In this document: positions 1-64,000 of the stretch, piece after piece | Layout of the letters: each line of letters opens with the position of its first letter | How positions within the stretch are numbered: the first letter of the stretch is position 1 | NCBI GenBank assembly: GCA_913061125.1 | Contig: CAJXUB010000004.1 | Location: forward strand, 1-64,000 | Direction of reading: 5' to 3' | DNA: 64,000 nucleotides | Source of the DNA: an uncultured Flavobacteriaceae bacterium | Lineage (GTDB): Bacteria; Bacteroidota; Bacteroidia; Flavobacteriales; Flavobacteriaceae | Translations under genes and position numbers: made by a program | Notes under the pieces: model-generated | The model's input: only the letters and a program-made list of their open reading frames with translations | Told to the model about the DNA's origin: nothing | Databases searched by the model: none

Positions 1-267
1 TCTGAATTACAGTAGGATTGGCCACGGCACACAAGGTGTGCAAGCTTTATGTCTCTTGAAAGCCCTGGTATGCGGCGTTCAGTTTTGAGGCATCGTAAAA
101 GTAGACCTAGAAACTCTAATGCTTTGGTAGGGTTTTGAAATTTTTGAAGCTAAGGGATAAATGGATTGTTTTTGGTCAGTTTATCCTCGAAAATTAAATG
201 AAAACTAAGCGTGTAGAAAGCTTTTTTATGGCTTGTTTGGACCCGAGTTCGATTCTCGGCGACTCCA
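1..267 (+). ncRNA. ssrA: tmRNA (transfer-messenger RNA), 3' portion; 5' end lies outside the window
   Basis: 3' end reads ACTAAGCGTGTAGAAAGC...GGCTTGTTTGGACCCGAGTTCGATTCTCGGCGACTCCA. It has a T-arm CCGAG-TTCGATT-CTCGG, a 7-nt acceptor strand CGACTCC plus discriminator A, and the 'CTAAGC(A/G)TGTAG' block typical of tmRNA upstream of the T-arm. No tRNA D/anticodon arms precede it. Confidence 0.85.
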
Positions 268-285
268 CGGCATTATTCCCTAAAA
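263..285 (+). repeat. 23-bp direct repeat, left copy (putative att site at ssrA 3' end)
   Basis: CTCCACGGCATTATTCCCTAAAA, identical to 2135-2157. Confidence 0.8.
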
Positions 286-313
286 TAAAATTTATTTTAG
301 GGAATATTTTTTT
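274..313 (+). terminator. Rho-independent terminator of ssrA
   Basis: Near-perfect inverted repeat TATTCCCTAAAATAAA-a-TTTATTTTAGGGAATA followed by TTTTTTT. Confidence 0.8.
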
Positions 314-440
314 GATCAATCTCAAATCAGTGGTTTAAATAAACCCAACCAGTATTTATATCATTATTACTGTTATTTAAAATAAGTTTATAAAAATATG
401 TTCGATATTTGAATAGAGAACTCTACTAAAGCAATAAAAC

Positions 441-464
441 GGTTACACTATTAATAGTGTAACC
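441..464. terminator. Perfect 24-bp palindrome, probable (bidirectional) terminator for the 496-1035 gene
   Basis: GGTTACACTATTAATAGTGTAACC flanked by A/T-rich tracts, downstream of the minus-strand gene stop. Confidence 0.55.
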
Positions 465-495
465 ATTTTTGATTTTATTCCTAGAAAATTTATCG

Positions 496-1035
496 CTACA
501 TTAATTTACCTAAGAATACCTGTGCTCTGGAATTAAAAGGATTTCCACTAGCTCTTCTATTTGATGCGATTTGTCCGGTATGCCAAATAGCATCTGATAA
601 GGGACCGTTAATAGCATTCCAAAATGGAAAAGACATACTATGACCACCGAAATTAATTTTTACAGAAATTTCAGAGATTTTAACCTCTTTTATTAGCATA
701 TCAGACATTTTTTTAAGATTTAACAATGTCTTAGTTCTATATTCACTAAAGGACATTTCATATTTAGTTTCTGTAGGATACTCTTTATTATGAAATGCAT
801 AAATGATCATTTCTGTTAAGCCATAAATATGCTCCAAAACATCTAAAGAAGATCGACTATCATCACTAGGCTTGTATGAGAGGTCAATATCTCTTAGGCC
901 GTCAGTGGCCCAATAATATCTGAACCCTAACCCTTCAATTAATCGGGTGATTACTGTTTCAGTGGTAAAATTATCAGCATAGGGGCCTAACTCAGAAAAA
1001 GGTAATGATTCATTGGTTTTTTCAGAATCTTTCAT
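496..1035 (-). CDS. DinB-like family protein
   Basis: 179-aa ORF; four-helix-type sequence with 'SSLDVLEHIYGLTEMII' and 'DAIWHTGQIASNRRASGNP', the C-terminal H..Q motif of DinB/YfiT-like proteins. Confidence 0.55.
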   Translation of the reverse strand: MKDSEKTNESLPFSELGPYADNFTTETVITRLIEGLGFRYYWATDGLRDIDLSYKPSDDSRSSLDVLEHIYGLTEMIIYAFHNKEYPTETKYEMSFSEYRTKTLLNLKKMSDMLIKEVKISEISVKINFGGHSMSFPFWNAINGPLSDAIWHTGQIASNRRASGNPFNSRAQVFLGKLM

Positions 1036-1171
1036 AATATATTATTTAATTGTTTATAGTTTTAGTTATCAAAATAGACAGCTTATTAAATAATAAATAT
1101 AATTGCTATACTTGAACTTGCAAAATACAATTAATAATTTTATGTTTGATGTAAATCAATATATCAAAATC

Positions 1172-1633
1172 ATGAAAAACATTTATTTAGCTTTAGTAAG
1201 TATTTTATTATTTGCGTCTTGTGGGCAAGAGCCAGCCAGTGAAATAGAAAATAAAATCAAAGTAGGATCTTTAGGATTTCATGTATCATTTGTAGTGCCT
1301 AACGATGCCACAGAAAGAATGGATCAGTTTATTGAGACACATGAACAGTTTATGCGCGAGACTCATCACTTATCTGGTGATCAAGAACCCATTGTTTTAT
1401 CTTATTCTGTATTTAAGTCCCCAGAATTGAATAATCCTTTCGATCCCAACAGTGGTGAAACAGGAAACACACTTTATGGTTTAACAGAAATTTATAATGG
1501 CCCTGAAGGTGTTCAGGCTCATATGACTTTAGGTCAGCAACGTGAAGCCATGTTTGCTGAATTAGTAGACTTAACAAACACATATAGTGTTGCAGGAATT
1601 CTCGGAGCACCTGTAATCGCGGCAATGGAATAA
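1172..1633 (+). CDS. Putative lipoprotein, possibly antibiotic-biosynthesis-monooxygenase-like fold
   Basis: ORF 1103-1633; the internal Met at about 1172 starts a lipoprotein signal peptide MKNIYLALVSILLFASCG. The C-terminal half 'LTEIYNGPEGVQAHMTLGQQ' resembles dimeric alpha/beta-barrel (ABM) proteins; fold assignment is weak. Confidence 0.5.
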   Translation: MKNIYLALVSILLFASCGQEPASEIENKIKVGSLGFHVSFVVPNDATERMDQFIETHEQFMRETHHLSGDQEPIVLSYSVFKSPELNNPFDPNSGETGNTLYGLTEIYNGPEGVQAHMTLGQQREAMFAELVDLTNTYSVAGILGAPVIAAME

Positions 1634-1691
1634 TTAAAACTTATTTTAATTTATCAAATGATATAGCTGTGCTGCAACTTTAAATATTAGT

Positions 1692-1720
1692 AGTTGTAGA
1701 TCGCATCTACAAGCTGTTTT
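1692..1720 (+). terminator. Probable terminator after 1172-1633 gene
   Basis: TTGTAGA-tcgca-TCTACAA stem followed by gcTGTTTTT. Confidence 0.5.
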
Positions 1721-1733
1721 TAACTTTAAATAA

Positions 1734-2000
1734 AAAATTAATTTAGTAATTAAAGGGAAATGCACGTCAAGTTATGACGCGGTATATAAAGACTTTATTG
1801 AATTGTCAGAAACAAGAGCACAATGTTGTGATGAATCTAAGACAACAATTAGTAAAATAGACAACAATAATTTTGTTGTTCTATTATTTAATGTTGACAT
1901 GAGTAAATTGAAAGAAATATTATCTACTCCTGAAAGAGCTGAAGTAATAAAACTTAATGGAATCTCAAATGAAATGTTTCAATTTTCGTCTTTGGGATAG
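1734..2000 (+). pseudogene. 5'-truncated or remnant small ORF
   Basis: Open frame from 1734 (after an in-frame TAA at 1731) with no in-frame ATG before the TTG at 1803. The translation VIKGKCTSSYDAVYKDFIELSETRAQCCDESKTTISKIDNNNFVVLLFNVDMSKLKEILSTPERAEVIKLNG looks protein-like and continues upstream of the called start. Confidence 0.4.
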
Positions 2001-2134
2001 GGGCGTAAATAAATATGTTTAGATATTTGGAACCCCCACTTTTTATTCCCAAGAATAATTTTTTATAATTGGGAATAATATTTTCTAAAAACAGCTAAAT
2101 CAGACCTAAAAAAGTTCGACTTTACTCCTTTCTC

Positions 2135-2157
2135 CTCCACGGCATTATTCCCTAAAA
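2135..2157 (+). repeat. 23-bp direct repeat, right copy (putative att site)
   Basis: CTCCACGGCATTATTCCCTAAAA, identical to 263-285; overlaps the stop codon of the HDAC-family gene. Confidence 0.8.
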
Positions 2158-3054
2158 AAATAACTCTTGAGCCAATTCAAAAGTATTGGAATGCGCATTA
2201 ATGATGTCCTTTAAATGAATGGAATACCCCCCTCCCATACTCACTTGAACAGGAATATTGTTGTTTTTACACAATTCCAAAACAAAAAAATCTCGTGCTT
2301 TACACCCTTCCATGGTCAGTCCCAACCGGCCTAGTTTGTCGTTTTTTAAAACATCAACCCCTGCCAAATAAAATATAAAATCAGGTTTAAATGAATCTAC
2401 CAACTTTGGGATGTACTGCGCTAATGCATCCAAATACACCTCATCGGTAGTATCATCTTCCAGAGGCAGGTCAAAATCGCTGTTTTGTTTTTTAAAGGGG
2501 TAATTTTTTTTACCGTGATAAGATACGGTAAAGACCGAATTTTGATGTTCAAAAATGGATGCGGTGCCATCACCTTGATGCACATCCAAATCGACAATCA
2601 TGACTTTTTTTGCTAAGTTATTGTCTATCAAATAATTGGCTGCAATGGCCTGATCGTTGAGCATACAAAATGCGCCTGGTCGATCTCGAAATGCGTGATG
2701 CGTCCCACCTGCAATATTCATCGAAATGCCATACTGTTGGGCAAAATGGGTGTTTTCTATGGTCCCTTGAGCGATGACTCGCTCTCGATGGACCAAGGCC
2801 TCGGATAACGGAAAACCAATCTGTCGGCAGTTTAGTTTATCTAATGACAAATGAATTAAATTATCATAATATTTCTCGCAGTGAGTGGATAGCAAATGGG
2901 ATTTTTCAATAGGTGAAGGCGAAAAAAAATTGTTTTGATTGCAGATATTTTTCCTCAGCAATTGTTCTGGCAACAACTCGTATTTTTCCATAGGAAATCT
3001 GTGCCCAATTTTAAGCTGATGTTTATAGATGGGATCAAAGGCAATTTTCAACAT
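2152..3054 (-). CDS. Histone deacetylase family protein (AcuC/HDAC-like)
   Basis: 'NIAGGTHHAFRDRPGAFCMLNDQAIAANYL', 'VMIVDLDVHQGDGTASIF' and 'SMGGGYS' are HDAC-superfamily metal/active-site motifs. Confidence 0.93.
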   Translation of the reverse strand: MLKIAFDPIYKHQLKIGHRFPMEKYELLPEQLLRKNICNQNNFFSPSPIEKSHLLSTHCEKYYDNLIHLSLDKLNCRQIGFPLSEALVHRERVIAQGTIENTHFAQQYGISMNIAGGTHHAFRDRPGAFCMLNDQAIAANYLIDNNLAKKVMIVDLDVHQGDGTASIFEHQNSVFTVSYHGKKNYPFKKQNSDFDLPLEDDTTDEVYLDALAQYIPKLVDSFKPDFIFYLAGVDVLKNDKLGRLGLTMEGCKARDFFVLELCKNNNIPVQVSMGGGYSIHLKDIINAHSNTFELAQELFF

Positions 3055-3136
3055 TTAACATTCATTTATAACGAGCTATAAATTTAGAGCATTTAAAAGT
3101 TATATAATTGTAAAACAGACACTTTAAAATTTTTTT

Positions 3137-3721
3137 ATGAAAATATTAGTCATCATTGGCGGTATTCTACTGGCTGGATTTGTAGGTATTCAATTATTTG
3201 CTCTAAAGAGCCAACACAATATTGAAACGTACCCCTACAAGGTAGTTGAAGAATGTGATTCATTTGAAATTCGGCGCTACGAGGCGCGTTTGTTCAGTGC
3301 CGTAAAGGTTTCTTCTGGCGATTATAAATCGGCATCCGGTTTAGGGTTTTCTATTTTGGCAGGTTATATTTTTGGTGGAAATGATAGAAATGAAAACATT
3401 GCCATGACCTCCCCTGTTGCCATGACCATAGAAGATTCCATGACCATGCGATTTATGGTGCCTAAAAAATGGAATAAAGAGCAATTACCAAAACCAAATC
3501 AAACGACTATTTCTTTTGTTGAAGAACCTGAAAAATTGGTCGCCGCCCTACAATTTAAGGGCTGGGCCAATGATAAAAAAATATCAAAATTCAAAAAACA
3601 GTTAAAAACTGCTTTGGATGCTCAAGGCATTGCGCATTCCAACAAATTTGAACTGTTCGGTTACAACGCGCCTTATGAGGTCCTTAATAGACGAAATGAA
3701 ATTATTGTTGAGCTGTATTAA
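3137..3721 (+). CDS. SOUL family heme-binding protein
   Basis: 'YKVVEECDSFEIRRYEARLFSAVKV', 'IAMTSPVAMTIED...MRFMVPKKW' and 'LFGYNAPYEVLNRRNEIIVEL' are characteristic SOUL signatures. Confidence 0.92.
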   Translation: MKILVIIGGILLAGFVGIQLFALKSQHNIETYPYKVVEECDSFEIRRYEARLFSAVKVSSGDYKSASGLGFSILAGYIFGGNDRNENIAMTSPVAMTIEDSMTMRFMVPKKWNKEQLPKPNQTTISFVEEPEKLVAALQFKGWANDKKISKFKKQLKTALDAQGIAHSNKFELFGYNAPYEVLNRRNEIIVELY

Positions 3722-3766
3722 GGAAAAGCTTACGTTTTTTTACGCCAAAAATTTAAACATCGTTCA

Positions 3767-6700
3767 TCAAAGTTTTATAAAGCGTTTGGTAACAGAGCCG
3801 TTTAGGTCCACAACAGAAATTAGATACACCCCACCGCTAAGCCCACTAACATCTATTTGATTGGTTCCAAAAGCAGCCAAAACACGTTGCCCGATTATGG
3901 TACTAATTTCAATGTACTTCCCGAACATATCACCCGAAATAAACAACATGTTAGTAACAGGATTCGGATAAACTACAAGATCTGTGGCAGGGTCTGTTGG
4001 TGTCGGTGGCGGGGGTTGATTGGTATTTATGGCATTTGGACTTCCATTGGTATTGACACAATCCCAATGTTCAGCCAATGTATTATCGAGATCGGGTGCT
4101 ATTAATTCTATGGAATTTCCTGTTTCGAAAGCACAAGTTGGCCAAGGGGCTTCGTTGGTATAGTGAACCTCATCGACCAAGTTGTCAAACCTGTTGTATA
4201 GTCGTACTGAATCATTTGAACCAAATCCGAATCCTAATTCGCCCATAAATGGAATTCCTGGAAAGGCACTACTAAATCGAATTTGATCTTTAACCAATAC
4301 TAAATAAGCATTGGCTTCTATTTGAGTCCCTTCTGGAATCACAAAGGTATTATTGCCGTTGGAATCTCTTACCCGCCAATTGGACACATCTATAGCGGCA
4401 GACGTGGTGTTGTATAACTCGATCCAATCACCAGGATCAAAGGCATCGGAACTGCTGTAGTTGATTTCATTGATAATCACTTGAGATTTTACCGTTATTG
4501 GAGCGCTATCTCGGTACATGCAGATCTCAAGAGCGTCTTTAACAACGATATTATACGTTCCAACAGCTAGATTGGAAAAAACATTATCGGACTCAAAATT
4601 TTGACCCCCATCAATGCTGTACATGTACGGCCCTTGACCAGAAGTTGGTATAACCGTAATTGTTCCATCTGCAGACACAACCGATGATACTTGAGTAGTT
4701 ATGATATCGGCTGTGGTGAACGTACAGGCGTCAACAAAAACAGTTTCGACATAGGTGCATCCAGTTACACCCTGAATGTATATTTGATAAGTTCCTGGAG
4801 ATAAATTATCAAATGTGTTGGTCTCTACTAGGGTTTGACCGCCGTCAATGCTGTATTGAAATGGACTTAATCCTGATGCTGTGTAAATGGCGATGCTGGC
4901 ATCATTAGCCGTGGAAGAGCTGGCGTTAGTTACATCAATGTTGGCAGTAATTTCACATCCTGTCCCGTCTGGGCAAAATACATTTTGTGTTTTACTGTCA
5001 AATTCCCCATTATTAAAAACCAGATTATTCCCTGAGGAATCGTTAACTAAAATGCTTCCTTCCCCAAATCCACAACAAATCCCATCGCCGTAAGAATCGT
5101 AAACATATAACGTAAAACAAGAGCTATAATCCACACAAATATCCTGAGTATAAACATCAGTTCCAAAATCCAAAGCACCGTCAGCCACGATGGTATTGGT
5201 GCCCTCATCCATGAGCTTCCAAGAGGTTTCTTGAGGGTAGTTATCGGCATTGATAATGAGTGTAATGATATCATAGTCCGAGTCCAAATCAGACGTAATG
5301 GAAGCTGAATTATTTGATAAATTCTGGTCTGGCTGGGCATTAACGGCCGTTACGTTTAGAACGATGTTATTATTTGGCAATAAGTTATCTGACACGGCGA
5401 CGGTAATGATTTCTTGGTTTTGAAAAGGAATATTAACATCAACAGAAATATTATCTACAATTGCTCCATTGGCTACTACTTCTATAGAAACTTCGTTCAG
5501 GGTTAGTTGACCTTTGTTGGTTAGTTCTGTTGTTAATTCCAACTCGTCATTGCAAACCGCATTGACTTCTAAAATATCAATAGCACCGTCCAACTCGTAT
5601 AATTTTGTAACAGTTTCCGTTAAAGTATTATTGTTATCATATTCGTCTTGTGGATGACTCAGGTTGACGGCAATGGTATAATCGCCAGTAGTTGACATGT
5701 CTATAGGCAAAGTGAATTGGAATTCACCTTCACTGAACGGTTCGATATTTTCGGTAATCAAAACCGTTTGAATCGAAATATCATTAACGAGTAATTCCAG
5801 TTCAAAATTGGTCATATCATTTAGCCCATAGTTGGCAATTGTGGCGCTAACCAATTCGTTGGTTCCCAAACTGGATGAAGATTCTGGTTGGGTTATGGCC
5901 TTTACGCCCAAGTCATAATCTCCCTTTATTTCTGCCCAAAAGGAAACCCACGGTCGAGCCTGTTTAATAGCCAATTGGTCTTCAGCAGTCACTTTATATT
6001 CGATATCCATTCCAAATCCTTCTGCACCTTCAACATCATAAAGAAGGGCAAATTCGTTGTGGATGACCGATAGAAAATCGCGCATCTGATCCAAATATTC
6101 TTGATCCATCACCAATTCACCTGGATTAACCAAATTGGATAATCTCAAAACCAAATAACCGCCGCCTTGATCTGGGTTTTCATACAACAAGATTTCCTCT
6201 GGAACAGAATTCGGATCTGGATTGGTAATTAGAGATTCTCCGACTTGGGTATTTAGATAAAATGTGCCTTGGGTTTCGTAAATGGGATCAATGCTAATAC
6301 CCACACCGTTGGATTTTTCGTTTTGAAAATTGGGGTGGCACAACACGCCCATAGCCGCTACAAAATGATCAATTCGGTAAAAATCTCGCTCTTCGTATGC
6401 TCTAAAATTCCACATACTGGCGTACACTTGCTTGATGGATTTTGAAATATGACCTTCTTCAGGGTATTGTGTTTTTGAGGTGTATAATCCTGCACCGCTA
6501 AATCCTGGTAAATCTTCATTATTTGTGCTGGAACGGCACCTAACATTAGTGCCTTCGGGAAAGGCATCGTGCATGGCTTGTAGGTCGTCCATAATCCACT
6601 GTGGCATTGGGGCGTTTCTAATATCTCGTCTAAAGTCTTTAAGCCGTTCCGTTCTAAAATTGATATCATTCCGAAAGGTGGGATTGTCAATCATGACCTG

Positions 6701-8146
6701 AGCTTCTTCATAGAAATTATTATATTTCATAAACTCGTCGTAATAATAAAATGGGATTCCAAATCCGTCTGGTATGGTTCCCTCTGGAAACTCAAACGTT
6801 CGCATGGTGGCCACATTGGAGCACTTGGCTCCAAAGGCATCGGACATGCTAAAATTGATGTCATCCAAAGGCATAATCTCTGTAATGCTTAAATTTCGTA
6901 TTGGAATTTGTGGCTCTGTGGGGCGTAAATCCTCGTACCAGGCATTAACTTCTTCTAAAGTGGCTTCTCTTATTTCGTAACGATCGGCCTCTACTTTATA
7001 ATAAATATAGCCATTGAGTAGGCCGGCTATTGCAGGGTTATCTAAAGGATTTGCAATATAAGCGTTTGGGACATTATCTTGTATTGCCCTGAGATTTACG
7101 TGCGATAGAGGGGTTTGAATGACCGAGGTAATTATTCCACCAACTCGAGGTAACGAATTGGGCAAAGCGTCGTACAAAACGATATCTCGACTTCCGGGGG
7201 TTTCATTGAGGTCTTGCATGTGTTTAAAAAAACCAAAACCCTCTGCTTCATGAAATGGAATGTAGTTGACTTCAGCAAAAACATCCGTTTCTAAAACGAC
7301 GTCAAATCTGGAGTCTTCAAATTCATCGGCGTAGTTATTGATGTGGTTGTCTTCATCGGCCTGACCGATGAAGTGATTCATATTGTTTTGAAGAAAGGGC
7401 ATACTAGCAACTAAAAGCTCATAGGTTCGTTGTGTGGCTTCAAAATCATAAGCATCTCCAAAAGAGAAATTAAAGGAATAGGTTCCGATGGTTCCATTGG
7501 GAAGGATTTCGTTGGGGTTGAAAACAATCTCCCCAGAGCTGTCGTCTCCAGTAACCGACGCCCCTATTCCACCCCAAAAACTGGCGTGAATAACATAGGT
7601 ATTACTATTGATAAAATAGACCTTTGGTTGTGGTGTATCACGGTCTAAAATTCCGAACTTAACATACAATTGATCGTCTAAAAAAGGAGCCCATCCTACA
7701 TTGTTTATTGTAGCCAAATTCATGAAAGTATCCGCATCAGGAATTGAAGTTGTACCATCTACAAAATCAATAGACTCTGCAAAATTGAAAGGCGCATCAG
7801 TGGGCATGTTATTAAACTCCGTGAGGTCGTCAATACCATCGCCATCATAATCTTCTGGAGCCGAAATGTCGTGGGCGGTTATGCTGTATTGTTCCAAAGG
7901 ATACGCTCCCGCAGGTTCAGTAATTATCATGGTGCCATCTACTCCCATTGTCATAGAAACAGCCCAATTGAAAGTTGGACTGTGTTGTGCATGCAAAATA
8001 TAATATTTATCAGATTGACCTTGTATGGAAAGTTGCACTTGACCCAAGCCATTTACGGAATAATTGTCTATCGGTACCGGCTGAGCAGTGCTGAGATTAT
8101 GAAGTGAAATAAAAAAAATAAGGGACAGGTAAATCCTATATATCAT
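3767..8146 (-). CDS. Secreted multidomain protein: PEP/pyruvate-binding (PPDK N-terminal, ATP-grasp) domain, CARDB-like and SprB-like repeats, lamin-tail domain, T9SS type A sorting domain
   Basis: Signal peptide MIYRIYLSLIFFISLHNLSTAQ; 'VGGIITSVIQTPLSHVNLRAIQDNVPNAYIANP' (phosphohistidine-swivel-like); 'DAFGAKCSNVATMR...VRCRSSTNNEDLPGFSGAGLYTSKTQ...VYASMWNFRAYEERDFYRID...AIKQARPWV' (PPDK_N ATP-grasp); 'PFQYSIDGGQT...FDNLSPGTYQIYIQGVTGC' (SprB-like); 'VIINEINYSSSDAFDPGDWIELYNTTSAAIDVSNW' (lamin-tail); C-term 'VVYPNPVTNMLFISG...GGVYLISVVDLNGSVTKRFIKL' (T9SS type A). Confidence 0.92.
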   Translation of the reverse strand: MIYRIYLSLIFFISLHNLSTAQPVPIDNYSVNGLGQVQLSIQGQSDKYYILHAQHSPTFNWAVSMTMGVDGTMIITEPAGAYPLEQYSITAHDISAPEDYDGDGIDDLTEFNNMPTDAPFNFAESIDFVDGTTSIPDADTFMNLATINNVGWAPFLDDQLYVKFGILDRDTPQPKVYFINSNTYVIHASFWGGIGASVTGDDSSGEIVFNPNEILPNGTIGTYSFNFSFGDAYDFEATQRTYELLVASMPFLQNNMNHFIGQADEDNHINNYADEFEDSRFDVVLETDVFAEVNYIPFHEAEGFGFFKHMQDLNETPGSRDIVLYDALPNSLPRVGGIITSVIQTPLSHVNLRAIQDNVPNAYIANPLDNPAIAGLLNGYIYYKVEADRYEIREATLEEVNAWYEDLRPTEPQIPIRNLSITEIMPLDDINFSMSDAFGAKCSNVATMRTFEFPEGTIPDGFGIPFYYYDEFMKYNNFYEEAQVMIDNPTFRNDINFRTERLKDFRRDIRNAPMPQWIMDDLQAMHDAFPEGTNVRCRSSTNNEDLPGFSGAGLYTSKTQYPEEGHISKSIKQVYASMWNFRAYEERDFYRIDHFVAAMGVLCHPNFQNEKSNGVGISIDPIYETQGTFYLNTQVGESLITNPDPNSVPEEILLYENPDQGGGYLVLRLSNLVNPGELVMDQEYLDQMRDFLSVIHNEFALLYDVEGAEGFGMDIEYKVTAEDQLAIKQARPWVSFWAEIKGDYDLGVKAITQPESSSSLGTNELVSATIANYGLNDMTNFELELLVNDISIQTVLITENIEPFSEGEFQFTLPIDMSTTGDYTIAVNLSHPQDEYDNNNTLTETVTKLYELDGAIDILEVNAVCNDELELTTELTNKGQLTLNEVSIEVVANGAIVDNISVDVNIPFQNQEIITVAVSDNLLPNNNIVLNVTAVNAQPDQNLSNNSASITSDLDSDYDIITLIINADNYPQETSWKLMDEGTNTIVADGALDFGTDVYTQDICVDYSSCFTLYVYDSYGDGICCGFGEGSILVNDSSGNNLVFNNGEFDSKTQNVFCPDGTGCEITANIDVTNASSSTANDASIAIYTASGLSPFQYSIDGGQTLVETNTFDNLSPGTYQIYIQGVTGCTYVETVFVDACTFTTADIITTQVSSVVSADGTITVIPTSGQGPYMYSIDGGQNFESDNVFSNLAVGTYNIVVKDALEICMYRDSAPITVKSQVIINEINYSSSDAFDPGDWIELYNTTSAAIDVSNWRVRDSNGNNTFVIPEGTQIEANAYLVLVKDQIRFSSAFPGIPFMGELGFGFGSNDSVRLYNRFDNLVDEVHYTNEAPWPTCAFETGNSIELIAPDLDNTLAEHWDCVNTNGSPNAINTNQPPPPTPTDPATDLVVYPNPVTNMLFISGDMFGKYIEISTIIGQRVLAAFGTNQIDVSGLSGGVYLISVVDLNGSVTKRFIKL

Positions 8147-8260
8147 TGTAAACTACAAGTTAAATAAATTGCTAAACCACTAATATACAAATGTTTAACG
8201 TCTTGGTTACAAAAAATTAAGCTAAAATTAACATCATCGGATTCTGTGGAATCTATCCGA

Positions 8261-8791
8261 TCAAGGCTTGCAATCAAATTCGGAATGATACAGGAGAAGT
8301 TTAGCTTTATTGTTGTGAATTACAACTTGGTAAATTCGATCGTAAATATCCAAATCAAATGCTCCAATATCATCGCCAACCAAAAGACCTGCCAAAACCC
8401 CGGTGGTATTGCTATGACCAACCACCAAAGCATTTTGTTTCTTTTCTATCAAATGTTTAGAAAAATCAAAAAGAGCTGCAGGGTTATATTGCACCACACC
8501 AAGCCCTTTGGAATCCGCCGTTGGCTGGGCAGTATTTATGGTACGGATGAAATTTGTAGAATAAACAACATCAAGATTAACAGCACTAAGAAAATGACTC
8601 AAATGTTCCGATCGCTGTTGGCCACAATCCGACAAAGGCGGATCGGAACGACGGTTGAGTGAATCTTCTTTTTCGGAATGCCGTACCAAATAAATCGTAA
8701 ATATGTCGTCTGGATCTTGAGCAAAAACAACGTTACTCGAAGTGCAACCCAGCATCAAAAAAACGGAAATAAGACTTAATTTTTTCATCAT
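8261..8791 (-). CDS. Histidine phosphatase family protein (SixA/PGM-like), predicted lipoprotein
   Basis: 'IYLVRHSEKE', 'ALVVGHSNTTGVLAGLL'; signal MMKKLSLISVFLMLGCTSS. Confidence 0.88.
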   Translation of the reverse strand: MMKKLSLISVFLMLGCTSSNVVFAQDPDDIFTIYLVRHSEKEDSLNRRSDPPLSDCGQQRSEHLSHFLSAVNLDVVYSTNFIRTINTAQPTADSKGLGVVQYNPAALFDFSKHLIEKKQNALVVGHSNTTGVLAGLLVGDDIGAFDLDIYDRIYQVVIHNNKAKLLLYHSEFDCKP

Positions 8792-8958
8792 AGGAATCGG
8801 TTTATTTTCTTGCGATTTATAAAATTAGTAAAAGTTAAACAAACTGATGGGGTTTGAAATAATTTCTTTGGATCAGAAGTTTCATTGAAATCTTTTTAAA
8901 GAATTGAAACCATTTGTTCAAAAGTTCTTATTTTTAAGACATGAATTTAACTTGAACA

Positions 8959-10302
8959 ATGGAAAAATATTTGTATCTCTTAGCAGGGCTAATCATTGCA
9001 ACGTTGATTGTTTATTTTTGGCTAAAACAAAAAAATACTTCGGACAACGCCCAATTATCGGCACAACTGGAATTGTTAAAATCGGACAATTCCACTGAAA
9101 TTCTTCAAAAAAAATTGGAATCGGCGGAGGAGAAATTAAATCTAAAAATTGAGGCCTACAACACCCTCGTGCAAGAGCATGCCACTCTCAAGGCCAACGC
9201 CAATGCCCTCAAAGAAAAACTAGTCACCCAAAAAACTGAAATTGAAAAAATGGGTGAAAAATTCAATTTGGAATTCGAAAACATTGCCAGTAAAATTTTA
9301 AAAGCCAACACCGAATCGTTTTCGGAAACGAATAAAGAAAAACTAAAAACACTGTTGGAACCGTTGGATCAAAACCTAAAGGCCTTTAAACAACAGGTTG
9401 AAAATGTGTATATCAAAGAGGCCAAAGAACGTTTTTCTTTGGGCCAAAAGGTGGAAGACCTGGTCAAACTTAATCATAAAATAAGCCAAGATGCTGTCAA
9501 TTTGACCAATGCACTCAAAGGTGATGTGAAAAAACAAGGTCGATGGGGCGAAATGATTTTAGAAAATATTTTGGAGGCCTCCGATTTACAAAAAGGCATC
9601 GGATATTTCATGGAACACCAATTGTTTGGAGCCGATGGAAAAGCGCTACGATCCGAAGTTGAAGGTAAGAAAATGCGACCGGATGTGCTTGTAAAATATC
9701 CCGACAATAGAAATGTAATCATTGATTCCAAAGTGTCATTGAATGCCTTCACCCGATATTTTGAAGCCAATAGTAAAGAAGAACAAGACGTCGCACTCGG
9801 CGATCATGTCAGAGCCCTCAAAAACCACATTTTATCACTAAGCTCCAAAGGGTATGACGATTTTGATAAAACGCTTGATTTTGTAATTATGTTTGTCCCC
9901 AGCGAACCCGCCTACATCGCCGCAATGCAACAAGATCCAAAACTGTGGGAATATGCATACGAACGCCGAATTTTACTGATGAATCCCACCAACCTCATCA
10001 CCTCCTTAAAGTTGATTGAAGACCTTTGGAAAAGAGAATATCAAAATGAAAATGCCGTTGCCATTGCAAACAGGGGGGCTAAATTGTACGATAAATTTGT
10101 GGGGTTTGTTGAAAATTTAGACAAAGTAAGTAAACACATATCCAATGCTCAAAGTTCTTTTGATGATGCCTACAAACAATTGAGTACAGGGAATGATAAT
10201 CTTGTCCTTCAAGCCACAAAACTTAAAGCCCTTGGTATTAAAAATAAAAAGAAATTAAATGACGCTATGGAAAGCGATGCCAGCTCCTACAAATTAGACT
10301 AA
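8959..10302 (+). CDS. rmuC: DNA recombination protein RmuC
   Basis: N-terminal TM, coiled coil, then 'GRWGEMILENILEASDLQKGIGYF...MRPDVLVKYPDNRNVIIDSKVSLNAFTRYFEA...VIMFVPSEPAYIAAMQ'. Confidence 0.95.
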   Translation: MEKYLYLLAGLIIATLIVYFWLKQKNTSDNAQLSAQLELLKSDNSTEILQKKLESAEEKLNLKIEAYNTLVQEHATLKANANALKEKLVTQKTEIEKMGEKFNLEFENIASKILKANTESFSETNKEKLKTLLEPLDQNLKAFKQQVENVYIKEAKERFSLGQKVEDLVKLNHKISQDAVNLTNALKGDVKKQGRWGEMILENILEASDLQKGIGYFMEHQLFGADGKALRSEVEGKKMRPDVLVKYPDNRNVIIDSKVSLNAFTRYFEANSKEEQDVALGDHVRALKNHILSLSSKGYDDFDKTLDFVIMFVPSEPAYIAAMQQDPKLWEYAYERRILLMNPTNLITSLKLIEDLWKREYQNENAVAIANRGAKLYDKFVGFVENLDKVSKHISNAQSSFDDAYKQLSTGNDNLVLQATKLKALGIKNKKKLNDAMESDASSYKLD

Positions 10303-10303
10303 C

Positions 10304-11701
10304 TTGCAGCCGTTGAATCTGACCAAGTCCATAGAAAAACTGTTTGAAAATTACATTCCAAGTCCATTTGCCATTGCGGTAATTTTGACAGGGGTTACAG
10401 TAGTTTCGGCCCTAATTTTTACCCATTCGGAATCCGATGGATTATATGTTTTAGAAGTTTTATCGTATTGGGAAAAAGGCCTTTGGAACAACAGTCTCTT
10501 GGTGTTTGCCTATCAGATGATTTTAATCTTAGTTTTGGGGCACGTGTTAGTCCTTAGTAAACCCTTTGATAGATTAATTTCAAATCTAACCACCTTGATT
10601 AAATCCGGTGAAACTGCAGTGGTTGCTTTAAGCATTTCAACCGTTCTGATGGCATTCTTTAACTGGGGATTAGGGTTGATTTTTGGAGCCATTTTTGCTC
10701 GAAAAATTGGAGAGCATTGTCAAACAAAAAATATCCCCATCAATTATCCATTGATTGGTGCTGCCGGTTATGTTGGATTGATGATTTGGCACGGCGGAAT
10801 TAGCGGGTCGGCACCCATTAAAGTTTCAGAAAATAACCACCTGAAATCTCTAATGCGTGGAATCAGCGACAATAACATGCTCAACCAACTGCCAGAAACT
10901 ATAGGGTTTGATTTAACCGTGCTAAGTTCCTCAAATCTAATAACTTACGCTGTGTTGCTCGCAGTCATTCCATTTACCTTTTGGATGTTGCAACGCCAAA
11001 AATCACCCAAGAATTTTCAACTGGACGCTCTAACCAAACCACAAAAATTAACCCCAATAAAGAGTGATATTCCAAAAGAAATTGTAGGCATCGACCGGTC
11101 CAAAACAGCAGCAATTGTATTTGGTAGTCTGATTTTAATCGGTTTTTTGTACAACTACAAGGCACATATTTTAGCCCTTCAAATTACACCTAACGCCCTG
11201 AATCTCTTGATGTTAGGATTTGGGTTATTACTGCATGGTAATTTTCATTCGTTTTTGGAAGCCCTAAAACACGCCGTCAAAGGAAGCTCGGGGATCCTAA
11301 TTCAGTTTCCATTATATTTTGGTATTATGGGTATTATGAAAGATAGCGGTCTTATTTTACTTATTTCTGATGCTTTTATCGCTATTTCGAATCAAACTAC
11401 CCTGCCAATTTTCACATTTCTAAGCGCAGGAATTGTTAATGTTTTTGTGCCAAGTGGCGGCGGTCAATGGGCCATTCAAGGGCCTATAATTATCGAGGCA
11501 GCAATACAACTTGATGTCCCTCTAGAAAAAGTAATTTTGGCCTTGGCCTATGGCGATCAGCTAACTAACATGCTGCAACCCTTTTGGGCGTTGCCCCTAC
11601 TTGCAATTACTGGACTAAAAGCCAAACAAATTCTACCCTATAGTCTTATCATGATGGGAATTGGAAGTGCAATTTTTATACTAAGTTTACTAATATTTTA
11701 A
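10304..11701 (+). CDS. Short-chain fatty acid transporter (AtoE/TIGR00366 family)
   Basis: 'YIPSPFAIAVILT', 'FNWGLGLIFGAIFARKIG', 'FVPSGGGQWAIQGPIIIEAA', 'GDQLTNMLQPFWALPLLAITGLKAKQI'. TTG start 1 nt after the rmuC stop. Confidence 0.88.
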   Translation: MQPLNLTKSIEKLFENYIPSPFAIAVILTGVTVVSALIFTHSESDGLYVLEVLSYWEKGLWNNSLLVFAYQMILILVLGHVLVLSKPFDRLISNLTTLIKSGETAVVALSISTVLMAFFNWGLGLIFGAIFARKIGEHCQTKNIPINYPLIGAAGYVGLMIWHGGISGSAPIKVSENNHLKSLMRGISDNNMLNQLPETIGFDLTVLSSSNLITYAVLLAVIPFTFWMLQRQKSPKNFQLDALTKPQKLTPIKSDIPKEIVGIDRSKTAAIVFGSLILIGFLYNYKAHILALQITPNALNLLMLGFGLLLHGNFHSFLEALKHAVKGSSGILIQFPLYFGIMGIMKDSGLILLISDAFIAISNQTTLPIFTFLSAGIVNVFVPSGGGQWAIQGPIIIEAAIQLDVPLEKVILALAYGDQLTNMLQPFWALPLLAITGLKAKQILPYSLIMMGIGSAIFILSLLIF

Positions 11702-11702
11702 A

Positions 11703-12422
11703 ATGAAAAGAATTCAACAGTTTCATATTATCCTTTTGGTGATGATTACATTAACAGCTTGTTCATCGCGTCATTCCTCGGAGTTACCAGAGAATTTTCA
11801 CGCTATTTCTGCCATGAAAAACGTAATGTGGAAGGGGCAATTAGGACCAGTGGTATCTATGGACACCCTATCAGGATTGGAAGGGGTATATGGCCTCGGG
11901 CCCGAGAGTTACCTCAGGGGCGAAATATTGATTGACAACGGGACAACTTACGTTTCAAGAGTTAAGAAAAATCAAAGCATGGAGGTAATTAAAACAAACG
12001 CCACTTCGGCGCCATTTTTTGTTTACAGCCAGGTAAGCCGTTGGGACAGTTTACCCCTACCAAACCACATCAAAACCATTCCGCAGCTGGAACAGTTTAT
12101 TGACTCTCAAACCAAAAGAAAAATACGACCATTTGCATTCAAACTGGAAGGTGAGATCAATTCTGGAATTATTCATATTCAGAACCTTCCAGAAGGCACA
12201 AAGGTGTCTTCGCCCCAAGAGGCCCACCAAGGACAGGTTAATTACGATTTAAATTCCGAATTGGTAAAAATCATTGGCGTATTTTCTACTGAACATCAAG
12301 GAGTATTTACACATCACGATAGTTTTTTGCACCTTCATTTGATCACTGCAGACTTCGAAAAAATGGGTCACTTGGATGCTGTAGAAATGAGTAAAATGAT
12401 GTTATATCTCCCTGAGTTCTAA
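11703..12422 (+). CDS. budA: Acetolactate decarboxylase family lipoprotein
   Basis: 'VMWKGQLGPVVSMDTLSGLEGVYGLGPESYLRGEILI...GTKVSSPQEAHQGQVNY...GVFTHHDSFLHLHLITADFEKMGHLD'. The HxH-x10-H spacing matches the metal-binding His triad of alpha-acetolactate decarboxylases. Lipoprotein signal '...MITLTACSS'. Confidence 0.82.
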   Translation: MKRIQQFHIILLVMITLTACSSRHSSELPENFHAISAMKNVMWKGQLGPVVSMDTLSGLEGVYGLGPESYLRGEILIDNGTTYVSRVKKNQSMEVIKTNATSAPFFVYSQVSRWDSLPLPNHIKTIPQLEQFIDSQTKRKIRPFAFKLEGEINSGIIHIQNLPEGTKVSSPQEAHQGQVNYDLNSELVKIIGVFSTEHQGVFTHHDSFLHLHLITADFEKMGHLDAVEMSKMMLYLPEF

Positions 12423-12426
12423 CCGA

Positions 12427-13560
12427 TTACATTCCGCCCCATCCTGTCAATTCAATGATTTTATGAAAAACCTCTGTGTTTTCATAAACGCCATTGAACA
12501 ATTCGGCGCCAGGGCCAAAAGCAAAAACAGGTACCAGTGCAGCTGAATGCCCTTTTGTGGAAAATTTGGGCTCCAATCTTGAGTAGCTGCTATACACTTT
12601 GCCCTCTTTGTTAATATAATTTTCACCTGCCAATGTAAAACCACCGGTTTCATGATCTGCAGTCACAACTACTAAAGTTTCGCCGTCTTTCTCAGCAAAA
12701 TCCAACACCTTACCTATGGTTTCGTCGAAATCTATAAGTTCCGTTATAAGATAATCTGAAAAGTTGTCGTGGCCCGCCCAATCGATTTGAGATCCTTCTG
12801 ACATCAAAAAAAATGGCGCATCATTTTGGTGTAAAAATTGAATGGCTTGAACGGTGGCCTGAGGTAAAAAATCTCCTCTAGATTCTAATATTTTAGGCAT
12901 ACCGTCATGGGCTAACAAATAGCCCTGCTTGGTGTTTGATTTTACAGCATCTAAAGGTTGTAAACCAAGAGTGTCTATATTAAAATTATTGGACTCTAAT
13001 TCGCTCAAAAGATTAATCCCATCAGAGCGATCTTTAAAAAATTTTAAACCGCCTCCAGCGAAAAAATCAACCTTGGATCGAGGCATTTGTTGAGCTATTT
13101 CCTCCTGCATATCTCGATCTAAAACATGGGCATAAAAACTGGCTGGTGTGGCATGTGTGATGGAAGAGGTGGCAACCAGCCCAATTTTAACAGCATGCTG
13201 TGCAGCAAGCTCTGTGAGGTTAGTGAGTTCTGATTGATCGTCTCGAACTCCAATGGCTCCATTGTAAGTTTTTTCGCCGCAAGAAAAAGCCGTTCCACTG
13301 GCTGCAGAATCAGTAATGTCTTGCTCTGAAGATGATGTTTTTATTAATCCAATATGTTGAAACCGAGCATAGTTTACTGGAGATTTTTTGTAATAGAAAG
13401 CGGCAGAAATTTGAGACAAACCTGTACCGTCACCAATGAGTAAAATAACATTTTTTGGGGTTAGGCTTCCGTTGGTTTTTTGCTTAGGCGCAGTGCAGTC
13501 GTAAAGAAAACACAAAACGACAAAAAAACAACTGTAAAAAAATTTATTCATAGGATGCAA
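12427..13560 (-). CDS. Alkaline phosphatase
   Basis: 'VILLIGDGTGLSQISAA', 'DITDSAASGTAFSCGEKTYNGAIGV' (nucleophile Ser motif), 'MSEGSQIDWAGHDN', 'VTADHETGG'. Confidence 0.95.
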   Translation of the reverse strand: MHPMNKFFYSCFFVVLCFLYDCTAPKQKTNGSLTPKNVILLIGDGTGLSQISAAFYYKKSPVNYARFQHIGLIKTSSSEQDITDSAASGTAFSCGEKTYNGAIGVRDDQSELTNLTELAAQHAVKIGLVATSSITHATPASFYAHVLDRDMQEEIAQQMPRSKVDFFAGGGLKFFKDRSDGINLLSELESNNFNIDTLGLQPLDAVKSNTKQGYLLAHDGMPKILESRGDFLPQATVQAIQFLHQNDAPFFLMSEGSQIDWAGHDNFSDYLITELIDFDETIGKVLDFAEKDGETLVVVTADHETGGFTLAGENYINKEGKVYSSYSRLEPKFSTKGHSAALVPVFAFGPGAELFNGVYENTEVFHKIIELTGWGGM

Positions 13561-13654
13561 AAATAGTGGATTAGAATTTGGGATAAAATTAATTTATAGA
13601 AATATTAACTTGTAAATGATTAAATTTGAAATCTAACCATTTAACATTTTCATA

Positions 13655-15394
13655 ATGTACACAAGCAAGTGTTTTTTATTAAAACTAAAAAAGGGGATTT
13701 TTAGCATCAGTTTAATGGTGTCATTAAATTTCATATCTCATGCTCAGCTAGGCTTTTGTAGTGGAAGTTACGGGGATCCTATTTTTGCCGAAACTTTTGG
13801 GTCAGGCGTTGGAAATGCATCATTACCCCCCGGAACAACCACCTATTTATACGATGCAGGATTTCCAAACGACGGGTTTTATACCGTAAGAAACGGTTCT
13901 TTTGGGAATGCTTACGATTGGCAAGAAATCGAAGATCATACACCAGGGGACGATAATGGACGATTTTTAATTATTAATGCTGGATTCACACCTGGAGAAT
14001 TTTACAAAACAACCATTACCGGGTTATGTGAATTTACGACCTACGAATTTTCGGCGTGGTTAATCAATTTACTCAAGGTTCCGGGCTTTTGTGTGGACTT
14101 GGGTATTGAAATTCCTATCAATGTAAAATTTCAAATTTGGGACAGCACTGAGTCTACCCTCTTAGCTAGTGGTGATACGGGTGATATCTATGCCACAGCT
14201 GCACCCAATTGGGGCCAATTTGCCCTGGTGTTTCAAACGGCTGAAAATCAAGAATCTGTAGTCCTGAAAATGCTAAATAACGGAGCTGGCGGGTGTGGAA
14301 ACGATTTGGCCATTGACGATATTGAATTTAAATCCTGCGGCGATACAGTTTCGGTTACCGACGAAAACAACAACACAACTGTTTCTGTATGTGAGAGTGA
14401 AACTCCCTTTAGTACCACCTTAACAGCCTCACCCGATTTTTCTGTTTTCAATTCACATTTTTACCAATGGCAAGAAAGTGCAGATGGAATTTTATGGCAA
14501 AATATTAATGGGGAAACCAATCAAAGCATATCCGTTTCAATAGCCTCCCAGCGGTCCTACAGAACCAAAGTTGCGGAATTTGCAGGAAATTTAGAAAATG
14601 AACAATGCGTCTTGTTTTCTGATGTTTTTCAGGCATTTATCAACCCTAACCCCTCTGCACCCATCAGCAACGGCGATGTTGCATTAGATTGTTCTGTTGG
14701 TCAAGCCACATTATCGGTAGCCACTGCAGGGGGTACGTTTGTTAATTGGTATGAGTCACCGTCTGGAGGTAACCCATTGGAAATCAATAGCTTAACATAC
14801 GAAGCTTCAACCCCTGAAACTTATTATGCCGAAGCCATTGACTCTGAGACAGGCTGTGTATCAACCACACGCACTGCGGTAAGTGCCCTCAATAACACGC
14901 CTGCACCAACTGCAGAATCGCCACAAAATTATTGCAATTCAGTCATTCTTCAGAATATTGAAATTGAGGGGACTAACATACAATTTTTTGAAGATGCAGC
15001 AGGAAGTTTGCTTTTGAATTCTTCAACTGAAATTTCGGAAACTACAACTGTTTATGCCTCACAAACTATTGATGATTGTGAGAGTTTTGGATTGCTTGAA
15101 ATACAAATTATTGTTGAGAATTGCGATGTTATTATTCCACAAGCCATTTCTCCAAACAACGATGGATTAAACGACGTTTTAAACATTCAAAATCTATACG
15201 ATGTTCATTTGAACCACAGTTTAAAGATATTCAACCGCTATGGAACCTGCATCTTTGAGGGCAACAATTCCAACCCTTGGAAAGGTCTAAACAATTCGGG
15301 CGGGTTGGTTCCAGTGGGTACCTATTTTTACGTCTTAGAACTAAACAACGACCAACAAGACGTATTTACTGGATGGGTGTATTGTAATTATTAA
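13655..15394 (+). CDS. T9SS type B sorting / gliding-motility-associated C-terminal domain protein
   Basis: Signal peptide, Ig-like 'GGTFVNWYESPSGGNPL...YEASTPETYYAEAIDSETGC', C-terminal CHU_C 'VIIPQAISPNNDGLNDVLNIQNL...LKIFNRYGTCIFEGNNSNPWKGLNNSGGLVPVGTYFYVLEL'. Confidence 0.92.
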   Translation: MYTSKCFLLKLKKGIFSISLMVSLNFISHAQLGFCSGSYGDPIFAETFGSGVGNASLPPGTTTYLYDAGFPNDGFYTVRNGSFGNAYDWQEIEDHTPGDDNGRFLIINAGFTPGEFYKTTITGLCEFTTYEFSAWLINLLKVPGFCVDLGIEIPINVKFQIWDSTESTLLASGDTGDIYATAAPNWGQFALVFQTAENQESVVLKMLNNGAGGCGNDLAIDDIEFKSCGDTVSVTDENNNTTVSVCESETPFSTTLTASPDFSVFNSHFYQWQESADGILWQNINGETNQSISVSIASQRSYRTKVAEFAGNLENEQCVLFSDVFQAFINPNPSAPISNGDVALDCSVGQATLSVATAGGTFVNWYESPSGGNPLEINSLTYEASTPETYYAEAIDSETGCVSTTRTAVSALNNTPAPTAESPQNYCNSVILQNIEIEGTNIQFFEDAAGSLLLNSSTEISETTTVYASQTIDDCESFGLLEIQIIVENCDVIIPQAISPNNDGLNDVLNIQNLYDVHLNHSLKIFNRYGTCIFEGNNSNPWKGLNNSGGLVPVGTYFYVLELNNDQQDVFTGWVYCNY

Positions 15395-15412
15395 ATTATT
15401 AAACACAAAACA

Positions 15413-16246
15413 TTAACGGCGACGCCCCATACGGTTGTTTCTAAATTCAACCATTTTGTTTTGAATGATATCTTGATATTCAGATTTAGTTACAATTGAA
15501 CCCTTTTGCGGTGCTTCTATTTCAATGGCCGTATTGGAATTTAGCACGAGTTTTGAACAGAGCATAGTGGTATCTCCAGCACTAACTTCAAGAATTAGAC
15601 CCGGAAGACCCCAATACTCCGAGGGTCCATGACGCACTGGAATTTGAGGCGAATACCAAGCCTCAATTTGGGTAACTTCCAACGGTTTTTCCGAATCCTC
15701 GGATGAAGTTTCAGAACCAGTCGATCGCATTCGACTCCATGAAAACGAGTACCACAACAGGTCATTCGTGGGTACAAATGTAGTTGCCTTGTAGCACACA
15801 TAATTCCCTATGGATTTGGTTTCTCCACTGAGAGTCCACGACATCGGCTGTAGATTGTCTTTCACTAAAAACTTTTTCCCATAAAATTCTTGTTGTTGAA
15901 TTTGTGTATTGGTTTTAACGTTTTTGTAGTTTTCACCTGCGGCAAAATTTTTTCCCCAAGAATCCGTGGCTCCAGAAATGGCATCCAACTGTTCTTCTTC
16001 AACAAACAACGATTCCTCTTTATTAAAGACCAACGTGAATTCTTTCTCCAACCGGTTTTTCAAACGGGCTGCCACCTGCTTTTTCTGCGCTTCACTCATC
16101 CGAGCACCCCATCGACCCAAATCTAACTTTGATTTTGAAACATAAACTGCCATACCTTGGAAATCGTTTTTTGGGGAATACTTACTCTCTTTCAAAAAAA
16201 AAGAAACACTAAAAATAAATATAAGTTTAATTGCATTTGATAGCAT
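15413..16246 (-). CDS. GLPGLI family protein
   Basis: 'GKKFLVKDNLQPMSWTLSGETKSIGNYVCYKATT...IEAWYSPQIPVRHGPSEYWGLPGLILEVSAGDTTMLCSKL'. Confidence 0.92.
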   Translation of the reverse strand: MLSNAIKLIFIFSVSFFLKESKYSPKNDFQGMAVYVSKSKLDLGRWGARMSEAQKKQVAARLKNRLEKEFTLVFNKEESLFVEEEQLDAISGATDSWGKNFAAGENYKNVKTNTQIQQQEFYGKKFLVKDNLQPMSWTLSGETKSIGNYVCYKATTFVPTNDLLWYSFSWSRMRSTGSETSSEDSEKPLEVTQIEAWYSPQIPVRHGPSEYWGLPGLILEVSAGDTTMLCSKLVLNSNTAIEIEAPQKGSIVTKSEYQDIIQNKMVEFRNNRMGRRR

Positions 16247-16474
16247 AAGAAAAGAGTTTTTTGAATAAACAAAACTAATTGATTGTTAAGTTGATTGATT
16301 TTAGTTTATAAAAAAATTAACAAAAAATGACATCAAAAATGCAAAAACACAACCAAACTTGTGGGAATAGCAATACATTTTATTTAAAATTTTGTTCAAT
16401 TATTTTGTAACGCGAGTGAACAATTTTAAATTTTAACTTAAAAAAACAGTACTTTTGTAAAAACAACGTTTTCC

Positions 16475-17608
16475 ATGCGATATTTCAATTACTTCTGGGT
16501 GGTATTATTGACCATCACAACAACATCATGCAACAACGAAGGTATTGGTTCTGAACAAAACGATACCGGCTTCGAAAACCCGTTGGTACAAACCACGATG
16601 TCGGAACTTATGGAACAATTCGACGACTTTGGCAACCTTGAAAATTCTGAAAATCCAACAGGAAATATGACGATTGACTTTTGCTTCAATTTTGTATTTC
16701 CCATAAATTTTGAATTAAACAATGGCACCATAATCCAGACTGATTCAATTGATGAACTCGTAGAAATTCTGATGGTTTCAACAGACGAATTTTATATCAA
16801 TGATTTCATTTACCCATTTGATATTGAAGTATTTAATGCAGAAACCAACAGTGTTGAAATAATCACTATCGATAACGAAAACAGTTTTGAAATACTTATC
16901 GAAGCCTGTGATTTTGACGATGAGGAGTATGCTTGCACTGAAGAATTTGAACCTGTCTGTGTTGAGATTAATGGTCCAGAAAACGAGATTATTACAATAG
17001 TTTACCCCAATGCTTGTTGGGCGGAACTTGATGGATTTGATGAAAATGATTTTTTGGACGATTGCGACTATGACAATGACAACAGTGATGGTGATGATGG
17101 CGACTATGACGAGGATTTTTGGTTTGAAACCGATTGCGTAGAATTTGTTTTTCCAATAGCGATTCAAACGCCTAACGGAGATATTATCACAGCCGATGAC
17201 CCTGAAGCTTTACTACAAACCATTGATGAATGGTACAGCAGCAACCCCCATAGTGACGAAGATTTACAGTTTGTTTATCCCATAACAGTACAATTTGAAA
17301 CAGAAAACGGATGGTCTTCAGTAGAAGTTCTCTCAGATGCCATGCTGTACGAAGTTATCGATCAGCATTGTGAAGAAGACGATGAGGATGAGGAGGATGA
17401 AGATGAGGAAGACGATGAGGATGAGGAGGATGAAGACGACGAAGAGGAAGAGGAAGATTGCGATTCATGTACTCAAGAAGAGGATTTTGTGTGCGTACAA
17501 TACGAAAACCCTTCAAATCCAAATGATATTGTTGTTGAAGTATTTCTAAATCCTTGCTATGCGTTTTGTGCCGGATTTACTGAAGATGATTTTATAGATT
17601 GCGAGTGA
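16475..17608 (+). CDS. Hypothetical highly acidic lipoprotein with internally duplicated domain pair
   Basis: Lipoprotein signal MRYFNYFWVVLLTITTTSCNN; duplicated 'FxFVFPIxxxxxNGxIIxxDxxxxLxxxI' and 'C..E..FVCVx...P...I...xxNxCxAxxxGFxExDFxDC'; Asp/Glu tract. Confidence 0.75.
   Translation: MRYFNYFWVVLLTITTTSCNNEGIGSEQNDTGFENPLVQTTMSELMEQFDDFGNLENSENPTGNMTIDFCFNFVFPINFELNNGTIIQTDSIDELVEILMVSTDEFYINDFIYPFDIEVFNAETNSVEIITIDNENSFEILIEACDFDDEEYACTEEFEPVCVEINGPENEIITIVYPNACWAELDGFDENDFLDDCDYDNDNSDGDDGDYDEDFWFETDCVEFVFPIAIQTPNGDIITADDPEALLQTIDEWYSSNPHSDEDLQFVYPITVQFETENGWSSVEVLSDAMLYEVIDQHCEEDDEDEEDEDEEDDEDEEDEDDEEEEEDCDSCTQEEDFVCVQYENPSNPNDIVVEVFLNPCYAFCAGFTEDDFIDCE
17375..17457 (+). repeat. Low-complexity GA(T/C)/GA(G/A) tract with 33-bp in-frame tandem duplication
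   Basis: GAAGACGATGAGGATGAGGAGGATGAAGA at 17375 and again at 17408, encoding an Asp/Glu run. Confidence 0.85.
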
Positions 17609-17621
17609 GCTTGGTTTTAGT

Positions 17622-19088
17622 TTAAACCCTTGGCAAATCGTTGTCGTCTTTAAGAGGTAAATCAGAACTTCCCATCAAAAAAGCATCAATGTGGTGGGCG
17701 GCTTGCCGACCCTCTGAAATGGCCCAAACAATCAGGGATTGCCCTCTTCGAATATCGCCAGCGGCAAAAACTCCTTCAACATTTGTTTTGAAATTTTTGG
17801 TTGAAGCTTTAACGTTGGTTCGAAAGTCCGTTTCCAGTTGAAGATCATCCACGATAGATGTTCCTGGACCTGTAAAACCCAATGCCAAAAGAGCTAATTC
17901 ACAAGGCCATGTTTTCTCTGTTCCCGGAAGCTCTTTGAGCTCAGGACGTTGGCCTTCTTTAATAATCCACTCAACTTCACAAGTAACCAGACCTGTTAGA
18001 TTACCCTTTTCATCGCCAATAAATTCTTTTGTAGAAATACTCCAGTAGCGCTCCACACCTTCCTCGTGAGACGAGCTCGATTTGAGTTTCATGGGCCAAA
18101 ATGGCCAGGGTTGGTGGGCTGGACGACCTTGGGTTGGTTTGCTTAATATTTCAAAATTTGTAACCGATTTAGCACCATGTCTGTTGGATGTTCCGATGCA
18201 ATCCGACCCCGTATCACCACCCCCAATGACGACTACATTTTTATCTTGAGCTGAAATAATTTCTTCAAAAGGATGTAGGCCATCAACATACTCGTTGTTC
18301 AATTTAAGAAAATCCATAGCTTGGACCACTCCATTTAAATCTGCACCTTTTATAGGAAGCGAGCGACGGGCTGCGGCGCCACCACAAAGCAATAGGGCAT
18401 CAAAATCACGTCTTAAACTTTCTACTGAAATATCGACACCAACATTGGTGTTTGTTTTAAAAAGGATGCCTTCTTCTTTTAATATTGCAATACGGCGGTC
18501 AATGATCTGTTTTTCCAATTTAAAATCAGGGATACCATAGCGCAATAATCCACCAATTTTGTTGTCTCTTTCAAAAACTGTAACACTATGCCCGGCTCTA
18601 TTGAGTTGTTGAGCTGCGGCTAACCCTGAAGGTCCAGAGCCCACAACAGCTATTGTTTTTCCTGTTCGCGAAGCAGGTTTTTGAGCTTTTATCCATCCTT
18701 TTTGGAATGCTGTTTCAACTATGTTTTTTTCAATGTTTTCTATTGAAACGGGATCTTCATTTATTCCTAAAACGCAAGCTTGCTCACAGGGTGCAGGACA
18801 CAACCGTCCAGTAAATTCTGGAAAATTATTGGTAGAGTGTAAAATTTTGGCTGCCTTTTCCCAATTACCGCGATAGACATTGTCATTAAAATCGGGGATT
18901 AGATTACCCAATGGGCAACCGCTATGGCAAAAAGGTATGCCACAATCCATACAGCGTGCGCCTTGGTTTTTCAGCTCTTTTTCTTCCAAGGGAATCGTAA
19001 ATTCCTTGTAGTTTTTTAACCGTTTCTCTACCGCATCGTAGGACTCAACAACGCGATTGTGTTCCATAAATCCTGTGATTTTTCCCAT
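17622..19088 (-). CDS. gltD: Glutamate synthase small subunit
   Basis: 'GARCMDCGIPFCHSGCPLGNLIPDFND', 'GRLCPAPCEQACVLGI', 'VAVVGSGPSGLAAAQQLNRAGHSVTVFERDNKIGGLLRYGIPDFKL'. Confidence 0.97.
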   Translation of the reverse strand: MGKITGFMEHNRVVESYDAVEKRLKNYKEFTIPLEEKELKNQGARCMDCGIPFCHSGCPLGNLIPDFNDNVYRGNWEKAAKILHSTNNFPEFTGRLCPAPCEQACVLGINEDPVSIENIEKNIVETAFQKGWIKAQKPASRTGKTIAVVGSGPSGLAAAQQLNRAGHSVTVFERDNKIGGLLRYGIPDFKLEKQIIDRRIAILKEEGILFKTNTNVGVDISVESLRRDFDALLLCGGAAARRSLPIKGADLNGVVQAMDFLKLNNEYVDGLHPFEEIISAQDKNVVVIGGGDTGSDCIGTSNRHGAKSVTNFEILSKPTQGRPAHQPWPFWPMKLKSSSSHEEGVERYWSISTKEFIGDEKGNLTGLVTCEVEWIIKEGQRPELKELPGTEKTWPCELALLALGFTGPGTSIVDDLQLETDFRTNVKASTKNFKTNVEGVFAAGDIRRGQSLIVWAISEGRQAAHHIDAFLMGSSDLPLKDDNDLPRV

Positions 19089-19089
19089 A

Positions 19090-22000
19090 TTACTGTTTGT
19101 TTACAATGTTTTCTTGTTCTAATCGAATTAGTGCTTGTTTGTATTCTTCAGGAAAGACTCGAATAAATTGCTTTTGGGTCGATTCCCATTGCTCCAAAAG
19201 GCGTTGTGCCAAAGGGCTTAATGTAGCGTTATAATGGTTTTCTATCAACTGCCTTAGCTCATCAATATGAGCTTGTTCCGTGAGAGGATCGAGATTTAGA
19301 CCCTCGGCGTTGCAGCGTTTGTTGAAAGCTTGTTTTGGATCGTAGACATACGCAATACCTCCACTCATCCCAGCGCCAAAATTACGACCAACTTCGCCTA
19401 AAATGACTGCAATTCCACCGGTCATATATTCACATCCGTGATCGCCAATTCCTTCAACTACTGCTTGAGCTCCAGAGTTCCGCACACAAAAACGTTCCCC
19501 TGCTTTTCCATTTATGTAGACCTCACCCGATGTAGCGCCATACAAAGCCACATTACCCACTATAATGTTGTCCTCAGGGACAATGGTGGATTCATCAGGG
19601 ACACGGACGGTCAGTTTGGCACCGGATAAGCCTTTTCCAAGGTAATCGTTCGTATTTCCAATGACGTTCAGGGTGAGGCCTTTGGTGGCAAATGCACCAA
19701 AACTTTGACCTGCCGAGCCTGAAAAATTAATTTTCAGTGTGTTTTCAGGTAGGCCTTGAGCGCCATAAATTTTTGAAATTTCATTGCTTAAAATTGCACC
19801 AACGGCCCTGTTTTCGTTATTGATTTTAAAATCCAAAACGGTTGGTTCTTTTCTAAATAAGGCCGGATGAGCTTTATCAATAATATTGAAATCCAAGGCA
19901 TTTTCGAGCTGATGGTCCTGCGCAATAGTCTGACGCAATGGCACTGAATCGCTGACTTCAACTTTGTGCAAAATTGGCGACAAATCAATCCCTTTGGATT
20001 TGTAATGGCTAATGGCATTGTTTCGATCTAATTTTTCGACCTTACCAACCATTTCATCTACTGTTCTAAATCCAAGTTTAGCCATAATTTCTCTTAATTC
20101 TTGAGCTACGAAATACATGAAATTAACCACATGCTCTGGCTTTCCTTTGAATTTTTTGCGCAATTCGGGGTTTTGTGTAGCGATTCCAACTGGGCAGGTG
20201 TTTAAATGACAAGCCCGCATCATGACGCAACCCGATGCTACAAGTGGTGCTGTCGCAAATCCAAATTCTTCGGCACCAAGCAGACAGGCAATGGCCACGT
20301 CGCGCCCTGTCTTGAGTTGTCCATCACATTCAACGACAATTCTGCTACGGAGGTCGTTCATTACGAGGGTCTGCTGTGCTTCTGCAAGCCCCAATTCCCA
20401 GGGTAGTCCGGCATGTTTTAGAGAGGTTAATGGCGAGGCCCCTGTTCCGCCATCATATCCAGATATCAATACCACATCGGCTTTAGCTTTCGCAACACCA
20501 GCGGCCACAGTCCCTACCCCAACTTCGGAAACCAATTTGACATTGATTCGTGCGTCTCGATTGGCTGATTTTAAATCATAAATTAGTTGTGATAAATCTT
20601 CTATGGAATATATATCGTGATGCGGTGGCGGAGAAATGAGTCCGACGTACGGTGTAGAGTTTCGTGTTTTAGCAATATCGGGGTTGACTTTTGGTCCGGG
20701 CAACTGTCCCCCTTCTCCGGGTTTGGCTCCCTGTGCCATTTTTATTTGAATTTCTTTGGCGTTGGTCAAATAATTAGAAGTTACTCCAAACCGTCCAGAG
20801 GCCACTTGCTTTATGGCGCTGTTTTTCCAATCGCCGTTGGCATCTTTATAGAATCGGTCTTGGTCTTCTCCTCCTTCGCCAGAGTTACTTTTCCCTCCAA
20901 TTCTGTTCATGGCTATGGCGAGATTTTCGTGGGCCTCCTTACTAATGGAACCGTAAGACATTGCTCCTGTTTTGAAGCGTTTTACAATATTAGTCCAAGG
21001 CTCAACCTCGTCCAGAGGAATGGGGTCGTAATTTGTAAATTCAAACAGACCTCTGATGGTCATTAGTTGTCTGGACTGGTTGTTAATGATCTCTGCGTAC
21101 TCTTTATACTTTTGGGGTTTATTTGTTCGAACAGAGTCTTGAAGTTTTGCAATGGATAATGGGTTAAATAAATGGTGCTCTCCATTTCGCCTCCAGCGGT
21201 ATTGGCCTCCCATTTCCAAATCTAAATCGGCATCAATTTCTTTTTTGATATAGGTTCTGTCGTAGCGTTTTGAAATTTCTTTTTCGAGCTGATGCAAATC
21301 CACCCCTTGTATTCTTGTGGCGGTGTTGGGGAAATACTTTTCAACCACTTGGGTATTAATTCCTATACACTCGAATAGTTGAGAACCGCGGTAGGAATTT
21401 AATGTTGAAATTCCAATTTTATTCATCACTTTGAGAATCCCTTTACCGACGGCCTTGTTGTAGTTTTCAATGGCTTTTTCGGTATCGGCATTGGGGTCCA
21501 ATTGGCGGACTTCGTCTTCAATAATTTCATTCACCATGTAAGGATTGATGGCGCTAGCTCCATAACCAAACAGCAAAGCAAAATGATGAACTTCTCTGGG
21601 TTCAGCAGATTCTATGATAATACTGATTTTTGAACGTTTTCCTAATTTCTGCAATCCACTATTGACATAGGAACATGCCAAAAGCGCTGGAATTGGTGCC
21701 CAATCTTTGGATACATTCCGATCTGAAAGAATTAAAATATTTGTCCCATTATCTACCTCAGCAGAAGCAAACTGCAAGAGGTTTTCAAGGGCGTCTTCCA
21801 AACCGTTATGGCCCTTGCTTGCAGAATACAGCATCGAAATTGAAGCGATTTTAAAACCGGGATGATCGAAACTTTTTATTTTGTCTAAGTCTTGTTTGGA
21901 AATGACTGGATTTTGGATTTTTAATTTTTGGCAATGGGAAGCATTTATGTCAAAAATATTAAAATCGCTACCCAAAGTCAGACTAATATCAGTAATCAAC

Positions 22001-23592
22001 TCTTCTCGAATACCATCCAACGGGGGGTTGGTGACCTGGGCAAATAATTGTTTAAAATAATTGTAAATCAATTGAGGACGTTCAGAAAGGAGGGCCAGCG
22101 GTGTATCGCTTCCCATCGATCCAATGGGTTCTTTGCCCAAGTTGGCCATTGGTAGAATGATGGTTTTGATGTCCTCGTGAGTATATCCAAATAATACTTT
22201 TCGTTTATCTAAAGTTTCTTGATTCAAAAATACGGGACAGTCGTTGTATGGAATTTGTTTTAGGTAAATTAAATTTTCATCCAACCAGTTTTTGTAGGGC
22301 TGTTTTTTGGCAATGGTTTCTTTCACCTCTTCGTCATTTACAATACGCCCCTCGTTCATGTTAACCAAAAACATTTTTCCTGGTTCCAATCGGCCGTGGT
22401 ATTCTATATTTTCGGCATCCAACTCAACCACACCTATTTCGGAGGACATGATCACATAACCGTCTTTTGTTACTGTGTATCTGGATGGACGCAGACCATT
22501 TCTATCCAAAACCGCCCCAATGTAGTTGCCGTCCGTGAATGGAATTGAAGCAGGACCATCCCAGGGTTCCATCATGCAAGAATTATATTCGTAAAATGCT
22601 TTTTTGGAGACCGACATTTCTGTATTTTTTTCCCAAGCTTCAGGAATGAGCATCATCATGACTTCTGGAAGAGACCGCCCTGTCATTAAAAGTAATTCTA
22701 CAACCATATCCATAGAAGCCGAGTCGGATTTTTTGGGAAGCACTACAGGAAGAATATCTTTTATACCGTCACCAAACCAATCGCTTTCGAGCAGCGCTTC
22801 TCTGGAGACCATTCTTGATATATTTCCGCGAAGCGTATTGATCTCTCCATTATGACACATGTACCGAAAAGGTTGTGCCAAATCCCAAGTTGGGAACGTA
22901 TTGGTAGAAAAGCGCTGGTGCACCAAAGCCAATCGTGTAACAAACAATGGATGAGTCAAATCTTTGTAATACAATTTTATGTCCTCAGGTATCAAAAGGC
23001 CTTTGTAAATGATAATTTTTGTGGAAAGACTGGGGACATAAAAGAAATTGGACTCCGAAATTTTGGAATTATAAATTTCATGTTCTGCTTTTTTTCTTGC
23101 AGTGTATAATTTGAGATTAAACTCAAAATCGTCTTGGTCGGATGAGGATTTGGCGATAAATATTTGCTTGATAAACGGTTCGGTTTTGGCGGCAATATCC
23201 CCCAATACTGAAGCATCAACAGGAAGGGTTCTCCAACCTAAAATCTTCAACCCTTGTGCATTGACGCATTGTTCAAAAACGAATTCACAATAGTTGCGTT
23301 GATTTACTTTTTTGGGCAAAAAAACATTTCCAACGGCGTAGCTCCCAAAGTCAGGAATGTCAAAATCACAAGCTGAAGAGAACAGCTCATGAGGGATATC
23401 TGTTAGAATTCCAGCACCATCGCCTGTTTTTCCGTCGGCACTCACAGCACCGCGGTGCTCCAACCGCTCAAGAATTTGCAGTGCTTTATGGATGATGTCA
23501 TTAGATTTTTGGCCTTTTAAGCTACAAATGAAACCCGCTCCACAATTATCATGCTCAAATTCCGGTAAATACATTCCTTGTTTTTTTAACAT
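19090..23592 (-). CDS. gltB: Glutamate synthase large subunit
   Basis: 1500 aa; 'CGAGFICSLKG' N-terminal nucleophile Cys, 'HQRFSTNTFPTWDLAQPFRYMCHNGEINTLRGN', 'KPGEGGQLPGPKV', 'GYDGGTGASPLTSLKHAGLPWELG'. Confidence 0.98.
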   Translation of the reverse strand: MLKKQGMYLPEFEHDNCGAGFICSLKGQKSNDIIHKALQILERLEHRGAVSADGKTGDGAGILTDIPHELFSSACDFDIPDFGSYAVGNVFLPKKVNQRNYCEFVFEQCVNAQGLKILGWRTLPVDASVLGDIAAKTEPFIKQIFIAKSSSDQDDFEFNLKLYTARKKAEHEIYNSKISESNFFYVPSLSTKIIIYKGLLIPEDIKLYYKDLTHPLFVTRLALVHQRFSTNTFPTWDLAQPFRYMCHNGEINTLRGNISRMVSREALLESDWFGDGIKDILPVVLPKKSDSASMDMVVELLLMTGRSLPEVMMMLIPEAWEKNTEMSVSKKAFYEYNSCMMEPWDGPASIPFTDGNYIGAVLDRNGLRPSRYTVTKDGYVIMSSEIGVVELDAENIEYHGRLEPGKMFLVNMNEGRIVNDEEVKETIAKKQPYKNWLDENLIYLKQIPYNDCPVFLNQETLDKRKVLFGYTHEDIKTIILPMANLGKEPIGSMGSDTPLALLSERPQLIYNYFKQLFAQVTNPPLDGIREELITDISLTLGSDFNIFDINASHCQKLKIQNPVISKQDLDKIKSFDHPGFKIASISMLYSASKGHNGLEDALENLLQFASAEVDNGTNILILSDRNVSKDWAPIPALLACSYVNSGLQKLGKRSKISIIIESAEPREVHHFALLFGYGASAINPYMVNEIIEDEVRQLDPNADTEKAIENYNKAVGKGILKVMNKIGISTLNSYRGSQLFECIGINTQVVEKYFPNTATRIQGVDLHQLEKEISKRYDRTYIKKEIDADLDLEMGGQYRWRRNGEHHLFNPLSIAKLQDSVRTNKPQKYKEYAEIINNQSRQLMTIRGLFEFTNYDPIPLDEVEPWTNIVKRFKTGAMSYGSISKEAHENLAIAMNRIGGKSNSGEGGEDQDRFYKDANGDWKNSAIKQVASGRFGVTSNYLTNAKEIQIKMAQGAKPGEGGQLPGPKVNPDIAKTRNSTPYVGLISPPPHHDIYSIEDLSQLIYDLKSANRDARINVKLVSEVGVGTVAAGVAKAKADVVLISGYDGGTGASPLTSLKHAGLPWELGLAEAQQTLVMNDLRSRIVVECDGQLKTGRDVAIACLLGAEEFGFATAPLVASGCVMMRACHLNTCPVGIATQNPELRKKFKGKPEHVVNFMYFVAQELREIMAKLGFRTVDEMVGKVEKLDRNNAISHYKSKGIDLSPILHKVEVSDSVPLRQTIAQDHQLENALDFNIIDKAHPALFRKEPTVLDFKINNENRAVGAILSNEISKIYGAQGLPENTLKINFSGSAGQSFGAFATKGLTLNVIGNTNDYLGKGLSGAKLTVRVPDESTIVPEDNIIVGNVALYGATSGEVYINGKAGERFCVRNSGAQAVVEGIGDHGCEYMTGGIAVILGEVGRNFGAGMSGGIAYVYDPKQAFNKRCNAEGLNLDPLTEQAHIDELRQLIENHYNATLSPLAQRLLEQWESTQKQFIRVFPEEYKQALIRLEQENIVNKQ

Positions 23593-23967
23593 GGCCTTCG
23601 TTTTTTTTGGATTAATAATTGGAATAAAAACCTAAGATACGGACTAATTTGGGATTAACTGACATCGGTTAATCATTATTACGACATCCTTAAATATGTC
23701 CTAATAAATTAGTTTTTAACCATTTTTGGGTGCAGATTTTTAAAAAATTGACAATGAAAAATTAAGTGTTTTTTCCTGCACGAAGTTGACCGCTGAGCTA
23801 AGAAAGCTGCACCATTGTGATATGAAACATTTTACTTTAAAATTGACCACACCCCCAAAATAATGGAATGTGAATATCGCATTTTAATAAAATTAAATTA
23901 TGTACCTCATATTTATTGGGGTGTTTTTTTATTTATATAATAAAAATATGTTTTGAACCCTATTTTT

Positions 23968-24000
23968 TTTGGGGTTGATGTATTAATTAATGTAGTTTTG
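23968..24000 (+). promoter_or_regulatory. Putative Bacteroidota-type promoter for the porin gene
   Basis: TTTG (23968-23971), 21-nt spacer, TAGTTTTG (23993-24000), matching the -33 TTTG / -7 TAnnTTTG consensus. Confidence 0.5.
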
Positions 24001-24038
24001 AACGGTAATCAAACAAAAAACCAAATAAAAAATTAATT

Positions 24039-25013
24039 ATGAAAAAAATTTTTACTTTACTATTTGCCTCATTAACCTCTCTTGCTTTTGCTCAAGAGGA
24101 AGAGCCAAAACTATCAATTTCTGGAACAGTTGACGCTTACTATCAAACCAATCTATCATCACCGGATGATTTAGGTGATTCGTTTGGAACTTCGTTTGCT
24201 GACGAAACCGGGTTTGCCCTAGGAATGGCCAACTTAGTTGCCTCATACGACATGGGGAAAACAGGGGTTGTAGCAGATGTGGTGTTCGGACCAAGAGGAG
24301 ACGCTGCCGTTGGTGGATATAACTTAAATCAATTGTATGCGTACTGGAATGTGACTGAATCAACAACACTTACAATGGGACGTTTCAACACTTACTTGGG
24401 ATACGAAGTTATTTCTCCAGCAGGAAATTTCAACTACAGCACATCGTACATGTTTTCAAGCGGACCGTTTTCTATGGTTGGTCTAAAAGCCGATTTTGAC
24501 CTAGGAAATGATTTTAGTTTAATGTTAGCTTTCATGAATCCAACCGACGTAAATAACAACACCACAGGAGGTTATGCCCTTGGTGCTCAACTGGGCTATG
24601 CTGGACAATACCTGAACCTGTATTATGACGACGATGAAGTATTAGGATTTGAAGTTGATTACACAGGAGGATTTGACCTTTCAGACGATTTCTTTTTAGG
24701 TATAAACGGAGCCTATCAAGTGAGTGATGACGAGGGATTCTATGGCGTTGCTCTCTATCCACAGTACACTGTGTCTGACAGCTTTTCACTTGGACTAAGA
24801 GGTGAACTTTTCGGTTATCACGACGATAGTGACGACGACTTGCCGAGTGTATTTTCAACAACCCTTACTGGAAGTTACACGGTTGAAAACCTTACTATCA
24901 AACCAGAAATCAGATTGGACTCCTGGAGTGAGGTTGAACCCTACTTTGACAACGACAGTGAAGTCTCAGATTCTCTTGCAGCATTTACTATAGCAGCCAT
25001 TTATTCGTTCTAA
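24039..25013 (+). CDS. Outer membrane beta-barrel porin
   Basis: Signal peptide MKKIFTLLFASLTSLAFAQ, amphipathic beta-strand pattern, 'SGTVDAYYQTNL', C-terminal aromatic 'AIYSF'. Confidence 0.82.
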   Translation: MKKIFTLLFASLTSLAFAQEEEPKLSISGTVDAYYQTNLSSPDDLGDSFGTSFADETGFALGMANLVASYDMGKTGVVADVVFGPRGDAAVGGYNLNQLYAYWNVTESTTLTMGRFNTYLGYEVISPAGNFNYSTSYMFSSGPFSMVGLKADFDLGNDFSLMLAFMNPTDVNNNTTGGYALGAQLGYAGQYLNLYYDDDEVLGFEVDYTGGFDLSDDFFLGINGAYQVSDDEGFYGVALYPQYTVSDSFSLGLRGELFGYHDDSDDDLPSVFSTTLTGSYTVENLTIKPEIRLDSWSEVEPYFDNDSEVSDSLAAFTIAAIYSF

Positions 25014-25037
25014 AATATAATTTTGTTTGTGATTAAG

Positions 25038-25074
25038 AAAAGCCCAAAGGAAGCAATTCCAATGGGCTTTTTTT
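25038..25074. terminator. Terminator between convergent porin and ppc
   Basis: AAGCCCA...TGGGCTT hairpin followed by TTTTTTT. Confidence 0.75.
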
Positions 25075-27655
25075 ATGCAGAATTTCTACTGGCATTAATG
25101 ATCCCATACAGGGTTCGAGTGACAATTTTTTCAAACACCTCAATTTGTGTTTTATCCAGTGTTTTTTGCTTTTGCAACTGCTGTATTTTTCGAAGTGCAT
25201 ATTGCTGTATGGTAACCAACGGCAATACTATGGATTCTCTAACCTCGATGGAGGCTTTGCCACTCGGCTCATTTTCCATCAACGCTTTCTGACCTGAAAC
25301 CTTCAAAAGAAGTTCTAAAGTCAATTGATATTCCTCATAAATGATGGCCCAAAATTCGCCAAACTCCTCATCCTCAGCCATATACTTGGTCAACGGAAAA
25401 AAGGACTTGCTTAAGGACATCATACTATTTTCCAGCAATGTTTTAAAGAAACTCGATTCGTTATAAAGCGCTACGACTTTATCCATTTCACCACGATCCG
25501 CGAACGCTTTAATGGCTGTTCCAACTCCAAAAAACCCAGGAACATTTTGCTTCAGCTGACTCCACGACCCCACAAACGGGATGGCTCTTAAATCTGAAAA
25601 AATCAATGTGTCCGATTTGGATCGTTTTGATGGGCGGCTGCCAATATTGGCTTTCGCGTAATATTTTAAAGTACTGATGCGCTCCAAATAAGGAACAAAC
25701 TTGGGGTGATCCTTAAAATCTTGATAGGCCTGATAGCTCAATTCTGCCAACTTATTCATGGTGGCACGATGTTGATCTGTAAAACCTTTATTCTCTGCTT
25801 GCAATTTATTAGACAAACCGGAACTGATCAATTGTTCAAGATTGTATTTTGATGAGTCGGGGGTGCCAAAGTTAGAGCTAATCGTTTGGCCCTGTATGGT
25901 TAGCTGAACTTCTCTGTCTTCAATGGTTGGGCCTAACGAAGCATAAAACTGATGGGTTTTTCCACCACCACGTGCAGGCGGTCCGCCTCGCCCATCGAAA
26001 AAGACAACATCAATATTATATTCTTTTGAAATCGCTGTAAGGGCTTCTTTAGCTTTGAATATTGCCCAATTGGCCATAAAATAACCGCCGTCTTTTGTAC
26101 CGTCCGAAAACCCAAGCATAATCGTTTGTTTTTGACCTCTAGATTTCAAGTGTGCTTTATAGGCCTTATTCGAATACAATTGCTTCATTACCTGAGGTGC
26201 ATTTTTCAAATCTGTAACAGTTTCAAACAATGGTACGATATCGATGGTCAATTGATCTTGAAACGCTACAAGTTTCAGCATCGCATAAAGCTGCATGACA
26301 TTTAGGGCCGTTTGATTGTTACTGATAATGTATCGATTGGCCCCTTTTTCACCATTTTGATGCTGAATATCCTTAACCACTTGAATGGTTTTTAGGGTGT
26401 TAAAAACCAATTCATCTTGAAAGATTGAAATATCGAGTTGACCCTCCAGTTTCGAAATGACTTCAATTTGTTCGTCCTCAGTTAAATGGTTGTAATTCTC
26501 AGGAAAAATTCCAAGATTCTGACTCAGACAAGTCTCTACCATTTTTGAAAAAACAGTGTGATGAATTCTACTATCTTGTCGGATGTCAAGAGAAGCAAAA
26601 TGATACCCAAACAATTGGGTTTTATTGATTAGACTTGTAATTTCATTGAGGTACAACGCATGAAAATCGCGTTTTACAACAGCTTTAATGGCTTTTAACT
26701 CGGCAACAAAACCATCGAAGTCAAAGCCGTCGGGTTGCGCAACGCTGTTGTAAAGAGTTGTGATTAAAGCTCCCAACCGATCCTCGACCCCACGGAAGGT
26801 TAATTTGCGTTTGAGTTTTTTCAAATCTCTGGCATAATTTTTAAGTAAAGTACTTTTCAATAAGCCGGCCACTCTTAGGGTAGTGTCCGGAAGGACGTAC
26901 GGGTTTCCATCGCGGTCGCCCCCAGGCCAGAATCCGATATTAATAATTTCGTTCTGAAGAACTTTATGGTCATAAATATTCTGTTGAATGTAATCAAAAA
27001 TAGATCCAAAAGAATTATAAAACACATTTTCAAGATACCAAATAAGGTTAACCGCTTCGTCGTAGGGCGTGGGTTTTTTGTGTTTAAAAAATGGCGTTTT
27101 ACCCAATTGAGCCAAGAGGTTATTGATTCGTTCGATGTCGTTATCTTGAATGGCTTCTGTTAGGTCTGTAATAATTCCCAAAACTGATCCGGGGTAAAAT
27201 TGTGTCGGGTGGGCCGTCAATACAATACGCACTTTGAATTCGTTCAAATACGCTTTCAAATCCTCAATTTTATTGTCCGAAAACGCTTTTTCTTTCAAAC
27301 TTCGCAAAGTCCCAATACCATCCATGTTGTTAATGACTGGAAAAGCAGCATCTTCAATGGCGTCAAACAAGACCACTTGACGCTCGATGTATTGTATAAA
27401 TCTAAACAGCAATTTGATTTGACTTTTCTTGGTACGTCTGGCTTGATATTTTTTAAAAAAAGTTTCAACAATGGTGGTCGGGTTATCGCCCGCAGCGTAC
27501 CCTTTTTCACAAGTTTCATGAAATAATGGCAACAAAACGCCCGTTTTTGTAATTTGATCAAACGGCAAGGTCATGAATATGCTGTTGTAGATCTGAAACT
27601 TAGACAATACATTTTGTTTGAAACGTTCTAATTTAGGTTTTACGGCCATAATCAA
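25073..27655 (-). CDS. ppc: Phosphoenolpyruvate carboxylase
   Basis: 'VLTAHPTQFYPGSV', 'FWPGGDRDGNPYV', 'MLGFSDGTKDGGYFMANWAIFKAKEAL', 'FFDGRGGPPARGGGKTHQFY'. Confidence 0.96.
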   Translation of the reverse strand: MIMAVKPKLERFKQNVLSKFQIYNSIFMTLPFDQITKTGVLLPLFHETCEKGYAAGDNPTTIVETFFKKYQARRTKKSQIKLLFRFIQYIERQVVLFDAIEDAAFPVINNMDGIGTLRSLKEKAFSDNKIEDLKAYLNEFKVRIVLTAHPTQFYPGSVLGIITDLTEAIQDNDIERINNLLAQLGKTPFFKHKKPTPYDEAVNLIWYLENVFYNSFGSIFDYIQQNIYDHKVLQNEIINIGFWPGGDRDGNPYVLPDTTLRVAGLLKSTLLKNYARDLKKLKRKLTFRGVEDRLGALITTLYNSVAQPDGFDFDGFVAELKAIKAVVKRDFHALYLNEITSLINKTQLFGYHFASLDIRQDSRIHHTVFSKMVETCLSQNLGIFPENYNHLTEDEQIEVISKLEGQLDISIFQDELVFNTLKTIQVVKDIQHQNGEKGANRYIISNNQTALNVMQLYAMLKLVAFQDQLTIDIVPLFETVTDLKNAPQVMKQLYSNKAYKAHLKSRGQKQTIMLGFSDGTKDGGYFMANWAIFKAKEALTAISKEYNIDVVFFDGRGGPPARGGGKTHQFYASLGPTIEDREVQLTIQGQTISSNFGTPDSSKYNLEQLISSGLSNKLQAENKGFTDQHRATMNKLAELSYQAYQDFKDHPKFVPYLERISTLKYYAKANIGSRPSKRSKSDTLIFSDLRAIPFVGSWSQLKQNVPGFFGVGTAIKAFADRGEMDKVVALYNESSFFKTLLENSMMSLSKSFFPLTKYMAEDEEFGEFWAIIYEEYQLTLELLLKVSGQKALMENEPSGKASIEVRESIVLPLVTIQQYALRKIQQLQKQKTLDKTQIEVFEKIVTRTLYGIINASRNSA

Positions 27656-27938
27656 AGACTTAAATGAGGTACAAATATAGTAAAGCCCAGTTCTAAAGTA
27701 AGATATGAGTTGTGAATTGTGAATTTGATAATATTTGAAGATATATTTGAAAAAAATTAAAAATTTTACAAGGAATTCTAATTTTTCTATTCCTAAAAAA
27801 CACCCATCTAAAAATCATCGCCATCATCTGAGTCTAATTTAATACCATTCTTTGAAGTCAAAACTATGTCAATCTTATCTTAAAAATGAAACTTAAAAAA
27901 AGTTTATCCGTATATTCGAGTTTTAAAAATTTCGACAA

Positions 27939-28916
27939 ATGAGCAAACCCGACTTCATCAAAACCCTTTCTATCCCTGCCATTGCCGCACCTATGTTTTT
28001 AATTTCCGGCCCAAAACTGGTCATTGAATGTTGCAAACGTGGAATTGTAGGAACGTTCCCTGCGTTGAATCAACGCACCACAGAGGGATTTGAACAGTGG
28101 GTGATTGAAATTAAAACTGAACTGGAAGCTTTTGAAAAAGAAACTGGTAAAAAAGCAGCCCCATTTGGCGTAAACTTAATTGTGCATCAAACCAATCCTA
28201 GGGTGCAAGCCGATCTTGCTGTGTGTGTCAAGCATCAGGTTCCCATTATCATAACCTCATTGGGGGCTGTCCCTCAGCTGGTTGGTGCAATTCACAGTTA
28301 TGGCGGATTGGTATTTCATGACGTTATTAAAAAACGACATGCTCAAAAGGCGGCAGAAGCTGGAGTGGACGGGCTTATTTTGGTTTGTGCTGGTGCGGGT
28401 GGACACGCCGGAACCCTGAACCCCATGCCATTTATTTCGGAAGTCAAGCAATTTTTTAAGAAAACCATCATTTTATCGGGCTGTATCAGTAACGGAAGAG
28501 ACATTGCATCTGCCCTTCAAATGGGGGCCGATTTGGCCTATATGGGTACCCGTTTTATCAACACAAAAGAAAGTAAAGCGTCCGAAGAATATCGAAAAAT
28601 GATTATAAACTCTGGCGCAAGCGACATCGTTTATACAGCCGCAATTTCTGGCGTATCTGCAAACTTTTTACGACCGAGTTTGGAAGCCATGGGCATCACA
28701 GAGGAGATGTTATCCAGCACCAAAAAAATTGATTTTGGAAAAGAACTTTCGGCCGCAGAAAGTGAGGCCAAAGCTTGGAGCACACTTTGGTCGGCTGGAC
28801 AAGGGGTTACAAGCATCCAAGACAACCCTGCTGTAAAAGAACTTATTGAACAAATGAAAGATGATTTTATTCGTGCGATTAAAGCACAGAGTAAGTTACT
28901 TGAGATTTACGAATAA
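27939..28916 (+). CDS. Nitronate monooxygenase (2-nitropropane dioxygenase family)
   Basis: 'IPAIAAPMFLISGPKLVIECCKRGIVGTFPALNQRT', 'LILVCAGAGGHAGTLNPMPFISEV', 'ILSGCISNGRDIASALQMGADLAYMGTRFI'. Confidence 0.93.
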   Translation: MSKPDFIKTLSIPAIAAPMFLISGPKLVIECCKRGIVGTFPALNQRTTEGFEQWVIEIKTELEAFEKETGKKAAPFGVNLIVHQTNPRVQADLAVCVKHQVPIIITSLGAVPQLVGAIHSYGGLVFHDVIKKRHAQKAAEAGVDGLILVCAGAGGHAGTLNPMPFISEVKQFFKKTIILSGCISNGRDIASALQMGADLAYMGTRFINTKESKASEEYRKMIINSGASDIVYTAAISGVSANFLRPSLEAMGITEEMLSSTKKIDFGKELSAAESEAKAWSTLWSAGQGVTSIQDNPAVKELIEQMKDDFIRAIKAQSKLLEIYE

Positions 28917-28933
28917 TAACTCTGGATTTTATT

Positions 28934-29554
28934 TCATCCGTTTAAAATTACTAGTGCAATTCCAACAAAGAAACCAACTTGCAAACGCTTCAAGAGTTTT
29001 ATTTTTTTTGGTGAATCTAAAAATAATTTTGAGAAAAATTCCGACAGAACAACAAACAAGGAAAAAACAATGAAAGAGGTCGCTATAAACAAAAAACCCA
29101 GAGCATAAAATTGTTCAAACAGCGTTAGAGAATCACTAAACAAAAAAGCAGGAAAAAAGGCCAAAAAGAAAATGGATACTTTTGGATTGAGAACATTCAT
29201 AATGAACCCTTGTCGGAACAATTGAACAGAGTTTTGTGGTGGAACTTTGATGGATAACGCATCAAAACGTTCTTTGGATTGATAAACTTTAACCGCCAAA
29301 TAAATCATATAAAACGCACCAAATCCTTTTAAAATCCAAAAAAAAACCTCATTGGACTGAATAAAAGCAGACAATCCGAAAGCCACCAAAGTGGTATGAA
29401 CAAGACAACCCGTCATCAGGCCAAACACCACCGCCATCCCCGATGTTTTGCCATAAGCAGCACTCTGAATTAAGACAAATATATTATCAGGACCTGGTGA
29501 AAAAGCCAACGTTGCTGTGGCCGCCACAAACGATATTAAAATACTGTAGTCCAA
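28934..29554 (-). CDS. LysE family translocator
   Basis: 'AFSPGPDNIFVLIQSAAYGKTSGMAVVFGLMTGCLVHTTLVAFGLSA', 'GFIMNVLNPKVSIFFLAFFPAF'. Confidence 0.93.
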   Translation of the reverse strand: MDYSILISFVAATATLAFSPGPDNIFVLIQSAAYGKTSGMAVVFGLMTGCLVHTTLVAFGLSAFIQSNEVFFWILKGFGAFYMIYLAVKVYQSKERFDALSIKVPPQNSVQLFRQGFIMNVLNPKVSIFFLAFFPAFLFSDSLTLFEQFYALGFLFIATSFIVFSLFVVLSEFFSKLFLDSPKKIKLLKRLQVGFFVGIALVILNG

Positions 29555-29556
29555 TT

Positions 29557-30600
29557 CTAAAAAGATGATTGCTTTCTAATGAGAGCTTTGTTGATTCGTT
29601 TAACAAGAGCGGGGCCTTCATAAACAAAACCCGTGTAAATCTGAACAAGATCAGCACCAGCTTCAATTTTATCAAGAGCATCGTCTTCAGAATGAATCCC
29701 TCCAACGCCAATAATCGGGAACGCTTTTTGGCTCTTTTCGGCAAGATACCGAATTACGGCCGTACTTTTAGCTTTAATCGGCTGACCGCTTAAACCGCCA
29801 TTTCCGATTGCATTCAAAGTGGTATTTGGCGTTTTTAAATCCTTTCTTGAAACCGAAGTATTGGATGCAATGACCCCCTCGATTTGGGTGCTGTCAATAA
29901 GCGCTATAATTTCATCCAATTGGTTGTGATTCAAATCGGGGGCTATTTTGAGAAGAATCGGTTTTTGTTTGTCAAATTTGGCATTTAAGCGTTTCATTTC
30001 CAAAATTAATTCTTCCAAATAATCTTTATCGGTCAGCTTGGCATGACTCCCCACATTGGGGCAACTCACATTAAGAACAAAATAATCTACATAAGGATGT
30101 AACGCCTCGAAACAGGTCGCATAATCGGTGGTATAATCGTTGGGGTGTGTTTCGGTATTTTTTCCAATATTTCCTCCAATAATGATACGTTTAGAATTTT
30201 GTTTTAATTTTGAAATAACGGCATCCAAACCGGCATTATTAAACCCCATTCGGTTGATCAAACCCTCATCGTCTTTCAGTCGAAAGAGGCGTTTTTTAGG
30301 GTTTCCTTCTTGAGGTTTTGGGGTTACTGTTCCGATTTCAATAAATCCAAAACCAAAATTGGTAAGCTCTTCAAAGAGGACTGCATTTTTATCAAATCCT
30401 GCAGCTAAACCTACGGGATTTTTAAATTTCAAGCCAAACAATTCGCGTTCCAACGCCGGGTGATTCACTTGAAATAGAGCTCGAATTAGAGGCGAAACAA
30501 AAGGAATTTTTGAGAGAAGTTTAATGGCATCAAAAGTAAAATAATGAATCGTTTCTGGATCAAACTTAAACAGTATAGAACGGACAATCGATTTGTACAT
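29557..30600 (-). CDS. pyrD: Quinone-dependent dihydroorotate dehydrogenase
   Basis: '[20 protein letters not shown]', '[24 protein letters not shown]', '[10 protein letters not shown]', '[33 protein letters not shown]'. Confidence 0.97.
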
Positions 30601-30711
30601 AAACCCCTATTTAAGCGCAAAAATACATTAAATTGTGACACCAAAAAAGAAACGGATTCCATACTTGTCTCTTTGGATTGGGTTATTTATTTTTGAAAAA
30701 AGCTTCAGCCC

Positions 30712-31953
30712 ATGCTCAACAAACAGCACATTTTAGAACGATTTTTACGCTATGTCACCATCGATACCGAAAGTGACCCCAATTCAAACACCACCCCCAG
30801 TACTGATAAACAGTGGGTTTTGGCCAAACAATTGGCCGAAGAATTGGAGCAAATTGGCATGACTGAGGTTTCCATTGACGAAAACGCCTATGTGATGGCC
30901 ACCCTGCCTTCTAATGTTGATCACGATGTTCCGGCCGTTGGATTCATTTCTCATTTTGATACCTCCCCCGATTTTACAGCGGCGAATGTCAAGCCACAAA
31001 TCATTGAAAATTATGACGGTAAAGATATCTATTTAAATAGAGAAAAAAACATCGTGCTATCGCCCAGCTATTTTGAAGATTTATTACTTTATAAAGGTCA
31101 GACCCTCATTACCACCGACGGCACCACCCTATTGGGCGCCGATGACAAAGCTGGAGTTTGCGAAATTGTAAGTGCCATGGAATACCTCATCCAGCATCCA
31201 GAGATTAAACATGGCCCCATTAAAGTGGGCTTTACCCCAGATGAAGAAATTGGACGAGGCGCGCACAAATTTGACGTTCAAAAGTTTGGGGCACAATGGG
31301 CCTACACCATGGACGGCAGTCAAATTGGCGAATTGGAATATGAAAATTTTAATGCTGCCAGTGCAGTCATTACCATAAAAGGAAAAATTGTTCACCCCGG
31401 TTATGCCAAAGGAAAAATGGTCAATTCCATGTATTATGCCCAACAGTTTATAGAGGCCCTACCCAAAGACGAAACGCCAGAGACCACAGAGGGCTACGAA
31501 GGGTTTTACCACTTGCATTCCATTGAAGGTAAGGTGGAGCAAACGGTATTAAAATACATCATAAGAGACCACGATTTAATTCGATTTAACGACCGAAAGA
31601 CCACCATCCAAAGTCTTGTCAAAAAAATGAATAATAACAGCGACAAAGCCACTTTTGAAGCCGTTGTTACGGATCAATATTTTAACATGAAAGACAAAGT
31701 CACCCCAGTGATGTACATCGTGGATATTGCTCAGGAGGCCATGACTGCGTTGGGGATTACCCCATTAATTAAACCCATCCGTGGAGGAACGGACGGCTCA
31801 CAACTGAGTTATATGGGGCTGCCCTGCCCAAACATTTTTGCGGGCGGTCATAACTTTCATGGCCGATACGAATATGTCCCCCTCGAAAGCATTTTGAGCG
31901 CCATTCGAGTCATTTGTAAAATCGTGGAACTAACCCAAAAACGGTACCAATAA
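30712..31953 (+). CDS. pepT: Peptidase T
   Basis: 'LERFLRYVTIDTESDPNS', 'GFISHFDTSPDFTAANVKPQII', 'TTLLGADDKAGVCEIVSAMEYL', 'GFTPDEEIGRGAHKFDV', 'IRGGTDGSQLSYMGLPCPNIFAGGHNFHGRYEYV'. Confidence 0.97.
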   Translation: MLNKQHILERFLRYVTIDTESDPNSNTTPSTDKQWVLAKQLAEELEQIGMTEVSIDENAYVMATLPSNVDHDVPAVGFISHFDTSPDFTAANVKPQIIENYDGKDIYLNREKNIVLSPSYFEDLLLYKGQTLITTDGTTLLGADDKAGVCEIVSAMEYLIQHPEIKHGPIKVGFTPDEEIGRGAHKFDVQKFGAQWAYTMDGSQIGELEYENFNAASAVITIKGKIVHPGYAKGKMVNSMYYAQQFIEALPKDETPETTEGYEGFYHLHSIEGKVEQTVLKYIIRDHDLIRFNDRKTTIQSLVKKMNNNSDKATFEAVVTDQYFNMKDKVTPVMYIVDIAQEAMTALGITPLIKPIRGGTDGSQLSYMGLPCPNIFAGGHNFHGRYEYVPLESILSAIRVICKIVELTQKRYQ

Positions 31954-31959
31954 AACCAA

Positions 31960-31988
31960 AAAAAGCGGCCTATTTAGCCGCTTTTTTT
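31960..31988. terminator. Terminator between convergent pepT and yajC
   Basis: AAAGCGGCctatttaGCCGCTTTTTTT. Confidence 0.8.
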
Positions 31989-32004
31989 AAAACTATTTGC
32001 TGGA

Positions 32005-32289
32005 CTATTTAGACGGCGCATTGAGTTTTTGAGTCATCTCCATAGAAATTGCCGAACGGTCAAACTTAATTTTTCCGGCACCAGTTTCAATCACACAAGA
32101 ATCGTCTTTGGCATTAAGGGCAGCAACCTTACCGTGCATTCCCGACTTGGTCACAACACGGTCACCCTTCTTTAGAGCGGCAGCAAATTGCTTTTCTTTT
32201 TTAGCCCGTTTCATTTGTGGAGCGATCATAAAAAAATAGAACACCACCAATATCAAAATAAAGGGCATAAAACTACTCAATCCTTCCAT
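32005..32289 (-). CDS. yajC: Preprotein translocase subunit YajC
   Basis: 'FMPFILILVVFYFFMIAPQMKRAKKEKQFAAALKKGDRVVTKSGMHGKV'. Confidence 0.95.
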   Translation of the reverse strand: MEGLSSFMPFILILVVFYFFMIAPQMKRAKKEKQFAAALKKGDRVVTKSGMHGKVAALNAKDDSCVIETGAGKIKFDRSAISMEMTQKLNAPSK

Positions 32290-32310
32290 AAGTATTTCAA
32301 ATTTAATGGA

Positions 32311-32790
32311 TTATTGCTTCTTTACAGCAGGAACAGCAGCCGTTGGATCGGGCTTGACAAATGCTGTAATTCGAACCTGCTCTCTTCCTTTCTCACTGTT
32401 GGTTGTAAGCGTAACGGTTTTGGACACTTTATTAGCTCCTTTTCCGTTAAATTTAACCGTAAATTGAGAGGACTCGCCCGGCATCAAAGGTTCTTTGCTC
32501 CAGCCTTGTGGTACCGTACACCCACAAGTACTTTTGATGTCCGTTACGACCAAAGGCGACTTCCCGGTATTGGTATAATTAAACGTCGTTTCAACGGGTG
32601 TTCCATTTTCAATCTCGCCAAAATCGTGTAAGGTTTTATCAAAAGTCACTTCCGGAAAAACAATGGCCATAGCGTCGCGCTCTGCAGCTTTTTCGACATT
32701 CTCTTGATTAATTTTTTCAGCGGCCTTTTCCTTGCATGAGGTTGACAACAAGAGGGCCAAAACAAAAACACTTAAACGTATTCTTTTCAT
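32311..32790 (-). CDS. DUF1573 domain-containing lipoprotein
   Basis: 'FDKTLHDFGEIENGTPVETTFNYTNTGKSPLVVTDIKSTCGCTVPQGWSKEPLMPGES'. Confidence 0.93.
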   Translation of the reverse strand: MKRIRLSVFVLALLLSTSCKEKAAEKINQENVEKAAERDAMAIVFPEVTFDKTLHDFGEIENGTPVETTFNYTNTGKSPLVVTDIKSTCGCTVPQGWSKEPLMPGESSQFTVKFNGKGANKVSKTVTLTTNSEKGREQVRITAFVKPDPTAAVPAVKKQ

Positions 32791-32840
32791 TTGATATGGT
32801 TTTAAGTTAATAGTTAAATTTGTGGTTAAATGTAATAAAA

Positions 32841-33779
32841 TTACTGCAAACCACGTCCTTTCTTGTTTAAGGTTTTTTGATTTTCGTAATCTTTAACAAT
32901 TTTATCCAAAATTCCATTGATAAAGACATTACTTTTTGGTGTAGAATAATCTTTGGCCAACTCGATGTATTCATTGATGGTTACCCGTACGGGGATACTG
33001 GAAAATTCGTTTAACTCACAAAGTGCCATTTGCAACAAAATAAAATCTGTGGTTGCAATTCGGTCTTTGTCCCAATTTGTCGTATTGGCAACAATCACAT
33101 CATTGTATTGCTGCCGATGTTTCACAGTTTTTTGCAACAGTTGAAACCCAAAATCTTGATCATCTTGATCCTTAAATAGTGGGGGACTAAAATAATCGGG
33201 CTTTATGTTTGGACTGAACTTTTGAAACAATTTAACCAAAAAGGTATTGACAACAGGTAAGTCGTCCACCCAAGTCAGATTTTGATCTTGAAGGTAGTCG
33301 TACAATTTAGGATCCGGAGCCACAACAGTTTTAAAAAGCGCCACAATAAAATGGGCATCCGCTTGTAGAGAATTTGTGGAAGTTGTCATGTATTGTTCAT
33401 ACAAATCACTCTTAAGCATGGCCCTAAAAATTAGATCTACAAACTCCCCATCCTTGTCCCAATGGTTAATCTTGTGAGAGTCCAATTCCGCTTGAAGAGT
33501 TGCGTTGTGCTCTAAGGCCAAAAGAAGGGCATTGTTCACAAACTTCATGTTGGGGTTTGCATCTTCGGGGGTAGCTAAATGCTTGCGTTGAGCTTTCGCT
33601 TGATGCGCAACAGCGCGCTTTCTGATATGGGTCATCAAAGACAACAACACCAAATACAATCGGTACATGCTTTTCATGTTTTCCTCCAGTAGTGTGACCC
33701 GTTGGTCGGGGTTTTCATGACTGGGTTCGGCATACAGAACTTGCATGACTTTGGCGCGGATGTGGCGTCTGTTGAGCAT
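32841..33779 (-). CDS. nusB: Transcription antitermination factor NusB
   Basis: 'MLNRRHIRAKVMQVLYA', C-terminal 'NWDKDRIATTDFILLQMALCELNEFSSIPVRVTINEYIELAKDYSTPKSNVFINGILDKI'. Confidence 0.95.
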   Translation of the reverse strand: MLNRRHIRAKVMQVLYAEPSHENPDQRVTLLEENMKSMYRLYLVLLSLMTHIRKRAVAHQAKAQRKHLATPEDANPNMKFVNNALLLALEHNATLQAELDSHKINHWDKDGEFVDLIFRAMLKSDLYEQYMTTSTNSLQADAHFIVALFKTVVAPDPKLYDYLQDQNLTWVDDLPVVNTFLVKLFQKFSPNIKPDYFSPPLFKDQDDQDFGFQLLQKTVKHRQQYNDVIVANTTNWDKDRIATTDFILLQMALCELNEFSSIPVRVTINEYIELAKDYSTPKSNVFINGILDKIVKDYENQKTLNKKGRGLQ

Positions 33780-33943
33780 AATCTAAAAGAACTTATGTAT
33801 TGAATTTAAACGGTTTAAAAATAAAACGGTTTTATTTTTTTGCGCTTCAAAAATAGTGTTAATTCTCTGTCTTTGAATTAAAAAATCGTTTTTTTTTAAC
33901 AGACTTTATAAATGCTAAAAGTATCTTTGCAAAGCACAGGGTT

Positions 33944-35698
33944 ATGAAAGAGTTAAGCTACATCAACAAATATTTTATTAAGTACAAGTACCAAGTCATT
34001 TTGGGGGTAATCATTGTGGCTTGCGCCAAAATCTTTTCATTATTTACGCCACAACTCATTGGGGATGTCGTTACATTGGTTGCCAATCAAATGGAAACCC
34101 CATTGGATGAGGCGGAGTTTCGGGCAGCCATTCGATTCAAAATTGTATTGATTTTGGGAGCTGCCCTCGCCACGGGTCTTTTCACTTTTTTGATGCGGCA
34201 AACGCTAATTAATGTATCGCGCTACATTGAATTTGACTTAAAAAATGAAATTTTTGACCATTACCAAAAGTTGTGTTTACCTTTTTACAAGCAAAATAGG
34301 ACAGGCGATTTAATCAACAGAATTACAGAAGACGTCGGAAAGGTACGCATGTATGTTGGGCCGGCACTGATGTACACCATCAATACGGCCACGCTATTTA
34401 TTGTCGCACTAATTTACATGTACAGCAAAGCCCCATCGCTCACCATCTACACGATTCTGCCGTTACCCGTTTTATCGATTTCAATTTATTTTTTAAGCAA
34501 ATTCATTCACAAACGAAGTACCATGGTGCAAGCCCAGCTCTCAACGCTTTCTTCCGCCACTCAAGAAATTTTTAGCGGCATAGCGGTCACCAAGGCCTAT
34601 ACTTTAGAGGATAAAACCAAAGCGGATTTTACATCGCTCTCCAATACGCAACGCCAGAAACGTCTGAATTTGACAAAAGTACAAGCTTTCTTTTTCCCAC
34701 TAATGCTTTTGCTTATAGGGACCAGTAATTTAATCGTAATTTACATCGGCGGACAACAATACATCGAAGGGCAAATTCAAGACCTAGGTACCATTGCCGA
34801 ATTTATCATTTATGTCAATATGCTTACCTGGCCCGTGGCCTCTGTGGGTTGGGTTACATCTTTGGTTCAAGAAGCCGAGGCCTCACAAAAGCGCATTAAC
34901 GCTTTTTTAAAACAAAAACCCAGCATTGAAAATCAACGCGATCTACCCAGCACCATTGAAGGGAAAATTTCGTTTAATCAGGTTTATTTCACTTACAAAG
35001 ATACCGGAATTCAAGCGCTTCAGGGGGTTAATTTCACGATTGAAAAAGGACAAACGCTTGGAATCATTGGAAATACCGGCTCAGGAAAAACAACCCTTCT
35101 GGAACTCATTGGACGTTTATACGATGCTTCAACTGGGCAGATTCAGGTGGACAATACGCCCATCGAATCTCTAAATCTTCACAACCTCAGGTCGGCCATT
35201 GGATATGTGCCTCAAGACCCCTTTTTGTTTTCAGAATCTATTAAAAACAACATTCGTTTTGGAAACCACATGGCCACCGATGATGAGGTAATTTCGGCGG
35301 CAAAAAAAGCAGTGGTACACAATAATATCATCAAATTTCAGGAGGGATATGAGACCGTGCTGGGCGAGCGCGGCATTACGCTATCGGGCGGTCAAAAGCA
35401 ACGGATTTCTATTGCTCGAGCATTTATAAAATCGCCAAAAATTTTACTTTTGGACGACTGCCTATCGGCTGTGGATACTGAAACCGAAGAAGAAATTTTG
35501 AATCACCTGGAGGACATTACCAAGGATCGGACCACAATTATTGTTAGTCATAGAATTTCTTCGGTCAAAAATGCCGATCAAATTATTGTTTTGGATCAGG
35601 GTAAAATAATTCAGCAAGGAACTCATAATGAGTTGGTTAGCCAATCGGGGTACTACAACGATTTGTACAACAAGCAACTTAAAGAGACTGTAATCTAA
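33944..35698 (+). CDS. ABC transporter, fused permease/ATP-binding protein (multidrug/lipid type)
   Basis: Six-TM domain plus Walker A 'GNTGSGKTTLLELIG', signature 'LSGGQKQRISIARAF', Walker B 'ILLLDDCLSAVD'. Confidence 0.95.
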   Translation: MKELSYINKYFIKYKYQVILGVIIVACAKIFSLFTPQLIGDVVTLVANQMETPLDEAEFRAAIRFKIVLILGAALATGLFTFLMRQTLINVSRYIEFDLKNEIFDHYQKLCLPFYKQNRTGDLINRITEDVGKVRMYVGPALMYTINTATLFIVALIYMYSKAPSLTIYTILPLPVLSISIYFLSKFIHKRSTMVQAQLSTLSSATQEIFSGIAVTKAYTLEDKTKADFTSLSNTQRQKRLNLTKVQAFFFPLMLLLIGTSNLIVIYIGGQQYIEGQIQDLGTIAEFIIYVNMLTWPVASVGWVTSLVQEAEASQKRINAFLKQKPSIENQRDLPSTIEGKISFNQVYFTYKDTGIQALQGVNFTIEKGQTLGIIGNTGSGKTTLLELIGRLYDASTGQIQVDNTPIESLNLHNLRSAIGYVPQDPFLFSESIKNNIRFGNHMATDDEVISAAKKAVVHNNIIKFQEGYETVLGERGITLSGGQKQRISIARAFIKSPKILLLDDCLSAVDTETEEEILNHLEDITKDRTTIIVSHRISSVKNADQIIVLDQGKIIQQGTHNELVSQSGYYNDLYNKQLKETVI

Positions 35699-35791
35699 AT
35701 CAGCTGGGGTTTATTCCGATAAATAATCCGAGAATAAAGTTGGCAAGATTAAATATTTTTTAGACTTTTGAGGTCCATAAAATTGTAAATC

Positions 35792-36151
35792 ATGTACGAT
35801 AGAGAGCAAGATATTCTGTCCAAAGCGCTTCGAGCTGGAAGACGAACGTATTTTTTTGATGTCAAAACCACCAAAGCTGGAGATTATTATTTGACCATTA
35901 CTGAGAGTAAAAAATTCACCAACGAGGATGGATCTTTTCATTTTAAAAAGCATAAAATCTACTTGTACAAAGAGGATTTTAATGAGTTTAAAACCATTCT
36001 TGATGAAATGACAAATTTTATAATTAACGAAAAAGGCGAGGACATCATCAGCGATTTCCAAAAGAACTCCGAAAACTCGAGTGTTGAACCTCAGGAAACA
36101 GAGGATGGTGATAACAATCAATTTACGGATGTCCACTTTGACGACATTTAA
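35792..36151 (+). CDS. DUF3276 / PUR-alpha-like nucleic-acid-binding protein
   Basis: 'LRAGRRTYFFDVKTTKAGDYYLTITESKKFTNEDGSFHFKKHKIYLYKEDFNEFKTILDEMT'. Confidence 0.92.
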   Translation: MYDREQDILSKALRAGRRTYFFDVKTTKAGDYYLTITESKKFTNEDGSFHFKKHKIYLYKEDFNEFKTILDEMTNFIINEKGEDIISDFQKNSENSSVEPQETEDGDNNQFTDVHFDDI

Positions 36152-36173
36152 TTGTTGATTTTTAAACTGTTTA

Positions 36174-36204
36174 TAAAAACCGCTTTGTAAGGGCGGTTTT
36201 TTTT
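36174..36204 (+). terminator. Terminator after DUF3276 gene
   Basis: AAAACCGC-tttgtaaggGCGGTTTTTTTT. Confidence 0.75.
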
Positions 36205-36224
36205 ATCTTTATAAAAAACTTTTC

Positions 36225-38729
36225 ATGAAATTTCGCATTCTTTTGCTTTGTATCCCTCTTTGGGTATGGGCGCAATCGACCCCAAAACTGGCGTATTACT
36301 TGCCCGATTCAACTCACTATAACAACAGTATCCCCACACCAAAATCTGTCATTGACCACCATGTTGGCGAATGGCATGTTTCCCACGATAAATTGGTGTA
36401 TTACATGCGCGAATTGGCAAAACATTCAGATCGTATTCGTATTGAAAACAGAGGCATCACTTTTGAAGGACGGCCACTGGTTTTGCTCACGATTACGAGT
36501 GTGGAAAATCATAAAAAATTGGAGGAGATTAGACTGGAACACTTGAAAGCTACTAGGGGGCTACCCTCAAAAAAGGTAGAAGAACGGCCTGTGGTTGTGT
36601 ATCAAGGATTTTCCATTCATGGCAATGAATCTAGCGGATCCAATGCCGCTTTACTTCTGGCCTATCACTTGGCAGCATCGGAATCTGAGGAGGTAAAAAG
36701 ACTCTTGGACAAGAGTGTAATTCTTTTGGATCCATCAATGAATCCGGATGGGCTTCAGCGGTTTGCCCATTGGGCAAATTCCAACAAAAATATCAATCTT
36801 AACCCCGACCCAAACGATCGCGAATACCACGAGGGGTGGCCGGGTGGTCGAACCAATCATTATTGGTTTGATATGAATAGAGATTGGCTGCCTGTTCAAT
36901 TGCCAGAATCCAAAGTTCGAATTGAAACATTTCACCATTGGATGCCCAATATTTTAACCGATCATCACGAAATGGGAACAAATTCTACGTTTTTCTTTCA
37001 GCCCGGTATTCCATCCAGAACACATCCTTTGACACCAAAATTAAACCAAGAGTTGACCAAAGAAATTGGAACCTATCACGCTGCTGCGTTTGATCGGTTG
37101 GGCGCGTTGTATTACTCTGAAGAAAATTATGACGATTTTTATTATGGAAAAGGATCGACTTTCCCTGATATTAATGGCAGTATTGGTATTTTATTTGAGC
37201 AAGCCAGCTCCAGAGGACACGTTCAAGAGAGTGACAATGGCCTATTGACATTTCCTTTTACCATTAAAAATCAACTTACAGCGGGGCTATCGACTCTTGA
37301 GGCCGCAGTGAATATGCGTCAAAAATTATTAAAATATCAATTTGATTTTTTTAATGATGCCAGACAAGAAGCCAAATCTGAATCGGGACAGGCCTATATC
37401 TTTGGCGATGCTAAAGATCCTGCAAAAGCATATCACTTGGCGGATATTTTGAATCGACACCGTATTGAATTGTATCAACTCAAAGAGGACATTTCCATTG
37501 ATGGATTGTCGTTCGGTGCAGCGACTTCTTATGTGGTACCAAAAGAACAACAAAACAGTCGTCTTTTAAAGGCCATGTTTGAAAGACGAACTGCATTCCA
37601 GGACAGTTTATTTTATGACATTTCGGCTTGGTCATTGCCCTTAGCTTTTGATGTCGATTTTACTTCATCTGGAAAATTAAAACACTCAGGCGATAAAATT
37701 TCACCTAAACTCCCAGATGGAAAACTGTCTCAAAAAAGCAATTATGCCTACCTCATACCATGGAGCGATTATTACAGCCCCAAAGCGCTAAACGCTATAC
37801 TATCAGAAGGAATTCGAGTAAAAGTGGCGCTGCAACCTTTTTCAACGAGAGGTAAAACTTTTGATTATGGAACGCTTCTCGTTCCGGTTCAAAATCAAAC
37901 TAAAAATCCAGAAATTTTAAGCCAATTTTTAGGTGAAGTGGCTCAACAAAATCATCTTTACATTTACGGTGTAGATACGGGTGCTGCTCTTGGCCCTGAC
38001 CTCGGCAGTAATACCTTTCGCACCCTAAAAAAACCGTCTATTGCCCTGGTGGTTGGAGACGGTATTGATGCGTATGATGCAGGTGAAATTTGGCACCTTA
38101 TGGATACCAGATACAATATTCCCATCACCAAACTGGATGTTTCATTAATCAATCAGGCAAAACTTGACCGCTACAACTGCATCATACTCCCAAACACTTA
38201 TGGTCTTGACGACTCTGTTGCAGAACGGCTGAAAGATTGGCTTGATGGTGGTGGGACTTTAGTGGCCTATCAAAACGCTTTGAAATGGCTCAAGTCGAAT
38301 AAATTATTTAACATGGAACTAAAGACCCAAACCCTTGAAGCTCAAAATGTTAATTTCGAAGACCGCTCCAAATTTCGTGGCGCACAAGGCATTGGAGGTG
38401 CAATTTTTGAAGCCAAATTGGATCGATCTCATCCTATTAATTTTGGGTATACTAACCCTACTTTAGCATTGTTTCGTAACACAACACTTTTTATTCAAGC
38501 TGACAAAAACAGTTACAACAACCCCATTCAGTACACTGAAAATCCGCTGCTGAGCGGGTATATTTCTGAGGAAAATCTAGAATTATTAAAAAATACGGTC
38601 CCGTTTAGAGTTTCACGATTTGGGCGGGGAAAAGTTGTAGGTTTTACGGACAATACCAATTTTAGGGCTTTCTGGTACGGTACCAACAAATTGCTGATGA
38701 ACGCGCTGTTTTTTAGGAATCAATTTTAA
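36225..38729 (+). CDS. M14 family zinc carboxypeptidase (secreted metallopeptidase)
   Basis: Signal peptide; 'VVYQGFSIHGNESSGSNAALLLAYHLA', 'LDPSMNPDGLQRFAHWANSNKN', 'DHHEMG', C-terminal Rossmann/GATase-like extension. Confidence 0.9.
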   Translation: MKFRILLLCIPLWVWAQSTPKLAYYLPDSTHYNNSIPTPKSVIDHHVGEWHVSHDKLVYYMRELAKHSDRIRIENRGITFEGRPLVLLTITSVENHKKLEEIRLEHLKATRGLPSKKVEERPVVVYQGFSIHGNESSGSNAALLLAYHLAASESEEVKRLLDKSVILLDPSMNPDGLQRFAHWANSNKNINLNPDPNDREYHEGWPGGRTNHYWFDMNRDWLPVQLPESKVRIETFHHWMPNILTDHHEMGTNSTFFFQPGIPSRTHPLTPKLNQELTKEIGTYHAAAFDRLGALYYSEENYDDFYYGKGSTFPDINGSIGILFEQASSRGHVQESDNGLLTFPFTIKNQLTAGLSTLEAAVNMRQKLLKYQFDFFNDARQEAKSESGQAYIFGDAKDPAKAYHLADILNRHRIELYQLKEDISIDGLSFGAATSYVVPKEQQNSRLLKAMFERRTAFQDSLFYDISAWSLPLAFDVDFTSSGKLKHSGDKISPKLPDGKLSQKSNYAYLIPWSDYYSPKALNAILSEGIRVKVALQPFSTRGKTFDYGTLLVPVQNQTKNPEILSQFLGEVAQQNHLYIYGVDTGAALGPDLGSNTFRTLKKPSIALVVGDGIDAYDAGEIWHLMDTRYNIPITKLDVSLINQAKLDRYNCIILPNTYGLDDSVAERLKDWLDGGGTLVAYQNALKWLKSNKLFNMELKTQTLEAQNVNFEDRSKFRGAQGIGGAIFEAKLDRSHPINFGYTNPTLALFRNTTLFIQADKNSYNNPIQYTENPLLSGYISEENLELLKNTVPFRVSRFGRGKVVGFTDNTNFRAFWYGTNKLLMNALFFRNQF

Positions 38730-39062
38730 TTATTGAACACAAGAGCCGTTTGGAACATGCTGGGCGGGCTCCAACAGCACCACATCGTTTTCGGATACGC
38801 CTCCCAAAATTAGACATTCGCTTTTAAAATTAGCAACTTGTTTTGGTGCAAAATTTATATTCGCAACGATTTGTCTGTGGAGCAATTCGGATTTGGTGTA
38901 AAGTGTCGTAATTTGGGCCGAGGATTGCTTCATCCCCAAAGGACCAAAATCAATAATCAATTGATAAGCCGGTTTGCGCGCTTTTGGAAAATCGCGAACT
39001 TCTACGATGGTCCCCACTCTTAAATCAATTTTTTGAAAATCTTCAAATGAAATTTCGCTCAT
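38730..39062 (-). CDS. tRNA-binding protein (CsaA/export-related chaperone-like)
   Basis: 'FQKIDLRVGTIVEVRDFPKARKPAYQLIIDFG.LGMKQSSAQITTLY...NFAPKQVANFKSECLILG'. Confidence 0.92.
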   Translation of the reverse strand: MSEISFEDFQKIDLRVGTIVEVRDFPKARKPAYQLIIDFGPLGMKQSSAQITTLYTKSELLHRQIVANINFAPKQVANFKSECLILGGVSENDVVLLEPAQHVPNGSCVQ

Positions 39063-39111
39063 TTCTATGTAACTTTACTGCGTAAAGATATGCATTTTTA
39101 AAACAAAAGTT

Positions 39112-39666
39112 ATGGCCAGAACCCCATCAAATATGTTGCCTCTTGGTACAGATGCGCCGTTGTTTAATTTACTTGATACGAGATCCGGACAAGTTCAGTT
39201 TTTGGATCAAATTCGAGGGGATAACGGTACCGTTATTGCTTTTATTTGCAATCACTGCCCGTTTGTGATTCATATTAATGAGTGCCTGATTGCGTTGGCT
39301 AAAGAATATCAAGCCAAAGGGATAAATTTTATAGCCATTTCAAGCAATGACGTACAAAACTATCCTCAGGATGACCCTCAACAAATGAAACTTCAGGCGG
39401 AAAAACTAGGTTATCCATTCCCTTATTTGTATGATGAAACTCAAGCTGTTGCCAAGGCCTACGATGCCGCTTGCACCCCAGATTTTTATTTGTTTGATGA
39501 CGTTTTAAAGCTTGTATATCGAGGTCAAATGGATGATTCAAGACCCGGAAATGGACAGCCAGTAACTGGTAATGATTTAAGGCATGCCATGAATTGTTTG
39601 TTAAATAACAGTCCAAATCAAAACATACAAAAACCGAGCATTGGGTGTAATATCAAGTGGAAATAA
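39112..39666 (+). CDS. Thioredoxin family protein (redoxin/AhpC-TSA type)
   Basis: 'GTVIAFICNHCPFVIHINECL', 'FIAISSNDVQNYPQDDPQQMKLQAEKLGYPFPYLYDETQAVAKAYDAACTPDFYLFD'. Confidence 0.92.
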   Translation: MARTPSNMLPLGTDAPLFNLLDTRSGQVQFLDQIRGDNGTVIAFICNHCPFVIHINECLIALAKEYQAKGINFIAISSNDVQNYPQDDPQQMKLQAEKLGYPFPYLYDETQAVAKAYDAACTPDFYLFDDVLKLVYRGQMDDSRPGNGQPVTGNDLRHAMNCLLNNSPNQNIQKPSIGCNIKWK

Positions 39667-41628
39667 TCAATCCTCCACTTTCACGACAAACATATCCTGA
39701 TATTTCAAAATAAACGCAGATTCGTTAACGTAGCGTCCGTTGGTATTTTGGGTGTACTTAAATTTATTTTCCAAATAAGTGGTTTGGGTGGAGGTCAATT
39801 GCTCAAAAACGGAGTTAAATGCGGTCAGACGAAGCAGTAGATCAAGGGTGAGGTCAAACCCTCGGGTAGCGTAGCGCGTTGGATAGGTGCCGAATTTTTC
39901 TAGGTACGATTTAGCAAACGAGGTTAACTCTTCCTGATTAAAATGAACCGATACAAATTGAAAGTTCAAATTAGATAAATCTGAATTTGAAATATTAGAT
40001 CCCATAAATGCTTTGTTGTAATTTGTAGTCATCAGACTCAAATCTCGCTCAACTTCAATTTCAATATCATTGTTGTCTTGGTCTTTCTCAGTTGTAATGC
40101 CATTTAAACCATTGAGCATACTCGAAACATTGGAAGCAAAACTCTCATTGGTTGTTTCGAGAAAAATCACGGTCCTACCCGGCTCTAAAGTATTTCTAAC
40201 AGTCTCAAAATCAACATAATATTGATCCCTACCCTCCGAGTCACGTTCGGAAGTTAACACCTCTGCATCTGGAAAAATGGCCTTTATTTTAGAGATTCTA
40301 AATGTGCTTTTAGCGTCTGTAATGATTACAGTGTTGTGCGCTATGGTATCTTTTTTGGCGTGACGCAACAGCTTATCGGCCATCCAGTTATCATCTGGAA
40401 TGGTCTGAATTAAATTCGGATAATTTGCATTAAACTTGACAAATGGAGACACGACAGCAGTATTGCTTTTGGTCATTGCTTTGGCCACAAGCGTGGAATT
40501 TTGAGCAGTGATTGGACCGAGAATAAAATCGTAATTTGATAGATTTTTAGTTTGAATCAGTTGATTAACCGTTTGCGCATTGGCTTGAGTGTCAAAAACT
40601 TGTAATTTGGTGGAAATGCCCAAACGTTTTGCAGAATCTAAAGCCATTTCAACTCCAGCATAAAACTCTGTTGCTATGCGAATGTAACCGTCACGTTGAA
40701 TTTGTTGCTTGGCCAATTGAATGGAATCAAAAGCCACAGAATTGGTCTTAAAAGGAAGTAAAAGTGCCACCAATTTTGGATCGAAATGTTGCAATTGATT
40801 GGCAAGTGTAGTGGTTTCGATAGCATCCAAATCAATAGCCCTAATGCTCGATTTTGGTACCTTGAGTACCATGCCTTCTTTTAGACCTGTTTTTTCAAGT
40901 CCTGGATTGAGTTGTTCTAAACTGTCCTTTTGCAAGCCTAATTTCTTGTATAATCTGTAAAATCCTTCTTTGGGAAGTACTTTATAAAAGCCAAAGCGTT
41001 CGTCAGTAACGTCCTGCTCGGCAGCGCGCTGAATGTTGGGAACATTGAGCTGTTGTCCTGGCTTTAGCACCGATCCAATATCTGGATTTAAAGCTTCTAA
41101 TTCTTGTACAGAAATGCCGTATTTATAGGCCACTCGCCACTTCCCCTCTTTGGGAAGAACAGTGTGGGTTTTTAATGCTTTTGGGATAACGGCAACCGTT
41201 TTTGATTTATATTTTGGGATATAAATTTTGTCTTTAAATTGCAATGGCACATCCATAAGACGCTGATTGTGTCGTTTGATATCATCAACAGTAACATTAT
41301 ATTTTTGGGCGATACTGAACAAGGTTTCTTTTCGTTTTACACGATGGACTTTATAGGAAACAACCTCTTGAATCTCAGTGGTTTTTAGGTCCTTTTTTTG
41401 AATTGCATTTGGAATGACCAAAACAATATCAACTGGAAGTTGATTTTTCACATCAGGGTTTAAAGCCAATATATCAGTGGTTGTAATCCCATACAATCGA
41501 GCAATGGACTCTAAAGTGTCTTTAGATTCCACCGTGTGCGTCCGTAGTGTTTGCGCAAAGGACACGTTAAGGCAAAGGAGGCATAAAACGCCAAATAAAA
41601 TTTTATTCATGTTGTTACTTTGGTGCAT
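39667..41628 (-). CDS. LysM-repeat protein with C-terminal type-1 periplasmic-binding-like (LpoA-like?) domain
   Basis: Signal peptide; about 4 LysM-like repeats ('HTVESKDTLESIARLYGITTTDILALNPDV', 'HRVKRKETLFSIAQKYNVTVDDIKRHN', ...); 'LVALLLPFKT...EFYAGVEMALDSAKRLGISTKLQVFDTQ...DFILGPITAQNSTLVAKAMTKSNTAVVSPF'. Confidence 0.88.
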   Translation of the reverse strand: MHQSNNMNKILFGVLCLLCLNVSFAQTLRTHTVESKDTLESIARLYGITTTDILALNPDVKNQLPVDIVLVIPNAIQKKDLKTTEIQEVVSYKVHRVKRKETLFSIAQKYNVTVDDIKRHNQRLMDVPLQFKDKIYIPKYKSKTVAVIPKALKTHTVLPKEGKWRVAYKYGISVQELEALNPDIGSVLKPGQQLNVPNIQRAAEQDVTDERFGFYKVLPKEGFYRLYKKLGLQKDSLEQLNPGLEKTGLKEGMVLKVPKSSIRAIDLDAIETTTLANQLQHFDPKLVALLLPFKTNSVAFDSIQLAKQQIQRDGYIRIATEFYAGVEMALDSAKRLGISTKLQVFDTQANAQTVNQLIQTKNLSNYDFILGPITAQNSTLVAKAMTKSNTAVVSPFVKFNANYPNLIQTIPDDNWMADKLLRHAKKDTIAHNTVIITDAKSTFRISKIKAIFPDAEVLTSERDSEGRDQYYVDFETVRNTLEPGRTVIFLETTNESFASNVSSMLNGLNGITTEKDQDNNDIEIEVERDLSLMTTNYNKAFMGSNISNSDLSNLNFQFVSVHFNQEELTSFAKSYLEKFGTYPTRYATRGFDLTLDLLLRLTAFNSVFEQLTSTQTTYLENKFKYTQNTNGRYVNESAFILKYQDMFVVKVED

Positions 41629-41668
41629 TTGTAAACTAAGCTATGAAGTGCTTTCGACAAATCCAAAT

Positions 41669-43207
41669 CTATTCCCATTCTATGGTAGCTGGCGGCTTGG
41701 AACTGATGTCGTACACAACTCTATTGACGCCTTTTACTTTATTGATAATTTCATTGGAGGTTTTTTGCAGAAACTCGTAAGGTAAATTAACCCAATCGGC
41801 AGTCATCCCATCAGTACTTTCAACAGCTCTGAGTGCCACACACTTTTCGTAGGTTCGCTCATCGCCCATAACTCCAACACTGTTCACGGGCAACAACATC
41901 GCACCTGCTTGCCACACCTTGTCGTACAAATTCCATTCTCGTAATCCATCGATAAAAATGGCATCAACATCTTGAAGAATACGTACTTTTTCGGGGGTGA
42001 TATCCCCTAGAATTCGAATGGCCAGTCCTGGTCCTGGAAACGGATGACGCCCCAGCAATTGGGCATCAATTCCTAAAGATGCGCCCACGCGGCGTACTTC
42101 GTCTTTAAACAATGTTTTCAAGGGTTCTACAACTTTCAACTTCATAAAATCTGGAAGTCCTCCCACATTATGATGACTTTTTATGGTGGCACTGGGGCCT
42201 CCAGTAGCCGACACGCTTTCTATGACATCAGGGTAAATGGTTCCTTGCGCTAACCATTTGACATTATCGATTAAATGGGCTTCATCATCAAAAACTTCGA
42301 TGAAAACGCGGCCAATGGTTTTTCGTTTTTTTTCGGGATCATCAATCCCTGAAAGGGCCTCCAAAAAACGGGTCGAGGCATCGACACCTTTCACATTTAG
42401 ACCCATACCCTCGTATTGCTTCAGTACACTTGTAAACTCGTTTTTACGCAACAGTCCGTTATTGACAAAAATGCAAAATAAATTGTCGCCAATGGCTTTG
42501 TGTAGAAGGATTGCAGCAACCGTTGAATCGACTCCTCCAGAAAGTCCAAGAACAACTTTGTCGTTTTTAAGTTTGGCTTTAAGTTCGGCTACGGTTTCTT
42601 CCACAAAAGAATCTGGTGTCCAGTCTTGTTTGAACCCCGTTATGTTTACCAAAAAATTCTTCAAAAGTGTTTTTCCATCTGTTGAATGGTACACTTCAGG
42701 GTGAAATTGGATGGCGTAGGTCGTTTCACCTTCAATTTTGTAAGCCGCATTTTCAACATCGCGGGTACTGGCCAATAATACCCCGTTGGTGGGTAAGACT
42801 TTAATGGTGTCGCTATGGCTCATCCATACTTGACTGCCCTCGGAAATATCCTCAAAAAAGGCGTCTTTTTTGATGTATGACAAATTAGCACGACCGTATT
42901 CTCTGGTGTTTGATGGCGCGACATTTCCTCCAGAGAAATGAGCTAAATATTGGGCCCCGTAACAAACCGCCAAAACAGGTTTTTTACCCCGAATTTCAGA
43001 CAAGTCGGGATGCAGCGCGTCGTCGCCTCGAACAGACTGTGGACTACCAGATAGAATGACGGCTTTGTAATGGTCCAATTGTTTAGGAAAATTGTTGTAG
43101 GGATGGATTTCGCTGTAAATGTTAAGTTCGCGAACACGTCGTGCTATGAGCTGGGTGTATTGCGAACCAAAATCGAGAATGAGAACCTTATCATGTTGCA
43201 TGCCCAA
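41669..43207 (-). CDS. guaA: GMP synthase (glutamine-hydrolyzing)
   Basis: '[27 protein letters not shown]', '[13 protein letters not shown]', '[23 protein letters not shown]', C-term '[16 protein letters not shown]'. Confidence 0.98.
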
Positions 43208-43252
43208 AAGTACTATTTATCTCTAAATTCTATATCAAATTAGTATTAAAAT

Positions 43253-44851
43253 TTATAAAGAAATTGTGGTAAATCCTTGTTGAAAAGGATCGAGTTCTAA
43301 TTTTAGGGTTTCAATAAAACTCTGGCCATAATGAGCATAAAAGGTAGAAAAATTAATCCGCCTTTCTTGTAAATTCCCCTCTGGAAATAACATCGATTGC
43401 AGCGCAAGTGCTTTGTCAATTTGAGCTTTGTGCTTTCGTTTTTCGGCTTTTAGCAGTCGTTTTTCTAAGTTCATTAGGCCATTAATTTGCTTTTGTTCTT
43501 GGGCCGAAACTGCTCCCAAAAAGGAGGCATCTGTTTGTTTGGCAACAGAGTAAAGGGCTTTAAATTGCTGTTTAATATGGTTCTTCTGTTGAGTAAAATC
43601 GATGAGTTGGGGTTGAGAACCAATCAAGGTTTTGGCCAATTTGTCGCGGGATGCAAATAAATCAGCTGTGGTCAATTGTAATTTCTCCAAATTTTCTTCT
43701 TGCTTTTTTGAGATAATAAGTGCAGAATTGCGGTGCAATAATAGCGGAAAAGTAATATTCCAGCAGTCAAAAGTTGATTTAAGCTGCAACCAATACGACA
43801 ATTCTCCCCCACCACCCACATAACACAAATTGGGTAAAATGGTTTCTTGATACAGGGGGCGCATCAATACATTAGGCGAAAATCGGTCGGGGTGGGTTTC
43901 CAATTCCTTCAAAATACCTTTTAAATCCCATTTCAAATTGGTGTCTAAAACCCTAAAAATTCCGTCCTTTTCTTCAATTCGCGCTCTGGAATTATCAGTG
44001 GTGTAAAATAAATTGATAGGTCTTGGATTGACTTGTATTTTAAATGATTTATGGATGGATTTCAGGGCTTTATTAGTGGTGTTTACTTGATTAAAAACCA
44101 CTTTATTGGAGAGTTCGTCCGAGAGCGTTGGAACAAACAACCGCTTAAGATCCGCATCGTCGCCGTCAATAACAAGAAGTCCATCGTCCCCGAATATTTG
44201 ATGCACCAAAGCTCGTGTGGCATCGGCCAAATTGTTGGACTTTAAATAGGCCGTTTCAAACATTATTTTTAAATCATTTGAATACGCGGTCGTTCCCAAT
44301 TGTTTTGAAAACTGATTAAAAACTGTTTGCAATTCAGAGGTTGATAATCGTCCCACAGGGCCGTTGGAGAGGCGGTGCCATTCCAATCGATGTTCTTTAA
44401 AATAAAAATGGTTGATTTCTTCAAAATCGTGATCCTCAGAGGCCATCCAAAATACAGGAACAACGTTACTATTGGGGTAATTCGCCTTAAGGGTGTTTGC
44501 TAAATTAATTACCGAAATAATTTTATACAAAAAAAACAAAGGCCCGCCCATTAGGTTCAATTGATGTCCCGTAGTTACCGTAAAAGTATTGGCCTGTTTT
44601 AAGGCATCAATTTGTGCTTTTATTGAAGAATTGGGTTTCAGATGATTGTATTGGGCATGCAACCTTTCGGCTAAAATGATCCTGTGTTGTTCAGTATAGT
44701 TAGCGGTTTTTGCCGTCATTTGGGAACCAAAATGGTCCAAGGTTGGAGGGGCTTTATAAAACGGCTCCAACAAGGGGTTCATGTCCATCAGCTCTTGTAC
44801 CAATGCCGGTAAAGTTCCTGTGGTTTGATATGAAATAAACGACGACGACAT
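43253..44851 (-). CDS. bshC: Bacillithiol biosynthesis cysteine-adding enzyme BshC
   Basis: 'VTTGHQLNLMGGPLFFLYKIISVINLANTL', 'VPVFWMASEDHDFEEINHF', 'LMRPLYQETILPNLCYVGGGGELSYWLQLKSTFD'. Confidence 0.96.
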   Translation of the reverse strand: MSSSFISYQTTGTLPALVQELMDMNPLLEPFYKAPPTLDHFGSQMTAKTANYTEQHRIILAERLHAQYNHLKPNSSIKAQIDALKQANTFTVTTGHQLNLMGGPLFFLYKIISVINLANTLKANYPNSNVVPVFWMASEDHDFEEINHFYFKEHRLEWHRLSNGPVGRLSTSELQTVFNQFSKQLGTTAYSNDLKIMFETAYLKSNNLADATRALVHQIFGDDGLLVIDGDDADLKRLFVPTLSDELSNKVVFNQVNTTNKALKSIHKSFKIQVNPRPINLFYTTDNSRARIEEKDGIFRVLDTNLKWDLKGILKELETHPDRFSPNVLMRPLYQETILPNLCYVGGGGELSYWLQLKSTFDCWNITFPLLLHRNSALIISKKQEENLEKLQLTTADLFASRDKLAKTLIGSQPQLIDFTQQKNHIKQQFKALYSVAKQTDASFLGAVSAQEQKQINGLMNLEKRLLKAEKRKHKAQIDKALALQSMLFPEGNLQERRINFSTFYAHYGQSFIETLKLELDPFQQGFTTISL

Positions 44852-44904
44852 GCCTTGCTGTTAAATTGTAGGTAAAGATAATTGATTAATTCTATTGCAA
44901 AAAA

Positions 44905-46209
44905 TCACACCACTTCTGCGTATAAATCAAAATCGGCAGCATCGGTAATGGTGACTGTGGCAAATTCGCCAGTTTTGAGATACACTTTAGAGGCATCTAT
45001 CAACACCTCATTATCAACATCGGGGGAGTCAAACTCGGTACGTCCAATAAAATATTGGCCTTCTTTGCGGTCAATCACAACCTTTAGGGTTTGACCAATT
45101 TTACCTTGATTATGTTCCCAAGAAATTTGGGATTGCAATTCCATAATTGCATTGGCTCGGGCCTGTTTAACCTCTAGAGGGACATCGTCCACCAAATTAT
45201 AGGCATGGGTATTCTCTTCGTGAGAATAAGTAAAACAACCCAGCCGCTCAAAACGCATGGCTTCGACCCATTGTTTGAGGGTTTGAAAATCTTTTTCGGT
45301 TTCTCCGGGATAGCCCACAATCAATGTGGTTCGAATAGCCATATTGGGGACCGCTTCACGGAATTTTTGAAGTAATTTGGTTGTTTTTTCTTGGGTGGTT
45401 CCCCGTCGCATGCTCTTCAAAATTTGATCTGAAATATGTTGCAAAGGGATGTCCAAATAATTGCAAATTTTGGGCTCATGTTTCATGACCTCTAAAACGT
45501 CCATTGGAAAACCCGTTGGAAACGCATAGTGCAAACGAATCCACTCAATCCCATCAACGTTTACCAACGCTTTTAACAGTTCGGCAAGGTTTCGTTTTTT
45601 GTACAAATCCAATCCATAATAGGTTAAATCTTGTGCAATTAAAATCAATTCTTTGACGCCATTGGCAGCTAATTTTTCGGCCTCAATAATCAAGCTTTCG
45701 ATGGGTTTGGATCGGTGTTTACCACGCATCAAAGGGATGGCACAAAAACTGCAAGGGCGATCGCAACCCTCTGAAATTTTGAGATAGGCATAATTTTTTG
45801 GGGTTGTTGTTAAACGTTCTCCGATAAGCTCGTGCTTGTAGTCGGCCCCTAAAGCTTTGAGAAGTTGAGGCAATTCTGTGGTACCAAAGTATTGATCTAC
45901 ATCAGGAATTTCTTCAATTAAATCGGGTTTATAGCGTTCGCTTAAACATCCCGTTACAAATACTTTATCGACCTCACCTGCTTCTTTTTTTTGAACAAAA
46001 TCCAGAATGGTATTGACGCTTTCCTCTTTGGCATTATCGATGAATCCACAGGTATTGATGACCACAATATTGCCCTCTTCTTCGTGGGCTACCGCCTTAC
46101 CGTTGGCTTTGAGTTGCCCCATCAGGACCTCACTGTCATAGACATTTTTGCTGCACCCTAAAGTGACTACATTGATCGTATTTTTTTTTCGTGATTTGGT
46201 TCTCATCAA
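44905..46209 (-). CDS. rimO: Ribosomal protein S12 methylthiotransferase RimO
   Basis: 'NVVTLGCSKNVYDSEVLMGQL', 'ISEGCDRPCSFCAIPLMRGKHRSKPIE', 'TLIVGYPGETEKDF', C-terminal TRAM. Confidence 0.97.
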   Translation of the reverse strand: MMRTKSRKKNTINVVTLGCSKNVYDSEVLMGQLKANGKAVAHEEEGNIVVINTCGFIDNAKEESVNTILDFVQKKEAGEVDKVFVTGCLSERYKPDLIEEIPDVDQYFGTTELPQLLKALGADYKHELIGERLTTTPKNYAYLKISEGCDRPCSFCAIPLMRGKHRSKPIESLIIEAEKLAANGVKELILIAQDLTYYGLDLYKKRNLAELLKALVNVDGIEWIRLHYAFPTGFPMDVLEVMKHEPKICNYLDIPLQHISDQILKSMRRGTTQEKTTKLLQKFREAVPNMAIRTTLIVGYPGETEKDFQTLKQWVEAMRFERLGCFTYSHEENTHAYNLVDDVPLEVKQARANAIMELQSQISWEHNQGKIGQTLKVVIDRKEGQYFIGRTEFDSPDVDNEVLIDASKVYLKTGEFATVTITDAADFDLYAEVV

Positions 46210-47823
46210 CTATTGATAATTGAAGGGTTCTGGTCTCTGTTTAGCGAATTTCTCAAAAACATAGCCCCATGTATAAAGGTCACTCTCTTGGAAAGGTTTT
46301 CCAATAAAAGTTAGCCCCTTTGGCTCCCCCTTTTCCGTAAGGCCCATCGGAACGGTTAATGCCGGATATTCTGCAACAGCGGCGTAAGAAGCATGATAGT
46401 TGTTTATAGAAAGTAACCCATCTAACCGATAACGCATCATTACATCATTAAAATATTTTCGCCCATTTGATTTTAGGGTGTATTTTATGTCCTCAAATTC
46501 TTGTGTTGAAGCTGTATCGGCCACAATTCCTCTAAACAACAGTTGCCCATAAGGCGCTCTTGCCACACTGTCTTTTTCATTGAAATCAATTATGGATTGA
46601 ACACCCTCGTATGGAAGATTTACATTAGCATGTTTGTTGAAATACAAAGGCAAGTCTGTTTTCATGTCCAAATTCAGAAGTCGTAAAAATCCTGGTAAAT
46701 CTTGCTTTTGAGGTTCCACAGCAACGATTTCAACCCCGCGGGATTTTAAAATTTCGATGGCGGTGGCATACAAGGTGTCTTTCATTAGCTCTTGAATGGC
46801 TCCAAAACGTTTTCCTTTTAAGTGATGAGTCTGAATAGCTTCTAGATCAATGTTTGGAACTCTTTTGGATTTAAAATCATTTGAGTCGTATCCAATTATG
46901 GCATTATAGAGCAATACATTATCTATTATATATTTTGATATTGGACCAGCAGTATCAAGAGTACTTGAAATCGGAACAATACCGCTTCGACTTACCGTTC
47001 CTACGGTTGGTTTTAGCCCCACAGCGCCGTTCTGACTCGAGGGCGATAAAATAGACCCCGAGGTCTCACTACCAATGGCCGCAGCACAAAAATTGGCTGC
47101 CACTGCCACTGCACTTCCCGAGCTGGAACCGCCCGTGTCAAGCGATTTACGACCGTAGGGATTAAACGTTTGTCCCCCCACAGCGCTGTAACCGCTTGGG
47201 CAATCGCCACAGAAAAAATACGCCCACTCACTCAAGTTGGCTTTACCCAAAATTAAGGCCCCTGAGGCCTTGAGCTGTTTGCTTAAAAAAGAATCATCTG
47301 TTCTGTTTTTCATAAGAGCCACAGCGCCAGCTGTTGTCACTAAACCTTTGGCATTGATGTTATCTTTCAGTAAAATAGGCATGCCGTAAATCGAGGTATT
47401 GCTAAGATCTGAAGGACGATTTTTATCCATTTCGCGGGCTTGGTCAAGAATATTAGGATTTAATGAAATCACAGAATTTAGCGATTTTTCATTGTCTCGA
47501 TCAAATGCCTTTATTCGGTACAGATAAAAGGTCACTAAAGTTTCGTAGTTAAATTTACCGTTGTCAATATGCTTTTGTATGGTAGGGATGTCTTGGTTCA
47601 AAATTAGAGGTTCCAGTCGGTGGTATCTCTCTGGAGAAAACTCCGAAAGTTGATTTTCGAAGGGAGCCCAAAAGTTGTCTAAATTGATAAACTTCGAGTC
47701 TTCGACCTTAAAGGTTCGAAACGATTTTTCTGAAATATCCCTTAAATTGGTTTCGCTTTTTGAACCCTCATTTTTACACCCCAAAAGCAGGCCAATTATA
47801 CTGAGTACTACTATTTTTTTCAT
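46210..47823 (-). CDS. Amidase (amidase-signature family), predicted lipoprotein
   Basis: Signal MKKIVVLSIIGLLLGCKN; 'GMPILLKDNINAKGLVTTAGAVAL', 'GGSSSGSAVAVAANFCAAAIGSETSGSILSPSSQNGAVGLKPTVG'. Confidence 0.94.
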   Translation of the reverse strand: MKKIVVLSIIGLLLGCKNEGSKSETNLRDISEKSFRTFKVEDSKFINLDNFWAPFENQLSEFSPERYHRLEPLILNQDIPTIQKHIDNGKFNYETLVTFYLYRIKAFDRDNEKSLNSVISLNPNILDQAREMDKNRPSDLSNTSIYGMPILLKDNINAKGLVTTAGAVALMKNRTDDSFLSKQLKASGALILGKANLSEWAYFFCGDCPSGYSAVGGQTFNPYGRKSLDTGGSSSGSAVAVAANFCAAAIGSETSGSILSPSSQNGAVGLKPTVGTVSRSGIVPISSTLDTAGPISKYIIDNVLLYNAIIGYDSNDFKSKRVPNIDLEAIQTHHLKGKRFGAIQELMKDTLYATAIEILKSRGVEIVAVEPQKQDLPGFLRLLNLDMKTDLPLYFNKHANVNLPYEGVQSIIDFNEKDSVARAPYGQLLFRGIVADTASTQEFEDIKYTLKSNGRKYFNDVMMRYRLDGLLSINNYHASYAAVAEYPALTVPMGLTEKGEPKGLTFIGKPFQESDLYTWGYVFEKFAKQRPEPFNYQ

Positions 47824-47828
47824 TTTAA

Positions 47829-48782
47829 TTATTTAAAAAATGAATCGACAAATTCAAATTTATTAAACACTTGAAGGTCTTCAATTCCCTCACCTACGCC
47901 GATATATTTCACAGGAACTTGAAACTGATCGCTGATTCCAATAACCACACCCCCTTTTGCAGTTCCGTCTAACTTGGTAACAGCCAATGCATTAACTTCC
48001 GTTGCAGCTGTGAATTGCTTGGCCTGTTCGAAAGCATTTTGACCGGTGGAACCATCCAAAACCAATAGCACTTCGTGTGGTGCATCAGGGACCACCTTTT
48101 GCATGACGCGTTTTATTTTGGTTAACTCATTCATCAAATTGACTTTGTTGTGCAATCGTCCTGCGGTGTCAATAATGACCACATCTGCATTGGAACTCGT
48201 TGCGCTTTGAAGGGTATCAAAAGCGACGGAAGCGGGGTCACTACCCATATTTTGCTTGACGATAGGAATCTGAACTCGATCGGCCCAAACTTGCAATTGG
48301 TCAATGGCGGCGGCTCGGAAGGTGTCCGCAGCACCCAAAACCACGTTTAGCCCTTGTTTTTTAAACTGATGGGCCAGTTTTCCGATGGTCGTTGTTTTCC
48401 CTGCACCGTTAACTCCAACAACCATGATGACATGGGGTTTGTATTTTGTAGAAATTGAAAAATCGGTCGCATTACCGCTGTGCGTTTCAGAGAGTAATGC
48501 CGCAATTTCTTCTCGTAAAATGACATTCAGCTCTGTTGTTCCCAAATATTTATCTCGAGAGACTCTTTCTTCAATTCGATCAATAATTTTCAAAGTGGTA
48601 TTCACACCAACATCGCTGGTGACCAAAACTTCCTCCAAGTCGTCTAAAACGCTATCGTCTACTTTCGATTTTCCGGCAACTGCTTTGCCTAATTTGTCAA
48701 AAAAACTCGATTTGGATTTTTCTAATCCTTTGTCGAGAGTGGCTTTTTTTTCAGAGGAAAATATGTTTTTAAAAAAACTCAT
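47829..48782 (-). CDS. ftsY: Signal recognition particle-docking protein FtsY
   Basis: 'VIMVVGVNGAGKTTTIGKLAHQFKKQG', 'LGAADTFRAAAIDQLQVWADR', 'VIIDTAGRLHNKVNLMNEL', 'ALAVTKLDGTAKGGVVIGI'. Confidence 0.97.
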   Translation of the reverse strand: MSFFKNIFSSEKKATLDKGLEKSKSSFFDKLGKAVAGKSKVDDSVLDDLEEVLVTSDVGVNTTLKIIDRIEERVSRDKYLGTTELNVILREEIAALLSETHSGNATDFSISTKYKPHVIMVVGVNGAGKTTTIGKLAHQFKKQGLNVVLGAADTFRAAAIDQLQVWADRVQIPIVKQNMGSDPASVAFDTLQSATSSNADVVIIDTAGRLHNKVNLMNELTKIKRVMQKVVPDAPHEVLLVLDGSTGQNAFEQAKQFTAATEVNALAVTKLDGTAKGGVVIGISDQFQVPVKYIGVGEGIEDLQVFNKFEFVDSFFK

Positions 48783-48842
48783 ACGGGTAATCAGACATTA
48801 ATTTTATTCTTGGTAGATGGGATGCAATATAACTAAAAAATA

Positions 48843-48878
48843 AAAGCCGCTTTGAGAAAAGCAGCTTTAAAAAATTTT
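48843..48878 (-). terminator. Probable terminator of the rpmB-rpmG-DUF4295 operon
   Basis: Minus strand: TTAAAGCTGCTTTTCTCAAAGCGGCTTTTATTTTTTAG. Confidence 0.55.
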
Positions 48879-48889
48879 TGGAACAATAC

Positions 48890-49042
48890 TTATTTCTTGT
48901 TCAGAAAATCATTGACTTTATCTGGGGACATAATTGACTCTACAAAAGTATATGCTCCGGTTTTTGGAGATTTTACCATCTTAATCGCTTTGGTCAAACG
49001 CTTGGACCCTGTTTGAAGTGATGCTACTGATTTCTTTGCCAT
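48890..49042 (-). CDS. DUF4295 family small protein (50 aa)
   Basis: Translated by hand: MAKKSVASLQTGSKRLTKAIKMVKSPKTGAYTFVESIMSPDKVNDFLNKK. Sits directly downstream of rpmG as is usual in Bacteroidota; absent from the supplied ORF track (below length cut-off). Confidence 0.9.
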   Translation of the reverse strand: MAKKSVASLQTGSKRLTKAIKMVKSPKTGAYTFVESIMSPDKVNDFLNKK

Positions 49043-49078
49043 GATGTATAGTATTCTGAAATTCTTTAAAATTTCGGA

Positions 49079-49261
49079 TTATTTAATTTCTTTGTGAACC
49101 GTCATGCGTTTCAGGATGGGATTAAATTTTTTAATCTCCATACGGTCTGGGGTGTTTTTTTTATTTTTCGTTGTGATATAACGAGAAGTCCCAGCTTGCC
49201 CAGAAGCTTTGTGCTCTGTACATTCCAAAATAACCTGAATTCTATTTCCTTTTTTTGCCAT
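49079..49261 (-). CDS. rpmG: 50S ribosomal protein L33
   Basis: '[60 protein letters not shown]'. Confidence 0.97.
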
Positions 49262-49283
49262 AATGCGTACGCTTTAGGTTGAT

Positions 49284-49520
49284 TTATTTTAAAAATCCTT
49301 TAGATTTTGCTTGTTTAATTGCTGCCGAAATACCGATTTTATTAATCGTTTTAAGCGCAGAAGCGGACACTTTAAGAGTGATCCATTTATCTTCTTCAGG
49401 AATGTAGAAACGCTTTTTGATAAGGTTGGCATTAAACTTTCTCTTGGTTCGGTTCAACGCGTGCGATACATTGTTCCCTACCATTGCTTTCTTTCCCGTA
49501 AGTTCACAAATTCTTGACAT
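49284..49520 (-). CDS. rpmB: 50S ribosomal protein L28
   Basis: '[63 protein letters not shown]'. Confidence 0.97.
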
Positions 49521-49600
49521 GATTTTTAATTTTATTGTTTTGATAGCTCAAAACGAGGTGCAAAAATACGAAATCTTCTAAAGTTCGCAAATTTTAAATA

Positions 49601-50848
49601 TCAATTTTTAAAAATTTCTTTTTGCATCATGGTCAGTGCCATATTGACCGCCTTGGTCACCACACGCTCTCGTTGTTTACCAAATACAAAATGCTGCGAA
49701 TAAACCGTCTTGGGAGTCGCAATTGCAATGTAAACAGTACCCACCTCGGCATTGGAATCGCCTTTGGTGGGCCCAGCATTCCCTGTGGTTGCGATGGCAT
49801 AATCAGAATTAAATTGCTTTTGAACCCCTATGGCCATGGCTTCAACTACCTCAGCACTCACCACAGAGTGCCGCTGAATGCTAGCACTTGTAACCCCCAA
49901 AATGTGTCTTTTTACGCTAGAATCGTAGGCCACAACACTTCCAAGAAAATACGCCGAGGCCCCAGCATGGGCTGTAAATTTTGAAGCAATTTTTCCGCCC
50001 GTGCAACTCTCGGCAACGGACAGCGTTTTCCCCATTTTAACCAACTGTTTCCCAATTATTTGTTCTATGGAGTTATTGTCTTCAAAACCCACAAAAATAT
50101 CAGAAATTTGTGGTAAAAGTGTATCAATCTGAGCTTGAATATCGGTTTGAACTTTAGCTTTATCAAATCCTTTGGAAGACAAGCGCAATCGCACACGACC
50201 AAGGTTGGGCAAATAGGCCAATTTGATTGAATTCGGAAGCTGATTTTCCCAATCCGAAATCCGATCGGCGATGACACTTTCACCTAAACCATAGGTGAGA
50301 ATGGTCTTGTGAAGAATAAAAGGAAGTTTAAAGGTTTTTGACAATCGGGGTAAAACTTCATTCCTCATCAGGGCTTTCATTTCGAAAGGAACGCCTGGCA
50401 TCGAAATAAAGACCGTCCCATCTTTCTCCATCCATAGCCCAGGTGCTGTCCCTGAATTATTCATAAGAACTGTGGCTTTGGAAGGCACCAATGCTTGATC
50501 TAGATTAACCTGCAAAAGGGGCTGTTTGATGTATTTTTTCCACAGATTTTTGATATGCTCAACCACCTTGGTATTTTGGACTAAAGTGTCTTCAAAATAC
50601 TCTGCTAATGTAGTTTTGGTAATATCGTCTTTAGTAGGGCCCAAGCCTCCAGTCATTAGAACAAAATCTACGCGTTTTTGTGCCGACTTCAAGGCCTTTA
50701 ATATATGTATTCTATCGTCTTGAACTGAAGTAATTTGGTACACCGAAATTCCGATATTATTGAGAGATTTTGCAATGTAGGCCGAATTGGAATCAACAAT
50801 TTGACCAATCAGAATTTCGTCCCCAATAGTTATAATTTCGGCCTTCAT
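49601..50848 (-). CDS. cinA: CinA family nicotinamide mononucleotide deamidase-related protein
   Basis: 'AEIITIGDEILIGQIVDSNSAYIAKSLNNIGI', 'LMTGGLGPTKDDITKTTLAEYF', C-terminal 'LSVAESCTGGKIASKFTAHAGASAYFLGSVVAYD'. Confidence 0.95.
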   Translation of the reverse strand: MKAEIITIGDEILIGQIVDSNSAYIAKSLNNIGISVYQITSVQDDRIHILKALKSAQKRVDFVLMTGGLGPTKDDITKTTLAEYFEDTLVQNTKVVEHIKNLWKKYIKQPLLQVNLDQALVPSKATVLMNNSGTAPGLWMEKDGTVFISMPGVPFEMKALMRNEVLPRLSKTFKLPFILHKTILTYGLGESVIADRISDWENQLPNSIKLAYLPNLGRVRLRLSSKGFDKAKVQTDIQAQIDTLLPQISDIFVGFEDNNSIEQIIGKQLVKMGKTLSVAESCTGGKIASKFTAHAGASAYFLGSVVAYDSSVKRHILGVTSASIQRHSVVSAEVVEAMAIGVQKQFNSDYAIATTGNAGPTKGDSNAEVGTVYIAIATPKTVYSQHFVFGKQRERVVTKAVNMALTMMQKEIFKN

Positions 50849-51460
50849 TTATTTTACTTTAATTGAAAAAAACAACTCCTCTTTAATGTAGCCCTCCAAG
50901 ACATCATTTTCCTCAACAGCTGACACGCCTGCTGGAGTCCCTGTAAATATGATATCCCCAATTTTTAACGTAAAAAATTGAGACACATAAGCGATAATAT
51001 CATCGATAGCGAGGAGCATATCTTTGGTATTACCCGACTGAACAACCGCGTTATTTTTCCTCAAACTAAAAGGCAATGCTGCTAGATTTCCATACGTTGA
51101 TTTGGGCACCCAACGTCCTACCACAGCCGAGCCGTCAAAAGCTTTAGCTTTTTCCCAAGGTAGCCCTTTGGATTTAAGCGTTTGTTGCAAATCTCTTGCC
51201 GTAAAATCGATCCCAAGCCCTATTTCGTTGTAGTATTTGTGAGCAAATTTTGATGCGATGTGTTTTCCAACTTTGTTGATTTTTACCAAAACTTCCACTT
51301 CATGCTGTACGTTCTTTGAGAAATCGGGAATGAAAAAGGGTTGATTCTTTAGTAAAATTGCCGAGTCAGGTTTGAGAAAAACCACCGGTTCTGTGGGTGT
51401 TTCATTTTTCAATTCAGCAATATGATTGCTGTAATTTCGACCGATGCAAATGAGTTTCAT
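50849..51460 (-). CDS. Fumarylacetoacetate hydrolase family protein
   Basis: 'KLICIGRNYSNHIAEL', 'PVVFLKPDSAILLKNQPF', 'GLGIDFTARDLQ', 'DIIFTGTPAGVSAVEENDVLEG'. Confidence 0.93.
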   Translation of the reverse strand: MKLICIGRNYSNHIAELKNETPTEPVVFLKPDSAILLKNQPFFIPDFSKNVQHEVEVLVKINKVGKHIASKFAHKYYNEIGLGIDFTARDLQQTLKSKGLPWEKAKAFDGSAVVGRWVPKSTYGNLAALPFSLRKNNAVVQSGNTKDMLLAIDDIIAYVSQFFTLKIGDIIFTGTPAGVSAVEENDVLEGYIKEELFFSIKVK

Positions 51461-52237
51461 CTACGGCAATTTCTGATTTAAGGATCGAAGTTTTATGTTG
51501 GTCAGAACTTTTTTGGTGTACAACGGAAAATCGGCGTCCAAAAGCCATCCAAAATATCCGGGATTGTGTTGTAGAATTTCGGTGACTTTTTTGCCTTTAT
51601 GTTTTCCAAAAGAAAAACACTCGTCGCCATCCGCATCAAATCCAATAAATCCCGCAAAGTCGGCCGATTTTCGTCTGGTGCTAAATTCTGCTAAGAATTG
51701 TGCATCGTTTTCAAGCTCGTCATAACGGTCCAATTGGGCTTTTAGAACGTGGTACGTCGCTATGGTATCGGCTTCGGCACTGTGGGCATTATCCAAAGTT
51801 TTGTCGCAATAAAATTTTAGTGCAGCCGACAAGGTACGTTGTTCCATTTTATGAAAAATGGTTTGAACATCAATGGACTTTCGATTCTTCATGTCAAAAT
51901 CAATCCCAGCACGAAGTAATTCTTCTGCCAAAAGTGGTATATCAAATCGGTTGGAATTGAAACCGCCAAGATCCGCATCTTTAATCCAGGTGTAAACCTC
52001 TTTGGCTAACGTCTTGAATGTAGGTGCATTGGCTACATTTTCGTTGGTAATCCCGTGAACCGCTGTGGCTTGAGCTGGAATGGGCATCTCTGGATTTACC
52101 CGCCAAGTTTTATTTTCTTCTTTTCCGTTTGGAAAGACTTTTAAAATGGAAATTTCGACAATTCTGTCCGATGTAATATTAATTCCTGTTGTTTCTAGAT
52201 CAAAAAAACAAAGGGGTTTTGTTAAGTTAAGTTGCAT
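51461..52237 (-). CDS. 3'-5' exonuclease (DnaQ-like, exonuclease domain)
   Basis: 'LCFFDLETTGINITSDRIVEISILKV', 'AVHGITNENVANAPTF', 'NSRFDIPLLAEEL' type Exo motifs, 'NAHSAEADTIATYHVL'. Confidence 0.92.
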   Translation of the reverse strand: MQLNLTKPLCFFDLETTGINITSDRIVEISILKVFPNGKEENKTWRVNPEMPIPAQATAVHGITNENVANAPTFKTLAKEVYTWIKDADLGGFNSNRFDIPLLAEELLRAGIDFDMKNRKSIDVQTIFHKMEQRTLSAALKFYCDKTLDNAHSAEADTIATYHVLKAQLDRYDELENDAQFLAEFSTRRKSADFAGFIGFDADGDECFSFGKHKGKKVTEILQHNPGYFGWLLDADFPLYTKKVLTNIKLRSLNQKLP

Positions 52238-52241
52238 AATT

Positions 52242-53564
52242 TTAAATCGTTCGATTTTCGTCCCAAGATTCCAAAATATCTTTGACTGTTTTAAGAAATT
52301 GACCGCCCAAAGCGCCGTTTACCACGCGGTGGTCGTAGGAGTGCGAAAGGAACATTTTCTGACGAATTCCTATAAAATCACCGGCATTAGTTTCAATCAC
52401 TGCTGGTACTTTTCGAATGGCGCCAAGAGCCAAGATACCCACTTGAGGTTGATTGATGATGGGAGTCCCCATGATGCTCCCAAAACTTCCAACGTTAGTC
52501 ACCGTGTAAGTTCCACCTTGAATATCATCTGGATTAAGCCGGTTCGTTCTGGCGCGATTGGCCAAATCATTCACCCGCTTGGTCATCCCCATAAGGTTCA
52601 ATTGGTCGGCATGTTTGATGACTGGAACAATAAGATTTCCGTCGGCTAGTGCTGTTGCCATACCAAGATTTATGGCTTTGCGTTTGATAATGGTTTCTCC
52701 TTCCACGGAAATATTAAGCATTGGATGAATGGTTAATGCCTTGGCTACGGCCTCCATAAAAATGGGAGTAAATGTAATTTTTTCTCCAGTTTGATTTTGA
52801 AATTGGGCTTTTACCCTCTGACGCCAATTCCAAATTTTGGTAACATCAACTTCAATAAAAGATTGCACATGAGCAGACGTTTGAATGGAATTAAGCATAT
52901 GCTTCGAAATGAGTTTTCCCATACGGGTCATTTCTATAATTTCATCCTCACCGCGCTGGACTGGTGGAACAACTGGGGCAGGAAATTCTGAAACTGCTGG
53001 TGATTTTAAAACTGGAGATGCCACCTCAGCGGAGCGGTTTTTTAAATAGGTCAAAATATCCTTTTTGGTAACTCGCCCGTCCTTTCCACTTCCAAAAACT
53101 TGATCCAATTCTGCTTGGGAAATACCTTCTTTTTTGGCAATATTTTTTACCAGTGGAGAGTAAAATCGTGACCCGTTAGAGCTGATTGGAGTGGTAATGG
53201 ATTTAGCTTCGCTAAGGGGTTGTTCCACTTTGGCGACCACCTCGGGCGTTGGAAGGATTTCGTCCGGGGACGGTTCAGACATTGGTGTTTCGTTTTTTGT
53301 GATTTCTTGAGGGCTATCGCCATCGCCTGTTTCAATCACAGCAAAGGTTTGGCCAACTTGAACCACAGCATCCACGTCAAATTTTTTTTCTATCAAAATT
53401 CCGCTAACCTCGCTTGGAACATCGCTATCGACCTTGTCAGTAGAGATTTCAACCACGGATTCATCCACATCCACAGAATCGCCAATGTTTTTTAACCATG
53501 CATTGATGGTTGCTTCTGCAACGCTTTCGCCCATCTTGGGAAGTTTCAGCTCAAATTTTGCCAT
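52242..53564 (-). CDS. 2-oxo acid dehydrogenase E2 component (dihydrolipoamide acyltransferase)
   Basis: Track ORF extends to 53600; the internal start at 53564 gives the canonical MAKFELKLPKMGESVAEATINAWL. Lipoyl 'EISTDKVDSDVPS', peripheral-subunit-binding domain, catalytic 'LSHSYDHRVVNGALGGQFL'. Confidence 0.94.
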   Translation of the reverse strand: MAKFELKLPKMGESVAEATINAWLKNIGDSVDVDESVVEISTDKVDSDVPSEVSGILIEKKFDVDAVVQVGQTFAVIETGDGDSPQEITKNETPMSEPSPDEILPTPEVVAKVEQPLSEAKSITTPISSNGSRFYSPLVKNIAKKEGISQAELDQVFGSGKDGRVTKKDILTYLKNRSAEVASPVLKSPAVSEFPAPVVPPVQRGEDEIIEMTRMGKLISKHMLNSIQTSAHVQSFIEVDVTKIWNWRQRVKAQFQNQTGEKITFTPIFMEAVAKALTIHPMLNISVEGETIIKRKAINLGMATALADGNLIVPVIKHADQLNLMGMTKRVNDLANRARTNRLNPDDIQGGTYTVTNVGSFGSIMGTPIINQPQVGILALGAIRKVPAVIETNAGDFIGIRQKMFLSHSYDHRVVNGALGGQFLKTVKDILESWDENRTI

Positions 53565-53632
53565 ATGTGCACGTTTGTTTGGGTCTTGTATGGTTGGCAA
53601 AATTAAAGAAAATTGTCGATATATTCAATTGT

Positions 53633-54763
53633 TTAAAAATAGGTTCTGTATTCAAAGCGGTCAAAATGAATAACCTCGCCTCGGCGATTGGATACGTCAC
53701 TTCCAACGCAATAGGTGGTGTGTTTAGGCCATATTTTGAACGATACATTTGGCGTTTTGTAAGTGTTAATGTGATGAATAATTTGTTTAAATGTTAGACA
53801 GGTGGTATCCAACACCAAATCTATTTTTTGATTTTTTCTCAATTCATCCGTGTTGGAAACAGAATGCACTTCTATGCGTGATAACCAGGAGGCTTCAGAA
53901 TGGGGTTGCAGAATCGAAACGGATTTAGAATTGGGTGGGTTGGATTTTTTCAAATCCAACTTAGGCAAAACGCGAGGTAATAATTCTGTGATTATTCGTA
54001 CGGCAAAACTGACGGCTTTTTTGGATTTGAAATGCTTGTCGTGAAACAATTGCATGGCACCGTAAAACCATTTAAAATACGTTTTGTTTTTTAAGGTACT
54101 TTCGCCTTTAAAATGAATAATAGTCGAGTCAGAAAAATAGTAATTTTTATACCCTGATTTTTGCACACGATAGCACAAATCGATGTCTTCGCCATACATG
54201 AAAAAATCTTCATCAAACCCCTCCAACGACTGGTAAAGTTCGCGTTGCATTAGCATAAACGCACCAGTCAAAACATCAACTTCGCAAGAGGAGTTTTCGG
54301 GAACAGTTGTGGCGTAGTAATTTTTGGAAAACCCCATCAATTTCTGAAAGGCAATTCTGATGGTTGGAACATGCCGCTTGCTTTCTGGAAGGAATTGGCC
54401 GGAGCCGTTAATCATTCTGCACCCCACAATTCCTAAATTGGATTTGCCCTCTGCAAATTTTATGGCTTTATGAAACGTGTCTTCAGACACAACTGTATCT
54501 GGGTTCAAAATACAAATAAACTCGCCTTTGGCTTGTTTTACCGCTTGATTGTTGGCTTTTGAAAATCCAATATTATTTTGGTTTTCAATCACAATAACGT
54601 TGGGAAATTTGGTTTGAATCATGGCACAGCTGTTGTCCTTGGAGTCGTTGTCAATTACAATAATTTCGGATGGAATTCCCTCTAGTGCAGCGGTAACACT
54701 TTGAAGGCACAACTCCAAAAAATAGCGCACATTATAATTTAAAATGACAACCGAAAGCTTCAA
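53633..54763 (-). CDS. Glycosyltransferase family 2 protein
   Basis: 'LSVVILNYNVRYFLELCLQSV...EIIVIDNDSKDNS...IGFSKANNQAVKQAKGEFICILNPDTVV...GFDEDFFMYGEDIDLCYRVQKSGYKNYYF'. Confidence 0.94.
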   Translation of the reverse strand: MKLSVVILNYNVRYFLELCLQSVTAALEGIPSEIIVIDNDSKDNSCAMIQTKFPNVIVIENQNNIGFSKANNQAVKQAKGEFICILNPDTVVSEDTFHKAIKFAEGKSNLGIVGCRMINGSGQFLPESKRHVPTIRIAFQKLMGFSKNYYATTVPENSSCEVDVLTGAFMLMQRELYQSLEGFDEDFFMYGEDIDLCYRVQKSGYKNYYFSDSTIIHFKGESTLKNKTYFKWFYGAMQLFHDKHFKSKKAVSFAVRIITELLPRVLPKLDLKKSNPPNSKSVSILQPHSEASWLSRIEVHSVSNTDELRKNQKIDLVLDTTCLTFKQIIHHINTYKTPNVSFKIWPKHTTYCVGSDVSNRRGEVIHFDRFEYRTYF

Positions 54764-54766
54764 TAA

Positions 54767-55384
54767 TTAGGATTTTAGAGATACCTCAAATGGCACTCTG
54801 TTGGTTATACTTCTACCGAGGGTAACCTCATCGGCATATTCTAGCTCGTCGCCTACGGAAATCCCTCTTGCAATGGCTGAACAAACCACGTTGGTGTGTT
54901 GAATTTGTTTGTAGATGTAAAAATTGGTGGTATCGCCTTCCATCGTGGAGCTTAAAGCAAAAATCAGTTCTTTCACGTCTCCCGATGTCACTTTGTCTAC
55001 TAAACTTTGAATGTTTAAATCGTTTGGTCCTATGCCATCCATTGGCGATATTTTACCCCCCAGCACGTGGTACAATCCTTTAAAACTGGCGGTAGTTTCT
55101 ATGGCCATCACGTCGCGGATGTCTTCAACCACACAAATGGTTTGTTTATTTCGGTTGGGATTCGAACAAATATCACATATTTCGGTATCGGAAATGTTGT
55201 GGCAATTGGTGCAAAAGTTGATATTCGCTCTCATTTCGGTCAGTGCTTTGGAAAGGAGTTGCGTTTGCGACTCGGGTTGTCTCATCAGATGCAACACCAA
55301 TCGCAGTGCTGTACGGCGCCCAATTCCTGGCAATTGCGCTACCTCATCTACTGCATTTTGCAACAATTTTGATGAAAATTCCAT
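54767..55384 (-). CDS. recR: Recombination mediator RecR
   Basis: '[17 protein letters not shown]', zinc finger '[18 protein letters not shown]', TOPRIM '[16 protein letters not shown]...[19 protein letters not shown]'. Confidence 0.97.
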
Positions 55385-55548
55385 GAGTTAATTCGTTTTA
55401 ATTCAATGCTTTGAGATCCTATTTTATGGTCCCTTTTCAAAAAATAAGTAAAAACGGGGCAAGATTTTACGGGTTTATCTTAGAAAACTTTACTTTTGAG
55501 CCGGGCCTTCACTAGGCACAAAAACTCTACAAATATAAATTTATTGCT

Positions 55549-57003
55549 TTGAAAGGACAACATATTTTACTGCTCACTTTGGTATATTTTATATTTCTTG
55601 TCATCATTGCACGGCTGACCGGAAAAAATGACAGCAATACCGATTTTTTTAAAGCTGGAAAACAATCCCCATGGTATTTGGTTGCTTTTGGAATGATTGG
55701 AGCTTCGCTATCTGGAGTAACCTTTATCTCTGTCCCGGGCTGGGTCCAAAGTTCGCAGTTTAGCTACTTTCAAGTGTGTTTGGGGTACATAGCCGGATAT
55801 ATTGTTGTGGCCTTTGTGTTGCTGCCCATTTATTACAAATTAAATCTAACCTCAATTTACGAATATCTGCAACAACGATTCGGTCGTGTCAGTCACAAAA
55901 CTGGGGCATTTTTCTTTTTCGTTTCTCGAGTTTTAGGGGCCGCATTTCGCATGTACCTTGTAGCCATTGTATTGCATCAATTTGTATTTGAACAGTGGCA
56001 TATTCCTTTTGAAGTTACGGTGATTTTATCAATTCTCTTGATTTGGGTTTACACAAACAGAGGGGGTATAAAAACAATCGTGTGGACCGATACGCTTCAA
56101 ACACTTTTTATGATTTGCGCGGTTATCCTCTCGATTTATTTGATCACAGATAAATTGGGTTGGAGTTTTACAGAATTTTTAAATTCAGAAGATTTAAATC
56201 GTTACAGTTCCATGTTTCGAACGGAAACTATTTTAGCCAGAGACCATTTTCTTAAATCTTTCTTTGGAGGAATGTTTATCACCATTTGCATGACAGGGCT
56301 GGATCAGGATATGATGCAAAAAAATCTGACCTGTAGAAATTTAAAAGACGCTCAAAAAAACATGCTCTGGTTTAGTGTTGTACTCACGGTTGTTACCTTT
56401 TTATTTTTATTGCTGGGAGCCCTTTTGTTTATTTACGCCGAACGCTTTGGAATAGCATTACCACTTATGGATGGACAACCAAAAACGGATTTGTTGTTTC
56501 CTGAAATTGCCCTAAACAGCGGATTGGGGCTAACCCTGGCCTGTACTTTTGTCCTAGGGTTGATTGCAGCAGCTTACAGTAGCGCCGACAGCGCATTGAC
56601 ATCGCTTACAACCTCATTTTGTATTGATATTTTAAATTTTAAAAATCACACAGAAATCGAGCAAAAACGGATTCGAAAGCAAACCCATATCGGCATGAGT
56701 ATATTGCTTGTTGGGGTAATTATTGGCTTTAAACACATCTTGGATTCCAACGTTATTGACAGTCTACTCACAGTGTCAACGTACACCTACGGCCCACTAT
56801 TGGGCTTGTTCGCTTTTGGAATTTTTACAAATTACACGATTAAAGATCAGTATGTTTGGCTGGTGGCTCTCATGGCGGTTGGGATTTCATACGGCCTGGG
56901 CCAAATCCCGCCCGAACAACTTGGGGGCTATGTGATTGGCTATGAACTGCTGCCCCTCAACGGGTTGTTGACTTTCTTAGGATTAGTATTGATTCGTAGA
57001 TAA
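55549..57003 (+). CDS. Sodium:solute symporter family protein
   Basis: '[33 protein letters not shown]', multiple TM helices, '[26 protein letters not shown]'. TTG start. Confidence 0.93.
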
Positions 57004-57351
57004 CAAAACCAGCGTGCATGCAACTTCAAAAGGAATGTTGTAGTTTTCCAGTAAGTTGTAAAATTCAAGGTGTTCGGTACCTGGATTAAAGATGACACGT
57101 TTGGGATTTAGACTTAAAATGTAGTCCATATAGTCCCGTTGTCTTTTGGGATTAAGATAAAGTGTAACCGTATGAATATTGCTGTAGGGTTTAAAGGACG
57201 TATCAATGTCAACATCAGATATTCGACCGGGCTTTAAACCAAAGGCATGAACTGAAAAACCCTTTTGACGCAACAAATGGATGGCCTTATGGGAATACCG
57301 CTCTGGATTTAAAGAAGCCCCTAGTACTAAAGTTTTCAATTCCCCTACCAT
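56983..57351 (-). CDS. CoA-binding protein (YccU-like)
   Basis: '[39 protein letters not shown]...[39 protein letters not shown]'. Track start 57372; the internal Met at 57351 seems more likely. Confidence 0.88.
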
Positions 57352-58355
57352 TTCATAATAATACTTCCCCAAGTGAAACCACTTCCAAATGCAGCTAAAA
57401 CAACAACATCGCCTGTTTTGATTTTACCTTGTTCGCAAGCTTCACTAAGGGCTATAGGGATGGAAGCTGCCGTCGTATTTCCGTAATTTTGAATGTTATT
57501 AAACACTTGATTATCAGAAAGTTGAAATTTCTTTTGGATGAATTGAGAAATGCGTAAATTGGCCTGATGAGGGACTAACATATCGATATCAGAAACCGCT
57601 AAACCGTTCGTTTCTAAACCTTCATTAATAACTTCACTAAACCGTCGTATGGCATTTTTAAATACAAATTGACCATTCATGTAGGGTCTGTAGCTCATAT
57701 CGTCCGGGTCGTTGTCTTCAATAATATCTGTTACCCAACGCTTCCCCATTCCAGGTGCTTCTGCAGCCAGCTCTAAAGCGTGCTGGCCTTCAGAATGCAA
57801 GTGTGAGGACAAAATCCCTTTGGTATTATCTTCCGTTCGGCTCAAAACAGCAGCACCAGCTCCATCACCAAAAATTACAGAAATGCTCCGACCTCTTGTG
57901 GAAACATCTATCCCTCGAGATTGCAACTCACTCCCAATAACCAGAACGTTTTTGTACATACCTGTTTTGATAAATTGATCGGCCACTGAAACGCCATAGA
58001 CAAAACCCGAACATTGGTTCCGTACATCCAAAGCGCCAACGGTACGAATCCCCAATGCCTCTTGAATTTGAACTCCAGGACCTGGGAAATAGTAATCTGG
58101 ACTAAGGGTTGCAAAAATGATAAAATCAATCTCATTTTTGTCAATACCAGCATTTTTTATGGCATTTTCGGCAGCTTTCAGCCCCATACTAAAGGTGGTA
58201 TTGCCATCCCCTTTTTTGGCCCAATGGCGTTTTTTAATCCCGGTACGCTCTTGAATCCAAGCGTCGTTGGTATCCATCAGTTGCGACAAATCGTCATTCG
58301 TAACCACATTATCTGGAACGTAATGCCCCATCCCTATTATTGTTGAATTGTACAT
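57345..58355 (-). CDS. 3-oxoacyl-ACP synthase III family protein (FabH-like)
   Basis: 'IIGMGHYVPDNVVTNDDL', 'DVRNQCSGFVYGVSVADQFIKTGMYKNVLVIGSE', 'LVPHQANLRISQFIQKKF', 'NYGNTTAASIPIALSEA'. Confidence 0.94.
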   Translation of the reverse strand: MYNSTIIGMGHYVPDNVVTNDDLSQLMDTNDAWIQERTGIKKRHWAKKGDGNTTFSMGLKAAENAIKNAGIDKNEIDFIIFATLSPDYYFPGPGVQIQEALGIRTVGALDVRNQCSGFVYGVSVADQFIKTGMYKNVLVIGSELQSRGIDVSTRGRSISVIFGDGAGAAVLSRTEDNTKGILSSHLHSEGQHALELAAEAPGMGKRWVTDIIEDNDPDDMSYRPYMNGQFVFKNAIRRFSEVINEGLETNGLAVSDIDMLVPHQANLRISQFIQKKFQLSDNQVFNNIQNYGNTTAASIPIALSEACEQGKIKTGDVVVLAAFGSGFTWGSIIMKW

Positions 58356-58479
58356 GAAGTATGTTTGTTGTTATTTCTACAAATATAAAATTTATAAAAT
58401 GTCAGTTTGTCACATTTTTAAAAATGGTACTCTTTTTGACAGAAGTTTAACACATTAACTTTAACAAATTTAAACTACA

Positions 58480-60390
58480 ATGAGCAAAGGAACCATCAAT
58501 GTATCAGTAGAAAATATTTTTCCACTGATTAAAAAATTTCTTTACAGTGATCACGAAATCTTTTTACGGGAATTGGTCAGTAATGCCACCGATGCCACAC
58601 TAAAACTGAAACATTTAACCAATATTGGTGAGGCAAAAGTTGAATACGGCGACCCGAAAATTGAAATAAAAATTGATAAAGACCAAAAGAAAATTCATCT
58701 TATCGATCAGGGAATTGGGATGACGGCCGACGAAGTTCAAAAATACATCAATGAAGTGGCTTTCTCTGGGGCTGAAGAGTTTTTGGATCAATACAAGGAT
58801 AAAGTAGAGGATGCAGGCATCATTGGCCATTTTGGCCTGGGGTTTTACTCTGCGTTTATGGTGGCTGAAAAAGTGGAAATTCTTACCAAATCTTATAAAG
58901 ACGAACCGGCAGCCCATTGGACCTGCGATGGCAGCCCGGAATACACTCTGGTGAAAAGTGATAAAAACGATAGAGGAACAGAAATTATTCTCCATATCGC
59001 AGAGGATTCTACAGAATTTTTAGAGGAAGCTCGAATTCGTGAGTTGTTGAATAAATACAACAAGTTCATGCCCGTCCCGATTAAATTCGGCACCAAAGAA
59101 ATCAACGATCCGGAGCATGAACCAAAAACAACTACCGACAAGGACGGGAAAGAAACAACAGAACCACACCGAAAAATAACGGTAGATAACATCATCAACA
59201 ATCCAAATCCGGCTTGGACGAAAACTCCTACCGATTTAAAAGATGAGGATTATAAAAGCTTTTACAGAGAATTGTACCCCATGCAGTTTGAAGAGCCGCT
59301 TTTTAACATTCATTTGAATGTGGATTATCCGTTTAATCTTACTGGGATTTTATATTTCCCAAAGTTAACTAACGATTTAAACATCCAAAAAGATAAAATT
59401 CAACTGTATCAAAATCAGGTGTTTGTAACGGACAATGTGGAGGGAATTGTTCCCGAATTTTTAACCATGCTTCGCGGCGTAATCGACTCGCCCGACATTC
59501 CATTGAATGTTTCCAGGTCGTATCTGCAAGCCGATGGAGCCGTAAAAAAAATATCATCCTACATCACCAAAAAGGTGGCCGATAAATTGAAATCATTATT
59601 CAAAGACAACCGAGAGGATTTTGAAGCCAAATGGAACGATATTAAAATCGTAATCGAATACGGCATGCTTTCTGAAGAAAAATTCTTCGATAAAGCGGAG
59701 GCCTTTGCCCTATTCCCGACCGTTGATGGTACGTACTACACCTACGATGAATTATACAATAAAATCAAAGCCAAGCAAACGGACAAAAATGATAAATTGG
59801 TCATTTTATACGCTTCCAATGCAGAGGAGCAGCACAGCTATATTGAGTCTGCAAAAGCGAAGGATTATGAGGTCTTGTTGTTGGATTCTCCAATTGTATC
59901 TCATTTGATTCAAAAATTGGAAAGCAGCAAAGAGAACGTTTCATTTTCTCGTGTGGATGCCGATCATATTGATAAGCTTATCCAAAAAGAAGATACCGCT
60001 ATTTCAAAATTATCGGAGGAAGAGAAAACACAGCTCGAAGAACAACTCAAATCTGTTATTTCGTCAGAGAAATTTATCATTCAGTTGGAGGCAATGGACA
60101 GCCATGCAGCGCCATTTATGATTACTCAACCGGAGTTTATGCGTCGCATGAAAGAAATGCAACAAACTGGTGGGGGCGGTATGTTTGGTATGGGCAACAT
60201 GCCAGAAATGTACAATCTTGTGGTTAATACAAACTCTGAATTGGTTGGGGATATTTTAAATACCAAAACAGCAAAAAAACGAGAGCGTTTAATTAATCAA
60301 AGTTTAGATTTAGCGCAACTCTCTCAAGGTCTATTGAAAGGGGAAGCCCTCACCAATTTCATCAAACGGAGTTATGATATGATCAAATAA
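58480..60390 (+). CDS. htpG: Molecular chaperone HtpG (Hsp90)
   Basis: 'SDHEIFLRELVSNATDATLKLKHL', 'LIDQGIGMTADEVQKYINEVAFSGAEEFL', 'IIGHFGLGFYSAFMVAEKVEI'. Confidence 0.98.
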   Translation: MSKGTINVSVENIFPLIKKFLYSDHEIFLRELVSNATDATLKLKHLTNIGEAKVEYGDPKIEIKIDKDQKKIHLIDQGIGMTADEVQKYINEVAFSGAEEFLDQYKDKVEDAGIIGHFGLGFYSAFMVAEKVEILTKSYKDEPAAHWTCDGSPEYTLVKSDKNDRGTEIILHIAEDSTEFLEEARIRELLNKYNKFMPVPIKFGTKEINDPEHEPKTTTDKDGKETTEPHRKITVDNIINNPNPAWTKTPTDLKDEDYKSFYRELYPMQFEEPLFNIHLNVDYPFNLTGILYFPKLTNDLNIQKDKIQLYQNQVFVTDNVEGIVPEFLTMLRGVIDSPDIPLNVSRSYLQADGAVKKISSYITKKVADKLKSLFKDNREDFEAKWNDIKIVIEYGMLSEEKFFDKAEAFALFPTVDGTYYTYDELYNKIKAKQTDKNDKLVILYASNAEEQHSYIESAKAKDYEVLLLDSPIVSHLIQKLESSKENVSFSRVDADHIDKLIQKEDTAISKLSEEEKTQLEEQLKSVISSEKFIIQLEAMDSHAAPFMITQPEFMRRMKEMQQTGGGGMFGMGNMPEMYNLVVNTNSELVGDILNTKTAKKRERLINQSLDLAQLSQGLLKGEALTNFIKRSYDMIK

Positions 60391-60413
60391 CTTTTTGAAC
60401 AATTGAAATCAAC

Positions 60414-60510
60414 TGCCTCGGGGCAAGCCCACGAGGTATTCAAAGGAAACTATTTTAAACATTTCGAGGCAAGCCTCGGGGAATTAAACCCTTGGCTATC
60501 GCCCTGCGAT
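60414..60510. repeat. Putative REP-like palindromic intergenic element
   Basis: GCCTCGGGG occurs at 60415 and 60472, with CGAGG partners at 60432 and 60465, forming nested inverted repeats (CCTCG...CGAGG; CGAGGCaaGCCTCG) in a 100-nt non-coding stretch. Confidence 0.5.
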
Positions 60511-60511
60511 T

Positions 60512-60542
60512 AAAAAAGGCGGATCATAAACCGCCTTTTTTT
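60512..60542. terminator. Bidirectional terminator between htpG and the dipeptidase gene
   Basis: AAAAAAGGCGGatcataaaCCGCCTTTTTT. Confidence 0.8.
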
Positions 60543-61218
60543 ATTGAATAACAAAATCGAAATAAGTATCTGGAAACGGCTCGTTGTTCAGCGTAAAATG
60601 CCACCATTCCTGAGCATACGCACGAAAGCCGTGTTTCAACATGACGTTTTGAAGTAAGGCCCTATTGCGTTTCTGACTGCGGGTCAAATGAGGGTAATCT
60701 AGATTGGATAGTTCTCCAAAAAAATCATACGGACTTCCCATGTCCAATTCCTGACAGGTATTGAAATCTATGATTGTGAGATCCACAGAACTTCCTCTGC
60801 TGTGGCCCGAACGGGAAGCGATGTACTGCTGTTTAAACAATTCAGATTTTGGAATTTGTGGATAAAATTTGGATTTCATAATGGTATCGTTGGGGGTTTT
60901 GGCCCAACGCATAAAATGATTTACAGCACGTTGAGGTCGATAGCCGTCAAAAAATTTTAATCCCAGCCCCATGGATTGCAATTCATTTTGAACCGCCACT
61001 AGGGCGCTCACTGCTGCGGTGCTCAAAATAGCTTTTTCGGCCTGGTAGCCGTCAATTTTTTTTCCAACAAAATTATTTGAAGTGGCGTAACGCAAGTCAA
61101 TTTCTAAATCTGGAATGGCTGTTTTCACGTCAGTAAACCCTTGAGGTAGAGTTAATTGTGAAAACCCCAGCGTACAGAAAACACCAAAAATGATAAGGAA
61201 AATAGTCTTTTGTTGCAT
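60541..61218 (-). CDS. D-alanyl-D-alanine dipeptidase (VanX/DdpX-like, M15)
   Basis: 'DLEIDLRYATSNNFVGKKIDGY', 'FFDGYRPQRAVNHFMRW', 'SRSGHSRGSSVDLTIID', 'EWWHFTL'. Confidence 0.94.
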   Translation of the reverse strand: MQQKTIFLIIFGVFCTLGFSQLTLPQGFTDVKTAIPDLEIDLRYATSNNFVGKKIDGYQAEKAILSTAAVSALVAVQNELQSMGLGLKFFDGYRPQRAVNHFMRWAKTPNDTIMKSKFYPQIPKSELFKQQYIASRSGHSRGSSVDLTIIDFNTCQELDMGSPYDFFGELSNLDYPHLTRSQKRNRALLQNVMLKHGFRAYAQEWWHFTLNNEPFPDTYFDFVIQ

Positions 61219-61257
61219 AGGTAGAGAACTTGTACTAATTTAGAAAAAATTCTGAGG

Positions 61258-61857
61258 ATGCGGTTTGACTCACCAAAATGTTATGATTTTGCACTAAAAG
61301 ACGCCGATGTGGTCTATTATCCACGTTATTTTGACGTGGAAACATCCAACCGTTATTTTGATACTTTGCTTGATCAAACCCCTTGGCAACACGACGATAT
61401 TAAGGTTTTTGGAAAAGTGTATCCACAACCTCGATTAACGGCTTTATATGCCAACAACAATACGCCCTACAGCTATTCAAATATCGTCATGAAGCCACAC
61501 CCCTTTACTCCAGCATTGAGGGACATAAAAACCTCTATTGATCACACTACGGAACTGAAATTTACAACTTGTTTGTTAAATTTATATCGAAATGGACAAG
61601 ACAGCAACGGCTGGCACGCCGATAATGAGAAGGAATTGGGGGAAAACCCCGTAATCGCCTCTGTGAGTTTTGGAGCGCAACGCGCTTTTCATATGAAACA
61701 TAGACATGATAAAACTCAAAAATTAAAATTAAATTTGGAGCCAGGCAGTCTTTTAATCATGAGGGGGACAACCCAACATTATTGGTTGCATCAAATTCCA
61801 AAAACTAAAAAAAACATTAAAGAACGAATCAATTTAACGTTTCGAATTATAAAATAA
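61258..61857 (+). CDS. Alpha-ketoglutarate-dependent dioxygenase AlkB-like
   Basis: 'FTTCLLNLYRNGQDSNGWHADNEKELGENPVIASVSFGAQRAFHMKHR...LEPGSLLIMRGTTQHYWLHQIPK...RINLTFR'. Confidence 0.95.
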   Translation: MRFDSPKCYDFALKDADVVYYPRYFDVETSNRYFDTLLDQTPWQHDDIKVFGKVYPQPRLTALYANNNTPYSYSNIVMKPHPFTPALRDIKTSIDHTTELKFTTCLLNLYRNGQDSNGWHADNEKELGENPVIASVSFGAQRAFHMKHRHDKTQKLKLNLEPGSLLIMRGTTQHYWLHQIPKTKKNIKERINLTFRIIK

Positions 61858-61862
61858 ATGGT

Positions 61863-62786
61863 ATGAAAAAAATTAAACTTATTTTGATGTATTTATGGGC
61901 TTCAACATCGGTGTTACTTGCCCAAGAATTTACGTCAAAAGACTTAACCCTAAACGCTCACATTGACGGCACATTATTGACTCCTGAAAACGACAGCCGT
62001 TCTAAATTGGTGATTCTAATAGCGGGTTCTGGACCAACGGATCGTGATGGAAATCAGTCGTTTATGAAAAATAACAGCTTAAAAAAATTAGCTGAATTTC
62101 TTTCAAATTCTGGCATCGCTAGTTTTCGTTACGATAAACGAATTGTTAAGCAAATTCGAACGGGAACTATTGATGACAGTATTCGTTTTGATGATTTTGT
62201 AACAGATGCAAAATCGGTAATCGAATATTTTAAGCCAAGCTATGAAACCATTGTGGTTGCAGGCCACAGCCAGGGCAGTTTGGTAGGGTTACTTGCTTTG
62301 GATAGTGGCGCATCCGGTTTTATTTCGTTAGCAGGCGCAGGGAAGTCTATTGATGCGATTCTTGTGGATCAAATTTCAAAAACAGCACCCATGTTTTTGG
62401 ACGACACCAAACGCGTTTTAAAATCTTTGAAAGAAGGTCAAACAACATCTGATTTTCCTGCTGCACTCGGATCAATTTTTAATTTGGATATTCAGCCCTT
62501 TATGATGAATTGGATGCAATACGATCCTGCTAAAATTTTATCTGAACAATCTATTCCAACCTTGATTATTAATGGAACAAAAGATTTGCAAGTAGGAGTT
62601 GATGAGGCAAAATTACTTGACAGCAATGCCCAAAACAGCACCTTGGTCGTTGTGGAAAATTTGAATCATGTTTTAGTTAAAATTGAAGGGGGCGATTTGG
62701 AGAATGCAAAATCTTACAATGAAAGTAATCGGCCCATAGCCGAGGAGGTAACCCAAGCCATGCTGGACTATATCAATGCACTTTAA
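61863..62786 (+). CDS. Alpha/beta hydrolase, secreted
   Basis: Signal peptide; 'LVILIAGSGPTDRDGNQSF', 'SFRYDKR', nucleophile elbow 'VVAGHSQGSLVGLLA', 'TLIINGTKDLQVGVDEAKLL', 'LNHVLVKIEG'. Confidence 0.9.
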   Translation: MKKIKLILMYLWASTSVLLAQEFTSKDLTLNAHIDGTLLTPENDSRSKLVILIAGSGPTDRDGNQSFMKNNSLKKLAEFLSNSGIASFRYDKRIVKQIRTGTIDDSIRFDDFVTDAKSVIEYFKPSYETIVVAGHSQGSLVGLLALDSGASGFISLAGAGKSIDAILVDQISKTAPMFLDDTKRVLKSLKEGQTTSDFPAALGSIFNLDIQPFMMNWMQYDPAKILSEQSIPTLIINGTKDLQVGVDEAKLLDSNAQNSTLVVVENLNHVLVKIEGGDLENAKSYNESNRPIAEEVTQAMLDYINAL

Positions 62787-62802
62787 ATAAATATAAAAAA
62801 AT

Positions 62803-62860
62803 AAAAAAAGCACCGAGAAACGGTGCTTTCATTACTAACCAACCAAAGTGTATTATTAAA
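62803..62860 (+). repeat. Hairpin plus CTAACCAACCAAA element, copy 1
   Basis: AAAAAAGCACCGagaaaCGGTGCTTTCATTACTAACCAACCAAAGTGTATTATTAAA. Confidence 0.6.
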
Positions 62861-62937
62861 TACAATCTTTATATTGCAAACATACGACCAAAACCCTAAC
62901 TTTACGTCGTGTTTAACAATACTTTCACACAAAAAAG

Positions 62938-62995
62938 GAAAAAGCACCATTTTCATGATGCTTTAACCACTAACCAACCAAAATATATTACTAAC
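62938..62995 (+). repeat. Hairpin plus CTAACCAACCAAA element, copy 2
   Basis: GAAAAAGCACCATtttcATGATGCTTTAACCACTAACCAACCAAAATATATTACTAAC; shared 12+ nt motif 135 bp after copy 1. Confidence 0.6.
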
Positions 62996-63060
62996 AAAAA
63001 AATTAAATAATACATTTTCTTAGTCACAACTACCGTGCCAAAAAAATTATTCTCTACATC

Positions 63061-63567
63061 ATGAATCAAAAAAAACCAAGAATTGATGTCCCATTAACTC
63101 CCTTTGACCTTTGGATGGATCGTTTTTCTTTTTTTATTTTTTTTGCAATATGGACCTACGTTGTGTTGAATTACAGCAATATTCCAGAGACCATACCCCT
63201 GCATTTTGATGCTCAAGGGAATGCAGACCATTTCGGATCAAAACAAAGTATTTGGCTACTAATGGGAATCATGAGTCTGTTATTTGTTGGAATTTATATT
63301 TTAGGAAAATACCCCCATCTTCACAATTATACCATCACCATAACTGAGCAAAATGCCTTAAAAAATTACCGTTTTAGCACCAGACTATTACGCTTTGTAA
63401 ATCTTTTTGATTTGATTCTGTTTGCGTACATCGTAAAACAAACACTGAGAGCTGAAGTTGAAACAACGTCGCGACTTGGGAGTTGGTTTCTGCCGCTTGT
63501 GTTGGGAGGCAGTGGCATTTTTTTAATCGCTGTATTTATTTACGTCAATAAATTAAATTCAAACTAA
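63061..63567 (+). CDS. DUF1648 domain-containing membrane protein
   Basis: 'FAIWTYVVLNYSNIPETIPLHFDAQGNADHFGSKQSIWLL' is the DUF1648 signature; multiple TM segments. Confidence 0.88.
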   Translation: MNQKKPRIDVPLTPFDLWMDRFSFFIFFAIWTYVVLNYSNIPETIPLHFDAQGNADHFGSKQSIWLLMGIMSLLFVGIYILGKYPHLHNYTITITEQNALKNYRFSTRLLRFVNLFDLILFAYIVKQTLRAEVETTSRLGSWFLPLVLGGSGIFLIAVFIYVNKLNSN

Positions 63568-63576
63568 TTCACTCAA

Positions 63577-64000
63577 ATGGCTGATACCTCACCGCTATTC
63601 ACCAACGATACTATAGTTTTTGGACTTCTAATGCTTGCGTTGGCGTTTATTTTTTACACTGAATCTAGGACATCTGGATTTTGGTCAAAATTCTACAAAA
63701 TAGTTCCTGGTCTGTTTATGGCATATATGCTTCCTGCAGTTTTTACAACCGTGGGTTGGATTGCTCCCGAATGGGAACAGACCTCAACATCAGGTGATGT
63801 TCTTAAAAAAAGCAGTGCATTGTACTATGTCGCCAGTCGGTTTTTATTACCCGCAGCTCTGGTACTAATGACACTAAGCATCGACTTAAAAGGGGTGTTT
63901 AATCTGGGTTGGAAAGCCCTAATCATGTTTTTTACAGGAACATTGGGCATTGTGGTTGGAGGGCCTATCGCAATTTTAATCATAGCCTCAGTATCACCCG
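63577..64000 (+). CDS. DUF819 family membrane protein, truncated by window end
   Basis: Hand translation from ATG 63577: MADTSPLFTNDTIVFGLLMLALAFIFYTESRTSGFWSKFYKIVPGLFMAYMLPAVFTTVGWIAPEW...; open to the end of the window. Confidence 0.82.
   Translation, partial: MADTSPLFTNDTIVFGLLMLALAFIFYTESRTSGFWSKFYKIVPGLFMAYMLPAVFTTVGWIAPEWEQTSTSGDVLKKSSALYYVASRFLLPAALVLMTLSIDLKGVFNLGWKALIMFFTGTLGIVVGGPIAILIIASVSP

Follow-up and report, generated by a model that had tools for sequence, protein, structure and literature searches.

The open reading frame at positions 3,767 to 8,146 (minus strand, 1,459 aa) of the window, viz. the whole stretch of 64,000 nucleotides that was analysed, appears to encode an exported, probably surface-attached and catalytically competent ATP dikinase with the layout of the glucan, water dikinases (GWD), which would work with a partner phosphatase within a phosphorylation network of DUF4956, CotH and VTC proteins; we place the probability of this reading at roughly 0.6. 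If it is correct, then the ATP-grasp domain would bind ATP, H349 of a mobile phosphohistidine (pHis) domain would become phosphorylated as AMP and Pi are released, and an acceptor held by a conserved N-domain would then receive the phosphate. An exported histidine phosphatase would take the phosphate off the product or off the phosphohistidine, and the pair would form part of a network for phosphorylation outside the cytoplasm of which DUF4956 is the hallmark; DUF4956 may help supply the phosphoryl donor.

Domain organisation and catalytic core

All of the peptides quoted in a preliminary description of this DNA are present in the reading frame. The protein, whose features all lie on the minus strand, begins with a Sec signal peptide seen in the sequence (aa 1-21; 8,084-8,146), followed by a beta-rich region (aa 22-118; 7,793-8,083), which is delimited by the alignment of diverse relatives (A3) and the first structural model and is confined to the long and 838-aa forms, and by a family-specific N-domain (aa 119-300; 7,247-7,792; alignment A3 and second model) that is common to the ~630-aa forms. 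The swivel-type pHis domain (aa 301-405; 6,932-7,246), assigned by the GWD1_pHisD profile and hhalign, contains H349 within the motif QTPLSHV; this predicted phosphorylated histidine (codon 7,100-7,102) is invariant in alignments A1, A3 and A5. The PPDK_N ATP-grasp domain (aa 437-732; 5,951-6,838), for which a significant match had been anticipated, is detected by Pfam with an E-value of 4.4e-21 (75.9 bits versus a cut-off of 27) and is also supported by the alignments and Foldseek; no other PPDK_N protein was found in the genome.

The C-terminal part consists of a CARDB module (aa 745-829; 5,660-5,914; Pfam E 3e-6), a SprB-like repeat (aa 1158-1183; 4,598-4,675), which in this protein scores below the curated Pfam cut-off (22.1 versus 28 bits) and in the relatives L013 and L010 above it, a lamin tail domain (LTD; aa 1220-1330; 4,157-4,489; Pfam E 7e-19) and a T9SS type A sorting domain (aa 1392-1457; 3,776-3,973; Pfam E 1e-8), with TIGR04183 above its cut-off as had been proposed (34.9 versus 23 bits). 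The unusual fusion of CARDB, SprB-like and lamin-tail modules noted previously is thus present in this protein, but it is not a general feature, as the LTD is lineage-specific and was not found by Pfam in the long forms L013, L077 and L070. Each of the five further long forms that were scanned has CARDB, with a score under the curated cut-off in L010. An essential role of the LTD/CARDB tail is ruled out, as the tail is variable and the 838-aa and 630-aa forms are without it.

The residues H349, K441, R538, E716, Q729 and R731 are invariant in the 37 close (A1) and 17 diverse (A3) relatives, which are 24-86% identical, so that the histidine and the ATP-binding residues whose conservation the preliminary description proposed to inspect are all intact. 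Further, dN is 0.08 for the core versus 0.27 for the adhesin-like tail (with dS of the core saturated), indicating that the core is under strong purifying selection. It could be argued that the ATP-grasp and swivel domains form a catalytically silent scaffold that serves for binding or adhesion, as the CARDB, SprB-like and lamin-tail modules resemble parts of adhesins and ATP is scarce outside cells. However, due to the invariance of the active site and the histidine down to 24% identity, and with a core that evolves far more slowly than the tail, a dead scaffold is very unlikely, and the dikinase of our preferred reading would be catalytically active.

The claim that the order of domains is of the GWD type is borne out in all 17 diverse relatives aligned, where the pHis segment precedes the ATP-grasp domain. 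The profile GWD1_pHisD matches 9 of these 17 at E <=5 (best 1e-4; the window protein is not among the matches listed, and those with displayed bit scores fall below the curated cut-off), and the PEP-utilizers profile matches one of 17 (E 0.18). In hhalign, the pHis segment of the family matches the swivel domain of a group of ~970-aa dikinases with an E-value of 6.7e-11 (reversed control 0.41), and this swivel domain matches that of PEP synthase at 5e-7. When the family segment was compared directly with the swivel sequences of two PEP synthases, it gave no match (E 0.43), and hence its homology to the PEP synthase swivel depends upon the intermediate ~970-aa family. A catalytic core of the GWD type is thus supported both by the GWD1_pHisD profile and by the position of the pHis domain ahead of the ATP-grasp domain.

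Like the plant and algal alpha-glucan, water dikinases (GWD/PWD), the protein has the pHis domain ahead of a C-terminal ATP-grasp (PPDK_N) domain, lacks a PEP-binding barrel and carries a catalytic histidine of the SH[VL] type in an LSH[VL] context, and over half of the members tested give the weak GWD1_pHisD match. It differs from them in being bacterial and exported, in its unrelated N-domain and in its CARDB/LTD/T9SS tail; their starch-binding domains CBM45 and CBM20 are absent from the dikinase and the relatives scanned with Pfam, and no carbohydrate-binding domain was detected in the dikinase. With PEP synthase (PpsA) and PPDK it shares a swivel pHis domain and a PPDK_N domain in which the K, R, E, Q and R residues are identical. 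However, in those cytoplasmic enzymes the ATP-grasp domain comes first, followed by the swivel domain and a PEP/pyruvate-binding TIM barrel, whereas here the order is reversed and no PEP-binding domain was found, which rules out a PEP synthase. The best NCBIfam equivalog reaches 58.5 bits versus a cut-off of 598.

In Foldseek, the ATP-grasp domain is most similar to rifampin phosphotransferase (Rph; 2e-13), followed by PEP synthase (3.5e-13) and PPDK (1.7e-7), and HpeI, a Rhodococcus ATP-grasp protein, was also matched. Since Rph and HpeI use the same ATP-histidine-acceptor chemistry, these matches would suit an exported phosphotransferase that inactivates antibiotics or phenolics outside the cell. 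However, this is quite improbable, as the structural match covers only the shared ATP-grasp domain, the near-invariance of the core across many families and the dedicated phosphatase suggest housekeeping rather than resistance, and the order of domains is GWD-like, whereas Rph, a cytoplasmic enzyme with an antibiotic acceptor, has the order ATP-grasp, acceptor domain, pHis. The first AlphaFold model, built from the 37 close relatives, was of low quality (pLDDT 52) and its Foldseek matches pointed to the ATP-grasp domain only; in the second model, pLDDT is mostly 70-90 for the N-domain and <50 for the pHis domain. The N-domain, ~180 aa in length, has no Pfam match, contains the motif KxYFINSxxYxxHxxF and, in the alignment of 17 diverse relatives, is kept in nearly all forms; it may be the domain that binds the acceptor.

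Distribution and predicted export of the family

Relatives of the dikinase are encoded at 142 loci in one genome collection, of which 80, with 57-81% identity over the local match, were kept; these relatives and the strong selection on the core indicate that the reading frame is not due to chance. The family includes long forms (e.g. 1,459 aa), 838-aa forms and ~630-aa forms. No relatives were found when viral contigs were searched with the diverse alignment, and a tblastn search of plasmids gave remote PPDK_N matches only.

Nearly all members have a signal peptide, a lipobox or an N-terminal anchor, and the N-terminus is hydrophobic in 106 of 111 members, by a loose criterion that is likewise satisfied by 260 of 497 other ORFs. 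A T9SS sorting domain is present in the long forms scanned. The window protein combines a Sec signal peptide and a type A sorting domain with a genome that encodes the T9SS translocon SprA, the sequence features of T9SS cargo, so that the export signals described earlier are confirmed as predictions. On the basis of such signals, export appears to be a property of the family as a whole, and the dikinase of the window is probably located at the cell surface. To our knowledge, dikinases of this superfamily are otherwise cytoplasmic or plastidic. ATP-driven enzymes are unexpected outside cells, and we know of no ATP exporter here. Neither a secreted dikinase nor a comparable exported pair of kinase and phosphatase turned up in searches of the literature.

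The adjacent phosphatase and the proposed DUF4956 network

Upstream of the dikinase gene on the same strand, and separated from it by 114 bases in which a scan found no terminator-like site, lies a gene (8,261-8,791, minus strand) for an exported histidine phosphatase of branch 1, 176 aa in length (His_Phos_1, PF00300, E 2.8e-13, above the cut-off); no second PF00300 gene was found in the genome. Its catalytic residues R37, H38, R83 and H126, together with C56 and C174, are invariant in 58 homologues. It shares the RHx...R...H residues and the small single domain of the SixA-type and branch-1 histidine phosphatases and differs from them in being exported and in having two invariant cysteines. 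It stayed below every curated equivalog cut-off, including that for SixA (TIGR00249, 20.8 versus 74.5 bits, E 2.7e-4). This phosphatase is found near the dikinase in 60 of the 80 loci and is upstream on the same strand in 53 of the 57 scored (L063, L064, L066 and L070 have it on the opposite side), and its subfamily is present in all eight long-dikinase genomes versus none of 52 others. No adjacent phosphatase was found for the Saprospiraceae long forms, the 838-aa forms or the 630-aa forms, so that only part of the family shows the pairing; where it occurs, we infer that the two proteins work as a pair. A PhoA-type alkaline phosphatase is encoded nearby at 12,427-13,560, a neighbour conserved in 3 of the 80 loci.

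The linkage of two exported proteins, the weak, sub-threshold resemblance of the phosphatase to the phosphohistidine phosphatase SixA, and the PhoA-type enzyme close by would also fit phosphorus scavenging by a marine oligotroph, in which dissolved ATP is cleaved by the dikinase to AMP, Pi and an enzyme-bound phosphohistidine that the phosphatase hydrolyses, the two forming a two-step ATP hydrolase with no separate acceptor. However, simpler ecto-nucleotidases do this job, and such a scheme does not account for the retention of the N-domain, the forms without a dedicated phosphatase, the rarity of the alkaline phosphatase neighbour or the link to DUF4956, CotH and VTC. We consider it decidedly unlikely, and prefer a dikinase with an acceptor of its own.

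This link is seen in the presence of the membrane protein DUF4956 in 30 of 32 genomes with an exported dikinase versus 7 of 28 without (p 3e-8), and in 11 of 13 versus 2 of 20 in a within-family comparison, the one genome comparison here that takes account of phylogeny. DUF4956 adjoins the dikinase in six genomes, including a VTC-DUF4956-dikinase cluster at L181; in the genome of the window it lies far away, on contig 33. Linkage of DUF4956 with CotH kinases and VTC polyphosphate polymerases has been described before (PMC7112168). CotH kinases, although of an unrelated, protein-kinase-like fold, resemble the dikinase in being exported, ATP-dependent and partnered by DUF4956, and the single CotH protein of this genome has the same LTD and T9SS tail, lending indirect support to the earlier suggestion of a connection with CotH-like, lamin-tail surface proteins.

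The shared tail and the co-occurrence with DUF4956 and CotH (27 of 32 versus 10 of 28 genomes) could also mean that the dikinase, otherwise as in our reading, has as its acceptor not a glycan but, like CotH, a protein that is secreted or located at the surface. This is unlikely, as the GWD-like pHis domain points to a sugar and we know of no dikinase of this fold with another protein as its main acceptor. We therefore regard a cell-surface or extracellular glycan as the leading candidate for the acceptor, and DUF4956 as a conceivable donor route to the dikinase, both as guesses. A more far-reaching and doubtful idea is that Bacteroidota run an ATP-driven cycle of phosphorylation and dephosphorylation on an extracytoplasmic glycan by means of the exported GWD-type dikinase and histidine phosphatase, with DUF4956 delivering the donor to both the dikinase and the CotH kinases, akin to starch phosphorylation but outside the cell.

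Significance for a possible surface phosphorylation

The preliminary description is extended by the neighbouring phosphatase and by the association with DUF4956. That a small, marine-type genome of 1.8 Mb has kept both genes, each the sole representative of its Pfam family there, suggests that their role is important. According to a 2026 review, no GWD structure has been solved (PMC12892837), so that the compact ~630-aa relatives could also be of use as models for the structure of GWD. For DUF4956, a domain to which no function has been assigned, a hypothesis emerges, viz. donor supply for exported kinases, and the widespread exported branch of dikinases raises the question of the ATP source and the targets of extracytoplasmic kinases in Gram-negative bacteria. 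The exported dikinase and phosphatase together suggest that phosphate is both added to and removed from something at the bacterial surface.

A dikinase core of GWD type in proteins of several shapes

The dikinase ORF of 1459 aa (3767-8146, minus strand) contains a PPDK_N ATP-grasp domain at aa 437-732 (profile match, E 4.4e-21) and a phosphohistidine (pHis) segment around QTPLSHV, with H349 as its histidine, and the other parts claimed in the preliminary description are present as well, viz. a signal peptide, CARDB, an SprB-like repeat, a lamin tail and, as T9SS signal, a type A sorting domain. No second PPDK_N protein was found in the window's genome, which is 1.8 Mb in size, 99% complete and encodes SprA. 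A scan of genome contigs located relatives of the dikinase at 142 loci, the best 80 of which form the set for locus comparisons. The record titles are those of Bacteroidota except for one locus, L061 (PBNL01000048.1), titled Euryarchaeota archaeon, where a long-form dikinase (75% identity to the window in the best segment) and its phosphatase are both encoded; this is probably a mis-binned Bacteroidota contig.

Common to all shapes of the family are a family-specific N-domain, the pHis domain and the ATP-grasp. The long forms (about 1240-1580 aa) have CARDB and a T9SS domain, in the 838-aa forms (e.g. locus L083) the T9SS domain directly follows the ATP-grasp, some of the 700-850-aa forms carry an N-terminal CarboxypepD_reg-like domain (the L075 paralogue), and the compact forms (~630 aa) end right after the ATP-grasp. 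Compared with the window protein, the long forms have median identities of 0.79 (N-domain), 0.83 (pHis) and 0.83 (ATP-grasp), versus 0.46 in the CARDB region and 0.14 in the lineage-specific lamin-tail region. In a comparison with a genome of the same genus, dN is 0.08 for the core and 0.27 for the tail, with dS saturated. Two MAGs each encode two long forms, a divergent pair in PKDP01 (L040, L071) and near-identical copies in PBJR01 (L018, L020), the latter reflecting duplication or mixed strains.

The SHV histidine and the ATP-grasp residues, whose conservation the preliminary description had left for inspection, proved invariant (H349, K441, R538, E716, Q729 and R731) both in an alignment of 37 sequences and in another of 17, whose members share 24-86% identity with the window protein and extend to far more distant forms. 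In HMMER alignments with PEP synthase, they fall on a conserved Lys and a conserved Arg in the ATP-binding domain and on a Glu, a Gln and an Arg towards the end of that domain. Based on this conservation, the protein is predicted to be an active dikinase.

The order of pHis followed by ATP-grasp is the same as in plant glucan, water dikinase (GWD), the type to which the protein had been assigned. The Pfam profile GWD1_pHisD matches 9 of 17 family members (best E 1e-4), below its curated cut-off wherever bit scores were shown and with no match listed for the window protein itself, while the general PEP-utilizers profile matches 1 of 17 (E 0.18). In profile comparisons, the family pHis segment resembles the swivel domain of a second group, Bacteroidota proteins of ~970 aa (E 6.7e-11, against 0.41 for a reversed control), whose swivel in turn matches that of PEP synthase (5e-7), histidine on histidine. 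A structure model of aa 120-737 (pLDDT 75, pTM 0.62; ATP-grasp mostly >70, pHis <50) gave Foldseek matches to rifampin phosphotransferase (E 2e-13), PEP synthase (3.5e-13) and, in the comparison proposed earlier, PPDK (1.7e-7, the pHis part of the model having pLDDT <50). The dikinase lacks the PEP-binding barrel of PEP synthase and PPDK and also the starch-binding domain of GWD. Due to the absence of the latter and the below-cut-off GWD1_pHisD matches, the pHis-first order notwithstanding, its sequence indicates a GWD-type core that falls short of the features needed for naming it a GWD.

This second, distant Bacteroidota group of ~970-1000 aa (L112 (G373), L166-L172 and similar loci) also shows the GWD-like order, with a long N-terminal region, a swivel domain containing SHVQLLARNLGIPNA and then PPDK_N; nothing on it was found in the literature searched.

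Linkage with an exported histidine phosphatase

The gene 114 bases upstream of the dikinase (8261-8791, minus strand) encodes a branch-1 histidine phosphatase (PF00300, E 2.8e-13) that is predicted to be exported, and no terminator-like site was found in a scan of the intergenic stretch. Its residues R37, H38, R83 and H126 are invariant in 58 homologues and the cysteine pair C56/C174 is conserved; its score stays below the cut-off for SixA, and no other PF00300 protein was found in the window's genome. Among the best 80 of the 142 loci, the phosphatase is present at 60, whereas every other gene of the window neighbourhood recurs at 3 or fewer. Of 57 cases scored, 53 have it upstream of the dikinase in the same orientation (median gap 128 bases), and since it sits on the other side of the dikinase in L063, L064, L066 and L070, the linkage has survived rearrangement. 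Several loci without it reach a contig end early, and the most divergent Saprospiraceae long forms also lack it. In a 60-genome search, the subfamily was found at E 1e-66 or better in all 8 long-dikinase genomes, at the position of the adjacent gene, whereas in the remaining 52 genomes, 24 of them with other dikinase forms, matches were never better than 1e-37.

Other genes of the window include a PhoA-type alkaline phosphatase (12427-13560, minus strand), which only L001, L002 and L005 retain close to the dikinase, a histone-deacetylase-family protein (2152-3054, minus strand) and a CHU_C-type secreted Ig-like protein (13655-15394, plus strand).

A hydrophobic N-terminus is seen in 106 of 111 dikinase family members; the criterion is loose, and 260 of 497 control ORFs pass it too. 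Of the remaining five members, three look truncated or mis-started and two have plausible signal peptides that score just below threshold. By eye, the compact dikinases have signal peptides, lipoboxes or N-terminal anchors, and a T9SS domain is present in every full-length long form scanned. From these N-termini and T9SS domains, the family is predicted to be exported.

Association with DUF4956, CotH and VTC

The DUF4956 membrane protein, for which no function was found in the literature searched, adjoins the compact dikinase convergently in L115, L116 and L136 and on the same strand in L132 and L134, and L181 holds a VTC - DUF4956 - dikinase cluster. Among 60 genomes, DUF4956 is present in 30/32 with a dikinase versus 7/28 without (Fisher p 2.7e-8, phylogeny ignored); among genomes of the same family as the window's, the corresponding figures are 11/13 and 2/20 (p 2.6e-5, no phylogeny correction), and this is the safer of the two p-values. 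The exported kinases CotH (27/32 versus 10/28) and the polyphosphate polymerases VTC (21/32 versus 6/28) are distributed similarly. In 4 of the 5 dikinase genomes lacking CotH, DUF4956 lies beside the dikinase. In another genome (L174), the dikinase has a CotH-LTD-T9SS protein next to it. Across the 60 genomes, DUF4956 is closely tied to VTC: 28 of 41 DUF4956 genes have a VTC gene no more than 6 kb away, and 13 of the 41 are near CotH.

In the window's genome, the one DUF4956 gene (G000 C33:2845-4184, L142) lacks a VTC partner, and the gene after it encodes DUF2490. The sole CotH protein of this genome (G000 C15, L143:1770-4946) ends in a lamin tail and a T9SS domain, like the dikinase, and downstream of it, judged by eye, are apparent nucleotide-sugar dehydrogenase, epimerase and dehydratase genes. 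In Gram-positive bacteria, the trio of CotH, polyphosphate polymerase and DUF4956 is reported to occur together next to pel exopolysaccharide clusters (PMC7112168).

On sequence grounds, we conclude that the dikinase is probably an extracytoplasmic, catalytically competent enzyme that has an exported phosphatase as its partner and belongs to a DUF4956/CotH/VTC network. A glycan is the favoured candidate acceptor, because of the GWD-like pHis domain and the exopolysaccharide context reported for CotH-VTC-DUF4956 in other bacteria, and the main alternative is a protein acceptor. Purely as a hypothesis, DUF4956 could provide a donor route for the dikinase. Where the ATP would come from is the weakest point in reading this enzyme as extracytoplasmic, and also the most interesting one.
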